NCBI GenBank assembly: GCA_037576195.1
Contig: CM075101.1
Span: forward strand, 49,352,001 to 49,416,000
Direction: 5' to 3'
Length of the DNA stretch: 64,000 nt
Source: Phytoseiulus persimilis
Lineage: Eukaryota; Arthropoda; Arachnida; Mesostigmata; Phytoseiidae
Made by a program: the position numbers and the translations under genes. Each line of letters starts with the position of its first letter. Position 1 is the stretch's first letter. The notes beneath the pieces were generated by a model. That model saw only the letters and a list, made by a program, of their open reading frames with translations. It searched no databases and was not told the DNA's origin. Below are positions 1 through 64,000 of the stretch, piece after piece.

Positions 1-220
1 GGCTAACGGGAATGTTCCGTCGCGAAGTTTGCGGAAATCCTCCTGGAGAGCCCCCGGAATCTAACGTGACCCTTGCTGCCTCAACGAACTTCCACCTACC
101 CCGTGACAACGAATCGAAGAAGAGCTATCCATAATAATTCCACCATCATTGCCTTGCAGTCGACCGAGGAACGGATCTCAACGATAAGATAGACGAGGTC
201 GCCGAAGGCTTCGCCACAAG
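1..220 (+). other. 5' leader/promoter of the Polycomb RING-finger gene
   Basis: No coding signal is seen. The stretch ends at the ATG of the RING-finger gene and is probably its 5' untranslated region and proximal promoter. I see no convincing TATA box. Confidence 0.4.
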
Positions 221-2655
221 ATGGCAGGTCGACCGAAACTCGTTTCGGTGAATCCGGCCATCACTTGTTCGCTATGCAAAGGCTACCTCATCAACGCCAT
301 GAGGCTATGTCGGTGTATGCACGCCTTCTGCCGGAGCTGTATACACCGGTACCTGGACACGAGTAGTACCTGTCCGACGTGTCAGCAGAGGGTTTTCCGG
401 AGCCGGATGGACGTGCACATGGTATGGCGATCGATGTCGCTCCCATTTGACCGTACTCACCGACCCACGCATTCTGGGCCCCAACACTCGGCGAGATCGA
501 GTCCATTGACAGACAGATTTTTTTCTTCCAGTTGCCTGATCACGAGCTACAGTCGATTGTGTACAGGGTCGTCCCCGGCTTGTACGCGGACGAGATGCGT
601 CGGAGACGGGAATTCTATGAGAACAGTGATGAAAGAAACGTCGAACACACTGAGGAGAGAGGCTTCCCGGAGCGCGTGATCCTCTCGGACAAGGACAAGG
701 TTTCCGTGGTTCTGGCGTATCGTGACAATGAAGAATATCCCAAACTGTACGTAACGACAAACTCCAGTTCCACGAGGCCCGTCCTCACTCCCGAATCGTC
801 CTTCCCTTGTTCACATTTCCTCCAACGTTTCGGAAGAGACACCTCTCAGGACTCGCGAGCCGGCGCTGAAGCTCGCTCCTCTTTCCAGATTCCTCGAGCT
901 GGCGGCAGCTATGCCCGTTTCGGTTCTACTGAATTTCCTCCGAGACAAATGCAAACCCCTCCCGACACTGGTCGTTCATCTGATATTGGAGCAGAAAGGT
1001 GTCGGGACGAAAGAAGCTCCAGACCGTTTACTGCTGGATCCTGATTTCACGATTATCGACGTGTGCTACATAGCTAAATACAGTCTTCAGGGACCCCTAA
1101 AGTTATCCTTCACTTTCGTGCAATTCGACCCTGAAAGCTTTAAAGACAAGAGACTGCTCGAATCGTCGGCGATGTCGGAGTCGTCGGTTCTCAAAAAATC
1201 TCTCAACCATCGCTACAGAGACGAGAAGGTCAACGGCCACTCGGGAGTGCCGAACCAGGCGGTGAAGAACGTGCAATACACGAAAGTAAAGGTATGTGGA
1301 GCGATCTGAACTCGCAAGCCTGAGCCCCGCGTCCACCGCGACGGGGAAGTGGCGTATTCCGGGAGAGCGATGAGAAACGCGATTCCCCTCGTCCTCTATC
1401 CCCGCTCCCTCCCCTGCCTGCCCATGATTGAGCCGCAAATTTTCGTCCGCTTCTCTGGGCGAAGGGTCCCGGATTTGCTCGCTTTCCGAGAATAATCCGC
1501 CCTCAACTGCCGCTCCTGGATACGCCACAGACCGTGTGACTCTGAGAGATTATTCCTCAGGTCTGTTCGTTTCTCCTTTCCCCATCGATTCCATCATGCT
1601 TTGTGTCAGAACTGGGAATCGCGTGAACGGAGCCTCCTTGAGAACAGATCGACTCTGCCCCGCTAGCCGACGACGGCGTTTCTCTCGAGCCTCGTTGCCG
1701 ATACGCGTCGTCTCGTTGCAGATGGAAACCAAGAGCATCGTGCTGTCCAAGAATCCAGCTGCGGACTCCGCGGTGAACTCCATGAAAACCTACTCCCGGA
1801 ACGCCGGAAGCAACGGCGGCAATGGAAACATTTGTCAGCTGACCGACGGCGCCGGCGTCGTGGCCGGGGCCAACGCAAGCGAAGGCGACTCTACCGAGGA
1901 AGAGGTCGATAGCTGGGATTCGAACGTGTCTACAACCATCGACAGCCTTACGAACAGCAGTCAGCATAGCTCCCAACAACAGCAACCGGCCAGCAGCGGT
2001 AAGTGCAGTCGTCAAACGTTCGAATGTTTACACATACTCTTTCTCTATGGTTCCATCTTTAACCACGAACGCTCGCTCGCTTCTCTTTCAGCCGGAAAGC
2101 CCAACAAGGCCGCCGCTGCTGCTGCTGCTGCTGCCGCCGCTACAGCCGCGACTGCGACGAATGCCGGTGCCGTCCAGAGCGGCCCTCCTCCAGCTTCTAA
2201 GTCGTCCAAACATTCCAAAAGTTCAGCTGGTGCGTCGTCGTCAATTCATGGAAACGATTCCCCTCTGATCGTGGCCCGGCCCCAGAGCCTTCGAATCGAC
2301 GCCATGCGCGAGAAGCCCGACAAACCGGCAGGCAAACAGGCGATCTCGCCCGTCGTCCAACAGAGCGCACCCGTCGGACACCACAAGCGAGCCAGTCAGG
2401 AGAAGAAGACCCATCACCACCACCACCATCATCACCACAAAAACCACAGCGCCTCCTCGACCTCGACGGCGTCGGCCTCCACCGTGGCCGGGAAACCTCC
2501 GACCGTACTGAAGATCAAGCTGAACACGAGTCCGACGACGAGCGAGACTCTGACCATCACCTCGCCCCCGATCCGAGAAACGCGGCTGAAGGCGCTCGAG
2601 TACCCGGCCGTGACTTCGATCAAAATCAAGCCGATCATCGCTCCGCCGTCTCCCC

Positions 2656-2687
<32 letters not shown>

Positions 2688-5600
2688 AGGGAGACCCGGG
2701 CCGGCTCCGTCGAAAGCGGCGGGCGGAAGAAGCGCCGGAGTGAAGACAAGGACCACCGGACGATGAAGGACAGGTCGCCCTCGGAAGATGAGCCCGTCGT
2801 GCCGAAGAAGAGCAAGAAGGCGAAGACCAAGAAGACCACGAATCAGAATACGCAAGCGGTCATCAATGACACCGCCTACGTGTCTGGTGAGCCCATATTT
2901 CAGCTATTCTCGACCTCACGAGCTTCTCCACCAGATCCGAACAGAATAGTTTCGCACGAGATGCCGTGGCTGAATGCCTCCTTAACGATCTCCCTTCCCT
3001 CCACAGATCAACCGAAAGACCTCCTCAGCACCTCGAACTTTGGCTGGGGCGACTCCTCACTCTGGGAATCTCAACTGCGCATCCCTAGCCCCTTGACGGT
3101 GCCTCTGACTGTGTCCGTCGCCAGAAGGAAAGCCAAGCAGGCCAAAAGTCAGGCTCCTTCGTTTCCTCTGCCGCCGCCACCGCCGCCGACCTCTTCGTCT
3201 TTCCTCGAGGAGAATTTCTCTTTGAAAAAGAACAAGGTCGTCGTCAAACCAGCCCACAATCGCATCTGGCGGAAACGGCGCCACGTGTCCCCACCTCCGG
3301 TTCCTGTCAAGCTACCTCCGCCCGATTTCGAAATGTCTTCCACACTTTCGGCAGTTTTGGAAGCTGTCAAGAACGATAGGTTCGGCGAGGTGCTGTCGTC
3401 CCCGCAGCGCGCGGCCACTTCTCCTAGCTCGTCGCCTCTTAGAGATTGCTATTTTTCGAAGCCCGCCGCGGACCACAACGACTTACCGAGTCGTAGGCAG
3501 TCCGATACGGATCATTTCCTAGACTCCGGCGTTAGACCTGGTAGCAGCTCCAGCGGCGACATCAACGCCGACGTTTTCCGGATGGAATTCCCTGTGGCGG
3601 CGATAAACCCTCCGACGACGGCCGTCTCACCAAAGTTCGACCGATCTCAAAGCTGCACGTCATCGTCTCCTCAATCTCAGGTCTGTCAGGAGAGCTCGCG
3701 GAGGTTGTCCTCCACCTCAACGTCGTCCTCGCCGTCGTCCTGTCCAGAGGTCAAGTTCAGCATCCACAGCATTCTCTCGAACGATTGCTCGCCCCCCCAG
3801 AACAGAATCAAACAGAAAAACGAATCCAAGGAGATGAACATCCAGGAGTCCATCGAAATGTTCATCACGAACATCAGCAAGTTTTTCTGGGCTCTCGAAG
3901 CAAGCAAGGGCCGAGTTAGCCTCCGGATGTCGAAAGCTTTCCTGGCTAAAAAGGTCGCCCTGGGAAAAATCCTCACCTTGCTGCGGAAGCTCACGATCGT
4001 GGTTGCACCGAATCAGATCGAACGCGTTCTACAACTCGAGAGCGCAATACACAAATATTTCCAGACAGACCCGTTCGTCGGTTTGGCGTCGTCTGAGGCT
4101 TCCGAAAGGATCAGGAGCCCGCTGGAATCTCTGAAACCCGACACGCTCAGAAGATTGGAGCAGAACGACGTGAAGCTCACGCCGATCTACCCGGAAGCTT
4201 CGAGCGGCAGCCGTGGGACCGTTACTGACCGTTGGACGGCGGCCGCCGAGGATGCTTGCGTTGTCAACGGATCTGATGGCACGACGTCGATCGTGCGCCA
4301 AACTCCGGTGTCAGAACTCGCCGCAGAGTGGACGCTCGGGCGGCAGACGTCGGGAGAGCTCGGATCGTGGGGAGCCGAAGTCGAACTTGTTCCCCACTTC
4401 GAGCTGCCCCTCGGTAATGAATCGGCTGCGCCGGAAACCAACGAACGCAGCGTGCTCGGGGACCTTCCGCCTCCTTCAGATCTGGAAGCTGAAACTTCAG
4501 GGAGCGAAAACGGCACAATTCGATCTGATGATACACTCGAATCTCTAGGAACGCCAAAGCAAGAAGTGATTTTAGACTCTGAGGCGAGCATTCCCCGCCA
4601 GGAGCAGACAGAGACCTGCAGCAGTTCCATCGAACCGTGCGAGGACGCCGAAGCTGCGCTCGCCGCGCTGCTCGATTCGGTTGAGCGATCGGTGGGAACA
4701 GTGCTCGCGAAATCGAGAGAGGATGAACTGACCGAAGAATCTGACGAGGACCCGTTGCGGCCGCAAGGAACTTCGCTGCTCGAACCCGAACCTCAGTCGC
4801 GGGTCAGCGGGACGCCTTCTGATGGGGGTGAACCTCAAACGCAACTTCTCGAAGCACCAACCGACGAAAAGCCCAACGACGAAGCGCCGGGCGACGAGTT
4901 CGAAGCTGGAACACTCGTCGCGGTTGAAGATCGACTGCAAGCCGATCAGAACACACCAGACCGAATGACCGTCAACCAAAATGCCAGTGCTCTCGCGGCA
5001 CCGCGAGCCTCGGCGACAGAAGTGCAGGAGGGCGCTTCCAGTGAGCTTCGAATCGACGTTCGAGAATCGCTATCAGAACCTTCGAACGGACTCACAAAAC
5101 TCTCAACCGACGGGTCAGATCTCGCAGATTCGGAAATACTCGTCGAATCGTCCGAAAATCTGAACGACAGAAGTGAATCGTCGTTGGAGACGACCGGAGC
5201 CCGTGAAGGATCGCCCCCGGTCCAAAAGGATAACCCGGAGTTCTTTGTGAAGTCGAGGGCGAACGGAGCCGATCTCATTCAGCTAGATGTGATTGAAACT
5301 GAACTCGACCGGAGTCGAGCTGCCGAAGACGATGTTCTGGATGACGAAATCGATGCCTCCTCTGGTGGGACCGAATTCCCCGTCACTGAAGTCGGGTGTG
5401 TGGCGGACCCGGACTGTCCGATGGATGCGACTGAAGATTCTGTCGAGAGTTCGGCAAGTTCGTTCATGGATTTCGAGACCATCCGGACGGGAATCACGGA
5501 CAGACTCGAAGGCACTGTCGAGGATCGGAACAGTGAGGTTCGAGTCGACCCGATCGAAGTCGATGTCAACGAGGTTGTTGATCCACATGTGAATGAAGCG

Positions 5601-6466
5601 AATTTTGGAGGACTTCGTACTGAAAACGATCCCAAAAATGAACGCAAAGAGCATGAGGCGAGAGACATGTCTCGGCAGACAGTCTGCGATGGAAGCTTCG
5701 GTCTCAACTCATGCAAATCAGTGGTGCCTTATGTACCAGTAAAACGCAACGATTCATACTGCTGGTGAGTAGCAATCATTCGGGTTCCGAGTGCGTCGGG
5801 GACAGATTCGCTGATCAGACGAGAAAATGAGGCGAGTTCGACGAAATTGGGCGCAATCACTCAATGCACGCTTCTCTTTCCAGGGCATCCGATGCTCTCC
5901 GATCCGAACTCGGCAAGAGTGCAATCCACTACCTGTTTCCACTTCGTGTACCAAGAATCCCATTCGTCGAAAACGAAGTTTCAACTTGTGATCCTGCTCC
6001 CAAAACTCACAGAACGGGTTTGGAACTCGTACCCTACGTTCCGCGTTCGGACAACCCCATAGAGAATCTCTTCCGGCTGAGCGGCCTCATTCCTGAAAGG
6101 TTTGTGTGAGACTTCGCCCCGTCATCTCCCGATGGCGGGATAGTTCGTAAACTCCATCCTCGTCAGCAACGAAAATCTGATTACCTCTTCGCGTTCCGCA
6201 GGGTTCCGATTCCGTCACCGGTCCACGATTACATCATGAGGGCAGGCCCGACGGGGATTCCCAACAGCGGAAAACAAACTAAAACGCACTCATTGCTGGA
6301 TTTTCTCAAACTGCAGCAGAAATCACATGTGGTTCAACAGAACACCTCGCCCAATTTCGGTGACATAGATATGGATGTTCATCGCTGGGAAGAGGTCGAT
6401 GAACTGGGCGCTGTGGCACCCCCGTCCGGTGTTGCCAACGTTCCCGGAAGCCTTAACGTCCACTGA
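221..6466 (+). CDS. Psc: Polycomb group RING finger protein (Psc/Su(z)2-like), 8 coding exons
   Basis: PCGF subunits pair with RING1/Sce in PRC1, the nuclear complex that ubiquitinates histone H2A and compacts chromatin. My exon model is 221-421, 532-746, 889-1291, 1722-1998, 2092-2886, 3007-5764, 5884-6099 and 6202-6466; all phases agree and give 1709 residues. A C3HC4 RING lies at residues 16-54 (C16, C19, C30, C32, H34, C37, C40, C51, C54). The linker with VPGLYADEMRRRREFY and a RAWUL domain (about 130-195) follow as in BMI1/PSC. The rest looks disordered: an Ala tract near 303, a His tract near 405, Pro runs near 617, a basic Lys/Ser stretch, one probable helical domain near 840-915, and a long Glu/Asp/Ser-rich tail. 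Long C-terminal extensions are typical of insect Psc and Su(z)2 rather than vertebrate PCGFs. Psc and Su(z)2 cannot be told apart here. Confidence 0.9.
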
Positions 6467-7193
6467 CGTCGATTTGTTATCACACAGATTAAGGGCGATC
6501 CCGCTAGAAGAGAAATTTTAGTTCGAAATATTGAATTTCAGGTAATGCCTAGCTCACTGAAGCTGAACCTCTAGTCCACACGATTCCTAACAGTTCGCGT
6601 TGATCGCGCGTTACAGACATTTAAAGAAAGAGCTATTTTCGATATTGAGACGAAATCGAGGTGAAAATTTGAGGGGGAGACCGACGCCGTATATAATTTA
6701 TTCAAGGGCGTGTGTATCTCCGTCCTATGCTCTACCTTAATCAAATCGACATGAAATGAGTTTATTCGACCTCATTTGAAAAATTCCGGTAACGTTAAGT
6801 ATTTATTCATTGCGACGGTTGGTGAGCGGATTTACCCTAATATATATATACATATATATATTACCTGAATCTAAATCCTTTACACACCGGCGAGTCACGT
6901 TGGTACGTTGTCGAGAGAATGGGCGTCTTCAATGGAAAAGTATACTATCTGACATTTCCGGGGAAGACGATCTTAACGAATGTTTCACGGTGTCGGAGCC
7001 GATTTTCGGCTGAATCTAGGAAGGACTTCGATAAGATGCTCGTGCCGATCATTGGGAACATGATCCTGGCCCTGTATTATAGTTGCTGTCTGAGTGTAAT
7101 TGATAGTTAGTTTTGGACACTCTTCCTATTGTGTAAACATTGTACATACCTCTCAGCCAACAAGCGCTGCAAGAGAACACAGGAAATAATAAA
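6467..7193 (+). other. 3' UTR of the Polycomb RING-finger gene with AT dinucleotide tract
   Basis: No coding signal. A (TA)n/(CATA) tract lies at about 6840-6862. An AATAAA polyadenylation signal at 7188-7193 is the likely transcript end. Sequence from about 7111 to 7205 recurs in degenerate form near 8328-8430. Confidence 0.6.
7188..7193 (+). terminator. polyadenylation signal AATAAA, Polycomb RING-finger gene
   Basis: Canonical hexamer about 720 bp after the stop codon, with no nearer full match noticed. Confidence 0.55.
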
Positions 7194-7550
7194 TGGTCAT
7201 TCTCAAGATGATTTGTGAATCCAAGCCTTTTTCTCATATTGCGCATCGCGGGAATCTTTTGAAGTCGGCGATCCCGTTCGTTCCAATTTCAGCCCGCTCC
7301 CAGCCCTCCTCGTGGCTTTGCAAATTCAACCGGGACGACCGGGAATCGAGAGAGCTCCTCCCGCGTCTTCCAGCACGTTCCCGGATAGCCACCCCTCCCT
7401 CGTTCGTTCTCCTTCTCCCCCTTCTCCCGAGCTTCGGAATGGTTCCCCGGTATTCAAGAAACAGGTGATCACACCGCCGCCTGAGTCCAACCTAGCCCGA
7501 GCGATTTGTTCGTCCACATAGAAAAAAAGGAGATGAGGCGTCTGCGGCTG

Positions 7551-7834
7551 AGCCAATGTCCACAAGTGGTACCGACATCCTTACTTCTGCTCTTTGCCGT
7601 TCCGGCGACGATGTGACTCCGGACGACGTGAATGAGCCGCTCAGTTTCTCAGTCGCCTGTCGCGAGCCGGCGTTATCACTTCTGGTACCCTCCTTGAAGC
7701 GTTTCCCCAACTTCAACATGACCCTAAGACTTCAAAACGAAAACGCTCTCTATGATCGTAGAGCCACGGAATCAAGGCACACCGCGGGGAATTGCTTCAA
7801 TGGAGAGCGAGTTGTAGGAGACCTCAGAAACTAA
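7551..7834 (+). pseudogene. degenerate copy of the cyclin B 5' end
   Basis: This block resembles 9246-9570, the leader and first codons of the downstream cyclin B gene. The shared core is the stretch around CTCAGTTTC, TCGCGAGCCGGCGT, the CTTCAACATG start context, and codons for a peptide beginning M-x-L-R-L-Q-N-E-N. After about 38 codons the frame stops at 7832-7834 and similarity to cyclin B ends. It has no cyclin box, so it cannot encode a cyclin. It is most simply a local duplicate that has decayed. Confidence 0.65.
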
Positions 7835-8059
7835 GGAGTCCGCATGGTCAGCTTCTGGCGGTTCCAAGTATCCTCGTATTCCGGCAGGGATCCTTCCGAG
7901 GCTCTGGTTCAAGTTGCTCCGAACTCCGGTGAAATAATCGAAAACCTGTTTACGTCCTCTCAAAGGGAGAGTTCTTATGGATGCATTCGATTCCACGACA
8001 GTGCTTCCGAATCTTGCGGAGCCCTCTTAACCCCGTCGGCTCGGTCCTCCCATGCTCAG

Positions 8060-8430
8060 CTTCCCTCTTCTCTGACTGTGCCTGTCGACACAAGGAAAGC
8101 CAACCAGGCAACCGCCGACTTCTTCGCCTTTTCTGGGGGAGAATATCTCTTTGTACGAGAACAAGGTTGTCGTCGAACAACTCGTATCTGGCTGAACTGG
8201 CGCCACGTTCGGTTCCATTCAAGCTACCTTGGTCCGAGCTCGAAATGTATCCGGTACCCCCGGGAGTTTTGGGAGCTGTCGAGAACGACAAGTTCAGCGT
8301 GTAACTGTCGTCCGGCCAGCGTGGGTTTGGACACTCTTCAAATAGTGTAAACAGAGTACTATCCTCTCAGTGTTCAAGCGATGCAGGAGCACACAGGTGA
8401 GAATAGATGGGTATTTGAAGAATTATCCGT
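8060..8430 (+). pseudogene. degenerate copy of Polycomb-gene exon 6 fused to a copy of its 3' end
   Basis: Sequence from 8070 to about 8320 aligns with 3099-3410 of the Polycomb RING gene. Landmarks in both are CTCTGACTGTG, AAGGAAAGCCAA, GAATNTCTCTTTG, GAACAAGGTNGTCGTC, ATCTGGC and GGCGCCACGT. The Pro-codon run is shortened and the frame contains stops and shifts. It joins directly to 8328-8430, which resembles the parental 3' UTR near 7111-7205 (GTTTGGACACTCTTC, GTGTAAACA, CTCTCAG, CACACAGG). About 3 kb between these parental parts is missing. It is a broken duplicate. Confidence 0.7.
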
Positions 8431-9245
8431 TAATGCGAGCCTCTCGCTTGGCTTGGGCAGATCATGCTACCACAGCTCCGGACCTCCTCGGTACTTTGCG
8501 AAGGGTCTTGCCGAATGAAGGACCGTTTGAGGCCTCTCTCAGTTCTCAAATCTGACAGTTCGGTGTGTCACCTCTGAAAAACTGGAGGGAACTGGAGACT
8601 TGCGTTTTTTCCTGTTCGAAAGCTATCAAAAGGGTCAGAAAGTCCGTCTCCGACTAGGTGTAAGTTTCTTATCGATGAGAAATCATCAATTTCAAACAGC
8701 AAAATGCGTTTCCAGGCCAGAAACCTAAAAACTACGGAACCGGATCATTTCTTCCCGGGATCATTCCCAAGGCCCGAAACTGACGTATCTCATGCGACTT
8801 TGTCCTTGTTTTGTTCTAAACTGTTCTTCGATTCCCTTTTCGAAATTTACCATGTTCGGAACTATCACCTAGGGTACCGTCCGTGCATATGATCTCCGCA
8901 GAAGTCTCCATCGAGTTTAGAGGCGTATTCACTCGTTAGGCATATGCATTCATCCGCGACCATCTCCGCACCATCGTTGAAACCTCCGATCATAAGGAGA
9001 AATTCACAGCGGAAAGTTTCATTCGCAAATGAAATCAACTGAACTTTCGATTTTCGAGGTACAAGAGCTCAGCAGAGGATCCACCGTCTTAGTTCCGACA
9101 GAGGGATACACTTTGGGTTTACTCCGCATCCCAAACGCATCAGGAAACATGAGATAGCGGGTACCTCTGGCTGATGTCGATAAGGATCAAGGTCATCAAG
9201 GATCAGGTTTCGAGCTCGGCCAGTTTCACGAACCGATTAGGGTTA
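8431..9245. other. intergenic, no recognised feature
   Basis: No ORF of convincing quality and no repeat recognised on either strand. It probably contains the cyclin B promoter. Confidence 0.4.
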
Positions 9246-9477
9246 TGAGTACTTCTTCCAACGGAGCTGACATTCCGGGAGGCTGCTTCCCGGCACTGTG
9301 CCTCCTCCAACTTGCCAAAGCGTGCGAATGTTCACAGATGGTACGTTTGTTATGCTCATTGACGACACAACGTAGATCACGGTTGACGTGCAAATACCAC
9401 TCAGTTTCGCAGTCGTCTGTCGCGAGCCGGCGTAATCAGGTCCGGCGTCCTCCTGGAAGCGCTTCTCCAACTTCAAC

Positions 9478-10666
9478 ATGGCCCTGAGACTCCAGAACGA
9501 AAACACTCTCCATGATCGCACAGCCACGAAATCAAGGCATACCGCAGCCGAGAAAGCTACATCCCAAGGAAAACTTCTCGTGGTTTGTGATGAGAATGTG
9601 GGGAAACCCGTCCAAAGATCCTCCGAAGAACTTGAGGCGTGCGAACAGCCCATTCCTAATCGAGTCGAAAGGCCAAGAACTCAGAACGAAATCGGGCCCG
9701 ATAACCCGCCCCCCCCGCCAAACGTTGAAGATATTGACGCTGACGACAGTGAATACCTTGAATTCTGTTCTGACTACGTCAAACACATCTACGATCATCT
9801 GTTCAAGAACGAGGCTCTGAGCCCGGTGGAGGTGGATTTCCTTAAGAAATATCCTGAGTTGAGTCCCAGAATGAGGAAGATGCTCATCGAATGGCTCGTG
9901 TCGCTCCAGAGCAGGTTCAGACTCCTGCAGGATACATTGATGTTGTCAGTTTCAATAATGGATCGAACGCTCACGGCGCATCGCTTCAAAGTCAATCGGG
10001 CGAATTTCCAACTTTTGGGTAAGTGCCGGAGGAATTCGCCAAGAGCTTCCCTTCCTACGCGACAATTGAGCTGTCGAACCACTTCGGTCTGATAGCTTGT
10101 ATGACTGTATTACAGGAGCAACTTGCCTGTGGATAGCCTCAAAATACGAGGAGATGTATTGTCCGTCTGTGAGGGACTTCGTGTACATGTGCGCCGACAG
10201 CTACACTTGCCTGGAGTTTCGAGAAATGGAGACCAGGATTTTAACCACGCTCGGATTTGAGTTTTCGAAACCGATAAGCTCTCACTTCCTCCGAAGATTT
10301 TCGAAAGCGGGCGGAGGAGAGTTCAAAACGCACACAGCTGCCAAGTACTTGATCGAGCTGTCTCTGTATAGCTACGAGCTCGCGCACTGCCTCCCGTCGC
10401 TGATCGCTGCTTCGGCACTTTTTGTCGCGGGTAGAGCGACCGGTGTGATCGTTTGGGATGAAACTATGGAGTTTTATAGTCGATACAGATCAAAGACCCT
10501 CAAACCTGTTGCACTCAAAATGGCGCAAATCGCTGCGGGTGTACAAAAAGACGCTCACTTGAAAACGACTTTGCAAAAATACTCTTGCGAGAAATTTTAT
10601 ATGGTACCCACGTTGTTCACGGCAAAGCTCCTGGATGAACTTTTCCCGAGCGGGGGAACTGCGTAG
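9478..10666 (+). CDS. CycB: G2/mitotic-specific cyclin B
   Basis: B-type cyclins activate CDK1 at entry to mitosis. Exons 9478-10018 and 10116-10666 join in phase and give 363 residues. The N-terminus MALRLQN resembles the MALR start of vertebrate cyclin B1. The cyclin box (about 120-245) carries MRKMLIEWLVSLQ, FRLLQDTLMLSVSIMDR, IASKYEEMYCP and the second-fold start SSHFLRRFSKAGG. The only intron falls between LLG and ATCLW. The protein is shorter than usual and its N-terminal 100 residues contain neither an RxxL destruction box nor a KEN motif in this model, so an upstream exon could be missing or degradation signals may have diverged. The start ATG is supported by a homologous ATG in the decayed copy at 7719. 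Confidence 0.9.
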
Positions 10667-12024
10667 ACTCAATCTGATTTCCGAAGGTACTTTAACGCTT
10701 TTCAGAAGCACAGAGTTACTAGTTTTTTTTAGACATAAGTGCTCCACTTTAATCGGATGACTTTTATGAGAACGATGGGCAATACAACGGTATTCTTTTG
10801 AACATTAAGGAAAGCGGAGCGGTTTTCAGCTAAGTGATTTCCAAGTGTGCGGGCGACACCGACGCATGCTTTCAGTGATAATTTCTCAGGTGTTGACGTC
10901 GAGGTCAGGGTCCGAGAGTGCACCGCGCTCACAAGTCATTCCGGACACGAAATCAGACGAACCTCTGATTAGGTCCCCAGACAGCCGATGTTATTTGTGC
11001 CTTGTGGAGGTGCCAGCGACGTTGATCCCTTTCATGATATGCGCCCTTCTCCCTGCCTGTTTTCCATTTCCAGCAAAACTCCTGCTCAAACTAAGGTTGT
11101 TCTTTTACCTCCGCTTGGAGGGTCTCAATACATGCTCACGCCTTCGTTCGCTCGTCAAATAATCCATCTGCTGATGGATTATTGCTATTGGATTATATGC
11201 TGAAGCGCGAAACTTCCGCGGACGAACCCCTTCCCAAGTTTCCAACAACACGATTCTAAAACGAAGATCGCAGGAATAATCGTTTTCAGCACCTATTTAT
11301 CGATGGTTATGGGTTTGAGTTTCAGTAGTGCTGCATATGAGAAAAATTCAGCTTTGCCTGTCCTAAGTCTTCCCGGAGTCTGACGGGTATAAATGCTCCT
11401 TCCCTGCTTACCTGAGTGAAAAACGAGATTCAAAGCCACCCCGTCCCCAGATAGGATTGTACATCTACACCGCTAAGCAAATACATGACGTTTCGAATTC
11501 CGAGCTAACGATCCAACGGTATCGTTGGTAGGCACCGAATAAGCTCGAGCCAATGTGCGAGCGACCACGAGTCTGTCAGCGAGTAGCCGGGGAATCAGTG
11601 TCGTGGCAATCGAGAACACTGCCAGGACGAGATTCGCTGCGAAGGACTCCGTCGAGCACCTCCACGCCTTCGGGCGATTCTCAGCATTATCCAGTCATCA
11701 CATCGAGCCGTAATGTGACCTTGCCTGCTAGAAAGCTCCGTCAAATGCTCGCCCGTTGCGTTTTTGAGAAAATTGAGTTCTCTGCGTCGCCACTGCTCGC
11801 GCGGACAGCTCTGTGGGCGAAGCCTCTCCCGAAGCTTCTATGGACGCAGCGTAGCAGACATGTGATCATCATTGCTGGGTATTTTTCGGTTAGGCGGGTT
11901 TCGAATGAAAACAACAAAACACGAAACGCCGGCATGCCGAGTTGGCGAGTGGGAGAGGGAAATGAAAGAGGAGAGTCTCCAAAGAGACTCACCAGGCACT
12001 GGATTTTGCGTAGAGAATAAGTGT
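10667..12024. other. intergenic; small perfect hairpin
   Basis: No gene recognised. A perfect 10-bp stem with a 6-base loop (AATAATCCAT / ATGGATTATT) sits at 11158-11183, where it could form a hairpin in RNA from either strand. The rest looks unstructured. Confidence 0.4.
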
Positions 12025-12363
12025 GGGTCTCACCCAATACCCCGCACTGCCCTGAGGCCGCTTGCTGTCGGTCTGCTCGCGTCGCTTCGCTCGCTCGCCA
12101 GGAACCTAACCTAACCTTACCCAATCCCCCGCACTGCCGTCAGGCCACTCGCTGTCAGTCTGCTCGCGTCGCTTCGCTCGCTCGCCAGGAACCTAACCTA
12201 ACCTCACCCAATCCCCCCGCACTGCGATCAGGCCACTTGCTGTCAGTCTGCTCGCATCGCTCCGCTCGCTCGCCAGAAACCTAACCTAAGCTCACTCAAT
12301 CCCCCCGCATCGCCATCAGGCCACTTGCTGTCAGTCTGTTTGCTTGGCTCCGCGCGCTCGCCA
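12025..12363. repeat. 87-bp tandem repeat with CCTAACCTAA cores, about 4 copies
   Basis: Four units start near 12033, 12120, 12207 and 12295, giving spacings of 87, 87 and 88 bp. Each reads CCCAATCCCCCGCACTGC, then TCAGGCCACTTGCTGTCAGTC, then a CG-rich segment TCGCTTCGCTCGCTCGCCAG, and the junctions carry AACCTAACCTAA. The last copy is the most diverged and lacks the CCTAA core at its end. The core equals two arthropod telomere units (TTAGG) but the array is interstitial. Confidence 0.85.
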
Positions 12364-15377
<3,014 letters not shown>

Positions 15378-16428
15378 ACGAACTTTGCCACACGATCGGA
15401 AGTGCTCCAGTTGACGGTCGAGTAACGCCAGGCCTCAACTGCGCACCTGTGCACGTCGTCGGGAGCGGCCGGATAACGCGTAAATCGAAAAGGACTCAGC
15501 TCACCACAACTACTCCGCGATTCGCTCGATGTATTTTTGAAACGTCGAACGGGTCGCGAGCACTCCATTTCAATCTTGAATACAGTTTTTGGAGAGGTAC
15601 TGGAAGGTTCCCTTAGATGTCTGCGCAGCTGACTGCTTCGTCGGCAAGGAAGCTAGATCGACTAGTTATTCACATTGCAGCAGCCGAAAGGATTTCTCCA
15701 TCGTCACCATGTTCGAGCAGGGATACGGATTTTGGAGTTCGGACACTTAACAAAAAAATATCATGTATGCAAATGTGTTGCCAGGCACGTACAGCTTTTT
15801 GTGGAACGTCAGATTTATTTTGTGATAAAACGACAGCGACGCATTCCTTCCCTCGCTTTCCTTCCCTGCGCTCGAGTTGCAGAGATGCGAAATCTGGATC
15901 AGTGGACGCTTCGGTTCTGTGTTCGGTTGTCGAGACATATTTTTTTGTGGAATTTTTTTGGTGATATCTCCGGCGAGCGGAACCTCAATAAAATAACACG
16001 CTATCTCTAGAAACTCTCGTGACCTCTCCATTGGGCCGACATGAGCAGATATGAGCGCCTCACTCCTTCTCCGAGGTGTTACAACATGAATATGGACAAC
16101 GTTTGCTACACCCGATGAATATTTACAGAAACGGAGCGGAGTTCACAGATCGGATGACGACGTTAAGCTCTCGGGATCAGGTTGAAATTTCAGACGGCGG
16201 ACTGGTGGTCACTTCCGACAATGCGGACTCAGATTGCTTTAGTCGCTCGATTTCCCCTCGATTCGATTTCGGAACATCTTTTGGGATCTTTGAATCGCTC
16301 GTGGTGTCTTCCATTCGTCTCTCATCAGGAGTCCTCTCGGGAGAATAGGGGTTCTGTCGTCCTCCTTTCCTGGAAAACGTCAACAGCAACATCGAGAAAA
16401 ATTCTCTTGATTTCGGATCAACGACGAG
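15378..16428. other. convergent 3' regions of secernin (+) and the secreted-protein gene (-)
   Basis: No coding exon recognised. A + strand AATAAA at 15987-15992 could end secernin transcripts, about 610 bp after the stop. A minus-strand AATAAA (TTTATT at 15813-15818) is a weak candidate for the opposite gene. Confidence 0.4.
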
Positions 16429-18095
16429 TCACGGGCCGAACATGAGCACTGACCGTTCGACTTCGCTCATAATTTTCTCCATCTGGGACCGCAATTCATC
16501 AACGCTCCGTGAGGGGGCCGTTGAGCTGTTTTGGTTGATGGCACCGAGGTATGCCGGATTCGCGTCTTTCTGCGCCGATCGGTGGTGGTAAGCCTTCGGG
16601 TACATCAACGCTTCAAACGCTGTGGGAATAAGAGAAACTCTCCTCATCGAATCGATTCGAATGAGCCAAAGCGGACGAAGTGCAATCATCTGGTGGGAAT
16701 GGTCTTGCCGACGGCTGGCTTCGTCTCGCATCGATCAACTGACCTGGGTGCATTCCGACATTGAGAGGGGGCATCTGCCCGTACGGATTGAATCTCTGTC
16801 CACCGATGGAGTTCATTCCGATCGGTGTATTCCAACCGGTCGGAGCCACGCGGTGGCCGCCGAAACCGAACGAACTCATCGCGGACCGGAGCGCTTGGGG
16901 CATCCGGCCCATCAAACCTTGCTGCGTGGGTGTTTGCGACACCGAGAACCTGGCCGGCGGGATGGGCATCGGATATCGCGGCAACATGGACGGCGTCGTT
17001 TTGACTCTTGTTGGGCTCCCGGCTAGATGGGAGCGGGGATTGCCGTTAGATTTCTCCGATTCCCCATTGCGCGACTGACTCGAGAGATGCATGGATCGGT
17101 GGTCTCACCCCTGGCTGCCGAGTCGTTTGACGGTTTCCGTGGATCGATTAATCCGTCGACGGGCTTCATTATATTCATCAGATCCATGTCGTTCATGGTT
17201 GGACGGTCTTCGGAGGACTTATCTGTGTCTTCGGGTAGTTTACTCGTCAAGGACTGAGTGATCATTTGTCGCATCTGGTCATCGCTGACCTCATCGATAT
17301 CCTTGTTGATCTGTTTCATCTTCGCGACCAGAGATTCGAGCTCGCTCTCGCTCATGATATGCTTCATCCTGTGATTCGCCAGGTTGCGTTGACTCAGATA
17401 CTTCGACGGCATACCGACGCCCATCGGAGGGAGAGATGGGGAGGACATCCCTTTTGTTGCTTCCATCGAAGTCGATCCGGCAAAGTCTTTCATCATCATC
17501 GGCCTAGCTGATGAGGGGGTTTTCATCATGACCGCGCTCAGTTCTTCCTGCGCTGCGGGGTTTCAGAGTTTCGGTGTAATCGAATTGGCTGGAATTCCGC
17601 TAGAGAGAAAAACCGATCGAACAAGTAACTGATTCGAACTCGGTGTCGCTCACTTGGGAAGTCGAAGTGCGAGTCGTGGTGATGTCCGTCTATCGGATGC
17701 TCGTTGAAGTGACCCGCTCCAAAGAGATGTGCCTGGTGGGTTGCGTCCGACTCCATCGTTTGAGGGAACCTCATCCTCCACGGCAGTGCCATTTGAGCAA
17801 AGCTATCCTCACTTCCATGAAATTGAGACATCCTTTGAGGCGCTAGGTTTCGTTCTCGCAGCCACATTCTGAATCGTCAAACGAATGAGAAGATTTCGAT
17901 AGCAACGGAAACTCACGGTTTGGAGACCATTGAGGATACGCCTATCATGGGCGAACCCGGTTGTTGAGCATTGTTCAGCATCTGGGCCAACAGCTTGGCC
18001 TCTAGATACTTCTTCACGAAAGCCGCATCAGCAGAGGAGGACAGAACCAACACGGACACTGTGAAATACTTGACGGCGCTCATGACGGGCTTCAT
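16429..18095 (-). CDS. predicted secreted Met/Pro/Gly-rich protein, unknown family
   Basis: Exons on the minus strand: 18095-17917, 17868-17654, 17552-17109, 17022-16744 and 16619-16429. Phases are consistent and give 435 residues; a second in-frame Met at 18083 would give 431. The N-terminus is a clear signal peptide (KYFTVSVLVLSSSADA, cleavage probably after ADA), so the product is probably secreted. The mature chain has a His-rich patch (HPIDGHHHDSHFDF), a short helical segment (SELESLVAKMKQINKDIDEV), a Met/Pro/Gly-rich low-complexity part, and a C-terminal helix with VDELRSQMEKIMSEVERS. I recognise no known domain. The junction of exons 3 and 4 needs the acceptor CATCTAG at about 17023; the nearer CAG at about 17075 gives an early stop. 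A cuticular, eggshell, silk or salivary role is possible but unsupported. Confidence 0.7.
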
Positions 18096-18119
18096 CGACG
18101 AAGCGTGAACTGAGCCAGA

Positions 18120-18126
18120 TTTTATA
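18120..18126 (-). promoter_or_regulatory. TATA box (TATAAAA) of the secreted-protein gene
   Basis: On the minus strand TATAAAA lies about 31 bp before the first Met codon and 43 bp before the second. A start about 30 bp downstream would leave almost no leader before the first Met, which favours the second Met (18083) as the true start. A TCAGTT initiator-like motif is nearer, at 18113-18108. Confidence 0.5.
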
Positions 18127-18361
18127 CGTTCACTTGGGCGGACCTCATTCGGAAGTGGAAAATGCACGAGGGAGCGCTCGCATGCAGGAATCCAGGAATG
18201 GGGTCGCCCGGTGGAAAGACATCCTACGGTTAAGAGCACGAGCAGCTTTTTCTCTGATACAGGCTGTTCTTTCTGAAGTCGCAAAATCGTCACTCACAGC
18301 TGATTTCGCCATTTTGAGGGATTCGAAAAATCAAAAGATCAAAGAGAAAAGGCAGTTTGCA

Positions 18362-18367
18362 GTTTAT
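18362..18367 (-). terminator. polyadenylation signal AATAAA (minus strand)
   Basis: TTTATT on the + strand, well placed behind the 60-residue ORF ending at 18531. Confidence 0.35.
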
Positions 18368-18530
18368 TCGAGAATTCAACAAACCGAGCGAAATCGGACC
18401 CTCGCACAGGCGAGTCTTCTCGTTGTTCATCGCTACAGTCGATCTCGATGCTAAATTGGGATGCGACTTGCCTAATCAGAACAGCAAGCGATAACACTGC
18501 AACCGGATGCGCCCAAAGCCGCTGGTGAAA

Positions 18531-18713
18531 CTAGGTTTTCAGACCTTTGAGGAGCTTCTTCTGTCTGTCCCTCCCATGCGGATCCAAGCGCTTTGATTTG
18601 GTATTCATCGCGAAAGTGTCACCGGAAAAATTTAGATCATTCGGAAGCGAAACGAATGCTTTAGCAAGCTCAATACATAAATGCCGTTCATTCCTAATGG
18701 ATGGTGGTGCCAT
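18531..18713 (-). CDS. small ORF, 60 residues, Lys-rich C-terminus (candidate gene or last exon)
   Basis: The ORF begins at an ATG in a reasonable context, 22 bases after CCCACAG, a possible splice acceptor, so it may be the only coding exon of a gene with an upstream leader. It ends in a basic segment (DPHGRDRQKKLLKGLKT). A minus-strand AATAAA lies at 18367-18362, about 165 bp after the stop, which supports a real transcript. I do not recognise the product. Chance ORFs of this length are common, so confidence is low. Confidence 0.35.
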   Translation of the reverse strand: MAPPSIRNERHLCIELAKAFVSLPNDLNFSGDTFAMNTKSKRLDPHGRDRQKKLLKGLKT

Positions 18714-20780
18714 GTGCCGCGCCGGAACTTGAAATAAACTGTGGGGCGAGATAAGCTGTCATGTGATCAGCCGATCAGACGATAAACATGTCTCCAGGAT
18801 CCCTCGTGCAAGCAAAGACATATGGTTACGTCACGGAAGACATCGGCCGGCGTTCCATTCCAACAATGGAGGAATGGTACCAGTACTGGTTTTTTTTCTC
18901 CAGTTTTCAGGTGTCTATCTTCACGTCGCAGGAAGCCAAAGTGAATTCGAAGGAAGCCCGCGTTAACCGTTTTTGATGGAACATTTTCCGGAGTTGCTGT
19001 TCCTCCTGAAATCTGTCGCCTCCTCTCGTTGACGGGAACTATAGAGGTTGGCCGTCACTTGCACGCGAATATCTACTCTCCACGTTCGCGCGAGACTCGT
19101 ACGCGTTGCACATTCCAGAACCATTGACCCGCAACGTTGTCACAACTCTTGGAACAATAGTCATCGCATCGTGAAGAATACTGGTAAGCTAGTTTCTCTC
19201 ATCCTCCTGAACCTCTAGGTGGAGAATCTCTCGACCTGAGTCGGACTCACTAGCGTCAGATCTCGGTGGACCGTTCTCGATCGGCCAACGCCACGTTCAT
19301 TCTGTGTGAAACTCGCCGGAACCGGTCGCAATAGTTTCGCAGAACTATTCGTTATTCGACTGCACGACCATTGGGCATGGAGAACATTCAACCTGGGTCA
19401 CATCACATTGAAGGCATATTCTGCGATTGCTCGCAAAGCGATTTGAACTCCCGTTTTAAGTCGTTCTGGAACTCTGCATCCATCATCACTAACGGGCACA
19501 CTCGGAACTCGAACCGGATATGGGGCTAATTCGAGGCAATCACGATGAACTGATCAAATTTCATACACCGGCACTCGTGGTCCCTAATGGATTCGATTAA
19601 AAACGTACGAGCTCGCGTTAACTGCTTGGGAGTTAGAGCGTCTTTCAGCTTTTTGCCCACCGTCTTGCCGCCTCGAACTCGCTTATTCTCGTCGGCAAGT
19701 CTCCGCCTCGTCGGTTCGTCTTATCTCGAGCAAAATGGTCTCATCTTGCTGTGTGTTCTTGGGGCCTGTTAGAAATCGAATCCATCCTGGCACGGCCAGA
19801 TAGAGACCACGGGTAGGAAAACACGTTCGATTCTCGGTGTGTGAGCTTGTCTCCATCGGGAAGAGATCTTATTCCAGCGACCTGGAATCTCTTGTTGACC
19901 CTGAAGTCCCACGGGGTTGGTACATTCCGCTTCCCATGGGCTCCATGTTCAACCAGAACTCCGGTTCCGTAGAGTCCAATGCGGAAGCCTCATACAGTAT
20001 AGACTTCAGGCTACGTTTGGTTCCGTCGCAACTCGTGCTTGATGATTGCCAAAATCATCACGGATCTCGGGACTGTCGTGAGAAGCTGAGAAATCGATAC
20101 CGATTTCGGGACGATCAGCGTCTGCGTCTGGCTTCGGATATCCCCTCGTTGACTTAGAAATCGAGGATCGACGTCACGGCTGTCAGGACTCGGGCCGGAG
20201 GGTACCTCGTTTCCCGTTCTTCAGCCCAAGTTCGGCGATAAATCTCGGCAACATGCAACGCCGATTCTAAACTGAGCGAGCCACGTTTTGGATCGGATTG
20301 AACCGTTGAGCCCATGCGAAGGAAAGCTCCCGTACAAAGCTCCAAGCGAGTTCATCTCTGCAGTTAACGACACGACTCCATTTGGACGTTACTCAAGAAC
20401 TCCCCCGATCGTTGAAAACTCTCTCAGAGAAAACACCCCGACGACGCAGTAGCGTTGCCATGTCGCTTCAGTCGGGTCGACTGGCGACACCAGACAAGTC
20501 ATGCGAAGAGCTGAAGGAAAACGAATTCCAACTTAGCGTCCAACGGGACCGGCTTCGAACCAGTTCCGATTGGCTGTTTCGATCTTCTTATATTCGAATA
20601 TTCGAGATCGATGACTCTGCCGGGTCTAGACGAGCGAAAGTACCGCCAGCTTTTTCTGGCAGCACAAGCGCTCATTACCTTCGGCCAGCTGTTTCACTTT
20701 CCGCCGGCGAAGTTTTCCGCGAAACAAACGCAGACCGGGGCTTTCATAGGAATGTTTTGAAGCTATTCGCCTCGCTCGTC
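18714..20780. other. 2-kb intergenic region without recognised feature
   Basis: ORFs on both strands are short and lack splice-consistent partners. No repeat was recognised. A + strand AATAAA occurs at 18733-18738 without an obvious gene in front. Confidence 0.4.
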
Positions 20781-21118
20781 ATGTCAGGTGCGCACAACGT
20801 GTCAACTCCGGGTGCCATGCCGCCGAAGACTTTCGGTCCCGATGCGGCGGAAAAGTGAGTTCTTAGGATGAGTTCCCTTGTATTCCGATTTGCACGCGAA
20901 TCGTTCACGACGGGAGTGGGGAACGCTCATGTTCACCCGATGCTCGCTCCCTTAGGTGGAAACAACGAGAAGAACTGACAACCATCCTCCCAAATGTGTG
21001 CCTCAACGGGCATGGCTCCGTGATAGTTCGCCGCGAAATGAGCGCGATTGAGGCGATTCGTAGCTTTGTCGAGATGCAACCGATTCCCGAGAAAATTCAC
21101 GGTGAAACATCTCGTTAA
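20781..21118 (+). CDS. candidate two-exon small protein, 78 residues
   Basis: Exon 20781-20854 ends with a donor (AA|GTGAGT) and joins in phase to 20956-21118 after the acceptor CCCTTAG. The product begins MSGAHNVSTPG, continues FGPDAAEKWKQREELTTILP and NGHGSVIVRREMSAIEAIRS, and stops at TAA. Good splice sites and the unbroken second exon argue for a real gene. No domain or family is recognised, and the predicted chain is small and soluble. A longer in-frame reading exists upstream of the chosen Met, which I take as chance. It is on the same strand as perilipin, about 960 bp upstream. Confidence 0.4.
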
Positions 21119-22083
21119 GAAATTATCGTAACAAACCCGACGTATGAGCTGCCAGGGGACAGTAAATTATGCCAGATTCGACGCATCCAAAGCTCAAAAA
21201 CTATTTATAGTACGAACCGGTTCGGGCGCTTAACCTCTGGAAGCGATAGATTTGATAACGTGTAATCTTCGATGAATTCCGTAGAACATCAACGTAGCAT
21301 ACCGGGAGATGGATGTCTAGTGGACTTTGGAATCTGACCTCGTGCTCCCGCGGAGCACGGAAAGTATCGTGGAATTCTCGAGATTTTGTGCCGAAACGAC
21401 AGCTTTGTCCGGTCTCTCAGCTCGTATCGACAGCAGAGTTCTCCGATTTTCGAATGTTATCCCCGCTATCCAGACCCAATCATTCTGAGACTCTCATCAG
21501 TGGAAGGAATCATTGGGGCTCCGGTTGCTGGATCGCTTCGCCCCGATTCACTTCGCAGAATCTCACTCGAAACGTAGGCCTCAATCTCACGGCCGGGCCG
21601 GAGGTGAAGGTTCCCGCCGAATGCATTCTCGGTGACTTTGCACTCTTGGACCGGTCGCAAATCCCTTTGGTGAGTCATTAGCGCTGCGTCCACGTTTCAG
21701 TTGCGATAGCTGCCCTTTCCGCGGCGCTTCTTAAAGCAGAGCGCTTAGGTTTCGTGTCATTGAAACCAGGAACAGGGAAAACTGTGAGTCCTTCTCTTTT
21801 ACGGCGCGGAGGGTCGCCGTTGGCTGGCTTCACGTCGGTCCGGTTCTTTCTCTATCGCCCATCAAACGATCGACACTAGTGGAGATGAAGCTTGACCCGT
21901 TCTGCGGGGGTTGGCGGATGCATGGCAACTCCGTTTTCAGAGGAGGAAGTTTATCTGGAGCCAGTGGCATTCCTCAGCTTGCTCGCACTCCAACATCTCG
22001 TGCTAGTACTGCAGTACCTCCAGGCGGTTTCCGTACTCAGAGCTTACCTATTTTGTTATCTTTCCAGTGGTGCACACGTCAAA
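21119..22083 (+). other. upstream region and 5' leader of perilipin
   Basis: No certain coding exon. The acceptor CTTTCCAG at about 22061-22068 precedes the perilipin ATG, so an untranslated upstream exon is expected, possibly around 21850-22030. Confidence 0.4.
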
Positions 22084-23181
22084 ATGGTTGCCGACACTCA
22101 ACAAGTTCACAGTGAGTTCGTGACGAGGGTCTCGTCTCTGCCCACGGTGGAAGCAGCTCTTGAGATCGCGATGAGTTCCTACGCCAAGCTCAAAGACGCC
22201 TCCCCGGCGCCCATCAAGGCCGTGATGGAAGTTGGAGAGAAAACGACCAACATGGCGCTGTCGACTTCGCAGCCCATCCTGAACAAGCTGCAGGGCCCGA
22301 TCCAGTTTGTCGACAGTTTCGCTTGCCAAGGTCTCGACCGGGTGGAGCAGACCGTGCCCGCGGTGAAGGAGACCCCGGACAAGATCATCTCGGACGTGAA
22401 GCAGTACGGAGCCGAAAAGGTCAGCGCCGTGGTCGACTACGGCAACCAGAAGTTGCAGCAGTTCGGTCTCGGAGCCGTGACTCCCGAGCGATTGGGGGAA
22501 TATCGTGAACAGCTCGTGAGCTATGCCACAGTAGCCCTGACGGCCGCGGAGGACGTTCTGGACTCTCATCTCGCGTCGGCTGGCGCTCAGGTACCGATCC
22601 TCGAGGGATCATCCAGTGGAGATATCCGCACCCGAGTCGAGCACGTCACCACCAAAGCCCGTCTGTGCGTCTCTCACCACACGACGAGTCGTTTTCTAGC
22701 CGCTCAAAAGTACGCTTCCGACGGTGTCGACCGGGTGCTCGAGGCAGTGCAGGTGATCCGCGCCCTGAAAACCAACGTTCAGGAGGGAAAGTCGGTTCAG
22801 GCAATCGCGCAGGAGCTGAAGTTCGAATGGCTCTCCAAGCTGCTCGAAGAGGCGAAGGACAAGCCGGCGACTCAGCAAGCGTTGTTCGTTGCTCAGGCAG
22901 CTGCTCGCGAAGCTCAGGATGCTCTGAACAAGGCCTCGGGCGAAGTGAAGGCCAAAGTGAACGACGCCTACTCGACCGTGCTCACCCGCGCCGGGGAACT
23001 GAACTCTTACCTCCAAAACATCTCCACGGCCCAGCTCAGTACCTCGGTGTTGTCGACCATCCAGGATCGGGCTCAGAATCTCCAGAAACTCATCCAGCAA
23101 CTCACCGGTCTCAACCTCAAACAGTATCTCCCCGAGATCCGAGCTCTCGAACAAAGTGAGCCAGCGAATGCCGGCGATTGA
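22084..23181 (+). CDS. Lsd: perilipin / lipid storage droplet surface-binding protein
   Basis: PAT-family proteins coat cytosolic lipid droplets and control lipase access. The single coding exon encodes 365 residues. The start is the first Met after a splice acceptor (MVADTQQVHSEFV). The N-terminal third is PAT-like: RVSSLPTVEAALEIAMSSY, then SPAPIKAVMEVGEKTTNMAL and PILNKLQGPIQFVDSFACQG with LDRVEQTVPAVKETPDKII. The remainder is amphipathic helical (11-mer-like Ala/Gln/Val-rich repeats), as expected for droplet binding. An AATAAA at 23442-23447 is the likely 3' end. Assignment to Lsd-1 or Lsd-2 type is not made. The segment around 22591-22700 looks like a possible intron but the phases fail, so it is kept as coding. 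Confidence 0.85.
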   Translation: MVADTQQVHSEFVTRVSSLPTVEAALEIAMSSYAKLKDASPAPIKAVMEVGEKTTNMALSTSQPILNKLQGPIQFVDSFACQGLDRVEQTVPAVKETPDKIISDVKQYGAEKVSAVVDYGNQKLQQFGLGAVTPERLGEYREQLVSYATVALTAAEDVLDSHLASAGAQVPILEGSSSGDIRTRVEHVTTKARLCVSHHTTSRFLAAQKYASDGVDRVLEAVQVIRALKTNVQEGKSVQAIAQELKFEWLSKLLEEAKDKPATQQALFVAQAAAREAQDALNKASGEVKAKVNDAYSTVLTRAGELNSYLQNISTAQLSTSVLSTIQDRAQNLQKLIQQLTGLNLKQYLPEIRALEQSEPANAGD

Positions 23182-23441
23182 AGCCAGCGGAGAACAGAAG
23201 TCAGACGCCTTGATGTAGTAGAAAAGTGATTTGATTTCGAAGTGAACGAGATCATATATCATAATTAGGTAACGTTTCAGCTGCGAGGACAGCGCTGAAC
23301 ATTCTGTGAATTTTAAGAATAACCAATGACGGGTCTCCTTCACTTGATGCTCCGTGATCATTGAGCTCTCTTGTTTTGGGATGAAGCGGACGTCTCCAGC
23401 ATAGGTGCGTGGGTCGAACTACGAGGAACTCGGGATTCGCG

Positions 23442-23447
23442 AAATAA
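23442..23447 (+). terminator. polyadenylation signal AATAAA, perilipin
   Basis: Canonical hexamer 260 bp after the perilipin stop. Confidence 0.45.
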
Positions 23448-25143
23448 ACGCTCATATCATCCGAGATGGATTGTTATTAGTTTCGACCTCGATTTGGCCA
23501 GATGGTGGATTCTGAGTGCAAAGATCAATGATCGTCGACCGGGTGATACTGCTCAAATATGGAGTGATCCCCTTGGAGAAATCTGCTTATGGAATCGAAT
23601 CTCTAATCGGCTTGATCGAGAGTCTGTCAAGAGCTCTCATAGGAACGCCCCTAAATTGACCGCTGATTCAATGACTGACAAGGTTCTAATGAGCAAGGGT
23701 TACAGAAACTGCAGCCGTCGTTCCGAAGGAATTACTCCGTGGGACAGTGGTTCCAGAAACCCGATGGGTTCAGAGGCTTTGTTTCGAACCGTTCCTGGAA
23801 TCCAGGAAGCAGTCAGTTTCAAGTATGAGCTTGAGCCACCATCAGACGATTGGCGAGAACTGGTACTCTATCATGCGAATTTGCTCATCGAGGATCGGGA
23901 AAAAAAACGAGAAGTACGAATTTCCGAGCGAGGGTGTTAGCTAGCAGAAATCGGGCGGGAAAAAGAAACGAGAAAGCTCCCAGAACCAGTCATTCACCAT
24001 GCAAGAGAAGTTTCCTTGGAGCAGAATTGTTTTCCAAGCTTCGGTAAGCCGACGAGAATGAGCATTCTATTCTTGGACGTTATCTCTTCACTGAAAGGAG
24101 TCGCCGTTCTGTTGGAACTTTTTATTTCTTCCATCACATCATCTTTCGATGGTTCTGGAACTGTTCATAGAGTACACAACAGGTCGAGCGAACGTCATTA
24201 CACGTTTCCCAGGTCACCGTTTGTCGCTACTATGAAACGGAACGGAATCTCAGAGGTCATCCGCATTACATCGATCCTGAATCAGCCGTCCGAAATGTAC
24301 CAAACCGAGCTGCACAACCATGTCTTCTGATGGGCCACTCGGGTACTTGCACACAAAAAAGAAATCAACTGTAGCGTAGAATTGAGCAAACGTTTTGCAC
24401 ATGAACAAAGAATCAGAATTGTGTTCTCCGCCTTCGTTCAGAGATCGGCTCGAACTGTACAAACCGCGTTGCCCCGTCTCACTCTTAAATATGGCTGATG
24501 TTCTGTGAATCGATCAAAGCTGGTATCTTTCGTATCCGCTTTAACAGTCCAAGATGGCAAACATAACATCCACTGATTTGTCGCTCGCATTTCACTCAGT
24601 CACCCGCCAAGCATACAAACACTGTCATTCTTCCGGTGTCATCACCTCCCTCTCACGCCTCCATACATTACGGATCAGCTGTGTGTTTATACAGCATTCG
24701 TGAAGGCATCCGCAGATACGTCGAACGGCTCACAAGCCAGATAAGTACTTCGTTCCGAACATCCCTCGCTCAATTTTCCCAATTTCAGCTCAGCTTGAAG
24801 TCGTCCTAAAACCGGTCACTTCCGACTCTAATCCGTTCCACACCCTAAAACAAAAGACGACATACGGCCACCCTCCATCCGTTACATTATCTAAGTTTCA
24901 GTGAAAGTCTCTGATGGAATTTCGCCCGTACAACATATGACGCACGCGCCCGCGCTCGCCTTCTGGCAGATCCAACGCGTCTTGCAGCTGTCCCGAGCCG
25001 GAGTCCTCGGAAGTGCTCTCGAACTCGCCTCAATCTCATTCCCCTTGTCATACACGACACTCGTTCCCCCAACCGATAGTCTAAATTTCAACGAGTCGAG
25101 CCAAAGAACGAAATCCTATGTATCACAGGCGTTTAAGCTGAAT
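23448..25143. other. intergenic between perilipin and the PGC-1-like gene
   Basis: No convincing coding exon or repeat was recognised. The part next to 25143 is presumably the 3' UTR of the minus-strand PGC-1-like gene. Confidence 0.4.
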
Positions 25144-27913
25144 CTACCTGCGCATCGAGGCAGTTTTGACTTGGTTCAATAAAGAATCGAAGTCGTCTGA
25201 CTTTTTGGCGAGATCTTTCGAACCAGAGTTAAGATAGGCGCGCTCCTGCTCATTATCGAGATCGGACCACTTCCGCCCACAAAATTGTCGTCTTCCGCCG
25301 AAACAGAGTTTAAAATCGGGCAACAGGGCGGCGTTGTCCAAGGCGAAGTACGCGTCCTTTGGTTGATGGAACGTCACGAACGCATAATTTTCCCCAGTCT
25401 CTCTGAAGTGCAGAGAGACTTCTGCGATTGGGCCGAAACGATCGAACTGCTCCCGGATGTAGCTACGAGTCGTTCCCTCCTGAATTTGACCTGGAAAAAT
25501 GGGAGAGGGACCGCCGTCAGTAAGCTCTGGGAACGGCCGAAATTCCCAATCGGTTTGCATGAAAGAAGTTTCCGCGGGAACCCGCTCTCCCACTAGCCGC
25601 ACTCACCGACGTAGAGAACCTGCCTGTCGCCGCCTCTTTCGATTTCTTCCAGAGCCGACTGCATGATTGTTTTCTGACCCGGCTTATTCAAAGGTGGCAT
25701 TTGCGGGAACGACCTCGGCTTCTCGGCCACGGCCCAGATATTTTTCCGTTCGCGTCGTGCTACTTTATTTCCGCCTCGACCTGCAGCATGAGAATATTTC
25801 TCTCCGTACGAGCGGCGGTCCTCGGAACCTGGAAGAACGCCATGTTCAAAATCGCAGCGTTGGACGCCCCTGACAAGATCACGGGGAAACTCCCCCGGGG
25901 TCGCAATAATCTTCAACCCCCAGAACTGCTCCTGGGTCAGATGAAACACTCACCGCTGTTGGACTCTGGTGAGGAATCGCGCGAGTAGGATCTCCGTCTT
26001 TTGGCGCTGTAGCTCTTACGGGGACTGGGACTGCGACTCCGAGAGCTTCTCCGGCGAGAGGAGCTCCTTTTCCTCTTGCGTCGACTGACATTCCTCCTGC
26101 TCTCAACACTGGTGACGCTGTTGCAATCAGACGAAGAGGGCGAGGATCGTCTGGACTTCCGCGATCTCTCATCTCTCCACCTCCGTCGCGAGCTCTCTTC
26201 ACTATCGTACCCGTCGGGACGCACGAAACTTTCAATGCCAGAATCCGAAGACGCGCTCCCAATTTCAAGGGAGGTTACCACCTCTTCGTTGACAACGTTC
26301 CCGCACACCTCGAACACGTGATTCTCTCTCTCGTCTTCCGTGTGTTGTTCAACTCGAGCCGAAGCTTCGGAGTCGAGCACTTCTGAATTTTGATTGATCT
26401 TGGTTCCTCTGGCCGCCAGACTCAAGTCCGGGAGCACTTCGATGCGTCCGGCTCCTCGTTCATGTTCCGGCTCGAGCTCCATGGGTTGCACTTCGAAATC
26501 ATCTTTTTCACCCCTGGTCAGATCACCACAGTAGTCATGATCGAGGGAGATGTGGCATCGTCTGGCGGGTTGCTGCGTAAGTGGCGCCGAAATCAGAATT
26601 GATTGGCGTGCAGCCCTCTTCGAGGCGGCTTTCAACCTGTCCAGTAACGCCTGAGAGACGATCTTTTGATTTTTGCGACTGGGACTCCCTCGGTGCTGAG
26701 AGGAAACGAGAACGCCCTCGAGTTTGATCTTGTCCCCGTGGTCAACCGTCGGACCTGTAGGAGCAGATTTGCCCTTTTTCATGGATTTGCGACCATCTCC
26801 GGCTGCCGGATGAGCTCCGAGCCATTTCTTGGGGGAAGTAGCGATCGGTGGCTTCTTCGGCGAAGGAGTTTTATTGCATCGGGCAGGAGGCAGTGAGGGT
26901 TGAGCGAATCCACTCCGATCGGAATGCACGGGATCACAAGGAGGAGCTGAAGCGAGCAGCTTTGTTAGTGCTCCGTTGTTTCTGCAGCCTGACAACGATT
27001 CCCGAGGTTCGGGTCAGGCGGAGATCAGGACGGGATTCCTGACTCGGTCCTCGACTGAACCTCCCATGACTTGATCTCGTGCTCGATATTCTGAAAACCT
27101 GGCCGAGAAACTAGGGCAAAAAAAGTCAGGAAATGGGATATTCACCATTTTGGCTAGAACTCTGGCTGTTTCCATTCCCGTCTCGCTGTCGCTCTGTCGT
27201 GTCCAGAGGGACCTCCGTTGAGCCTTCGTGGGGAGGCTCGTGAGAAATTGTGCTTTGGAAAAGTTGCTCGGCTTCGGCCGTTTCGATGTCGACCGGTTCT
27301 ACGCAGTCAAACTCGGAGAATGCGCATTCCGGAATGAAACGCGCGAGCTGCAAAAGTCATAGCGAGACAGATGAAACCCGTTCAACAACGCAAGCACCCG
27401 AATGTGAACTCCCGTGAAAACTCGCCGCAACCCGACAGAAGTACACCACGCACACTGGTCGCTTTACCGTGGATAACGAGAACTGAACCTGGAATGAACT
27501 CCGGAACGGACAGGAGATTCACCCAGTGCGAGAGCAGGACACCCCAAGCAGCGGAGCTCGAAGGATGTCCAGAAGAAAATGTCGAACTCTCATCCGACAT
27601 CAATTCAAAGACAACCAGTTGCGCATATCGCGCACATCGGGTCAAAGGCTAGCGCCGCGCATTTTTCGAATCGTCATCGGACAACTCTGTTCGGCGCCAC
27701 CTCACCGAATTTCCAACCCACCGCTGATTGGAGATCTTCACCAACGTCGAACGGTGCAAGCAGATTCAATTCGTCGTCCCTCAAGTGTGAGTCGAGCAGC
27801 TCATCGGCGTTGAGCCCCTCGTTGAGGAAGTCGTCGATCCAGACCGAACTTTCGGAATGGCTCCGTTCGTGGTTCGACCGCCGGAAATCTGTGATCGCCG
27901 CTAAGCTTGTCAT
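25144..27913 (-). CDS. srl: PGC-1 family transcriptional coactivator (spargel-like)
   Basis: PGC-1 proteins bind nuclear receptors and NRF factors to raise mitochondrial gene expression. Well-supported exons (minus) are 25490-25144, 25828-25607, 26988-25954 and an exon ending at 27146 that starts near 27346. A first exon begins at ATG 27913 and ends near 27700; the exon or exons between are unsettled. The acidic start includes SVWIDDFLNEGLNADELLDS and LRDDELNLLAPFDVG. The large exon opens with an LxxLL nuclear-receptor box (LTKLLASAP), like the LKKLL box of PGC-1alpha, and ends in an Arg/Ser domain (RRKRKRSSSRRRSSRSRSPS). The C-terminal RRM has RNP2 VLYVGQI and RNP1-like NYAFVTFH, followed by the family signature FCGRKWSDLD and SDDFDSLL near the stop. 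The joins at the 5' side are tentative. Confidence 0.85.
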
Positions 27914-28616
27914 CCTTTCCCAATCACAGCTCCGAATTCCACAGTCGATAGACGTTGTCCACTATGAGGAGTCGTCTTTCTTCTTTGAACGCTCTCGAGT
28001 TCTTTGCGGGTACGAGGCGCTGAGTACGATGGAGAGACTCTGCAAGGGAACAGAGAGGAACTTTTTGAGAAGACGGCCGAGGACCTGTGGGCTCGAGACA
28101 CGCGCAGCCTCCACGTAGAATCCGGTGCGACATATCCTTTCGTACACGGAACGCAGGTAGCGAAGTTCATGGAGCCCGATTATCAGCAGCCGCGCTCTCC
28201 TCTCATAGACGGTTACTCGTCGAGAGCAACAACACGAATCACTCGAATCCGCAGTCAGACGCAGACAGGCTATGCTCCTGGTCGAACACACTTAGAGGCT
28301 CACTACTCAGATAATACAAGGGGACACATACGATAACCAAGCTCGATCGCCCGATCTAGTTAAGATGGAGAGGGAATCCCGATGCGAGAGACTTGCTCGG
28401 GGGTACGACCCGGTGTTAATTTACAGCATATTGTTTTTCGTTCCTAGAGCATCGTCGGAACGAAATGCGTCTACGGAACTTGGAGGAGTTCCGACCAAGT
28501 GCTCCGCGCGTGACGAACCCAAGCCCGAATGGGGTGCTTAACGAGGAGCATGCTCCGAACACCTCGGTCCAGGTCTGGAGTTCAAACAGAGCTGTCGAGG
28601 AATGAACTAAATGCAG
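27914..28616. other. region between divergent genes; several open frames on both strands
   Basis: Positions 28004-28336 (+) and 28291-27962 (-) both have readable frames, which overlap; they cannot both be right and neither is anchored by homology. The + frame could be an early exon of the candidate gene at 28617. The likely bidirectional promoter of that gene and the PGC-1-like gene is here. Confidence 0.3.
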
Positions 28617-30060
28617 AGAAGCACAAACCGAACAAAATCCAGCAGATGAACCTAGCCGGGACCTCAACAGCGTACCTGCACCGAATCCTCTCCGAACTCT
28701 CCGCAACCGAGAGTTTGAATCCTTTATCGACGAGGTTTTCCCGGGAAAGCGCATCCGTAGTCATCGGGTTTAGCGCTCCCTCCTATTGATTCAATCTGCT
28801 AATGAAGGCGTCGCGTGTCAACACGTTGAAAGCGTTGAAGACCACGTAGAATACGCTAGCACCTTGGACCTGTTGACACAGAAGGCGAACCGCAAGAGAC
28901 AAGTCTGGACGAAACTGACGACAACACGCTTTCGGATGCTACATCGGTATCACCAGGCCGGAGCCTTCCTTGGCTCGAGCTCGGTAAACTGTTGAGAACT
29001 TGTAAGACGCCGTTTCGAAACATTTCACTATACGATCGAAAGCGCCGCTCCCAAAAATCATCGATCCCTGACACGGGCCTGATGGAATGAATGCTCGACT
29101 AGCATTAAGACAGCGGGTTGTTTCTAAACAACACCGTGTCCAGCCCAAGCCATCATCTGAAACATTGAACCCTGAAAGCCGGTTTGCGGATCGCCGCTAA
29201 TACATCATGCTCCGAATTGAAGCCGATCCAGATGTGAACTAGTGTGCGGGAACAGTCTTCGATCAGAAAACTAGCTGAACGAAGCCCTCGGATCTCATTT
29301 CGGGAAGGATCTCAAACGAATCGCGTCGCGCATCTCAAGAGCTAAGTTCCGAGCTACATGCTCATCGCTCACGAGGTCCGAACCCGTTGCGAAGGCTCAT
29401 GTTTGTAGGATCCGCTGCAATCAAAGAATCTTGACTCGCGTTTCAGCAAATGATAGCACCCGCCAAGAGCACCCCGGTATCGGAGCAAGGTCGCGGTTTT
29501 CTCAGGACGATTATCGGAAGCGCCGCATCCTCAATGCCCTCAAAACGAACCCAACCGCCTCGAATCCCACGAGAAAACAACATACACGAGTCCCTTCTCG
29601 GGATCTGTTTAGGGATGCCGAAAAATGAGGAGCTCGCAAACAGCCTCGTTTCGTTGCTTTCCAGCGTGATCAACATAAGAAGGAGGCCGACCTTGAAATG
29701 TTGAGCGTCTCATCAACTCAGCGTTCGCTTGCATGCTCGAGACCTCGAAGTCTACCGTCCAAAAACTCAAAATGCTCAACTGACCCTACAGCTCAAGTCC
29801 CTGAATGCCAGCGCTTGAGATCGAAAAATAAGCCTCCCGAACCATAGATGCCGTCGGGAGTCAGAGCCCGAGAATCCTGCCAGGGACCCTCCGAATCTAG
29901 GTGCCTCCAATGAATGCGAATCGCGTCTCGCCGAGCGGTACGAGTCAGCGGCGCAGCCTGAAGAAATGTGGCCAACTAGCTTATACTCACGGAGCCGCTG
30001 CCCGTGCACGAAGACAAGCATGCCGGAACCACGTGCGTTGGAAGAGAAAGTCGCTTGCAC
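28617..30060 (+). CDS. candidate gene for a disordered protein, unknown family
   Basis: Three exons chain in phase: 28617-28756, 28882-28983 and 29447 to about 29620, with acceptors ATGCAG, GACACAG and GTTTCAG and donors GTAGTC and GTAAAC. They read DEPSRDLNSVPAPNPLR, EFESFIDEVFPGKRI, then ETSLDETDDNTLSDATSVSP and PGRSLPWLEL, then ARSRFSQDDYRKRRILNALK. A further acceptor (GCTTTCCAG, exon from 29665) opens a frame RDQHKKEADLEMLSVSS ending at a TAG near 29850, but its join to the exon before is unresolved. An AATAAA at 30085-30090 fits the transcript end. The product is charged, Ser/Asp-rich and probably nuclear or cytosolic. The first exon and the full length are not known. Confidence 0.35.
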
Positions 30061-30084
30061 ACAAGTTGCTCCATTCCGCCCCTC

Positions 30085-30090
30085 AATAAA
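30085..30090 (+). terminator. polyadenylation signal AATAAA (+)
   Basis: Canonical hexamer behind the candidate + strand gene at 28.6-29.9 kb. Confidence 0.35.
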
Positions 30091-31122
30091 CGTTAGCTTT
30101 TCCCGCTAATCCCGACCCACTAGGAGTTCGACAAAGCACACGCTGTCGCAGTCAGTCGGGAATATCCTCAGTGCGCGCGATAACTGAAGTCTCTTTTCCA
30201 GATGAGAGCTCGAGCACGAAATCTTCTTGAATAGTACCAAGGCATTCTCCCACCGAAATTTATGTGATCACAGGCTTTCGGATACTGGACAATATTCCAC
30301 TGGTAGTTAGCATTCCAGTATGGGGGTTGTTTATGCGCTACTCGATCGGTCCGAAGCCGCAATATGTTTCGACCGGTTCGGAAACCTGTTACGCTACCAG
30401 GTACCCGTCGCGCCACGCCGACCGGGACATTCGGTATTCCCGCTCGCAGTATTCATCCCCCTGATTGTAAGTCATGTTTTCGGACGAACAAACTCGGAGA
30501 TCGGCAGCGTGTGCGATAGGTTCGAGCACGTGTCTTGTTTCGAATCCGCCGGGCTGGAGGCGGCATTAAAGGCAACAACGAAAACTTCAGCACTTTCCGC
30601 GGGACAGTGTCCTCAGTCCCACTCGAAGTGTCACTCACGCCGATCGCAGCAGCTGCAGGTGATTTCAGAATCAGATGGATGGCGGCATCGAAGACTATCG
30701 AAGGCAAGACACAGATTGATCTGCAGCACACACATCACCAAACAGACTCTCCACGTGTGAGAACACGATGTACCCCGGGGTCTTAGTAGGCGCCAACCCG
30801 CGGATATTTAACCAGCCAGCGACAACTCGCCGATGGCGGCTTATCGTAGGCGTTACGCGTCGAGTTCTTCGTTGCAAATCCTCTGAGTTCTCCCAGCCGA
30901 AACCTCAGTTTGGAACCTCCCGAGCTCTGGGAGACCAATTATCCTTCCGATGCCGCCCTGAGTCCCAACCCGTGGAGACCACGGAATTCGAAAATTCCCC
31001 GCTGACCGCCGCCGCGCGATGGCGCTTGCGGCGGCTGCCGTTTGAGCCGTCTTTCCGGGTCCGTCGAATAATATCAGGGCCCCGTTGTTTAGAGCCTAAG
31101 GAAAACATTCCTGTATGGAGAC
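30091..31122. other. intergenic upstream of mL45
   Basis: Short open frames only; no homology or splice chain found. It probably carries the mL45 promoter near its right end. Confidence 0.4.
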
Positions 31123-32598
31123 ATGTTTTCTATCAGCGTGCGCGGTGCGAGTTTTTCACAAATTCTGAGTAGATCCGGCCAAACTCGGATCGGGGAACAG
31201 TCCCGGAATGCAGCCACATTATTCGGAGGGGGGATGGGTAATCGTCACCGAGACCCCAAGTGGAAGAAACATCGTGCCAACAAAGTCTTCAGAGTGGAAT
31301 TGCCGGATTTCGCAAAAATTCGTGACAGGATGAACGGGAGACTCTCTCAAGAAGAGGTGAATGGTTTTCGGTTGAAGATGCATCGTTCCGGCACTGCCGT
31401 CGAGTGGATCATTGGAATTCAATTCCTTGGCTTTGTCCGCAGATTAGGACCGAGTACAAAAAGTTCGGTCTGCGCCCCAGCAGAAACTGGGATGAGAAGC
31501 CTGTTTGTATCGACACCTTGACGGGCATCATCGAGCCTTATGTTCCTCCTGAGGGTATGAACATCAACGAGTTGCTCCGAAATCATTATAGCCTCTGACA
31601 GCAATAAGTGGCGAGGAGATTTATTGGATTCACTCGATCCATCAATAAGTGAAATGTGGAGCTTGCTACCCGTGGAGGATACAAAGTAATCAGCTACTCC
31701 AACCCGTTAACCAGGTGATGGCAAGGCTACCTTGCTCAGCAAGAGCGGTGCTCTCCAGAAGATGGAGCAGTTGAAGAAAAAATCGGCGTTCATGTGGTAT
31801 CTGCGGAAATTGAAGCAGTTCGAACCCGACTTCAAAATCACCGACTTTGCAACGGAGGCTCAAGAAATTTACATCGAGGCGCACAAGGCCCTTGCCGCGG
31901 TGGACAAAGATAAACTCCATGACTTCGTGAGCTGCCTGTTCGAGCCTGTCGGCTGGGTTTCTCCAGAAATGCTGATGTTCTCGATCAAAGCTATTTGGGA
32001 CTTGAATAGCCTCGAGAGCGAAATTCTAATGTTTGTCCGCCCTGAAGGTAACGGACGGCGCGTATCCGGAGATGATCTCGAATGCGGACCTGAAAACGCT
32101 GCGATGGAAATGGCTCGGGAGCCTGGAGCCTCCTCGGGTCGTTCACGTGAGAACACAGAGCTTCCTGAGCGAGGACAACATGTTCGCTCAAGTAGGTGTG
32201 CAGGCGGGTCAGGAGAAAGTGGAAGCAGATTCAGTTGCATGTATCTCGGGAGTCTTTGGGGTACCGATCTCGCATTCCCTTGTTTTCAGATCACGGTCCG
32301 CATGCACACTCAGCAGACTCTAGCTGTGTATGATCGCTTCGGTCGATTGATGCACGGTTCCGAAGTGATGGTCAAAGATGTGTTGGAGTATGTGGTTTTC
32401 GAGAAGCAGATCGCCAACTTGTACGGACGATGGAGACTCCACGGAAAAATAATCCCGGATTGGCAACCGCGGAAGGAACCCTCAAAACGAACATTCGTCG
32501 AACGAAAAACTGAAGAATCCTCGGAGACCGCTGCAGAAACAGCTGCGACCGTTCAAGCGGAAGACGGCGTTCAAAACCAAACAAGCACGCAGAAGTAG
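31123..32598 (+). CDS. mRpL45: mitochondrial ribosomal protein mL45
   Basis: mL45 is a large-subunit mitoribosomal protein with a Tim44-like fold that anchors the ribosome at the inner membrane near the exit tunnel. Exons 31123-31356, 31443-31554, 31715-31926, 32048-32191 and 32290-32598 join in phase for 336 residues (human 306). The N-terminus (MFSISVRGASFSQILSRSG) is a typical mitochondrial presequence. Family segments include KPVCIDTLTGIIEPYVPPEG, LSKSGALQKMEQLKKKSAF, ITDFATEAQEIYIEAHKAL, LRWKWLGSLEPPRVVHVRTQ, ITVRMHTQQTLAVYDRFGRL and VLEYVVFEKQIANLYGRWRL. The exon 1 donor at GAAGAG|GTGAAT gives SQEEIRTEYKKFGLRP, which reads better than a later donor. An AATAAA at 32628-32633 lies 30 bp past the stop. 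Confidence 0.93.
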
Positions 32599-33245
32599 AT
32601 CGCCGAAAAATGTGTTTTTTCGATTCCAATAAAATAGTTATCGGTTCCTGACGAGCCCAGCGTTGAAGTTAAATCATTGCTCAAGACATCGAAAAGAGGA
32701 AAGGTCCAACACAAAGAGCGAATGAAAGGTTGACGTTCGAATGGGCAGCGGAATCTCGGTCTTGCAATCTTCAGGCTCTCAAAATAGAGCGCTCCTTGGA
32801 TCGGATGAGGAGGCTCCCAGCTGGGCTGTCGGGGAATCGGGAATTCGCTCAAATTTTCGACGAAAGGCGTACGCCCCCTTAGAAAGAGCCACAATTCCTT
32901 TCTCAGCTCCGTAGATCGGTGGTGCTCATCGAATTCGCCACTGCTCACCAAGGACAAAATCGCACTATATTCGGCGCGGAAGTTATTGGAATACATCCCT
33001 TTTTCGTCAATCCATGTGAAATTCCATGATCTCGGGTTCTCGAGGAGAAGGTGCAAAGTCGAAGCCGCTACCACCCTGTACGTGGCGCTCATTGTCTCTA
33101 TGAAGGGGAACCGGCTGGTTATGATAGGACTTCTTCTGGCCGACAACGCCGTCGACTGCCCTTGCAGCGGAACAATGCGCATGCGAGCGTCTCGTTCGTG
33201 ACTGACGTTCGGCCGCTTACGGAGACTGATAGCGCACTGCAGCAC
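32571..33245 (-). CDS. long ORF of unknown function, tail-to-tail with mL45
   Basis: An uninterrupted 224-residue frame on the minus strand. The middle part reads like protein (STLHLLLENPRSWNFTWIDE, RAEYSAILSLVSSGEFDEHH, RKELWLFLRGRTPFVENLSE). Its last codons overlap the end of the mL45 coding region, and I find no minus-strand polyadenylation signal, so the true 3' end may be a splice site before the stop. No family is recognised. An ORF this long can arise by chance in a window of this size. Confidence 0.3.
   Translation of the reverse strand: MLQCAISLRKRPNVSHERDARMRIVPLQGQSTALSARRSPIITSRFPFIETMSATYRVVAASTLHLLLENPRSWNFTWIDEKGMYSNNFRAEYSAILSLVSSGEFDEHHRSTELRKELWLFLRGRTPFVENLSEFPIPRQPSWEPPHPIQGALYFESLKIARPRFRCPFERQPFIRSLCWTFPLFDVLSNDLTSTLGSSGTDNYFIGIEKTHFSAIYFCVLVWF
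32628..32633 (+). terminator. polyadenylation signal AATAAA, mL45
   Basis: Canonical hexamer 30 bp after the mL45 stop codon. Confidence 0.7.
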
Positions 33246-34727
33246 TGAGAGGTTTCACGTAGTTTCTATCCGAAATCACGAGCTCCTCAAAGTGCGCGTT
33301 CACTTACGCTCATGAATGAAGTCGAATACCTGTAAAAAAATCGAGTGCTCAATCCAAAACTCTCCTCCGCACCTGGGTGAGAAGAATGTCCCACTCAATG
33401 GGACGAATGATGGTGAAGCGTTGGTGCCAAGAGGTTCAATTCGAACCATTCTTCTTTCGTTTTGCACTCCGAGTATATTTCATAGCAGAGCTCACAAGTA
33501 TTCGATTGATGACCGCGACCCTAGGCAAGAGGCTCAGTGGAATTGCCGCAGTTTCAGGGCAGCTACCGAACATCGGCCCAGAAGTCATTCGGTCGAGGAA
33601 CAGCCTGCTATATTCGGCTCAGCTATATCTGTTCCCAACGTTTTTTTCAAGCAAAACGACACTCCGAGCGCACGTTAACAGACCTGGGCGTGATCGTATA
33701 TAAATCGTGTGAGAATGATCATTCTCGGCGGAATCGAGGCCACGGCGGATTAGTGGAACGTTCACACCTCTCCTTCAACTCCGTCCCTGAAATGACGATT
33801 CCAGGGACGGAAAAACTCTGATGGCGCGAAAGTTGACCATGAGGAAGTTCCACGTGTTATGCTGGTAACTGATGCTGATACTCGGAAAATTTTCAGCATG
33901 ATCAGACGAACTAGGGGCTCAACTGTCGGTCGACGTTTATTTGGATAGGATTGACGTCTCCTGCACCGTTCCCAAGTCCAACAGCTTTATCGATCTCCCC
34001 ATGGTGTCCATGACTCCTCAGGGATTCCGCACCTGTTCCGGCTGATAGGCGGTCACGGCTGCAGCAATCAATTTCCTCCAACAGCGGGTATGCTACGAGG
34101 AAAACGGTGGTCAGTGTTGTTTCCTCGCACGGAACGCAGCCGAGAGCCGCCCAAGACCTCGTCTCGCTTCAGCAGAAACCATCGTCAGCAACATTTCCCC
34201 ACCTGATGTCACGATCCTCGATTTCCGGCTCAAGACTTACGTGTATAAGTTCCCTTCACTCCGTTCTCGTGGAGCGGGAATCCCATCCGGTTGCTTCGTT
34301 CCAAGAGGGCGGTGATTCCCGCTCTCCCGTTCCGAGAACGGGACCACGATCACTGATGAAGAATTCCTCAACGCTCGCGAGGCTGACAGTCGCACGTTGA
34401 GAACAACAATCACTGTCTCATTATGGAGGAGGATACGGCCCAAGGTGCGTTTTAATTGCGTTTCCTTCCAAACTCCCGCAGTCGCAGTGATGCTCGTCCT
34501 TCCGAAAGTGATCCTGAGAGTGTTCTCCGACTCGGTGTTGCAGCCCGATCATATTGACCCACCGAGAAGTCCCATAACGAGCCCAATCAATAATTCTCTC
34601 ACAGAGACGCATACTCTAACAATGAGCTTTGCTATAATCGGGAGACGGCTACTGAAAGCTTTTCGATCTGTTATGAGCTCATCAATTTCCGCTGGAACGA
34701 AATTGAGCCGCTCGTAAATCAGCTCAA
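33246..34727. other. intergenic upstream of MARCH6
   Basis: No coding exon, RNA gene or repeat was recognised. It presumably includes the MARCH6 promoter. Confidence 0.4.
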
Positions 34728-37700
34728 ATGTCGATCGAGGGTCTGGAAGGAATCAGGATGGAGCCTTGGCGCAGTGCATGGGGTCCGTCCAGAAGGCTTC
34801 TCGCTATCACCTGTTCGGGCTACGTAGCTTTCACGGGATCGATGAGAGAAGCGACTGCTCCCGATGTTTGCAGATTCCTCGTAGGTTTCTTGTTCAGCGG
34901 AGATCTCGATCTCGAGTGTTCATCTTCGACCAATGTATTGCTATGGGAGGTGGGAAACTTCGTCTCCGTCGAGATACGCCGAACGCTCTCTCGAGACTGT
35001 CTCCACAAACATCCGCGAGATAAACCAGCTCGGAGATTGGGAATCGTCAGGGATGGGGATTTCTCGCAGTCACACGGGTCGATTTCACGGGCAACGCGAA
35101 AATCGATTGACAGGATATGTCGCGGCACTTTTCGTGAACGAGTAAACTTCCAGCTAATTAGCTCAATTCTCGATTCCGAATTCTTTTTCTCAGACATATG
35201 TCGGGTGTGCCGCACCGAGGCGGCCGCCGACCGGCCCCTGTACTACCCTTGCATCTGCACGGGCTCCATAAAATTCATCCATCAGGACTGCCTTCTACAA
35301 TGGCTCCGGTACTCGAAAAAAGAATACTGCGAACTATGCAATCACAAGTTCTCGTTCATGCCAATATACTCCCCGGACATGCCGAAGCGGCTGCCGACGA
35401 AAGATATCGTGCACGGTCTCCTCGGAAGTGTGGGAACGGCTCTCCGATGCTGGTTGCATTACACCCTCGTGAGTCTTGGATCTGAGCGCCGATTGATCAG
35501 GGGAAAAAGGAGGGATAACTCCACATTTGAGTGCCATGAGCTCACTTGTCGTTCATGCAGGTTTGGATCGCGTGGCTCCTGGTTGTCCCACTGATAGCGG
35601 CTCGGATTTACAAGTGCATTTTTGCTTTGTCGTTTTCTTCTTTGTTAACCCTGCCGCTCGACATTTTGTCAACGGAAAACGTCGTCGAGGACGGACTCAA
35701 CGGCTCCGTGATTGTTATATCATCGCTGTGTTTCTTCATTGCAATCGTGTGGCTCCGAGAGCAAATCATTCATGGTGGTGCGCCGGAGTGGCTTGAGCCC
35801 GCACCTCGCGGCCAAGAGGAACGTGAAGCTGCCGACGCGAGGGACGACGGTCTTTTGATCGAAGTCAACGGGAACGACATTCCCCCCCTCGTCTTGAACG
35901 ATGCTGAATTCGTAGCGAACGTGGAACAGCCCCCACCAGAACAGGTACAGCCTGACCCGGAAAGTCGGTCGAAGCGTCTCATCGTTATTCGAAGTCTCGT
36001 TCCTCGATGTTCAGCCGAATCCTCCGCTCGTTCGGTGGATTCGACGCTTTTCGTTAACAGTTCTGTTTGACCAAGTGAACGCTTTCCAGGCGCCACCTCA
36101 ACAACAGGAGCAACAACAGAATGCACAGCCACAGAACGGTATCCCCGCCGCCGCAGCTGTTGAGCAGCAACATGCCGGTGGGGACGATCCAATCATCAAC
36201 GATAACTGGAGAGCCTTCGATTTCCAAGCGGTTGCCCGTCAAGCAGTTCTCCCAAACAACGCCGAGGTGGACGATCAAGTACGCGTTCTCCGATCCGATC
36301 TCATGCGGGAAGTCCTGGTCGACTCCGCTCGAACAAACTTTGGTCATGACTCAGCTCCTTTCAGGGCAACTGGAATCAGGACTGGGAGCGGGGTGAAGAC
36401 ATCACCTGGCAGCGTCTTCTGGGATTGGACGGGTCCCTGGTATTCTTGGAGCACATGTTCTGGGTGCTGTCCCTGAACACTCTTTTCATGGTAGCATTCG
36501 CCCTCATCCCGTACTCCATCGGCGAGAGTTTCGAGAGTCTACTGGGGTTGACGAAGTCTCTCGAAAATTTCGTTTTCCGCGGCTTCCTCCTGGCGATTGT
36601 CGGGTTAGTTGAAGACGATGTTCTGGGTAGGCGTGGGTCTCACTGTTCCGAGGGCGCATTCTCGAACGCCATGAGGGTTGTTGTCGTATTCCGGGAATCG
36701 AACAAGCACGTCGAGCTCGCTACTGAAACCATCTGTGGTTGAGCTCGGGAGGAACCACTGAAACGATACTCTAGTCTCATTCGTTGCGATCGTTCCAGCT
36801 ACGTGGTTTTCGCGTTCTTCCTGATGCTGGTGTATATGCTCTTCCAAGGAACTCGGTTCCGTAAGGCACGACGCATCATCGGCCTTTGCTACCTCATCAT
36901 CAAGGTCTCTCTGCTCACGATCGCCGAGGTGGGATTGTTCCCAGTCATGTGCGGAGCTTGGCTCAACATCTGCTCCATGGAGCTTTTCGGGAACTCCCTC
37001 CCCTCGATGCAAAATCAAATACGAGCGGCCCCTTTCACGAACGTGTTCCTGCACTGGTTGATTGGGATGATCTTCATTTACTACTTCGCATTCTTCGGGT
37101 TCATGCTGCGCGAAGTCGTTCGCCCAGGTGTTCTATGGTTCCACCAAAACATCAACGATCCGGATTTTCATCCGATCCAGGTTAAGCTCAAGTGTTCACT
37201 TTTTTGAAGCGAATGGCGTCCCCGTTTCACTGTGCGAACCACGTTGTAGACGGCGAGGATTTACAATCGGCTTCTGTCTTCGATCTGCAGGAAATGATCC
37301 AGATGACGGTCATGGTTCACGCCAGACGGTCGCTCATTTCGTTGGTTGTCTTCGGTACGGCGATCCTCCTGATGGTCTGGGTTCCTCTGCGCATAATGAA
37401 GCGCATGGTCCCCTCGCTGATCCCGTACAACATTTCGGTGCCGACTGCCGATATGCCCACGACGGAACTCTCGATGGAGCTCATGATTCTTCAGCTCGTA
37501 CTCCCGGCGCTCCTCGAACAAGGACACACGAAACAGTTCGTGAAATGGTAATCCACGCTTGAGCGAGCTCGCTCCTTCCATCGATGTGGTGCGACGTCTG
37601 AACTCTGAAACTCGAACTCATACCCCTCTTCCAGGTGCGTGAAGCATTGGTGTCGAGGAGTTGCTTCGGTCCTCGGGATCCGGAGCTATCTCCTGGGCGA

Positions 37701-38913
37701 TAAGCCAGACGATGAAGAATACGTCGAGCCCCAAGAGCAGCCTCGTGAGTTAGCGGCAGTCCATCAGGCGATGGCGAACGCCCAGGTTATCCCTCCGCAT
37801 CAGCCTTACGTGAGAACGTCGTATTTCCCGTTGAGGATCGCCGCACTGCTCGTCTGCGTGTGCATCACATTGAGCCTCGTCAGCCTGATCGTACTCACGG
37901 TTCCCGTGTCCATCGGGAAGTGGGTTCTGAAAATGGCTATATCAAAGGTCAAACTTCACGAGTTCTACACTGTGGGCATCGGACTCTACGTGTGCTGGGT
38001 CTGCATCCGAGGAATTTCTCTCGCTAGGAGTTGGCTTCCGAAGGGCTGGAACATAATCTACCAGTCGCTCTACAATTCCTCCGTCATCGGACTCAAGGCT
38101 CTTGTCGTATGCACCATGCTAATCGGAGTCGTTCCGTTGCTCATTGGTGAGGAGAAACTCCGTGGAGTCTATGCGGCTCGGGGTTGCCCTTGATATCCAA
38201 AACAGCGGCCACATACATGGAGAGCCAGCTTCGGAATTCATATATACGTTCAACTCGTTTGTGATTGCAGGTATCCATTTTGATTTGATTGTCATGATTC
38301 CTCTTCGTGTGCCCGTGGATGCAACTCCCGTCATTTCTCTACCACATTGTTGGGTCTTAGGGGTATTCCATACGAAGCTCATCGGCGCTCTAACCTTGAT
38401 GGGACCCAACTGGTGGCTCAAGAATTCCCTCGAACAGGTACACGAATCAGTAGGGCTCTTCAGTCCCGCGGTCCGATGTCGGACCCTCGATATTGCCCAG
38501 CATCCAGACGGAGGGTTTGGCTGAGATTCTCAGAATATTCCCTCACGTTCCAGGTTTACCAGGAAGGCTTGAGGAATATGAGCCTGGTTCGGATTTTCCG
38601 CGACATCGTCTTTCCTTGCGTAGCCGTTTTAGGTCTTTCGTTATGCGTACCGTATATCTTCGTACATTCTGTGCTGGCGCGGTTTGTTTCACCTGAAACG
38701 GTCCATTTGGCTCACCGGAGAATCTATCCGTCGCTACTGATCGTGAGCTTCTTCAGCTTCTACGCCGTATTCCAGTGGAGGCAATTCCGAAGACTCTACG
38801 AGCATATTCGCAATGACAAGTATCTCGTCGGAAGGCGTCTAGTGAATTACGAGAGACAGCAGAGAGAGCAACAACGGCATCAAGAACAGCAACAAATGCA
38901 AACGGCCCAATAG
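34728..38913 (+). CDS. MARCHF6: E3 ubiquitin ligase MARCH6/TEB4 (Doa10 homologue)
   Basis: This multi-spanning ligase of the ER and nuclear envelope works in ER-associated degradation, including of sterol-synthesis enzymes. Exons: 34728-34740, 35194-35468, 35561-35944, 36090-36278, 36365-36603, 36799-37180, 37291-37547, 37635-38146, 38270-38437 and 38554-38913, about 925 residues (human 910). A 13-nt first exon encodes MSIE and runs into DICRVC, matching the human MDTAEEDICRVC start. The RING-CH C4HC3 pattern is complete (CRVC, YPCICTGSIKFIHQDC, CELC). Conserved membrane segments follow: WLREQIIHGGAPEWLE, LLGLDGSLVFLEHMFWVLSL, VVRPGVLWFHQNINDPDF, LELMILQLVLPALLEQGHT-like, LTLMGPNWWLK, and the C-terminal YEHIRNDKYLVGRRLVNYER. 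The join of 38146 to 38270 is out of phase by one base, at a run of five T. The donors after 34740 (GTCTGG) and in the 36090 exon are weak or ambiguous. Confidence 0.93.
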
Positions 38914-39752
38914 TGGGTGGAAGGCGATTGGCGAGAGCGTCCTACACACAAACGGATATGGCTCGCCGTGTGATATGAGAAGATGGGTCGTTAGCACGAG
39001 GGGTTGTCCAATTGATTGGTGGATTGAATTTTTATACTTCCGAGTCCGTCTTACTAGCGAGCGATTTGCCGATCCTCGTACCGACCCGTCTGTCCGTCTG
39101 TCTGCCTCTCTGACTGAAGTTCTTCGTTTACAGCCGCCCAAGCCGCTTTCGATCGCTCTGAAAAATCAACAGTTTTTTTCTGTTGCCCGATTCCTGTCGG
39201 AAGCCTCCCTTAGTGCAAATAATTCGAGTCATTCAGTTTAGTCGGCAGCATTGGACCGTGGTCTGCGCGACGTCCTCCTGGGAATCGCTTGAAGTTCCTG
39301 GGAAAGTACTACGGTCGACGATCCGTTTCCTAACCCTGTTCGAGACCCCCCTTCCCTATCCCCCTGGATACCCCATCCCTTCATGTACGCATCTCCCCGC
39401 TGCGCATTTTCCTCTTTCCCTCTCCGGCATAACATCCCCATCATCCCGCCTCAAAGATGTTGGAGTGTCATTGCGATCCCTCGATGTTGCTGATGCCAAT
39501 TGAAGCCTTCTAGTCTTACAGAAGACATTGTTTCAAAACGTAGGCCATATAACTGGCGCCGTTTTTGCGAACCGAAAATGGTTACGCAGAGGAGAATCAA
39601 GTGTGAGAAACGGAAACTTCTTCGGCGAGGAATTCATATTGGCGGGTTTGTTCTTTTCCACAGATATATGTACATACATAGTGAATGATGTTTCCTTCCA
39701 GCGATTTCCTCACTTCGTGAGTGAATTGAGTTTGTCTGGATAAATGAATAAA
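38914..39752 (+). other. 3' UTR region of MARCH6
   Basis: No coding exon was seen. An AATAAA at 39747-39752 is the candidate transcript end, about 830 bp past the stop; the LST8 gene converges from the other side. Confidence 0.45.
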
Positions 39753-39932
39753 TGAGCCCGTCGTCACATGGTAAAGTGGATCAGATGGTGTCCTGGATGC
39801 GGCCCCTCTCGCATTGTAGAAACTCAGTCATTTCCGGAAGTGCGGTTATCCAGTTTCTTGTCCAAATCACCACGTGGCCCTCGCCCCACTCATGGCCAAA
39901 CAGTGGGTGAAGTCGACGAAATAAGGCATGCC

Positions 39933-39938
39933 TTTATT
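39933..39938 (-). terminator. polyadenylation signal AATAAA, LST8
   Basis: TTTATT on the + strand, 70 bp after the LST8 stop on the minus strand. Confidence 0.6.
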
Positions 39939-40007
39939 CGGGCTGACCCGACAAATATTCCTCAACATTCGGAATAATGTCCAGAACTACAACAGCTCTC
40001 TCCCTGC

Positions 40008-41559
40008 TCATTCAACTTGCTTGTCCATAAATGCTAGAGCAATCACTGCCTTCGTGTGCCCGGTGTACTCCCTCACGACTTCGCCAGATTTCAAATTCCA
40101 CAGACGAACCATGTTGTCGGAGGAGGCCGTGAAGAGGTTCTCCGAGTCCATTGTGAATGCTAGATCCCAGACCCAACGCTGTACGTTTTCACGTTTCAAG
40201 ATCTGGAATGGAAAAACACCACGTTCATGACCACCCCCGGAAGCTCCGAGTCGTATCGCCCCGCCCGAAACCCATGAGGAACACGGATGCGCTGCACGGT
40301 TACAAACCATCTTTGGTTCCATTTGGGTTTCCTTGAATTCCATCTCGTCGACATTGACGCTGCACTGTTCGTCGAGCCGCCGCTCGAGTTCGAGGACATC
40401 CCAAACCTGGTGCGATAAGGAAAAGTTGGTTGAAGAGAACAGGAAGAATCCCAGAACACGTTTTTCACCCGAAAACGTGGCCTAGAGCCACAGGTCTCTT
40501 CAAGTAACCACGGTGTCTCACCCTGGCAGTAGTGTCAGCTGAAGTAGTCACGATACTCAAGCCGTCGGGGCTGAATTTGCACTTGAGTCCATATTTGGAA
40601 TGAGCTGCTATCTTCAATGAGGTTCGGAACTCGTTGAAAAACGGGGACTTTTCAGGTGCCGGCTCATCCAATCGCATGAAGTATAAATATCCCTGCAACG
40701 GAGACAGCATGAGTTTTTCGGAGGCTCAATCAAACCTCGTTTGATCATTAGGGAGTGGAAAATGTGCGACTAATCTTGTTACCTTGTTGTCGACTGCGCA
40801 CGCGTATCTCGCTTGCGAATCGATATCGACGCATTGTATAGAGCTCTCCTTATTCAAAACTATGGTGTCATTATAATTATTCCTAAGGTCCCACATGTAT
40901 ATGGAGCCCTGCTGATCGCTGACAAAGAGACAGGTTTGATTCGGGTGTAGGACTCCAGAGTTCAGCGGGGCCTTCGCCTCGAACATCCGGTGACACTGAC
41001 TACCTCCTGAGATGTAATCGATGGGGTTAGTTGGGCGATCGCAAGAGAGAACACGATTTCGACTTCGATCTTTCGGACACTCACTCACCTCTCGAATCTC
41101 TTGGGTCCCATATCCGCGCGGAGCCATCTTCACCCGTTGTGAACATGAAAGAAAAGTCTTCATGGCTACCTAGAGATGTGACGTTCTTCAGGATTCCGTC
41201 GTATGTTACGGTAGGATTGTTGTTTTTCGAGACGATGTCGTACAGCCTGACACATTGGTAGCCTCCAGCAACGAAGTAGGACCTGCAACTCCGCCATTAT
41301 TAGATCCGTTTCTCCAACCTGGCACCTGCCACACGCAGTCCTGAGTCGCCGGTGGTTTTGATCCGCACACTCACCTATCGGGTGTAATGTGGAGACAGTT
41401 CACCTGGGTTTCTGTGTGTGAAAGAGATCGCTGGTGGCAAGTGCCGGAATAAGCACTCCACACTTTGATAACGTTGTCATATCCGCCGGAACAGAGAAGC
41501 ACTCCTTCGTCCAAGACCTCTGAGGCCCGAGGACCTGATCTCACCGAATCCGCGTGCAT
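40008..41559 (-). CDS. Lst8: LST8, WD40 subunit of TOR complexes
   Basis: LST8 is a seven-bladed WD40 propeller that binds and stabilises the TOR kinase domain in TORC1 and TORC2. Minus-strand exons: 41559-41375, 41282-41089, 41006-40783, 40692-40522, 40406-40308 and 40202-40008; phases agree, giving 355 residues (human 326). Blade motifs match mLST8 in order: LLCSGGYDNVIKVWSAYSGT, VNCLHITPDR, VAGGYQCVRLYD, GEDGSARIWDPRDSR, LNSGVLHPNQTCLFVSDQQG, GLKCKFSPDGLSIVTTSADT, LFTASSDNMVRLWNLKSGEV, EYTGHTKAVIALAF. The chosen start, Met at 41559, gives a short leader (MHADSVRSGPRASEVLDEG); an in-frame Met further up (41664) exists but its extension has no counterpart in the family. Confidence 0.93.
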
Positions 41560-42360
41560 TGACACAGAAACTCGACGAGCGCCCGAGGAGAGCGGCGACA
41601 AGGAAATAACGTCAGGAATGTGCGGGCGTTGACAATGGTCCGCAATGGGTGCGTTCGAAACCACGGTTCTTCGAACCTGTGAAGCTCGTCACGGACTCGT
41701 CGTTGGCATGACGGAATCACGCAAGGCCCAATCTGTCAACTTTCCTCGGATCAAACACACCATAACAGTTCTCCCACTGGCATACTCTCAGGTGCCGAAA
41801 GCGTGAGTCGACTTCCGTCGCTTAGCCACAGTGGTAGTGGATGTACAGATATTCGCCCCCGGGAAAAAGGTGAACGGAGCTCTTCGGAGTGCTCTCTTGC
41901 AACGATCCTCTGTATTCTCTGTTGAAAGCTCGCCAGGAGCTCAAGACCTCCTCGTTCAGTGGAGGCAATAGAAACTGAGTATGCGATAACTTCTGCCTCG
42001 GCGCTCGCGCTAATGTTTGTAAGCACGCGCAGCTGAGAGCAGACGACGCTTTGTTTCAAGCGGGAACCCGAACTACGGCGATCCGCCTCCAGGAAGTCAG
42101 TGAGTTGGAAACTCTGCTCGGGGAGGAACGCGCGTGCCATCAAGGGTATGTGAAGGCTACTCATGGCTCTGCAGTTACGGGATCAAACAAAGTTCCCAGT
42201 CGGTACTTCTCGCAGTCAACCCCGAGAATGAATTGTTTCGCCGTCACGAAAAAATAGTTTGATTGGAGTTCGCTGATCTCTAATTGCGCTTCGGTTAACC
42301 GCGGGAACGTCGAGTTTCCCGATCATGCGTGTTTTGAGCGGTGCTCACTAACGGCGGCAT
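41560..42360. other. upstream of LST8; no recognised feature
   Basis: Promoter side of the minus-strand LST8 gene. Open frames here lack support from homology or splicing. Confidence 0.35.
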
Positions 42361-42394
42361 GGTGGAGCGGTCAGCGAGTCTCAGTGATGGTTAT

Positions 42395-42790
42395 GGTTTG
42401 GTTTCGTCGACCTGGACCCGAATCGGATTGTAGTCCGGATCCCGGTTTGGATTCGACTCCAGATTCGGATGTCTCTCCGGATTCGGCTGTGAGTTCGGAT
42501 CCGAACCCGGCGCAGATCCGAAATCGGACCTGGATGCGAAGTCGGGGTTCCAACTGTGGCCCAGAATCCATGTGAGAGCGGTGTTCGATCGGTTCTGGCT
42601 TAAATGGGTTTGCAGGTTTGGCTCGAGTCCGCTCGTCGAATTCAAACCTGAATCTACGATTTCGATTCGAATCATGAGTCGAAACCGGACTCGATAGCCA
42701 CTCAACGGGATTCGGATCTTGATCCGAATTCAACGGGTAGATTTGGGTCCGGATCCGGTCTCGTAGGTCCATTTAGGTCCAGATTCATGG
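42395..42790. repeat. cryptically simple region built from GGATTCGGATCC-like words
   Basis: Variants of CCGGATTCGGAT, TTCGATTCGAAT and GATCCGAATC recur dozens of times without fixed spacing. Because these words are near-palindromic, frames stay open on both strands and yield Ser/Pro/Asp-rich nonsense. It looks like a degraded simple-sequence array, not a gene. Confidence 0.6.
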
Positions 42791-43093
42791 AGAAGTCCAT
42801 GAATCCGGAAGGTCGAGTCCGAATCCTGTCTATCTCTGGCAGATCTGCCGTGCAGTGGGTTCGATTTCCAGCGTTAGCTCCAAGAGAATCAGAAGCTCAG
42901 GAGAGCGTGTGTTCACCGGTTTGCATGTCTTCCTCCACATCCATCGAACAAGGCCAAGGGTATCCACCTCCCTTGAATCTCTGACCGGCTTCTCGCTGAG
43001 CTCGCTCGCCCCTGGTGGAAGGGGGTTAGCCTACAACTCCGGTACGAAGTCCAGGAGGCAGCGGTAACGTTTCCTCTTTCGTTGTTTCAGACC

Positions 43094-44563
43094 ATGGACG
43101 AGCTCCTCCGAGTCGAAAGATGCCTGCATACGCTCCAAGTAGCACCTTCAGAAATCGTGGAACCTCTGACTTATCAAGAGCTCCTGAAAAAACTCCGCGA
43201 ACTCAAAGGAGACGTGAACGACCAGGTCAACCGGGTTAAAGCCTTCAATTTCAAAGCTAGACAGCTGAAAGAATCCATGCGTAAGGAGATCCCGGTCATC
43301 CTCAAACTCTGTCACGACAATCCCCTGCGCCATTCCGCTAGCGTGACGAAGGAGACCGACGACAGCGTTAGCCTCGGCACACCTTTGATGGCGACTCCCC
43401 AAATCTCTCTGAAGAAGGCTCCCACGAGCCGCGGGGTCCGATTCACAACTCCAAGGCGAGCCACACCCGTCTCGATGAGCAAACTACTCCTTCGAGAGAA
43501 ATTCTCCGCCCGATGTAGTCCTGTCGTTTTCTCCAAAGCACAATCTCAGCGAACACCGGTGAAAAAAACTCTGGCGTTTCCAGAATGCACGCCTCAGTTG
43601 CCCTGCAGGAAACTTCCAACTGAAAAGCCACCTGCATTGCAAGAGCCACAGGTGCGAACTCCAAAGACGAGGACGGAAGATTCCGAGAGCACGGCGAACC
43701 CCTCAGAACCCAACGGATCGCATGTCACAGTTCCCGACAAGACGCCCGAGATGAAGGAAAGGGTGTCGTTTTTCATGAATCCGAACGTTGGAAACATTCA
43801 CAAACGTTACGTCGCCATTCAGGATCAGGATGCGGACGAGTCTACGTGCCTTCTGAGCACCAGGTGTGCTTCAAAGCCGAGCCGCACTCCCGAACTACCC
43901 CTATCTTTACAGAAAAACTCCCGAGACGCAGCGCGTTATCGGAAGGGCCTTTCGACTCCTCCACTGCCCCCTTCCAGTACGACGAAACTGCGTTTCCCGC
44001 AGCACACTCCCGAAATGAAAACGAATGCCGACAAGGGGCGAGAAACGGATCGAACACCGTCGCCCCCCAAGAGCACAGCGAGGAAAACTCGAGTGTGCTT
44101 GGAGTCGCGAATCGAGAATTTGTCCATCAAGCCACAGACTCTCGGATCGGAGTCAGAGTGGGGCCCGCGTTGTGGGCTTTCTCAACCCCTAGAAGGACGC
44201 GCTCCCACCTTACCTCTCACCAAGAGGGACATGTTCGTCAATCAAACAGGTACTCCCGCGCCTCCCAGAAATCTTCTCAATGCGCTCAAGGTGAAAAAAG
44301 ACGACAGTGATCCGACCTCTGCCGTCAGAGCGGATACGCTAGAGAAGTTCGCCCTCAAAGACAACATGAATCGGTCGAGGGAGAAACGATTGCCGGCTTC
44401 TTCCGACGGCACGCCCGGGATGTCAATGGCGCACAAGAAGAAAGCAACACCGAAATTGAGAATTCCCATGGGACGCTCTTCGACGATGCCCTTGAACACG
44501 GAGAACACGACTCGGCCGTTGCGACCGTCCAAGATTCTTCGGAATAAGACGGTCGCCTTGTGA
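43094..44563 (+). CDS. Thr-Pro-rich protein with N-terminal coiled coil (possibly SKA3-like)
   Basis: One exon of 489 residues. The start is the first ATG, in an ACCATGG context, three bases after a splice acceptor (GTTTCAG), so a 5' untranslated exon is expected. Residues about 10-85 form a coiled coil (LTYQELLKKLRELKGDVNDQ, NFKARQLKESMRKEIPVILK). The remainder is basic, disordered and packed with TP sites (FTTPRRATP, DKTPEMKERVSF, QHTPEMKT, GTPAPPRN, GTPGMS), the pattern of a mitotic CDK substrate. The layout resembles kinetochore protein SKA3 (short helical start, long TP-rich tail), but the resemblance is weak and other microtubule or centrosome proteins would fit. A repeated TPEMK motif near residues 220 and 310 may be a docking element. 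Confidence 0.8.
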   Translation: MDELLRVERCLHTLQVAPSEIVEPLTYQELLKKLRELKGDVNDQVNRVKAFNFKARQLKESMRKEIPVILKLCHDNPLRHSASVTKETDDSVSLGTPLMATPQISLKKAPTSRGVRFTTPRRATPVSMSKLLLREKFSARCSPVVFSKAQSQRTPVKKTLAFPECTPQLPCRKLPTEKPPALQEPQVRTPKTRTEDSESTANPSEPNGSHVTVPDKTPEMKERVSFFMNPNVGNIHKRYVAIQDQDADESTCLLSTRCASKPSRTPELPLSLQKNSRDAARYRKGLSTPPLPPSSTTKLRFPQHTPEMKTNADKGRETDRTPSPPKSTARKTRVCLESRIENLSIKPQTLGSESEWGPRCGLSQPLEGRAPTLPLTKRDMFVNQTGTPAPPRNLLNALKVKKDDSDPTSAVRADTLEKFALKDNMNRSREKRLPASSDGTPGMSMAHKKKATPKLRIPMGRSSTMPLNTENTTRPLRPSKILRNKTVAL

Positions 44564-46706
44564 ATCTCCGAAACTTCGAGCACAGCTGTACATAGATATG
44601 TATCATAGCCTTCTCAGTTCAACCAGCTCCGAATAGTTTGTCGGAATCTGTAGGGCGGCTTTCAACGTCGGCGATGGAAAAAAGAATCCTTGACGCTCGT
44701 GATCAGAAGCCCTTGTTCTCTATGAGTTCTCCCCGAAGGGGGAAGAGGGAAAGGGAGGTCGGACCATGAAATCTGAATCTGAGAGCATCTCGGTATGTCG
44801 CTTTGCTAGTGACATTGATCTCAAAAGCGGAGGTCGCAGCAAAAAATTTCGGGAACCATTGAAAGGTGGGGCATTCACTTCGGAGTGAAAGATTCAGATC
44901 TCTGTCGGAAGGGGATAAGATCGAATGCGATGTCTCGGAACCCGAGTTCGAACACAGCATTGCGGAATGACAGCCCCTTGGTCTCCGATCCGTGGGTGGC
45001 AGGGGCCTTTATTGATTCCAGTGAAAAATGGGGGTCATGAGAACTGGTACCTAAACACAGATGTGCCGTTATGGATCGCAACCCGATTTCAGTTTGGTGA
45101 AAGTATACAGGAAAGGTTTTCAGGCTTTTCATATGTACCACGCTGTGCGGGATATCTAGGCCTACGATATTTCAAAAGAATCCTCAAATCGGTGATTTTC
45201 TTGGGATGAGACGTTTCGTGTTCGTTTTGCTCTCACGGATATGGGAAAGATCAGCTGCGATCTCACGCCCCCAGGTTTGCACCCCCTGACTGCGACGTCC
45301 ATCAGCTTTGCGCCCGGTGCACGTGCCTCCTTCATCGCCCCCCCCCCCCCCTCTGCCGTCCTTTGGAACGGTCGAGGAAACACCAGGGTTTCGTAAGTGT
45401 GCGGCTCCGCCATCAAAAATGGGAAGAGGAATAGCATCTCCTTTCTCTGGGGTCCCGTCGTCACTCTGTCAACTTCGAGTCCTAGTCGCTACAGGGAGTT
45501 ATAACTCCCACAGGCGAGACGATGGAAACATGTACGGACCGAGGTATGGGAAGTCTTCGTAGCAGATGACATTGCCTGCGGAATGCTGCGGAAATGTTCG
45601 GAAGGCTTTGTGAGGGAGGGAGGAGGAAATCCTTAACGGATCTTGAAATTCGATTTGTACGATGAGGGGGCACACGCCGACAACATCGAATAACCCGAGT
45701 CGCTTTTGCTTTCGCACTCAGTATAGTATTCGCTCCATGTATCCGCTGGAAACATCGATATTCATCAGCAGGAGCACGTATATTTTAGGGGGTCAAAGTT
45801 AATCGTCAGCTTCAGGGCTGGCTCAATGAGAGAACTCGGGTTGGAAAGGCCGAACCGATCGGGGCCCATCTAACGTTATACTCACATTTCTTCATGGGTA
45901 ATGAATCGGTCTTGAGCGGTTCGTGCGCGCGCGAGCAGTTCATCCAGACTTAGACCCGTTGCTGTGAAGGGTATCGTCACTGACGCTGATCCTTCACACG
46001 AGTATCCGTTTGAACTTGTCTTGAAGGGCCCTCCCAAGTTGCTTTGAAGCCTGCGACCCGAGGGTCAGATCGCGGAGGAGCCTCACCCACAACAGACGAA
46101 ATGGAAGAAAACCCCTGGAAACGGCGGCCAACGAGATGGGAACACGCCCGTGCCGAAAGATGGACCGATCAATGTATTCCCGACATAAAACAGTGTTGCG
46201 TGAGCCCACACGGCGGCTGTACCTACCAAACCACCCAGGTACTCACCAGACGCGATTTCTGAGCATACCTTGTTGAGATACAAATCGTTTCATCACCAAT
46301 GTGTAAACTGTGTCGCATAGGGGCAGAAGATACGGTCTGGCTGACCACAGTCCATCCCAGGCCTTGTTGGAAAATTGTCGAACAGTGCTTCAAACTTAAG
46401 CCCCATCACCACGAAAATCGGGTGCATCATGGACATGAAGGCGTTTCTAATCAAAGGGAGAGAGGACAGAATCAGCCGAATCCAGCAACCGACCACAGAA
46501 CCTGATCGAGCGCTTAAGACTAACCGGCACGGCAATGAGGACCGGCCTCCAACGAGAAAAGCACCGACACCGGCCTAGAATGTGGATTTGGTAAACCGGC
46601 CTACTGGAAGGACATAACGGACTTGAGATTGATCGCGAGATTCTGCTCGTGGAGCCCGCACGGCGGGGTCAAGGCTAGAACCTAGGAGGTTCAATGTGAC
46701 AGGATA
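44564..46706. other. 2.1-kb intergenic region; C14 run
   Basis: No gene was recognised. A run of 14 C lies at 45338-45351. A short shared word, GAGCCCRCACGGCGG, occurs at about 46203 and 46650; I could not assign it to an element. Confidence 0.4.
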
Positions 46707-46760
46707 CAGGGTGGTCATCGTAGGTCGGGAAGCTTTTCACTCTCTCTTCTTTTGCTCATG

Positions 46761-47701
46761 ACTCGGTGAAAAATCATCCGATCCTGGATTTATTTGGCGT
46801 TCGTTAGCTTGAAGGATGACGCATCCTTTTCTTCCCGACTCTCGTGAATCGGCGAGAAATTGAATATCGTGAATCGACTCAAAGATTGCCTTTTTTTATT
46901 ATCAACTCCTGTCGAAAAACTGATCGACAAACTTCTGGAGTCGACCGATCGAATTCGGTCGCCCGACAACTCCAGATTTCTCGCTCAGGATCTGTGAGAA
47001 GGTCGAACGATCGTCTCAACCTTGACGTCAAGAGCTGACCTCTTGAAGGAACGCGTCCCCGATGCATTCGCCCTTTATCTCCTCCGGGAAGCTGAATTCG
47101 GAAGATTTCCCGATGGCAGAAAGTTTTCAGATTGGTCCAAACTCCCCAGCTTGAGAGTTGCTGGGTCGATCCGGTCACATTCTCTCTCTTCCAAAAATCG
47201 AGCTCCTCCAGTTTTTCTGTCCTGGGAAGGAAAACTGACTGTGCTCGCTTTTCGGGCTGGGGAAAAAAACGATTGTATCGAGCCGTAAACTTTCTTCTCG
47301 GGTAGTTTGGACCATTCTCAGAACTTTTCGTCATAGAAAAATTTCTCGAATTCGGCTTCCCTGAGGAGTTACGGGCCGAAATGCAAAGAGGACGCGATCT
47401 CGTCAGGAGGTCGATCTTAACGCCAAGGTTGAAACGATCGTTCGTCTTCCTCACAGATTCCGAGCTAGAAATCTAGAGTTGCCGGGCGTTTGAGCAGCCT
47501 CCTATCCTGCGTCGACTTCGGTACTTCCGAATTTGATACGTCGACTTCAGATGTTTCTCGATCAGTTTTTTGAGGAAACTTGGAACTGAAGCTTAGCAAT
47601 CTTCGAGTCGATTTACTGAATTAAATTTTTCACCGATTCAAGAGAAAATGATGCGTCATCGTTCCAGCTCTCGAACGCCGAAAAAATTCCAGGATCGGAT
47701 G
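46761..47701. mobile_element. palindromic (foldback/MITE-like) element nested in the transposon's left arm
   Basis: The two halves are inverted copies around about 47215. For example ATCATCCGATCCTGG near 46771 pairs with CCAGGATCGGATGA near 47690, and GAACGATCGTCTCAACCTTG near 47005 pairs with CAAGGTTGAAACGATCGTTC near 47423. Compared with the right arm of the host transposon, the palindrome is an insertion. It encodes nothing recognisable. Transcripts would form a hairpin of over 400 bp. Confidence 0.75.
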
Positions 47702-48197
47702 ACACTGCCCGATAAAAAAAAAAAAAGTCGCGTAACAAAGAAGCTGAAACCTAGGTTGGGGTAAGTCGAGGTCGTAGATTCCGAATTTCCAAACCGTTTC
47801 CTCGGATTCGCCCTAGTTTTCCTGTTATTCCAATTTTTCGGATTTGCGTGTTTTTTTTTTCTGTTGGATTTTTTATCTCTGCCCACGAGTGAGCCAGACT
47901 CATGAAAATTTGGGAGCATGTAGAAATATAATCGAACTACCCGTTGTAGAAAATTTCGTGCGATTCGGAGCCACGGTCTCTGAGCTAGGAGAGATCGAAC
48001 GTCAATTTTCGTCGGAGAACACCGAAAAGTTTCCTCTTCTTCAGCCAATGACTAAAAAAGTATCGTTCCCACAACCAACTTCCGTTGAGCTCTCTGATGG
48101 CAATTTTATCCACAAACATTTTGAGACAGGGTTGAGCGTGATCGGATGATCCATCCAGTTTTTATTCGCAAAAAAATGGACACAAGGAAATCTCCTT

Positions 48198-49199
48198 GTG
48201 CGCATGGGTCTGCCACGATACGACGCCAGCGAGTGGCGCCTCTTTCTCGGCAGTTCGAAGAGGGGCTTGAAGTGCGTCCTCCTGCACAACGGCAACCAGT
48301 ACGCTTCGATTCCGCTCGGTCATCCCACTAGACCACGTGAGGACTACGACGCCATCGCGTTTGCGTTGGAGAAGATCAAATACGAGGAGCACCAATGGCC
48401 TGTTTGTGGCGACTTGAAGATGGTCTCGATTCTTTTGGGCCAACAAGCCGGTTACACCGAATTCCCGTGCTGCTTGTGTCTTCGGGACAGCCGAGCGGAT
48501 GACGAACATTGGATTCGAACGATTTGGCCGTCAAGCGGATTTCTGAAACCCGGGCAGCCCAACGTGCTCAGAGACGCTTTGGTTCCGACGGAAAAAATCA
48601 TTCTCCCACCGCTGCATATCAAATTGGGTCTGATGAAACAGTTCGTCAAAGCATTGGGCAAACACGGTTCATGTTTCAACTACATCATGCGCAAGCTACC
48701 CGCTGTGAGCATTCAGAAGCTTCAGGCGGGGGTTTTATATGGACCCGAAATCCGGAAGCTCATCGTCGACCCTGTTTTCATTGACGCAATGAAAAATCGA
48801 GCAGCCAAAGCTCGGCGGTCATTCGTTCTGGTCGTTCAAAATTTCCTTGGGAACACGAGCGCTGAAAACTACGTACAACTCGTCAAGAGCATGCTCGTGA
48901 GCTTTCGAGTCCTAGGGTGTCGGATGAGCATCAAGATGCACTATCTACACAGCCATCTCGGACGCTTCCCCGAAAATCTGGGTGCTGTTAGTGATGAACA
49001 AGGAGGTAGGTTCCATGAAGATATAGCGACGATGGAAGAGAGGTACCAGGGAAGATGGGACGTACACATGATTGCCCACCACTGTTGGACCGTTATACGG
49101 GATGACCCGGAAAGGCCCCACTCGAGGCAGTCCCTCACGAGATGTTTTGCTGGTTCCGACGAGTTTCATTCACTCTCGTTTTTCCTGCATCAAAACTGA
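48198..49199 (+). CDS. transposon-borne protein, possible RNase H-like transposase
   Basis: 333 residues in one exon, intact. It matches a protein type I recall as very common in arthropod genomes and usually annotated as uncharacterised. Marks are GDLKMVSILLGQQAGYTEFP with CCLC and a WDSR-like DSR, LPPLHIKLGLMKQFVKAL, FLGNTSAENYVQLV, MHYLHSHLGRFPENLGAVSD, then GGRFHEDIATMEERYQGRWD and HHCWTVIRDD. The Asp of GDLK, the Cys pair and the SDE...RFHED block could be the acidic residues and zinc site of a DDE-type transposase; this is inference. Its place between long inverted repeats supports a transposition role. The N-terminus looks short against family memory, so the element may be 5'-truncated in coding sequence. 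Confidence 0.7.
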   Translation: MRMGLPRYDASEWRLFLGSSKRGLKCVLLHNGNQYASIPLGHPTRPREDYDAIAFALEKIKYEEHQWPVCGDLKMVSILLGQQAGYTEFPCCLCLRDSRADDEHWIRTIWPSSGFLKPGQPNVLRDALVPTEKIILPPLHIKLGLMKQFVKALGKHGSCFNYIMRKLPAVSIQKLQAGVLYGPEIRKLIVDPVFIDAMKNRAAKARRSFVLVVQNFLGNTSAENYVQLVKSMLVSFRVLGCRMSIKMHYLHSHLGRFPENLGAVSDEQGGRFHEDIATMEERYQGRWDVHMIAHHCWTVIRDDPERPHSRQSLTRCFAGSDEFHSLSFFLHQN

Positions 49200-49710
49200 A
49201 TGGCTTGTCGTATCACGCTCAAATTTTTCTTAAAATGTTCGCGATTGAATTCTCTATCGAAAAGCTCCCCGGAAGTTGGCTGTGTGGACTATACTTTTCA
49301 CGTTTTCGGCGGGAGAAGGGGCCACTTTCCGCTGCTCGTCGACGAAATTTGACTTTTGATTTCTTCTAGCTCACTGACCGTGGCTCCGAATGGCACGAAA
49401 TTTTCACCAGAGATAGTTCTCCTATCGGTCCACATACTCCACAGATTTTCGCAGATCTGGCTCGCTTAGGAGCAGAGATAAAAAATCCAACATGGAAAAA
49501 ATCACGAAAATCCGAAAAATCAAAATAACAAAAAACTAGAGCGAATCCGAGGAAACGGTTAACAGATTCGGAATCTACGACCTCCGTTTACCCCATCCTA
49601 GGTGTCAGCTTCCTTGTCACGTTCTTACTGTCGGGCAGTGTGAATCTTCACCGACCTATTAGCAAAAGAAGAGAGAGTAAGAAAGTTCCCGACATAAGAT
49701 GACCACCCTG

Positions 49711-51720
49711 CAGCCCTCCTCTTTTTTTCTTTTTGTCAACATTGTCAGGAGTTGAAGGGAATCTTTTCGGACCCCGGGGATAGAACCCATTTTGTCAACC
49801 CGGGGTTGTGGTGTCACCACTAAAACCTCCCTTCTCCACGCCGGTGACCGCTGGGCAGTCGAGGAAAGCGAAGCTTCCACGTTCAATATCACTTCCGCGC
49901 GGTCATCCGAGACTCATTTAAGATTGCGAATGTCTGATTTCTTTCTCGCTAGTTCTCTCTCATGCTATGAAGGGCGCTAGGCCTGTCCGCGAAATTGGTG
50001 TCGAGTCCCAGTCGCTGCAATCTCAACTTGAGGAGATGGTCTTTCTTTCAGAGGATGCATTCTACCTTCCTTGAGATTCTGTTCCAGGTACTTTCTGCCA
50101 ATGTCAGCATTTCGCATACGAGCGCTGGGGCCGAAGTCAGTCCAAGGCTCCTCCTACTCGGCTCGAGCGCTTTGCATGAGAATACAGTATGCTCGACGTC
50201 ATCTTCTTCGCCCGAGCTGCACAGGATGCAGATTGTCCGGTGAGGCCGGCTTGAATGTACACTCCGAGGTATCTCGCTGACTTCTGCAGTTGAATCTCAT
50301 GTCCCTGGAGCCAAATGCTCGGTGCTCTGTCAGTTTTCTTCTTGATAAGGATGATCGCCTCTGTCTTTTCGGGTGCGAGCTCCAGGCTGCTGAGAAGCAT
50401 CCAGCGGGGAATGACCGCCAGGGCGGCATCCGCTATCTTCTCAAGGTCCACAATTGTCCTTTCGAGCACTTTCAAGGCCAGGTCGTCCGCTTATCCGATC
50501 CTCGTGGCTCCCTGTGGCATTTTAGCTTGAAGAACATCGTCATACGCGATATTCCACAGGGTCGGTCCGAGGACCGATCCCTGGGGAACTCCCGCCGTCA
50601 TCTCGTGCAGACTGCCTTCCTCATCTTGGACATGTCGACAGCTGAGGTAGGACCCTAAAATCCTGCGAAGGTACGGGGACACTTCTTTTGTCCTGAGGCT
50701 GTCATGGATGACTTTCCATCTTATCGAGTTGAATGCGTTTCGTACATCTAGCAATATGATGATGCATTGTCTTCTTGTCCTGTACGTGGTGTTCATTCCC
50801 GCGTGGACTATCTCGCTGACTCTTCTGATGGCCGACATGGTGGAGCGACTTCTCCGGAAACCAAATCGATTCTCCGAAAACTTTTGTCCTTCCTCGAGCT
50901 TTTCCTGTAACCTCCGGTTGGCGATCATCTCTACTCCCTTAGCTATCGTGCTAAGCGAGCAGATCGGTCGGTAATTGTCTCTTTTCCCAGGTTTGGGGAT
51001 CAGGACAAAACTATAAATATTTTCGTGACTTCTCCGGGGATTCCATTTGGGCCCGGGGCTTTTCTAGATGCTATTCTATCGGCTGCTACTTCCACTTCCG
51101 CGGCGGTGACTTTTGGGATTTCTCCATCCTGGATAGAAAATTATTCTCTGCCGAATCCTGACGCTCTCAGGAAAAGAGCGGTCACCGGTCCTTGAACGAT
51201 CTCGGTGGTCATCCTGAGTCTCTTCTGTCCGATCTTCTCCCTCACTATCTTATATGGGAGTCCCCAAATGTCTTCTCTGACGCTATTAGTGAGTTCTCTC
51301 TACTTATCTCTTTTGGCTTTGAGGATCACTCTCCTATATGTCTGCTTCGTCTCGGTGTATTTCGTGTGATAATCTCGAGCTTCGTCTTCGGTTGTGCTTG
51401 TATTCCTTCTGCATCGGATATAGCATCTTCTGGCTCGGTTACATGCCTTCCTCAGCTTGGCGACTTCATCATTCAACCAGTAGACTGGTTTCCTTTCAGC
51501 ATTGCGGAGGGGTCTCCTCGAAGAAGATTTTTCGCATGCTGTCTTAAGAATGTTAATTATAACATCTTCATCAATGGGTTGTTTCTGCTCCGTTATGCGT
51601 TTGCATTCTTGATCTATGTACTCGGTGAGTTAGGTTCTGTCAAGCTCATCGATTCGCTTGTTCACTTTTTATTCGAATTTAAACAAAATTTAACCTAATT
51701 CGCCATCGGTTTTGCGGGAC
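49711..51720 (-). mobile_element. decayed R1-clade non-LTR retrotransposon (LINE) fragment
   Basis: On the minus strand the reverse transcriptase region reads KPVYWLNDEVAKLRKACNRA (about 51480), then ENRFGFRRSRSTMSAIRRVS, LLDVRNAFNSIRWKV and AGVPQGSVLGPTLWNIAYDD (50928-50500), then ADDLALKVLERTI and ELAPEKTEAIILI with YLGVYI (50495-50137). These are motifs of the R1/LOA type. The tyrosine of the YADD active site is a stop codon (TAA at 50493-50491), and another stop interrupts RDK*RELT near 51300. The 3' part (about 49711-49990) is non-coding and resembles a LINE 3' UTR. It cannot encode an active enzyme. Confidence 0.85.
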
Positions 51721-51879
51721 TGGTTCTTCTCGAGTTTCTGTCGTAATACTGACTGCGGGCCCCCTTCTCGGGTCGTGACTCAATGAGGACTCTCCGTGAG
51801 TCGCATCCTTACTATACATAATCGGCATAGTCTGTCAGTTTGTCCGCACTCCGTCGAGTATATATGGGGGTGATTCCGG

Positions 51880-52450
51880 TACCAATCCGAACACACTCTT
51901 CCGAGTCTGGAGAATTTATTCCGGAACCGATCTGACCATACTTTTCAAAACCTGGAGGGGGTGATTTCAGGACCGATCTGACCATTACTTTCCAACTCTG
52001 GAGGGGTGATCCCGGGACCAATCTGCGCATTACTTTCCAACTCTGGAGGGGTGATTCCGGGACCAATCTGACCATTACTTTCCAACTCTGGAGGGGTGAT
52101 CCCGGGACCAATCTGACCATTACTTCCCAACTATGGAGGGCTGATCCCGGGACTAATTTGGGCATTACTTTCCAACTCTGGAGGGGTGATTCCGGGACCA
52201 ATCTGACCATACTTTTCCAACTCTGGAGGGGTGATTCCGGGACCGATCTGAGCATTTCTTTTCCAACTCTGGAGGGGTGATTCCGAGACCAATCTGACCA
52301 TACTTTTCCAACTCTGGAGGTGTGATTCCGAGGCCAATCTGCCCATACTTTTCCAACTTTGGAGGGGTGATTCCGGGACCAATCTGACCATTACTTACCA
52401 ACTCTGGAGAGGTAATTCCGGGACCAATCTGACCATACATTTCAAAACCA
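51880..52450. repeat. 45-bp minisatellite, about 12 units
   Basis: Units repeat every 45 bp (for example tGGAGGGGTGA at 51999, 52044 and 52089), consensus GGAGGGGTGATTCCGGGACC then AATCTGACCATTACTTTCCA ACTCT. Since 45 is a multiple of three and the unit lacks stops in at least two minus-strand frames, the array stays open there and predicts 15-residue peptide repeats (NGQIGPGITPPELES or MVRLVPGSPLQSWKV). No promoter or flanking exon supports translation. Confidence 0.9.
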
Positions 52451-53114
52451 TAATCCTGACCCTGTGAGGAGAGAGAAAAGTGCCTCGATGGCCTGGAAGC
52501 GCCGTCCAACCACGCGAAGCGCCTTCCTTTCACCTTCTGTCGCCAACAAGCACACATATTCGGGAATATATTATAGTAGAGTCCGCCCTTTCTTGTCCTT
52601 CTGGTCTGTCTCCCTTGAGATCTGAATCACAGTGTAGTTATGAGGAAGAAGAAGAATCATTGTCAACATCGAGTCCCGTGTTGAATGGTCTCTCGGGAGC
52701 CCAGGAGAGTGACTGCTGCTATCGGAGCTCCGGTTACCGCCTACCCCATACCCACGGCAGCACGTTCCTGGCGGCAGTTCAGCTGCTGGTTCGCGGCATC
52801 ATTGCGGTTTTTCGAGCCGGAGATTCGCAGCGAATCACGGGTGGAGGGGTAAAAAGTGGGAGTTGAAGTGGCAAGTAGCTCGCCGAAACGGTAAGGTGAT
52901 ATGAACTTGATGTCTTGGCAGTACCGCTGGCACCTACTCAATCCACTTCTATTCTGACGGGAACATACTTTATGACGTGAAATGTGCTCACAGAAAAAGA
53001 GAGAGAGAGAGAAAGAGTGGGCAAACATCTCTACTCGTTGAGATATTATACTTTCGACCGTTAGCACCATCGGTTCGTGGCCTGGTCTCTGCCGATCCCT
53101 CACATTTTCTATTA
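52451..53114. other. spacer between the two minisatellite arrays
   Basis: No gene is recognised. It contains a short (GA)n tract at about 53000-53015. It separates two copies of the same satellite family. Confidence 0.4.
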
Positions 53115-53782
53115 TTCCCTGGGAATAGGGGTCGCAAATACCCGGGTATCAGGAACCGGGTCCGTACCCGGTTCCAGACTCGGGTGAACCCGGGTATATG
53201 AGGCGGGTTCTACGATGGCCGCCTACCGAATTGGTTCCAGGGTCGACCCGACCATACTTTTTGGAGTCTATCGAGGTGATCCCAAGTCTGGAGGGTTGAT
53301 TCCGGGACCAATCTGGCCATTACTTTTCAACTCTGGAAGAGTGATTCCGAGACCAATCTGACCATCACTGTCCAACTCTGGAGGGGTGATTCCGGGACCA
53401 ATCTGAGCATTACTTCCCAACTCTGGAGGGGTGATTCCGGGACCAATCTGACAATTACTTTTCAACTCTGGAGGGGTGATTCCGGGACCAATCTGGCCAT
53501 TACTTTTCAACTCTGGAGGAGCGATTCCGAGACCAATCTGAGCATTACTGTCCAACTCTGGAGGGTTTATTCCGGAATCACTCCTCCAGAGTTGGGAAGG
53601 AATGGCCAGATTGGATTCGGAATCACTCCTCCAGACTTGGGATCACCTCGATAGACTCCAGAAAGTATGGTCGGGTCGACCCCGGAATCAATTCGGTAGG
53701 CGGCCATCGTAGAACCCGCTTCATATACCCGGGTGCGGAACCGGGTATCATACCCGGTTCTGCGACCCCTACCTGGGAAGTC
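53115..53782. mobile_element. foldback-like element: about 168-bp inverted repeats around the same 45-bp minisatellite
   Basis: The left arm (53115 to about 53284) and right arm (about 53613-53782) are reverse complements of each other. Shared landmarks are GGGGTCGCA, the ACCCGGGTAT / ATACCCGGGT words, GATGGCCGCCTACCGAATTG against CAATTCGGTAGGCGGCCATC, GGGTCGACC, and GTCTATCGAGGTGATCCCAA against its inverse. Between them are about seven 45-bp units of the type also found at 51880-52450. The architecture, inverted arms plus internal tandem repeats, is like Foldback elements. I see no clear target-site duplication. Confidence 0.8.
53294..53600. repeat. 45-bp minisatellite inside the foldback-like element, about 7 units
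   Basis: Same unit as the array at 51.9-52.4 kb, in the same orientation (TCTGGAGGGGTGATTCCGGG then ACCAATCTG). The last unit turns into the right inverted arm near 53580-53640, where an inverted half-unit reads GGAATCACTCCTCCAGA. Confidence 0.85.
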
Positions 53783-54050
53783 GGATCTCTCTATTTCACC
53801 GGACTTAGGAGTAGTCGTTTTTTCGACCTCAAGGGAGCTCGAATTCGCGGCAGCACGGAGATCCGGCAAAGATTCGCGAAACGTGTCCAGACCTGCTCAT
53901 GCCCTTCGCATGCGGTGATCCAGCAGTTCTGGCTAGGGTTTCATCGGGTTCGGCTGGTGTTCAGGAGTTCTATTAGAATTGAGAAACCGAATCGAAAAAG
54001 AACTCGGGTGTTCACATTTTTCTAAAAACTTTGTCATGAAAAAACTTTCG

Positions 54051-54056
54051 TTTATT
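54051..54056 (-). terminator. polyadenylation signal AATAAA, voltage-sensing phosphatase gene
   Basis: TTTATT on the + strand, about 316 bp beyond the stop on the minus strand. Confidence 0.55.
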
Positions 54057-54371
54057 GTACACTGGCTTCATTCTACCATGTTGGTCCATGGGGAGGAGGG
54101 GGGAGTCACGTAAGAACATCGTCATCGTTTGAAAACGGAAATTTTTTAAAAAGGAGAATGCTAAGAACGGCCAGTGATTTACCGACATTGGTATATCAAT
54201 GATCCAATCTTGAGTCTTGCAACCCCTGCATAAGCCGAGCATCCCCCAATGAGATTCATCTCTGTCGCGGGCCGGCACTTTGAAAACATATCAGGGATCC
54301 GGGATTCTTTCTCTAGGAACTATTCTGGCGCATGTACAACGGGATATCACACGGAGAGCCGACATCGCTCC

Positions 54372-57262
54372 CTATTGTCGGGCGAGTTTGAGTTCGATTA
54401 TCAGATCGTCTCCGAACGAAGCCCACGTTTTCTTCTTGTGAGGATTATCTAGGACGTCTCTGTGCAGAGATAACGAATCTCCATCGATAAATGAAGTATG
54501 GAACCAGAAGAAAAAGGCACAGTTCTCATATCCTTTCGGAACCGCGAGGCTGCTCGAGAAGAACCGGAATTTCACATCGCCCTTGACTGCGGGGAAATTG
54601 ACTGGAGAAATCGTCACACTGTTCGCCTCAGCGTCGTGTATGACTCGGCAGTTCCTGTACTCTCCAAAGTTCATATCAAACACCTGGAAATCGAAGAGGA
54701 GCGGGATCTCAATCCTAGTACCATCGAGGGTAATGCGATGAAAAGCGATGTTCTGATTGTTCTTGACTTAAACGGTCGGTGCTGAGTTTGACGGGTGTTT
54801 GTGATTACCTGTGATCGCCCTTCGAACACTTCGCATCGAAGATCAGATCCATTGCCTTTGCCAAGTCCGCCGATTCCCCAAATTTTGATGTGGCTCACTT
54901 TCATTGGAACTGCGTTTGGCATCCGCATCGAGAAGTTGTTCTTGATCTGCTCGAAGTACTCAACGTATCTATTCTGAGAAGGTGTCTCGACGCCCTGAAA
55001 CTTTGTGCCGACGGTGAGATCAGTTCGGACTTCTCCGAAGTATTGCAGCGATTCCTGGAAACGAGAGAAGCGTTTAGGAGATCGGAAAGAGGAGGTGTCT
55101 TTGTCTTGAAGTGGATCTGCGGTTTGCGACCTAGGGTGGGACCGACCTTTGCGGATTCGAAAACATTATTGTTGATCAGCAGCATGCAGATCAGAGTTCC
55201 GGTGCGACCTTTGCCGCCTTTGCAGTGGATGGCGATCACGTTGTCGGGGTCTTTATCGAGGAACGTTTGGGCCTTATTAATGAATTCCAACGCCTCACTG
55301 CAATGAAAATGGAGGAAAAGCCACTAGAATGAGTTTATTCGCTCGGTATCAAGGCCCACCCTCCCTTAAACCGGTCGTCCAAGGAGCACCCATGTTATCG
55401 TTCAGCACGGAATGGGAGTTGAAAAGCCTGAAATCAGGTGCCCCATGGTCACAGTCATGATACGAGAAATACGACTCACGAGAGCAGAGGCACGTTGTGA
55501 TCGTCGATGGAGAGTCGGAGGATTTTCCCCTCGAAGTGAGAATCATCATAGGTGCGTTCACTGCACATGTTGCAGATGATATAGTGTTTCGGGTGCTTCG
55601 TTCGGAAGAATCGCTCAACGTCCTTAGAGAGAAGAATATACCATGATTCGCTTTTGAGCGTTTCGACTTCGGAAGTCAGTGAACGAAAATGATAAAAGCG
55701 CAAGCTTTTCAGATTCTCGTCGGTTTCTGAGCCGAGCCCGGAGGAGAAGAGGCCTTTACCTGAATGGGGTTGCGGTACCACGACATCTTCCCAGAGCTCG
55801 GGTAACTCATTGCGACGATTCGCGATGTCACATAAACAAGATCTAGATCAAAACCATCTTGCTGGTAGCGCCGTTTGTTCTCAGAAATAACGTGACGAGC
55901 ACCCTTGGTGAGATTCTTCTTCTCTGTGTAGAAGCGCATGAAACGGACAAATCCGACTATTCGGACGAGTCGACCTACAACAACGGCTCTGGAAACGATG
56001 AGTTTCGACTTCGTTAGGTCCTCGTTGCCCGCGAATACCCGCGTCAGAATCAATATTTCCTCGAAGGTTGTTACAGCGATTCCATTCCTTCTTAGTTTTG
56101 CAAAGAGTAGATGCTATCTCTTCTCGTGTGCTCACTTTTGGTAAGGATGAACGATCAGGTCCGTGATCAGGAGCTCCGAGACCGTGGACACGAAAGTGAG
56201 TATGATGATAAAAGAGTCCACCTTGTTGTACCATTTGTTGAAGAAGTCCCGCGCTCTGGAATTAGCACGAGTAGCTTCAGAAATTTGTCAGGAAGCAGCT
56301 GCGGTGTAAGAAGCGCTCATTTTCCTGCACCGCGTGTTCATTCAATGGAAGTTCGCTCTGCAGGGTGAGATGCACAAAGCTCCTCCCAGAGCCGGCTTGT
56401 ATCGTCTGCCCCCAGATGTGTCATCAAAAACTCTTCCCTACGGCGCTCCGGTCTACTTCAGAGTCGTTTGCGGAGCGAATTGAAAGCGTGATTCCACTAC
56501 CTCGCTCTATTCAGAATCTAATCCCTCAGCCGAACAGCTCATTCTCGAACGGCGTCGGCATTGATTTTGTTCCCTTCGGGTGGCCGACCTACCGAATGGC
56601 TCACGGTCGGCTTGAGGTCAAACAGACCAGGACCTCCTGACTCCTGACGCACTGTTTTCAATCGAGACGATTACCCGCGGGAATTCCTCCTGCCATTTTA
56701 TGGGGAAGGAAAACTCGAACTGATTTCCGAGCTCTGCTCCCGAATTCCCACTGCTCCCCGCCACGCCTCGAAGGAAAGAGAGCTCAAAGTGATTGCGCGG
56801 TCCTCACCCTTGCGCGTAGACTCGCAGACACAGTTCTGCGACGAATAAAATCGAAAACGCGATTGCGATCCGGTTGTACGCCTGAAGTGTCTCCTCGTCG
56901 GGATCTGTCACCACGGAAACGAACAGAACTGTGATGTCGATGAGGATGAGAACCAGCGAAACGAGTCTGAAAGCGAGGTGATGAACTATGCGACGCAGAA
57001 GGTAGTGCTCCATCGGTGTTTGGTTGAGGGCATCCGTGTTGAGTTTATGGCCTCCATCGTCCAACGCTTTGCCGTTTTCAGTCATGGTATCACCGATGCT
57101 CAGGCGAGTTTCAGCGACGGGCGAAATTTTGTTATTGTGGTTATTCCTGCCGCCGCTGCCATGGCTGCTGTGGTCATCGCTGTCATCGCTGCCAGAACTG
57201 TTTCTTTTGTTGTTGTCATCGACGTGGTTACTATTATTATTGAAGCGGTCGTACGACGGCAT
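54372..57262 (-). CDS. Tpte: voltage-sensor-containing phosphatase (VSP/TPTE)
   Basis: VSPs are plasma-membrane enzymes whose four-helix voltage sensor switches on a PTEN-like phosphoinositide phosphatase. Minus-strand exons: 57262-56808, 56255-56136, 56090-55760, 55622-55480, 55297-55147, 55054-54809 and 54683-54372; phases agree, giving 585 residues (Ciona Ci-VSP 576). The first 80 residues are Asn/Ser/Asp/His-rich. S1 is about 96-118, S2 131-149, S3 163-185 and S4 226-245. The linker [20 protein letters not shown] and [15 protein letters not shown] match the family. The P-loop [10 protein letters not shown] has Cys375 and Arg381, so the catalytic Cys-x5-Arg is intact. The C2 domain ends with [11 protein letters not shown]. 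In S4, Arg are at 226, 232, 235, 241 and 244, but position 238 is Gly. The ATG follows an acceptor by 18 bases, so an untranslated exon lies upstream. Confidence 0.94.
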
Positions 57263-60200
57263 GGTGAGGAATCCGGTCCACTGAAAAGGGAGCGAACGTT
57301 GAGATTGAACTTCGTTTTGTTTCAGAACGTAACCAAACATCCTACCATGCGGGAAAAGCGGGAGGCTTCTAGAATCTAACAGAAACGCGCCCTCTCTCAC
57401 CGCAGAAGGTCGACTACTTTTTGGCATTGAAACTTTGGCTCTGATTTCATTCCGCGGAGATGCTTAACTTGGGATACCTCTACTCTCTCTCCCCCTCCCC
57501 TCACCGATGAAACCATATCGGTCTAATTCCAGGAGTCACTCAACGCTAATGATATGTTTCGCTGCCCTAGAAGAAGCATGCCCAAGGATCATGCACCACG
57601 TGTATTAGTCAAGCATGTGATGGATGCGAATTCTGAACCAGAGGCATCGCCACCGATGACGATCCTCGTCGATCGTAAGGAGTTCAGTTGAAAACCGTTG
57701 AGCTGTAGAGACAGAACAGAAGTCGAGTCCAGAGGAACACAACAGCGTTTTCCGAGTACGAGAGTGTTGTGGAAAACGAGCGATGCCGACTCGATCTTTA
57801 TTATTTGGACTTCGGCAGACTTGACCGATAGTCTCTTCGATCAACGGTAACGAACGGATCGGAATGTTTCAAGGGGCGGAAGCAGTCATGTTTCTCGTCC
57901 GAATCGAGCTCAGTTCCTCCGTTCCGTCAAGCTCGGTGCTGAGTGGCCTTCCCTCCACAAACAAAGAACACGACTTGTGCGAACTCGAATATCACTCGGT
58001 CGCTCTGTCTTGGAACAGCTGCGGCATGTTGGCCCTTAAACGCCCTTTTTACGATGATTCCTCCTCACTGATTGAAATGCGAACCGATGTCTAGCGTCTC
58101 CGATATTCTATGTACCCACACACATTTATCTGATTTCACCTGCAGCTATTCAAATGAGTTCTCATTTCCGAGAGCGTCATGATTTTTTTCAGAGCTCCAC
58201 AAGCTTCGCTTGACCTGGAAAGACTGACTGCGTCCGTTGTACAATTTCATGAGGAAAACCTCCAGAATGCGAGGGAATCAATGAAACTGACTGAGGGACC
58301 GGCTTACAGCGACGGATCAAAATGCGACGAGTGCGATCGATCTCGTAATGATGAGAGTTTGTTGCTAGGCTGTCGAAACTGTCAACCTGTTCCGTTCGTC
58401 TCATTGGAAGCTCATCGAGCGCACGCATGCATTCAGTCTTATCAGATCGAGTCCTCGGAACTATGTATAACGGATCCGCGACAATGTGGGTGTTACACCT
58501 CCCGAACGGGGTTTCGCCCGTTATTGAAAGCCGCAGGCTTGACTGCCACATCCGGCCCCGCCAGCGGTTCACAGCGAAGCGGAGAACGCGACCCGGGTGA
58601 AACTCTACGGATTTCATTTTGGAGGCAATGACACCTGACTAGATCGTTGACAACAGGGGGAAAAACGAATCATTGAAGACAAGCAGCGCCATCTGCATCT
58701 TCGACACCATCGCTCTTGTCCGCTGCGGGAAGCACGATCGATGATTGGATCGCGGTCGCAACGAAGAAGGCCTCAGGATTTGCGCTGGGATGTTATGTCT
58801 CGAATAAGGAAATAGAGGGAGGCTGACACTTCTCCTCCTTTCATTCCCATAAATGTGGCAGTTTCTCGACTTGAACTCGGGAGCTATTTTCGGACACTTC
58901 CGGTTTTCGGTTCCCAAGAGATGGAAAGGAAGATCCTCGAACGTTCTCAATATTCAATCTGGGAAAATCGTGCACAGCTCCTCGGAGGCTCATGGCTCGG
59001 GCCCAGGAAGCTTTGTCAAGGAACACGGGGGACGAAGTAAGGATGCATCAGGGCACAAAAACTGTCAAGAGACGGGCAGCAGGACAGCTCCAAAGAAACG
59101 GGAGGACAGTGTTCGATGACGCAACGGAAACTGTCATCAAAGGAGGAGGAGGCACTCACCTAAAACTTTGGAGAGCACATGGAACGATTTCTCTCCGGCA
59201 CCGCCTCTACGAGCTCCTTCTGCTGCTTCTACCAATGCCGTCTATCGCTTCCACCGCCACCAACAAGTTCCACTCACTACAGCTAGCTGACTGACGGCAG
59301 GTTGTCTTCCACGGAACGCACCGCTCCGCCGCTTCTGCCTAGGGACGACAGAGGGCGCTGCTCCGCTTCGTGAATCAACAAGCTTTTCACCGCTTTCACG
59401 TGTAGTGTCTGTCGTTCAACACATCATATCAACCGGTCATGTCCGACCAAGCTGTTTAGAATGTCGCCCTACGGAGCAGCGTTGCGAGCGGCTTCGCTCA
59501 GCTGGATCTTTTTTGCACGTGGATTTCAATTCGAAAGCTATCATTTAACACATTTACGAGGATAGGTTCTTTTCGCGAGTGCAAATCTGAGAAAATTTGA
59601 TACATGGTCTGTCAGACCTCTTCGAGAAGTGAACAATGGCATATTGTGATAAGTGAGCATCCCGCACAATCAGAACCAGTGTCAACGCGCGCAGTGTTGG
59701 AAGGTCGGCGAACTGCGACCGGGGAACTGGTGTGACGGAATTTCACGGTCGGGAGTTCGCGGAAAATAAAAGCGTCTCGAGCCTCATCCGACTCTTCTGA
59801 TTCATATCTCGATTTACGAGGCATACGCTTGCCGCGCCTCCCGGTTTTCCTGAAATGAAATGGTTTCCTCGGTCTCTGGTTTCTTTCCAGCCCGCGGCCA
59901 TGGCATGAGGCGCAGACCAGCTCCCGGACAGAACCAAGCTCCAGTACTCCTCAGCCGCGACAGGAGTGGCCCTCTAGAGAAGGATGCAGGTGGCGAACAT
60001 TGCGAAAGAATCATTATCTTGGCGTAGGATCTCATCCAAGTGGAGAACTGGAATGTCGAGTCCAAAGTTCCCTCAGGATGACCGTTGAGCTTTTCCAGTC
60101 CACGCAGCTCTCACTGCTCGGTTCGTCATTACTTTTCTTGGCTCCGCTTTTATGGGCTGCGAGATTCCGTCGGGAGTGGCACCCGAACATTTTCCATCCA

Positions 60201-61516
60201 CCCGATGAGAACCTTGCTCGCGGTGTCGAGAGCACAAACATCGCAGCTGAGACATCGACTCCTCGTTGAATTGCTTCGAGATGAGTAGGAAGATGATATA
60301 AACTTCCGGATCAAATGGCTGTAGCTGTGCGGCAATCAGCGAACATTCTTCCCTGTTGTTGGGCCTACTTAAAGGAGATTATTGGCAGACTTGATCGCCC
60401 ATAGGATGCCATGTAGATACATTTGGTTTGCTCCTCAATCTCTATGAGTACATACGTGCCGAATCTCAACTTGGGCCACGTCTTCGCGAGTGTGATTTAG
60501 CTCAGTGGGAGTTCAGATTCGAAGATTCGGAGCTGTCTCTCACTTCAAACTCCCTAGATCAGACTGCCTCGCGTCTCCGTGCCCAATGCCAGCTTACAGG
60601 AACACGTTGTTGGCAGACTCCGATCTTCAGTGAACGAGGTCGACGTTGGTTCAGCTCATTCCATAGGATGAAGAATCTAACCCGCTCCTCATCTTGGAAT
60701 ACAGCGGCGCGAGGGACTCCCGCGGAGAGAGCCACCCGAAACGTCTTTGAATGCATCAAAGAGCTCAGCTGTGATCTTCCCCCGGGGAACATCAGTGAGT
60801 TTCAGCAGGTGTTTGAGCTTCAAGGCTTGGCCGATATCAGTCTTTATCCTCGAAAACCGTAGACTCCTTGCCCGAATGAATTGTTACTGGAAATTCTGTT
60901 CTCTACCAGCAACGACAGAATCATATGGAAGAAGCGAGAGTCCTCTTCATCGTGCTCCATGCGTGAGATCGAACCATTACCAACTCCAAGCCTTTCTGCC
61001 AAGCCTCCAAGCCTCTTTGTCTTCAGAGCCGCTTCTATCGTTCCGAGTAAGACATTTCAAAGCTTCCTGCGCTCGATCTTCCGTGAGAGACGAATCTCCT
61101 GGAAACGACGTATCCAGACCAGATAATCGAGAAACTGACCACCTAGGCCCACGGAGCAGCGCCGCAATGATTTACAGCTACTGTTAGAGGACTCCACTCG
61201 AAGCGCTTTCGGACGGAATTTTGAAAACTCTGTTCTTATCCTCAAGCCTGTTCGACCGGGGTTCGATTTTGTTTTTCTCGCGTTCCGCTAGATGGAGCGC
61301 CGTTCCTTTTATTCGCGGTGGTAAGAAACAATATCCTCTCCCCGCAAAAGCGACAGCGCACACCAACACGGCCACACGGAAAACCGAGGGATTTCGGTTT
61401 GCGCAAACGCTGCAAAATGATGTGTTCGATCACGCGGGAGAACCTGTTCTGATGTGTGCCCTACCAGTTTCGTGGACTTGAGTTGAGGACCGACGTCGCT
61501 CTGTGCGCTCAGTAAC
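57263..61516. other. 4.2-kb intergenic region
   Basis: No gene could be supported on either strand. Open frames at 58179-58631 (+), 60428-60862 (+) and its antisense have no splice partners or homology I recognise. A tRNA-like A-box word (TTAGCTCAGTGGGAG) at about 60497 lacks a matching T-arm. The promoters of the VSP gene (-) and the AREL1-like gene (+) should be at the two ends. Confidence 0.4.
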
Positions 61517-64000
61517 ATGTTATCCCTGTTTGGGCTGATTCAAGCGGGAGTATTGGAGCCTGTTATTGAGAACTTTTCGACGCGATCTTTCGTTGAAGTT
61601 GTGATAGACTGGGCTCGGCAAGCCTCCGAGTACCTTCAGAAAGAGGAGGGAGGTCCACTAGCTGAGTTCCGTGAGTCCTTTGATGTTTAGAGTATGAGCT
61701 GGACAGACTGAGGAAAACTCTGCCGGGTGTCGCGATCTTCGCCTGACATCCGCTTCGTTGTGGCTCTCCACCGTACGTTCACGTTAGGGGCTGGGAGTTC
61801 GTCATTTATTGTGTCGCACGTGAGATCTGAGGCCGAGCAAAAAGCGAGGCGCTCAACAGCGAACGCCTGTACCACTGGACAGAAGCGCGGGAAGCGAAGC
61901 CACGAAGGAGTCTTTGATGCATTGTGAAATCTCATCCGATGTCTGCGTTTGCTGCCGTTCTTTTACGATTCTCAAACATGCCGACGAATGGAGTGTTTCA
62001 GGGGAATGATCATTCGCTTTCCAGCTGAGTGGAAGCCCCAATGGCCGGCAGGCCACTGGGCAAAAAGTTGTGTCGCGCCGACCGTCAATACTAAGCCCGG
62101 TACTTCCGCTCGCTTCGTTCTTTGTGTAGGGTTGCATAACCGACCCTCGTTGCGGAGCCGCTAGCGAACGGTGGCTTCATTGGCCGGGCGAATTTGCCTC
62201 ACTCGACGTTCGATAGCGTTTTTCTCTTCATGGCAGTTCTTTCAACTTCTTGATTTCACTGAGCGTTTGTTTATTTCATCCCCGTGGAGCGGGTGACGCC
62301 CGCCTGAGTCTCGTCGGAACGATTCTCGGACCGAATTTTCGGATCGGACGTTCTCGATGCACGGATCCAACCTCCCATTATCAGGGCAGGGAAATCGGGA
62401 ACTCACTTGCATGGAAACGCATCGGAGCGAGGTTCCGGTCTCGCTGCAAAACCACTTAATCTCGGACTTTCTTGCAGTACTTGTTGTGCTTTGCTCCGTG
62501 ATCGCCTCTACCTTGGCATTCTCTCACAAGCGAATCTCCCAGAGTCAGTCCGTTGACTCGGATGATTGCTACGTTGAGTTCTTATGGACGGAGTTCGATT
62601 CCGTGCCCCGAGTCGGCGAGCAGTATGGATACATCATACACGTAAGATAGAGGAGTGACAGTTCGATGGGTTAACGGATTGTGAGGCGGCCATGCCATAA
62701 TAGATAAGCGTCGATGTCTCATTGCAGCCTCAGGCAAATAGTTGAATCTTTCTAAATCAGTTGAAGTGGTTTCCCAATGGTATGAAGGTTGTGATTTTGT
62801 TCACCTTTTATTCGATCTGGAGATCGTAACAAAATGAATGCGTTTCCAGTATCCGCCGTCCAAGGCAGCACGAGGCCCACCTGAGTTCACTATATCCATG
62901 CACAACGGCGACATAGCCATCCCGTTCACCGTCGAGCACGACCCTCTTAATGGACAAGCAACGGTTAGTTCAAAGAACTTTGTCTCACAGACGACAGTCA
63001 AATTTCCGGGAGCACCATTAATGTTCAGCGCGCCACTCCGGGACAATGAACGAAGCTCTGGGCGACGACACGAGCTCTAACTTAGAACGAGGGGGCCTTC
63101 AGGTGCAGTTCACTCCGCGAGTGTCGGGTTACTACAACTTTAAGTTGGCAATCGAACAGATTCCGGTCGCAGGCAGTCCATTCCTGAAACGATTCGATCC
63201 CGGTGAGTTATGATCCCGATCTCCAGAGGAAATCTCTCACTGACGGAAGATGTTGTAACTCCGAACAGGACGTCTGATCCGGTTCATTGCCCCGATTCTG
63301 AGTGTTTTTCATTTGTTAGAGAACGCGTTTCTTCCGAAACCTGACGGCCACCGACTGTTTCAGGGGAACCCACAGCCACTCATATCAGTGTGTCGAATGC
63401 CCAAGAGGTCATGGTCACCGGGGATCAAACGCCGCTCCAGCTGAAACTACGGCTCAAAGACCGATATGGGAATGAAACCTTCATCGACGAACCGAACGCC
63501 AAACGTCTCGAGAAAATGTTTCGGCTCTCTGTCTATAGGGTATTTCTCTATCGGATTTTTTGCCCGCTTCACGCGCCAGGCCCGTTGTTCTACTCTTCGT
63601 ACTCACTGTCACTGAGAACCTCTAATTTCTCTTCGATCATTATCGATTCCGGCAGTAGCGCTCACTCAGACTTCATGCTTATCCTCGGAAGCAGCTTGAG
63701 AGGTCGCTGACCTTTGGCCCTCTCGAAACAGAAGGCCCTTCGTTGTGACGCAACGATATTTCGATATACCAGAACAAATCATTGGGGAGATGCAGGTTGG
63801 GGACGGACTGCGAATTTTGGGAGCTTCTCTGTGACTTTCCCAGAGTCACTCGCAAACACGACGATGAATGACAAGCATTCCAAATGATATCATTTTTCAG
63901 TACGATGGCAAAGAATGCTCGGTGAAGTATTCCGTCTGGAGGGACGACGTTCTGAACTTCGCGACCGTATCCATTCAGCTTCCCATATCAGGCATCTACA
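61517..64000 (+). CDS. AREL1: AREL1-like HECT E3 ubiquitin ligase, N-terminal part (runs off window)
   Basis: AREL1 (KIAA0317) is a filamin-repeat HECT ligase that in mammals ubiquitinates IAP antagonists. Exons seen: 61517-61670, 62478-62641, 62850-62963, 63103-63202, 63364-63539 and 63901 to the window end, all in phase. The start MLSLFGLIQAGVLEPVIENF is followed by a membrane segment (LLVVLCSVIASTLAF), comparable to the N-terminal helix of human AREL1. Then comes CYVEFLWTEFDSVPRVGEQY (cf. human CKVSWDWKDPYEVGHSM) and a filamin-type repeat, VQFTPRVSGYYNFKLAIEQI then VAGSPFLKRFDPGEP. The linker LKLRLKDRYGNETFIDEPNA follows. The HECT domain must lie beyond 64000, so its presence is inferred. 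The exon between 63539 and 63901 may be incomplete. Confidence 0.82.

Follow-up and report, generated by a model that had tools for sequence, protein, structure and literature searches.

Chapaev elements terminate in CAC...GTG according to PMC4079192, where Chapaev3 (Garfield, Merrow and Conan) is treated under CMC and is flanked by TWA duplications set between A and T. The Garfield transposase described there comprises 556 aa encoded by two exons and carries the motifs C(2)C, LH and H(4)H. In turn, PMC4411706 places Chapaev3 under the Transib superfamily and assigns to it an N-terminal Chapa zinc domain. We found that a 3-kb structure in the genome of a mesostigmatan mite is very probably made up of two ordinary nested transposons, a Chapaev3-type copy lying inside a Tc1/mariner-type MITE. 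Coordinates are those of the window, i.e., the whole 64-kb stretch of DNA that was analysed (G000:C1:49352001-49416000). The genome searched comprises 181 Mb in 127 contigs, and since these searches score the best candidates only, the copy counts are lower bounds. No description of the element was found among the open-licence PMC papers listed.

The first-pass annotation had described the structure as one intact-looking transposon with inverted arms of about 400 bp. A sequence search of the window located the claimed ends, CAGGGTGGTCATC at 46707 and GATGACCACCCTG at 49710. Long repeats do flank the ORF, but they belong to the CACTGCCCGA...TCGGGCAGTG element and not to the CAGGGTGG element, whose outermost inverted match in a repeat search spans just 75 bp (46702-46776 / 49641-49715) because its remaining right arm sits at 47277-47702, across the ORF element. 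The repeat search also detected a palindrome within 46748-47702 and a separate set of repeats around the ORF (47702-48190 / 49164-49641), and when the left arm was aligned with the two right-hand pieces, the right arm of the MITE was seen to extend to 47702 and to pick up again at 49641. By repeat search and arm alignment, the outer element, with CAGGGTGGTCATC ends, is split in two: 46707..47702 (+) contains the left arm, the centre and the larger part of the right arm, and 49641..49710 (+) the final 70 bp of the right arm, severed by the inner insertion. TGA occurs at 47700..47702 and again at 49641..49643 as the left and right copies of the 3-bp duplication made by that insertion, as judged by flank comparison and by outer copies that read through the site. 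Joining the flanks without the inner stretch and with one TGA gave 48 alignments across the junction, which an overlap recount reduced to 35 distinct arms at 21 places, one being the window's own left arm; the outer arm is thereby uninterrupted through the junction at 20 places besides the window. The interruption of the right arm at 47702/49641, the TGA on both sides and the empty sites elsewhere together demonstrate the nesting. The outer and inner sequences have in common only two 11-bp matches (E 0.83).

The outer element is preceded by TA (46705..46706), identified as its target duplication by comparing flanks with other copies, while the right counterpart (49711-49712) reads CA. Both strict ends were present at 10 of the 20 outer loci fetched, with 699 to 1073 bp between the ends, and nine of these ten copies have TA/TA flanks; TA is its own reverse complement, so it could alternatively belong to the outer repeat itself. 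The terminal 23-mer, with up to 2 mismatches, occurs 240 times forward and 249 times in reverse in the genome, whereas the pattern read backwards, used as a control, gave 0 and 0. Three longer pairs of outer ends were fetched (L089, L090 and L091). No transposase was recognised by eye among the frames of at least 80 codons in L089 and L091. L090 (G000:C2:22401706-22404134), 2429 bp long, has the outer element's ends, TA flanks and a 423-codon open frame matching Pfam DDE_3 (34.4 bits vs a cut-off of 28.6) and Sleeping Beauty (E 3e-12). Its inverted repeats of ~0.6 kb align with each other in two pieces, 547 and 53 columns long, at ~96% identity; 46707..47702 matches both of its ends in pieces at 72-81% identity. 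The shared ends, the TA flanks and the DDE_3 frame of L090 suggest that the outer element is most likely a non-autonomous Tc1/mariner-type MITE, and L090 is a likely source of activity for its family. The TA target, the inverted ends and the DDE_3 frame of L090, whose second and third acidic residues are separated by 39 residues, are features that resemble the DD39D type of IS630/Tc1/mariner; in contrast to that type, the inverted repeats of L090 reach ~0.6 kb and the MITE is almost entirely palindromic.

The inner element, interpreted as an internally deleted Chapaev3-type transposon, occupies 1938 bp (47703..49640, +) between CACTGCCCGA and TCGGGCAGTG. Its 5' inverted repeat of ~488 bp (47703..48190, +) and 3' inverted repeat of ~477 bp (49164..49640, -), the latter overlapping the last ORF codons, are 75% identical over 461 columns (E 2e-99). 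We examined the flanks of 20 inner copies picked for both repeats being found near the ends; L012, L029 and L031, in which one end is missing, were left out. CAC...GTG-type termini, CACTG on the left and C[A/T][A/G]TG on the right, were found in 16 of the 20 copies, and the other four (L016, L023, L024 and L038) have an eroded terminus. Identical 3-bp flanks border 11 of these 16 copies, ten with TWA and the window with TGA, and in all but one of the ten TWA copies the duplication is preceded by A and followed by T; the flanks differ in L010, L026, L028, L033 and L034. The ends of the ORF family are thus CACTG...CAGTG with TWA duplications, and not the CAGGGTGGTCATC ends to which it had been linked. 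The window copy, with TGA followed by A, agrees with the Chapaev3 rule in length alone. Yet, the unoccupied site, displayed by the window's own left arm, reads A-TGA-T, so the window target would fit the A...T rule with only its middle base off the TWA consensus.

The window copy is ~555 bp shorter than the 2.49-kb copy L014 owing to an internal deletion, with its junction at 48187..48190 (+) by comparison with L014. According to alignment coordinates, the part of L014 absent from the window contains what that copy retains of exon 1, together with the intron and the beginning of exon 2. The breakpoints of the window deletion are common to L013, L023, L026 and L038, and those of L032 lie close to them (484/1047). 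Two further recurrent deletion types occur, one in L010/L011 and the other in L021/L024/L033/L034. That one and the same deletion is found at several sites suggests that these copies were moved in trans. Separately, L068 (G000:C1:6297921-6304335) holds four copies of the ORF start with the 5' repeat in ~1.82-kb steps and looks like a tandem array.

The ORF at 48204..49199 (+) encodes the apparent C-terminal catalytic part of a Chapaev3-type transposase. The first-pass annotation had called it a full 333-residue ORF; the frame is indeed there, but it has 331 codons and is truncated, its residue 1 aligning near residue 245 of P0011, a full-length relative. With P0092, one of nine full-length queries, the window match extends back to residue 169, inside the 5' repeat, so that the limit given here for the coding remnant is approximate. 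At E<=0.001, 2182 proteins match the ORF, 120 of which were listed. Seven of the ten organism-named entries among the matches listed are from arthropods, in line with the claimed abundance there, and the others are from a tunicate, a frog and a bacterial MAG. Relatives of 540-580 aa account for 79 of the 120 matches listed. An intron of 88-94 bp was found in all six longer copies examined, giving two exons; L048 and L049 (G000:C2:4861729 and G000:C3:16808915 regions) match residues 1-215 of P0006 with the intron kept, L015 matches its residues 9-48 and 59-123, and the N-terminal match of L010 and L011 covers residues 1-57 only.

We aligned 59 full-length relatives into a profile (A1), in which D260, D314, E509 and E512 are invariant (59/59), as are the C(2)C and LH motifs and the second His of H(4)H, with the first His present in 57/59; the N-terminus is conserved as Cys-rich. 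The proposal that Asp, Cys-pair and Glu residues of a DDE-type nuclease characterise this protein is thus borne out for the family, and fails in the window for the first Asp, which is replaced there by Gly (residue 16, codon 48249..48251, +). According to the A1 alignment, the window keeps, all on the + strand, the second Asp (48411..48413), C(2)C (48468..48479), LH (48612..48617), H(4)H (48939..48956) and the conserved Glu of the S-E/D-E-Q-G motif (48996..48998), which is probably the catalytic one. The other invariant Glu of the E-Q-G-E motif, three positions further along, is Gly. Altogether, 9 of the 71 A1-invariant positions covered differ in the window, including the first Asp and this second Glu. 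As the N-terminal part with its putative zinc domain is deleted and the first Asp is changed to Gly, the window Chapaev3 copy is probably dead and unable to act by itself. Contrary to the earlier claim, the copy is not intact, and an intact gene was ruled out: it is a truncated, substituted member of a family with full-length proteins of ~560 aa.

The window ORF has no Pfam match and its NCBIfam scan was uninformative, none of five relatives had a Pfam match reaching its cut-off, and among the members scanned we saw no curated model, whether from Pfam or NCBIfam, that attained its threshold, in agreement with the description of the family as uncharacterised. In the Pfam scan of the 59 A1 members, for which cut-offs were shown for one member, SQS_PSY was matched by 1/59 (E 0.00067) and three other families by single members (E 0.027-0.035); we took these for chance. 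RAG1, to which Chapaev3 is distantly related, is the enzyme that cuts antibody genes; its zinc site is of the C-x2-C, H-x4-H type, and its catalytic Glu lies in an S-E-x-x-E stretch. Structure comparison showed that the predicted fold of one relative matches RAG1/Transib DDE recombinases, at 10-15% identity to RAG1 and HzTransib, which supports the nuclease fold suggested earlier. The RNase H-like fold predicted for this relative thus resembles the solved structures of the RAG1 core and HzTransib, whereas PDB sequence searches with either the window ORF or profile A1 found neither RAG1 nor Transib. In sum, the earlier biochemical reading was good; its linkage of ends and its assumption of intactness were wrong.

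A single element, in which the orphan ORF would be the transposase belonging to the CAGGGTGGTCATC ends and long arms, is hardly credible. The ORF does lie between CAGGGTGGTCATC-type ends and between long inverted repeats, but the outer arm continues unbroken through the junction at the 20 other places, so that the empty-site alignment refutes this explanation, and TGA is duplicated at the inner/outer junction. Moreover, the transposase encoded by L090, a related element that shares the outer ends, is another one, of the DDE_3 type. The first-pass annotation had named ORF copies lacking these arms as evidence against its own proposal, and such copies prevail. We defined 30 ORF loci as the ORF match plus 1.5 kb on each side (L032 and L037 are the same place, and L009 is the window), and 28 of them have no outer-arm match of at least 60 bp. 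The two exceptions are the window and L026, in which the outer piece lies ~250 bp outside the inner element. Conversely, 25 of 28 outer loci (19 of 21 distinct places) are without an inner match of at least 60 bp. Outer matches were found at 3 of 30 inner-repeat loci, namely the window (L039), L054 and L059, the latter two with pieces of ~80-100 bp more than 1.2 kb away from the inner element. No second copy of the 3-kb composite was seen among the outer, ORF and inner-repeat loci examined. At one further place (L004/L071, G000:C2:50751996 region) the two families meet independently and at a different position, an outer copy there containing inner-element-like arms folded back on themselves.

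The nested pair being preferred, two other explanations concern the nature of its inner part. A host gene, i.e., a domesticated transposase kept under selection, could account for a 331-codon frame that is still open; we regard this as extremely improbable, given the changes at family-invariant positions, the first Asp among them, and the same deletion in four other copies at other loci. It is also very unlikely, if somewhat less so, that the inner element represents another CMC or Transib-superfamily group (CACTA/EnSpm, Chapaev proper or Transib) or an undescribed sister group. The RAG1/Transib-like fold is wider still than Chapaev, and PMC4079192 credits Chapaev in general with CAC...GTG ends and with the three motifs. 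Yet, TWA duplications of 3 bp set between A and T, a size of ~560 aa and two exons are what is given there for Chapaev3 and Garfield/Merrow. CACTA had been the first guess from C(2)C and the CACTG ends and was given up on the Chapaev3 hallmarks; CACTA and Transib have proteins of another size and targets of another length. The animal CACTA elements of PMC4298943 are different elements.

Judged from its sequence features, the ORF family fits Chapaev3, which has already been described in print; membership here means agreement with the published features. The two agree in CAC...GTG ends, TWA inside A...T, a transposase of ~556-560 aa, the C(2)C, LH and H(4)H motifs and a Cys-rich domain at the N-terminus, which may correspond to the Chapa zinc domain, and the two exons are shared with Garfield and Merrow. 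The inner family differs in its host, a mesostigmatan mite, and perhaps in its inverted repeats of ~480 bp, and the window copy in its internal deletion, the loss of the first catalytic Asp and its TGA duplication. The history of the locus would then have begun with the insertion of a palindromic, non-autonomous Tc1/mariner-type MITE with CAGGGTGGTCATC ends at a TA target; the shared ends and arms suggest that the enzyme responsible was probably a DDE_3 transposase like that of L090. Later, the internally deleted Chapaev3 element with CACTGCCCGA ends would have entered the right arm of the MITE, duplicating TGA. A full-length transposase made elsewhere may have acted in trans by recognising the long inverted repeats of this copy, and its RAG1/Transib-like DDE active site would have cut the ends and then joined them to an A-TWA-T-like target.

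ZAD (zf-AD), the arthropod domain of C2H2 zinc-finger transcription factors, might be a homologue of the family's Cys-rich N-terminal domain, although we consider this doubtful. Pfam zf-AD is weakly matched by 24 of the 59 full-length proteins (E<=0.05, best 0.0022) and by 7 of 10 N-terminal fragments (E<=1, best 0.00029), with the scores shown at 15.0-18.2 bits against a cut-off of 28, and by 0 of 8 Cys-fixed shuffles of one fragment used as a control. FYVE (2/10 fragments, best E 0.0051) and Zn_ribbon_12 (3/10, best E 0.016) were matched as well, so the zf-AD match may reflect generic zinc-finger resemblance. A PDB search with profile A3 returned no ZAD structure, which speaks neither for nor against homology. 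Among the open-licence PMC matches listed, 'zad' and 'Chapaev' occur together, once each, in PMC7397244, and 'Chapaev' is absent from the nine others. If the homology were true, the most abundant class of insect transcription factors would be heirs of a domain of a RAG1-related transposon, or the reverse.

Elsewhere in the window, three host genes were noted: a cyclin-like one at 9436-10666 and a RING-CH membrane ligase-like one at 34707-38913, both by eye, and perilipin at 21922-23178, with homologues carrying Pfam PF03036 and 11 relatives, two of them named (Galendromus occidentalis, 79%; Varroa jacobsoni, 67%), which points to a mesostigmatan host, probably one close to the Phytoseiidae. 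A frame at 50491-51063 (-) resembles by eye a fragment of a non-LTR reverse transcriptase. The frames at 51812-52390 (-) and 53480-54025 (+), which by eye consist of a repeated short phrase, e.g., WSRNHPSRVGK, are probably chance readings of a diverged repeat, either tandem or dispersed.

The locus illustrates that a nested transposon pair can imitate one large novel element. A large unnamed family, with 2182 proteins at E<=0.001, gains a likely name, true ends and a mechanism, and the confident predicted model supports the position next to Transib and RAG1 that has been published for Chapaev3. With the likely name Chapaev3, many 'uncharacterized' animal proteins may be annotated as Chapaev3-type transposases.
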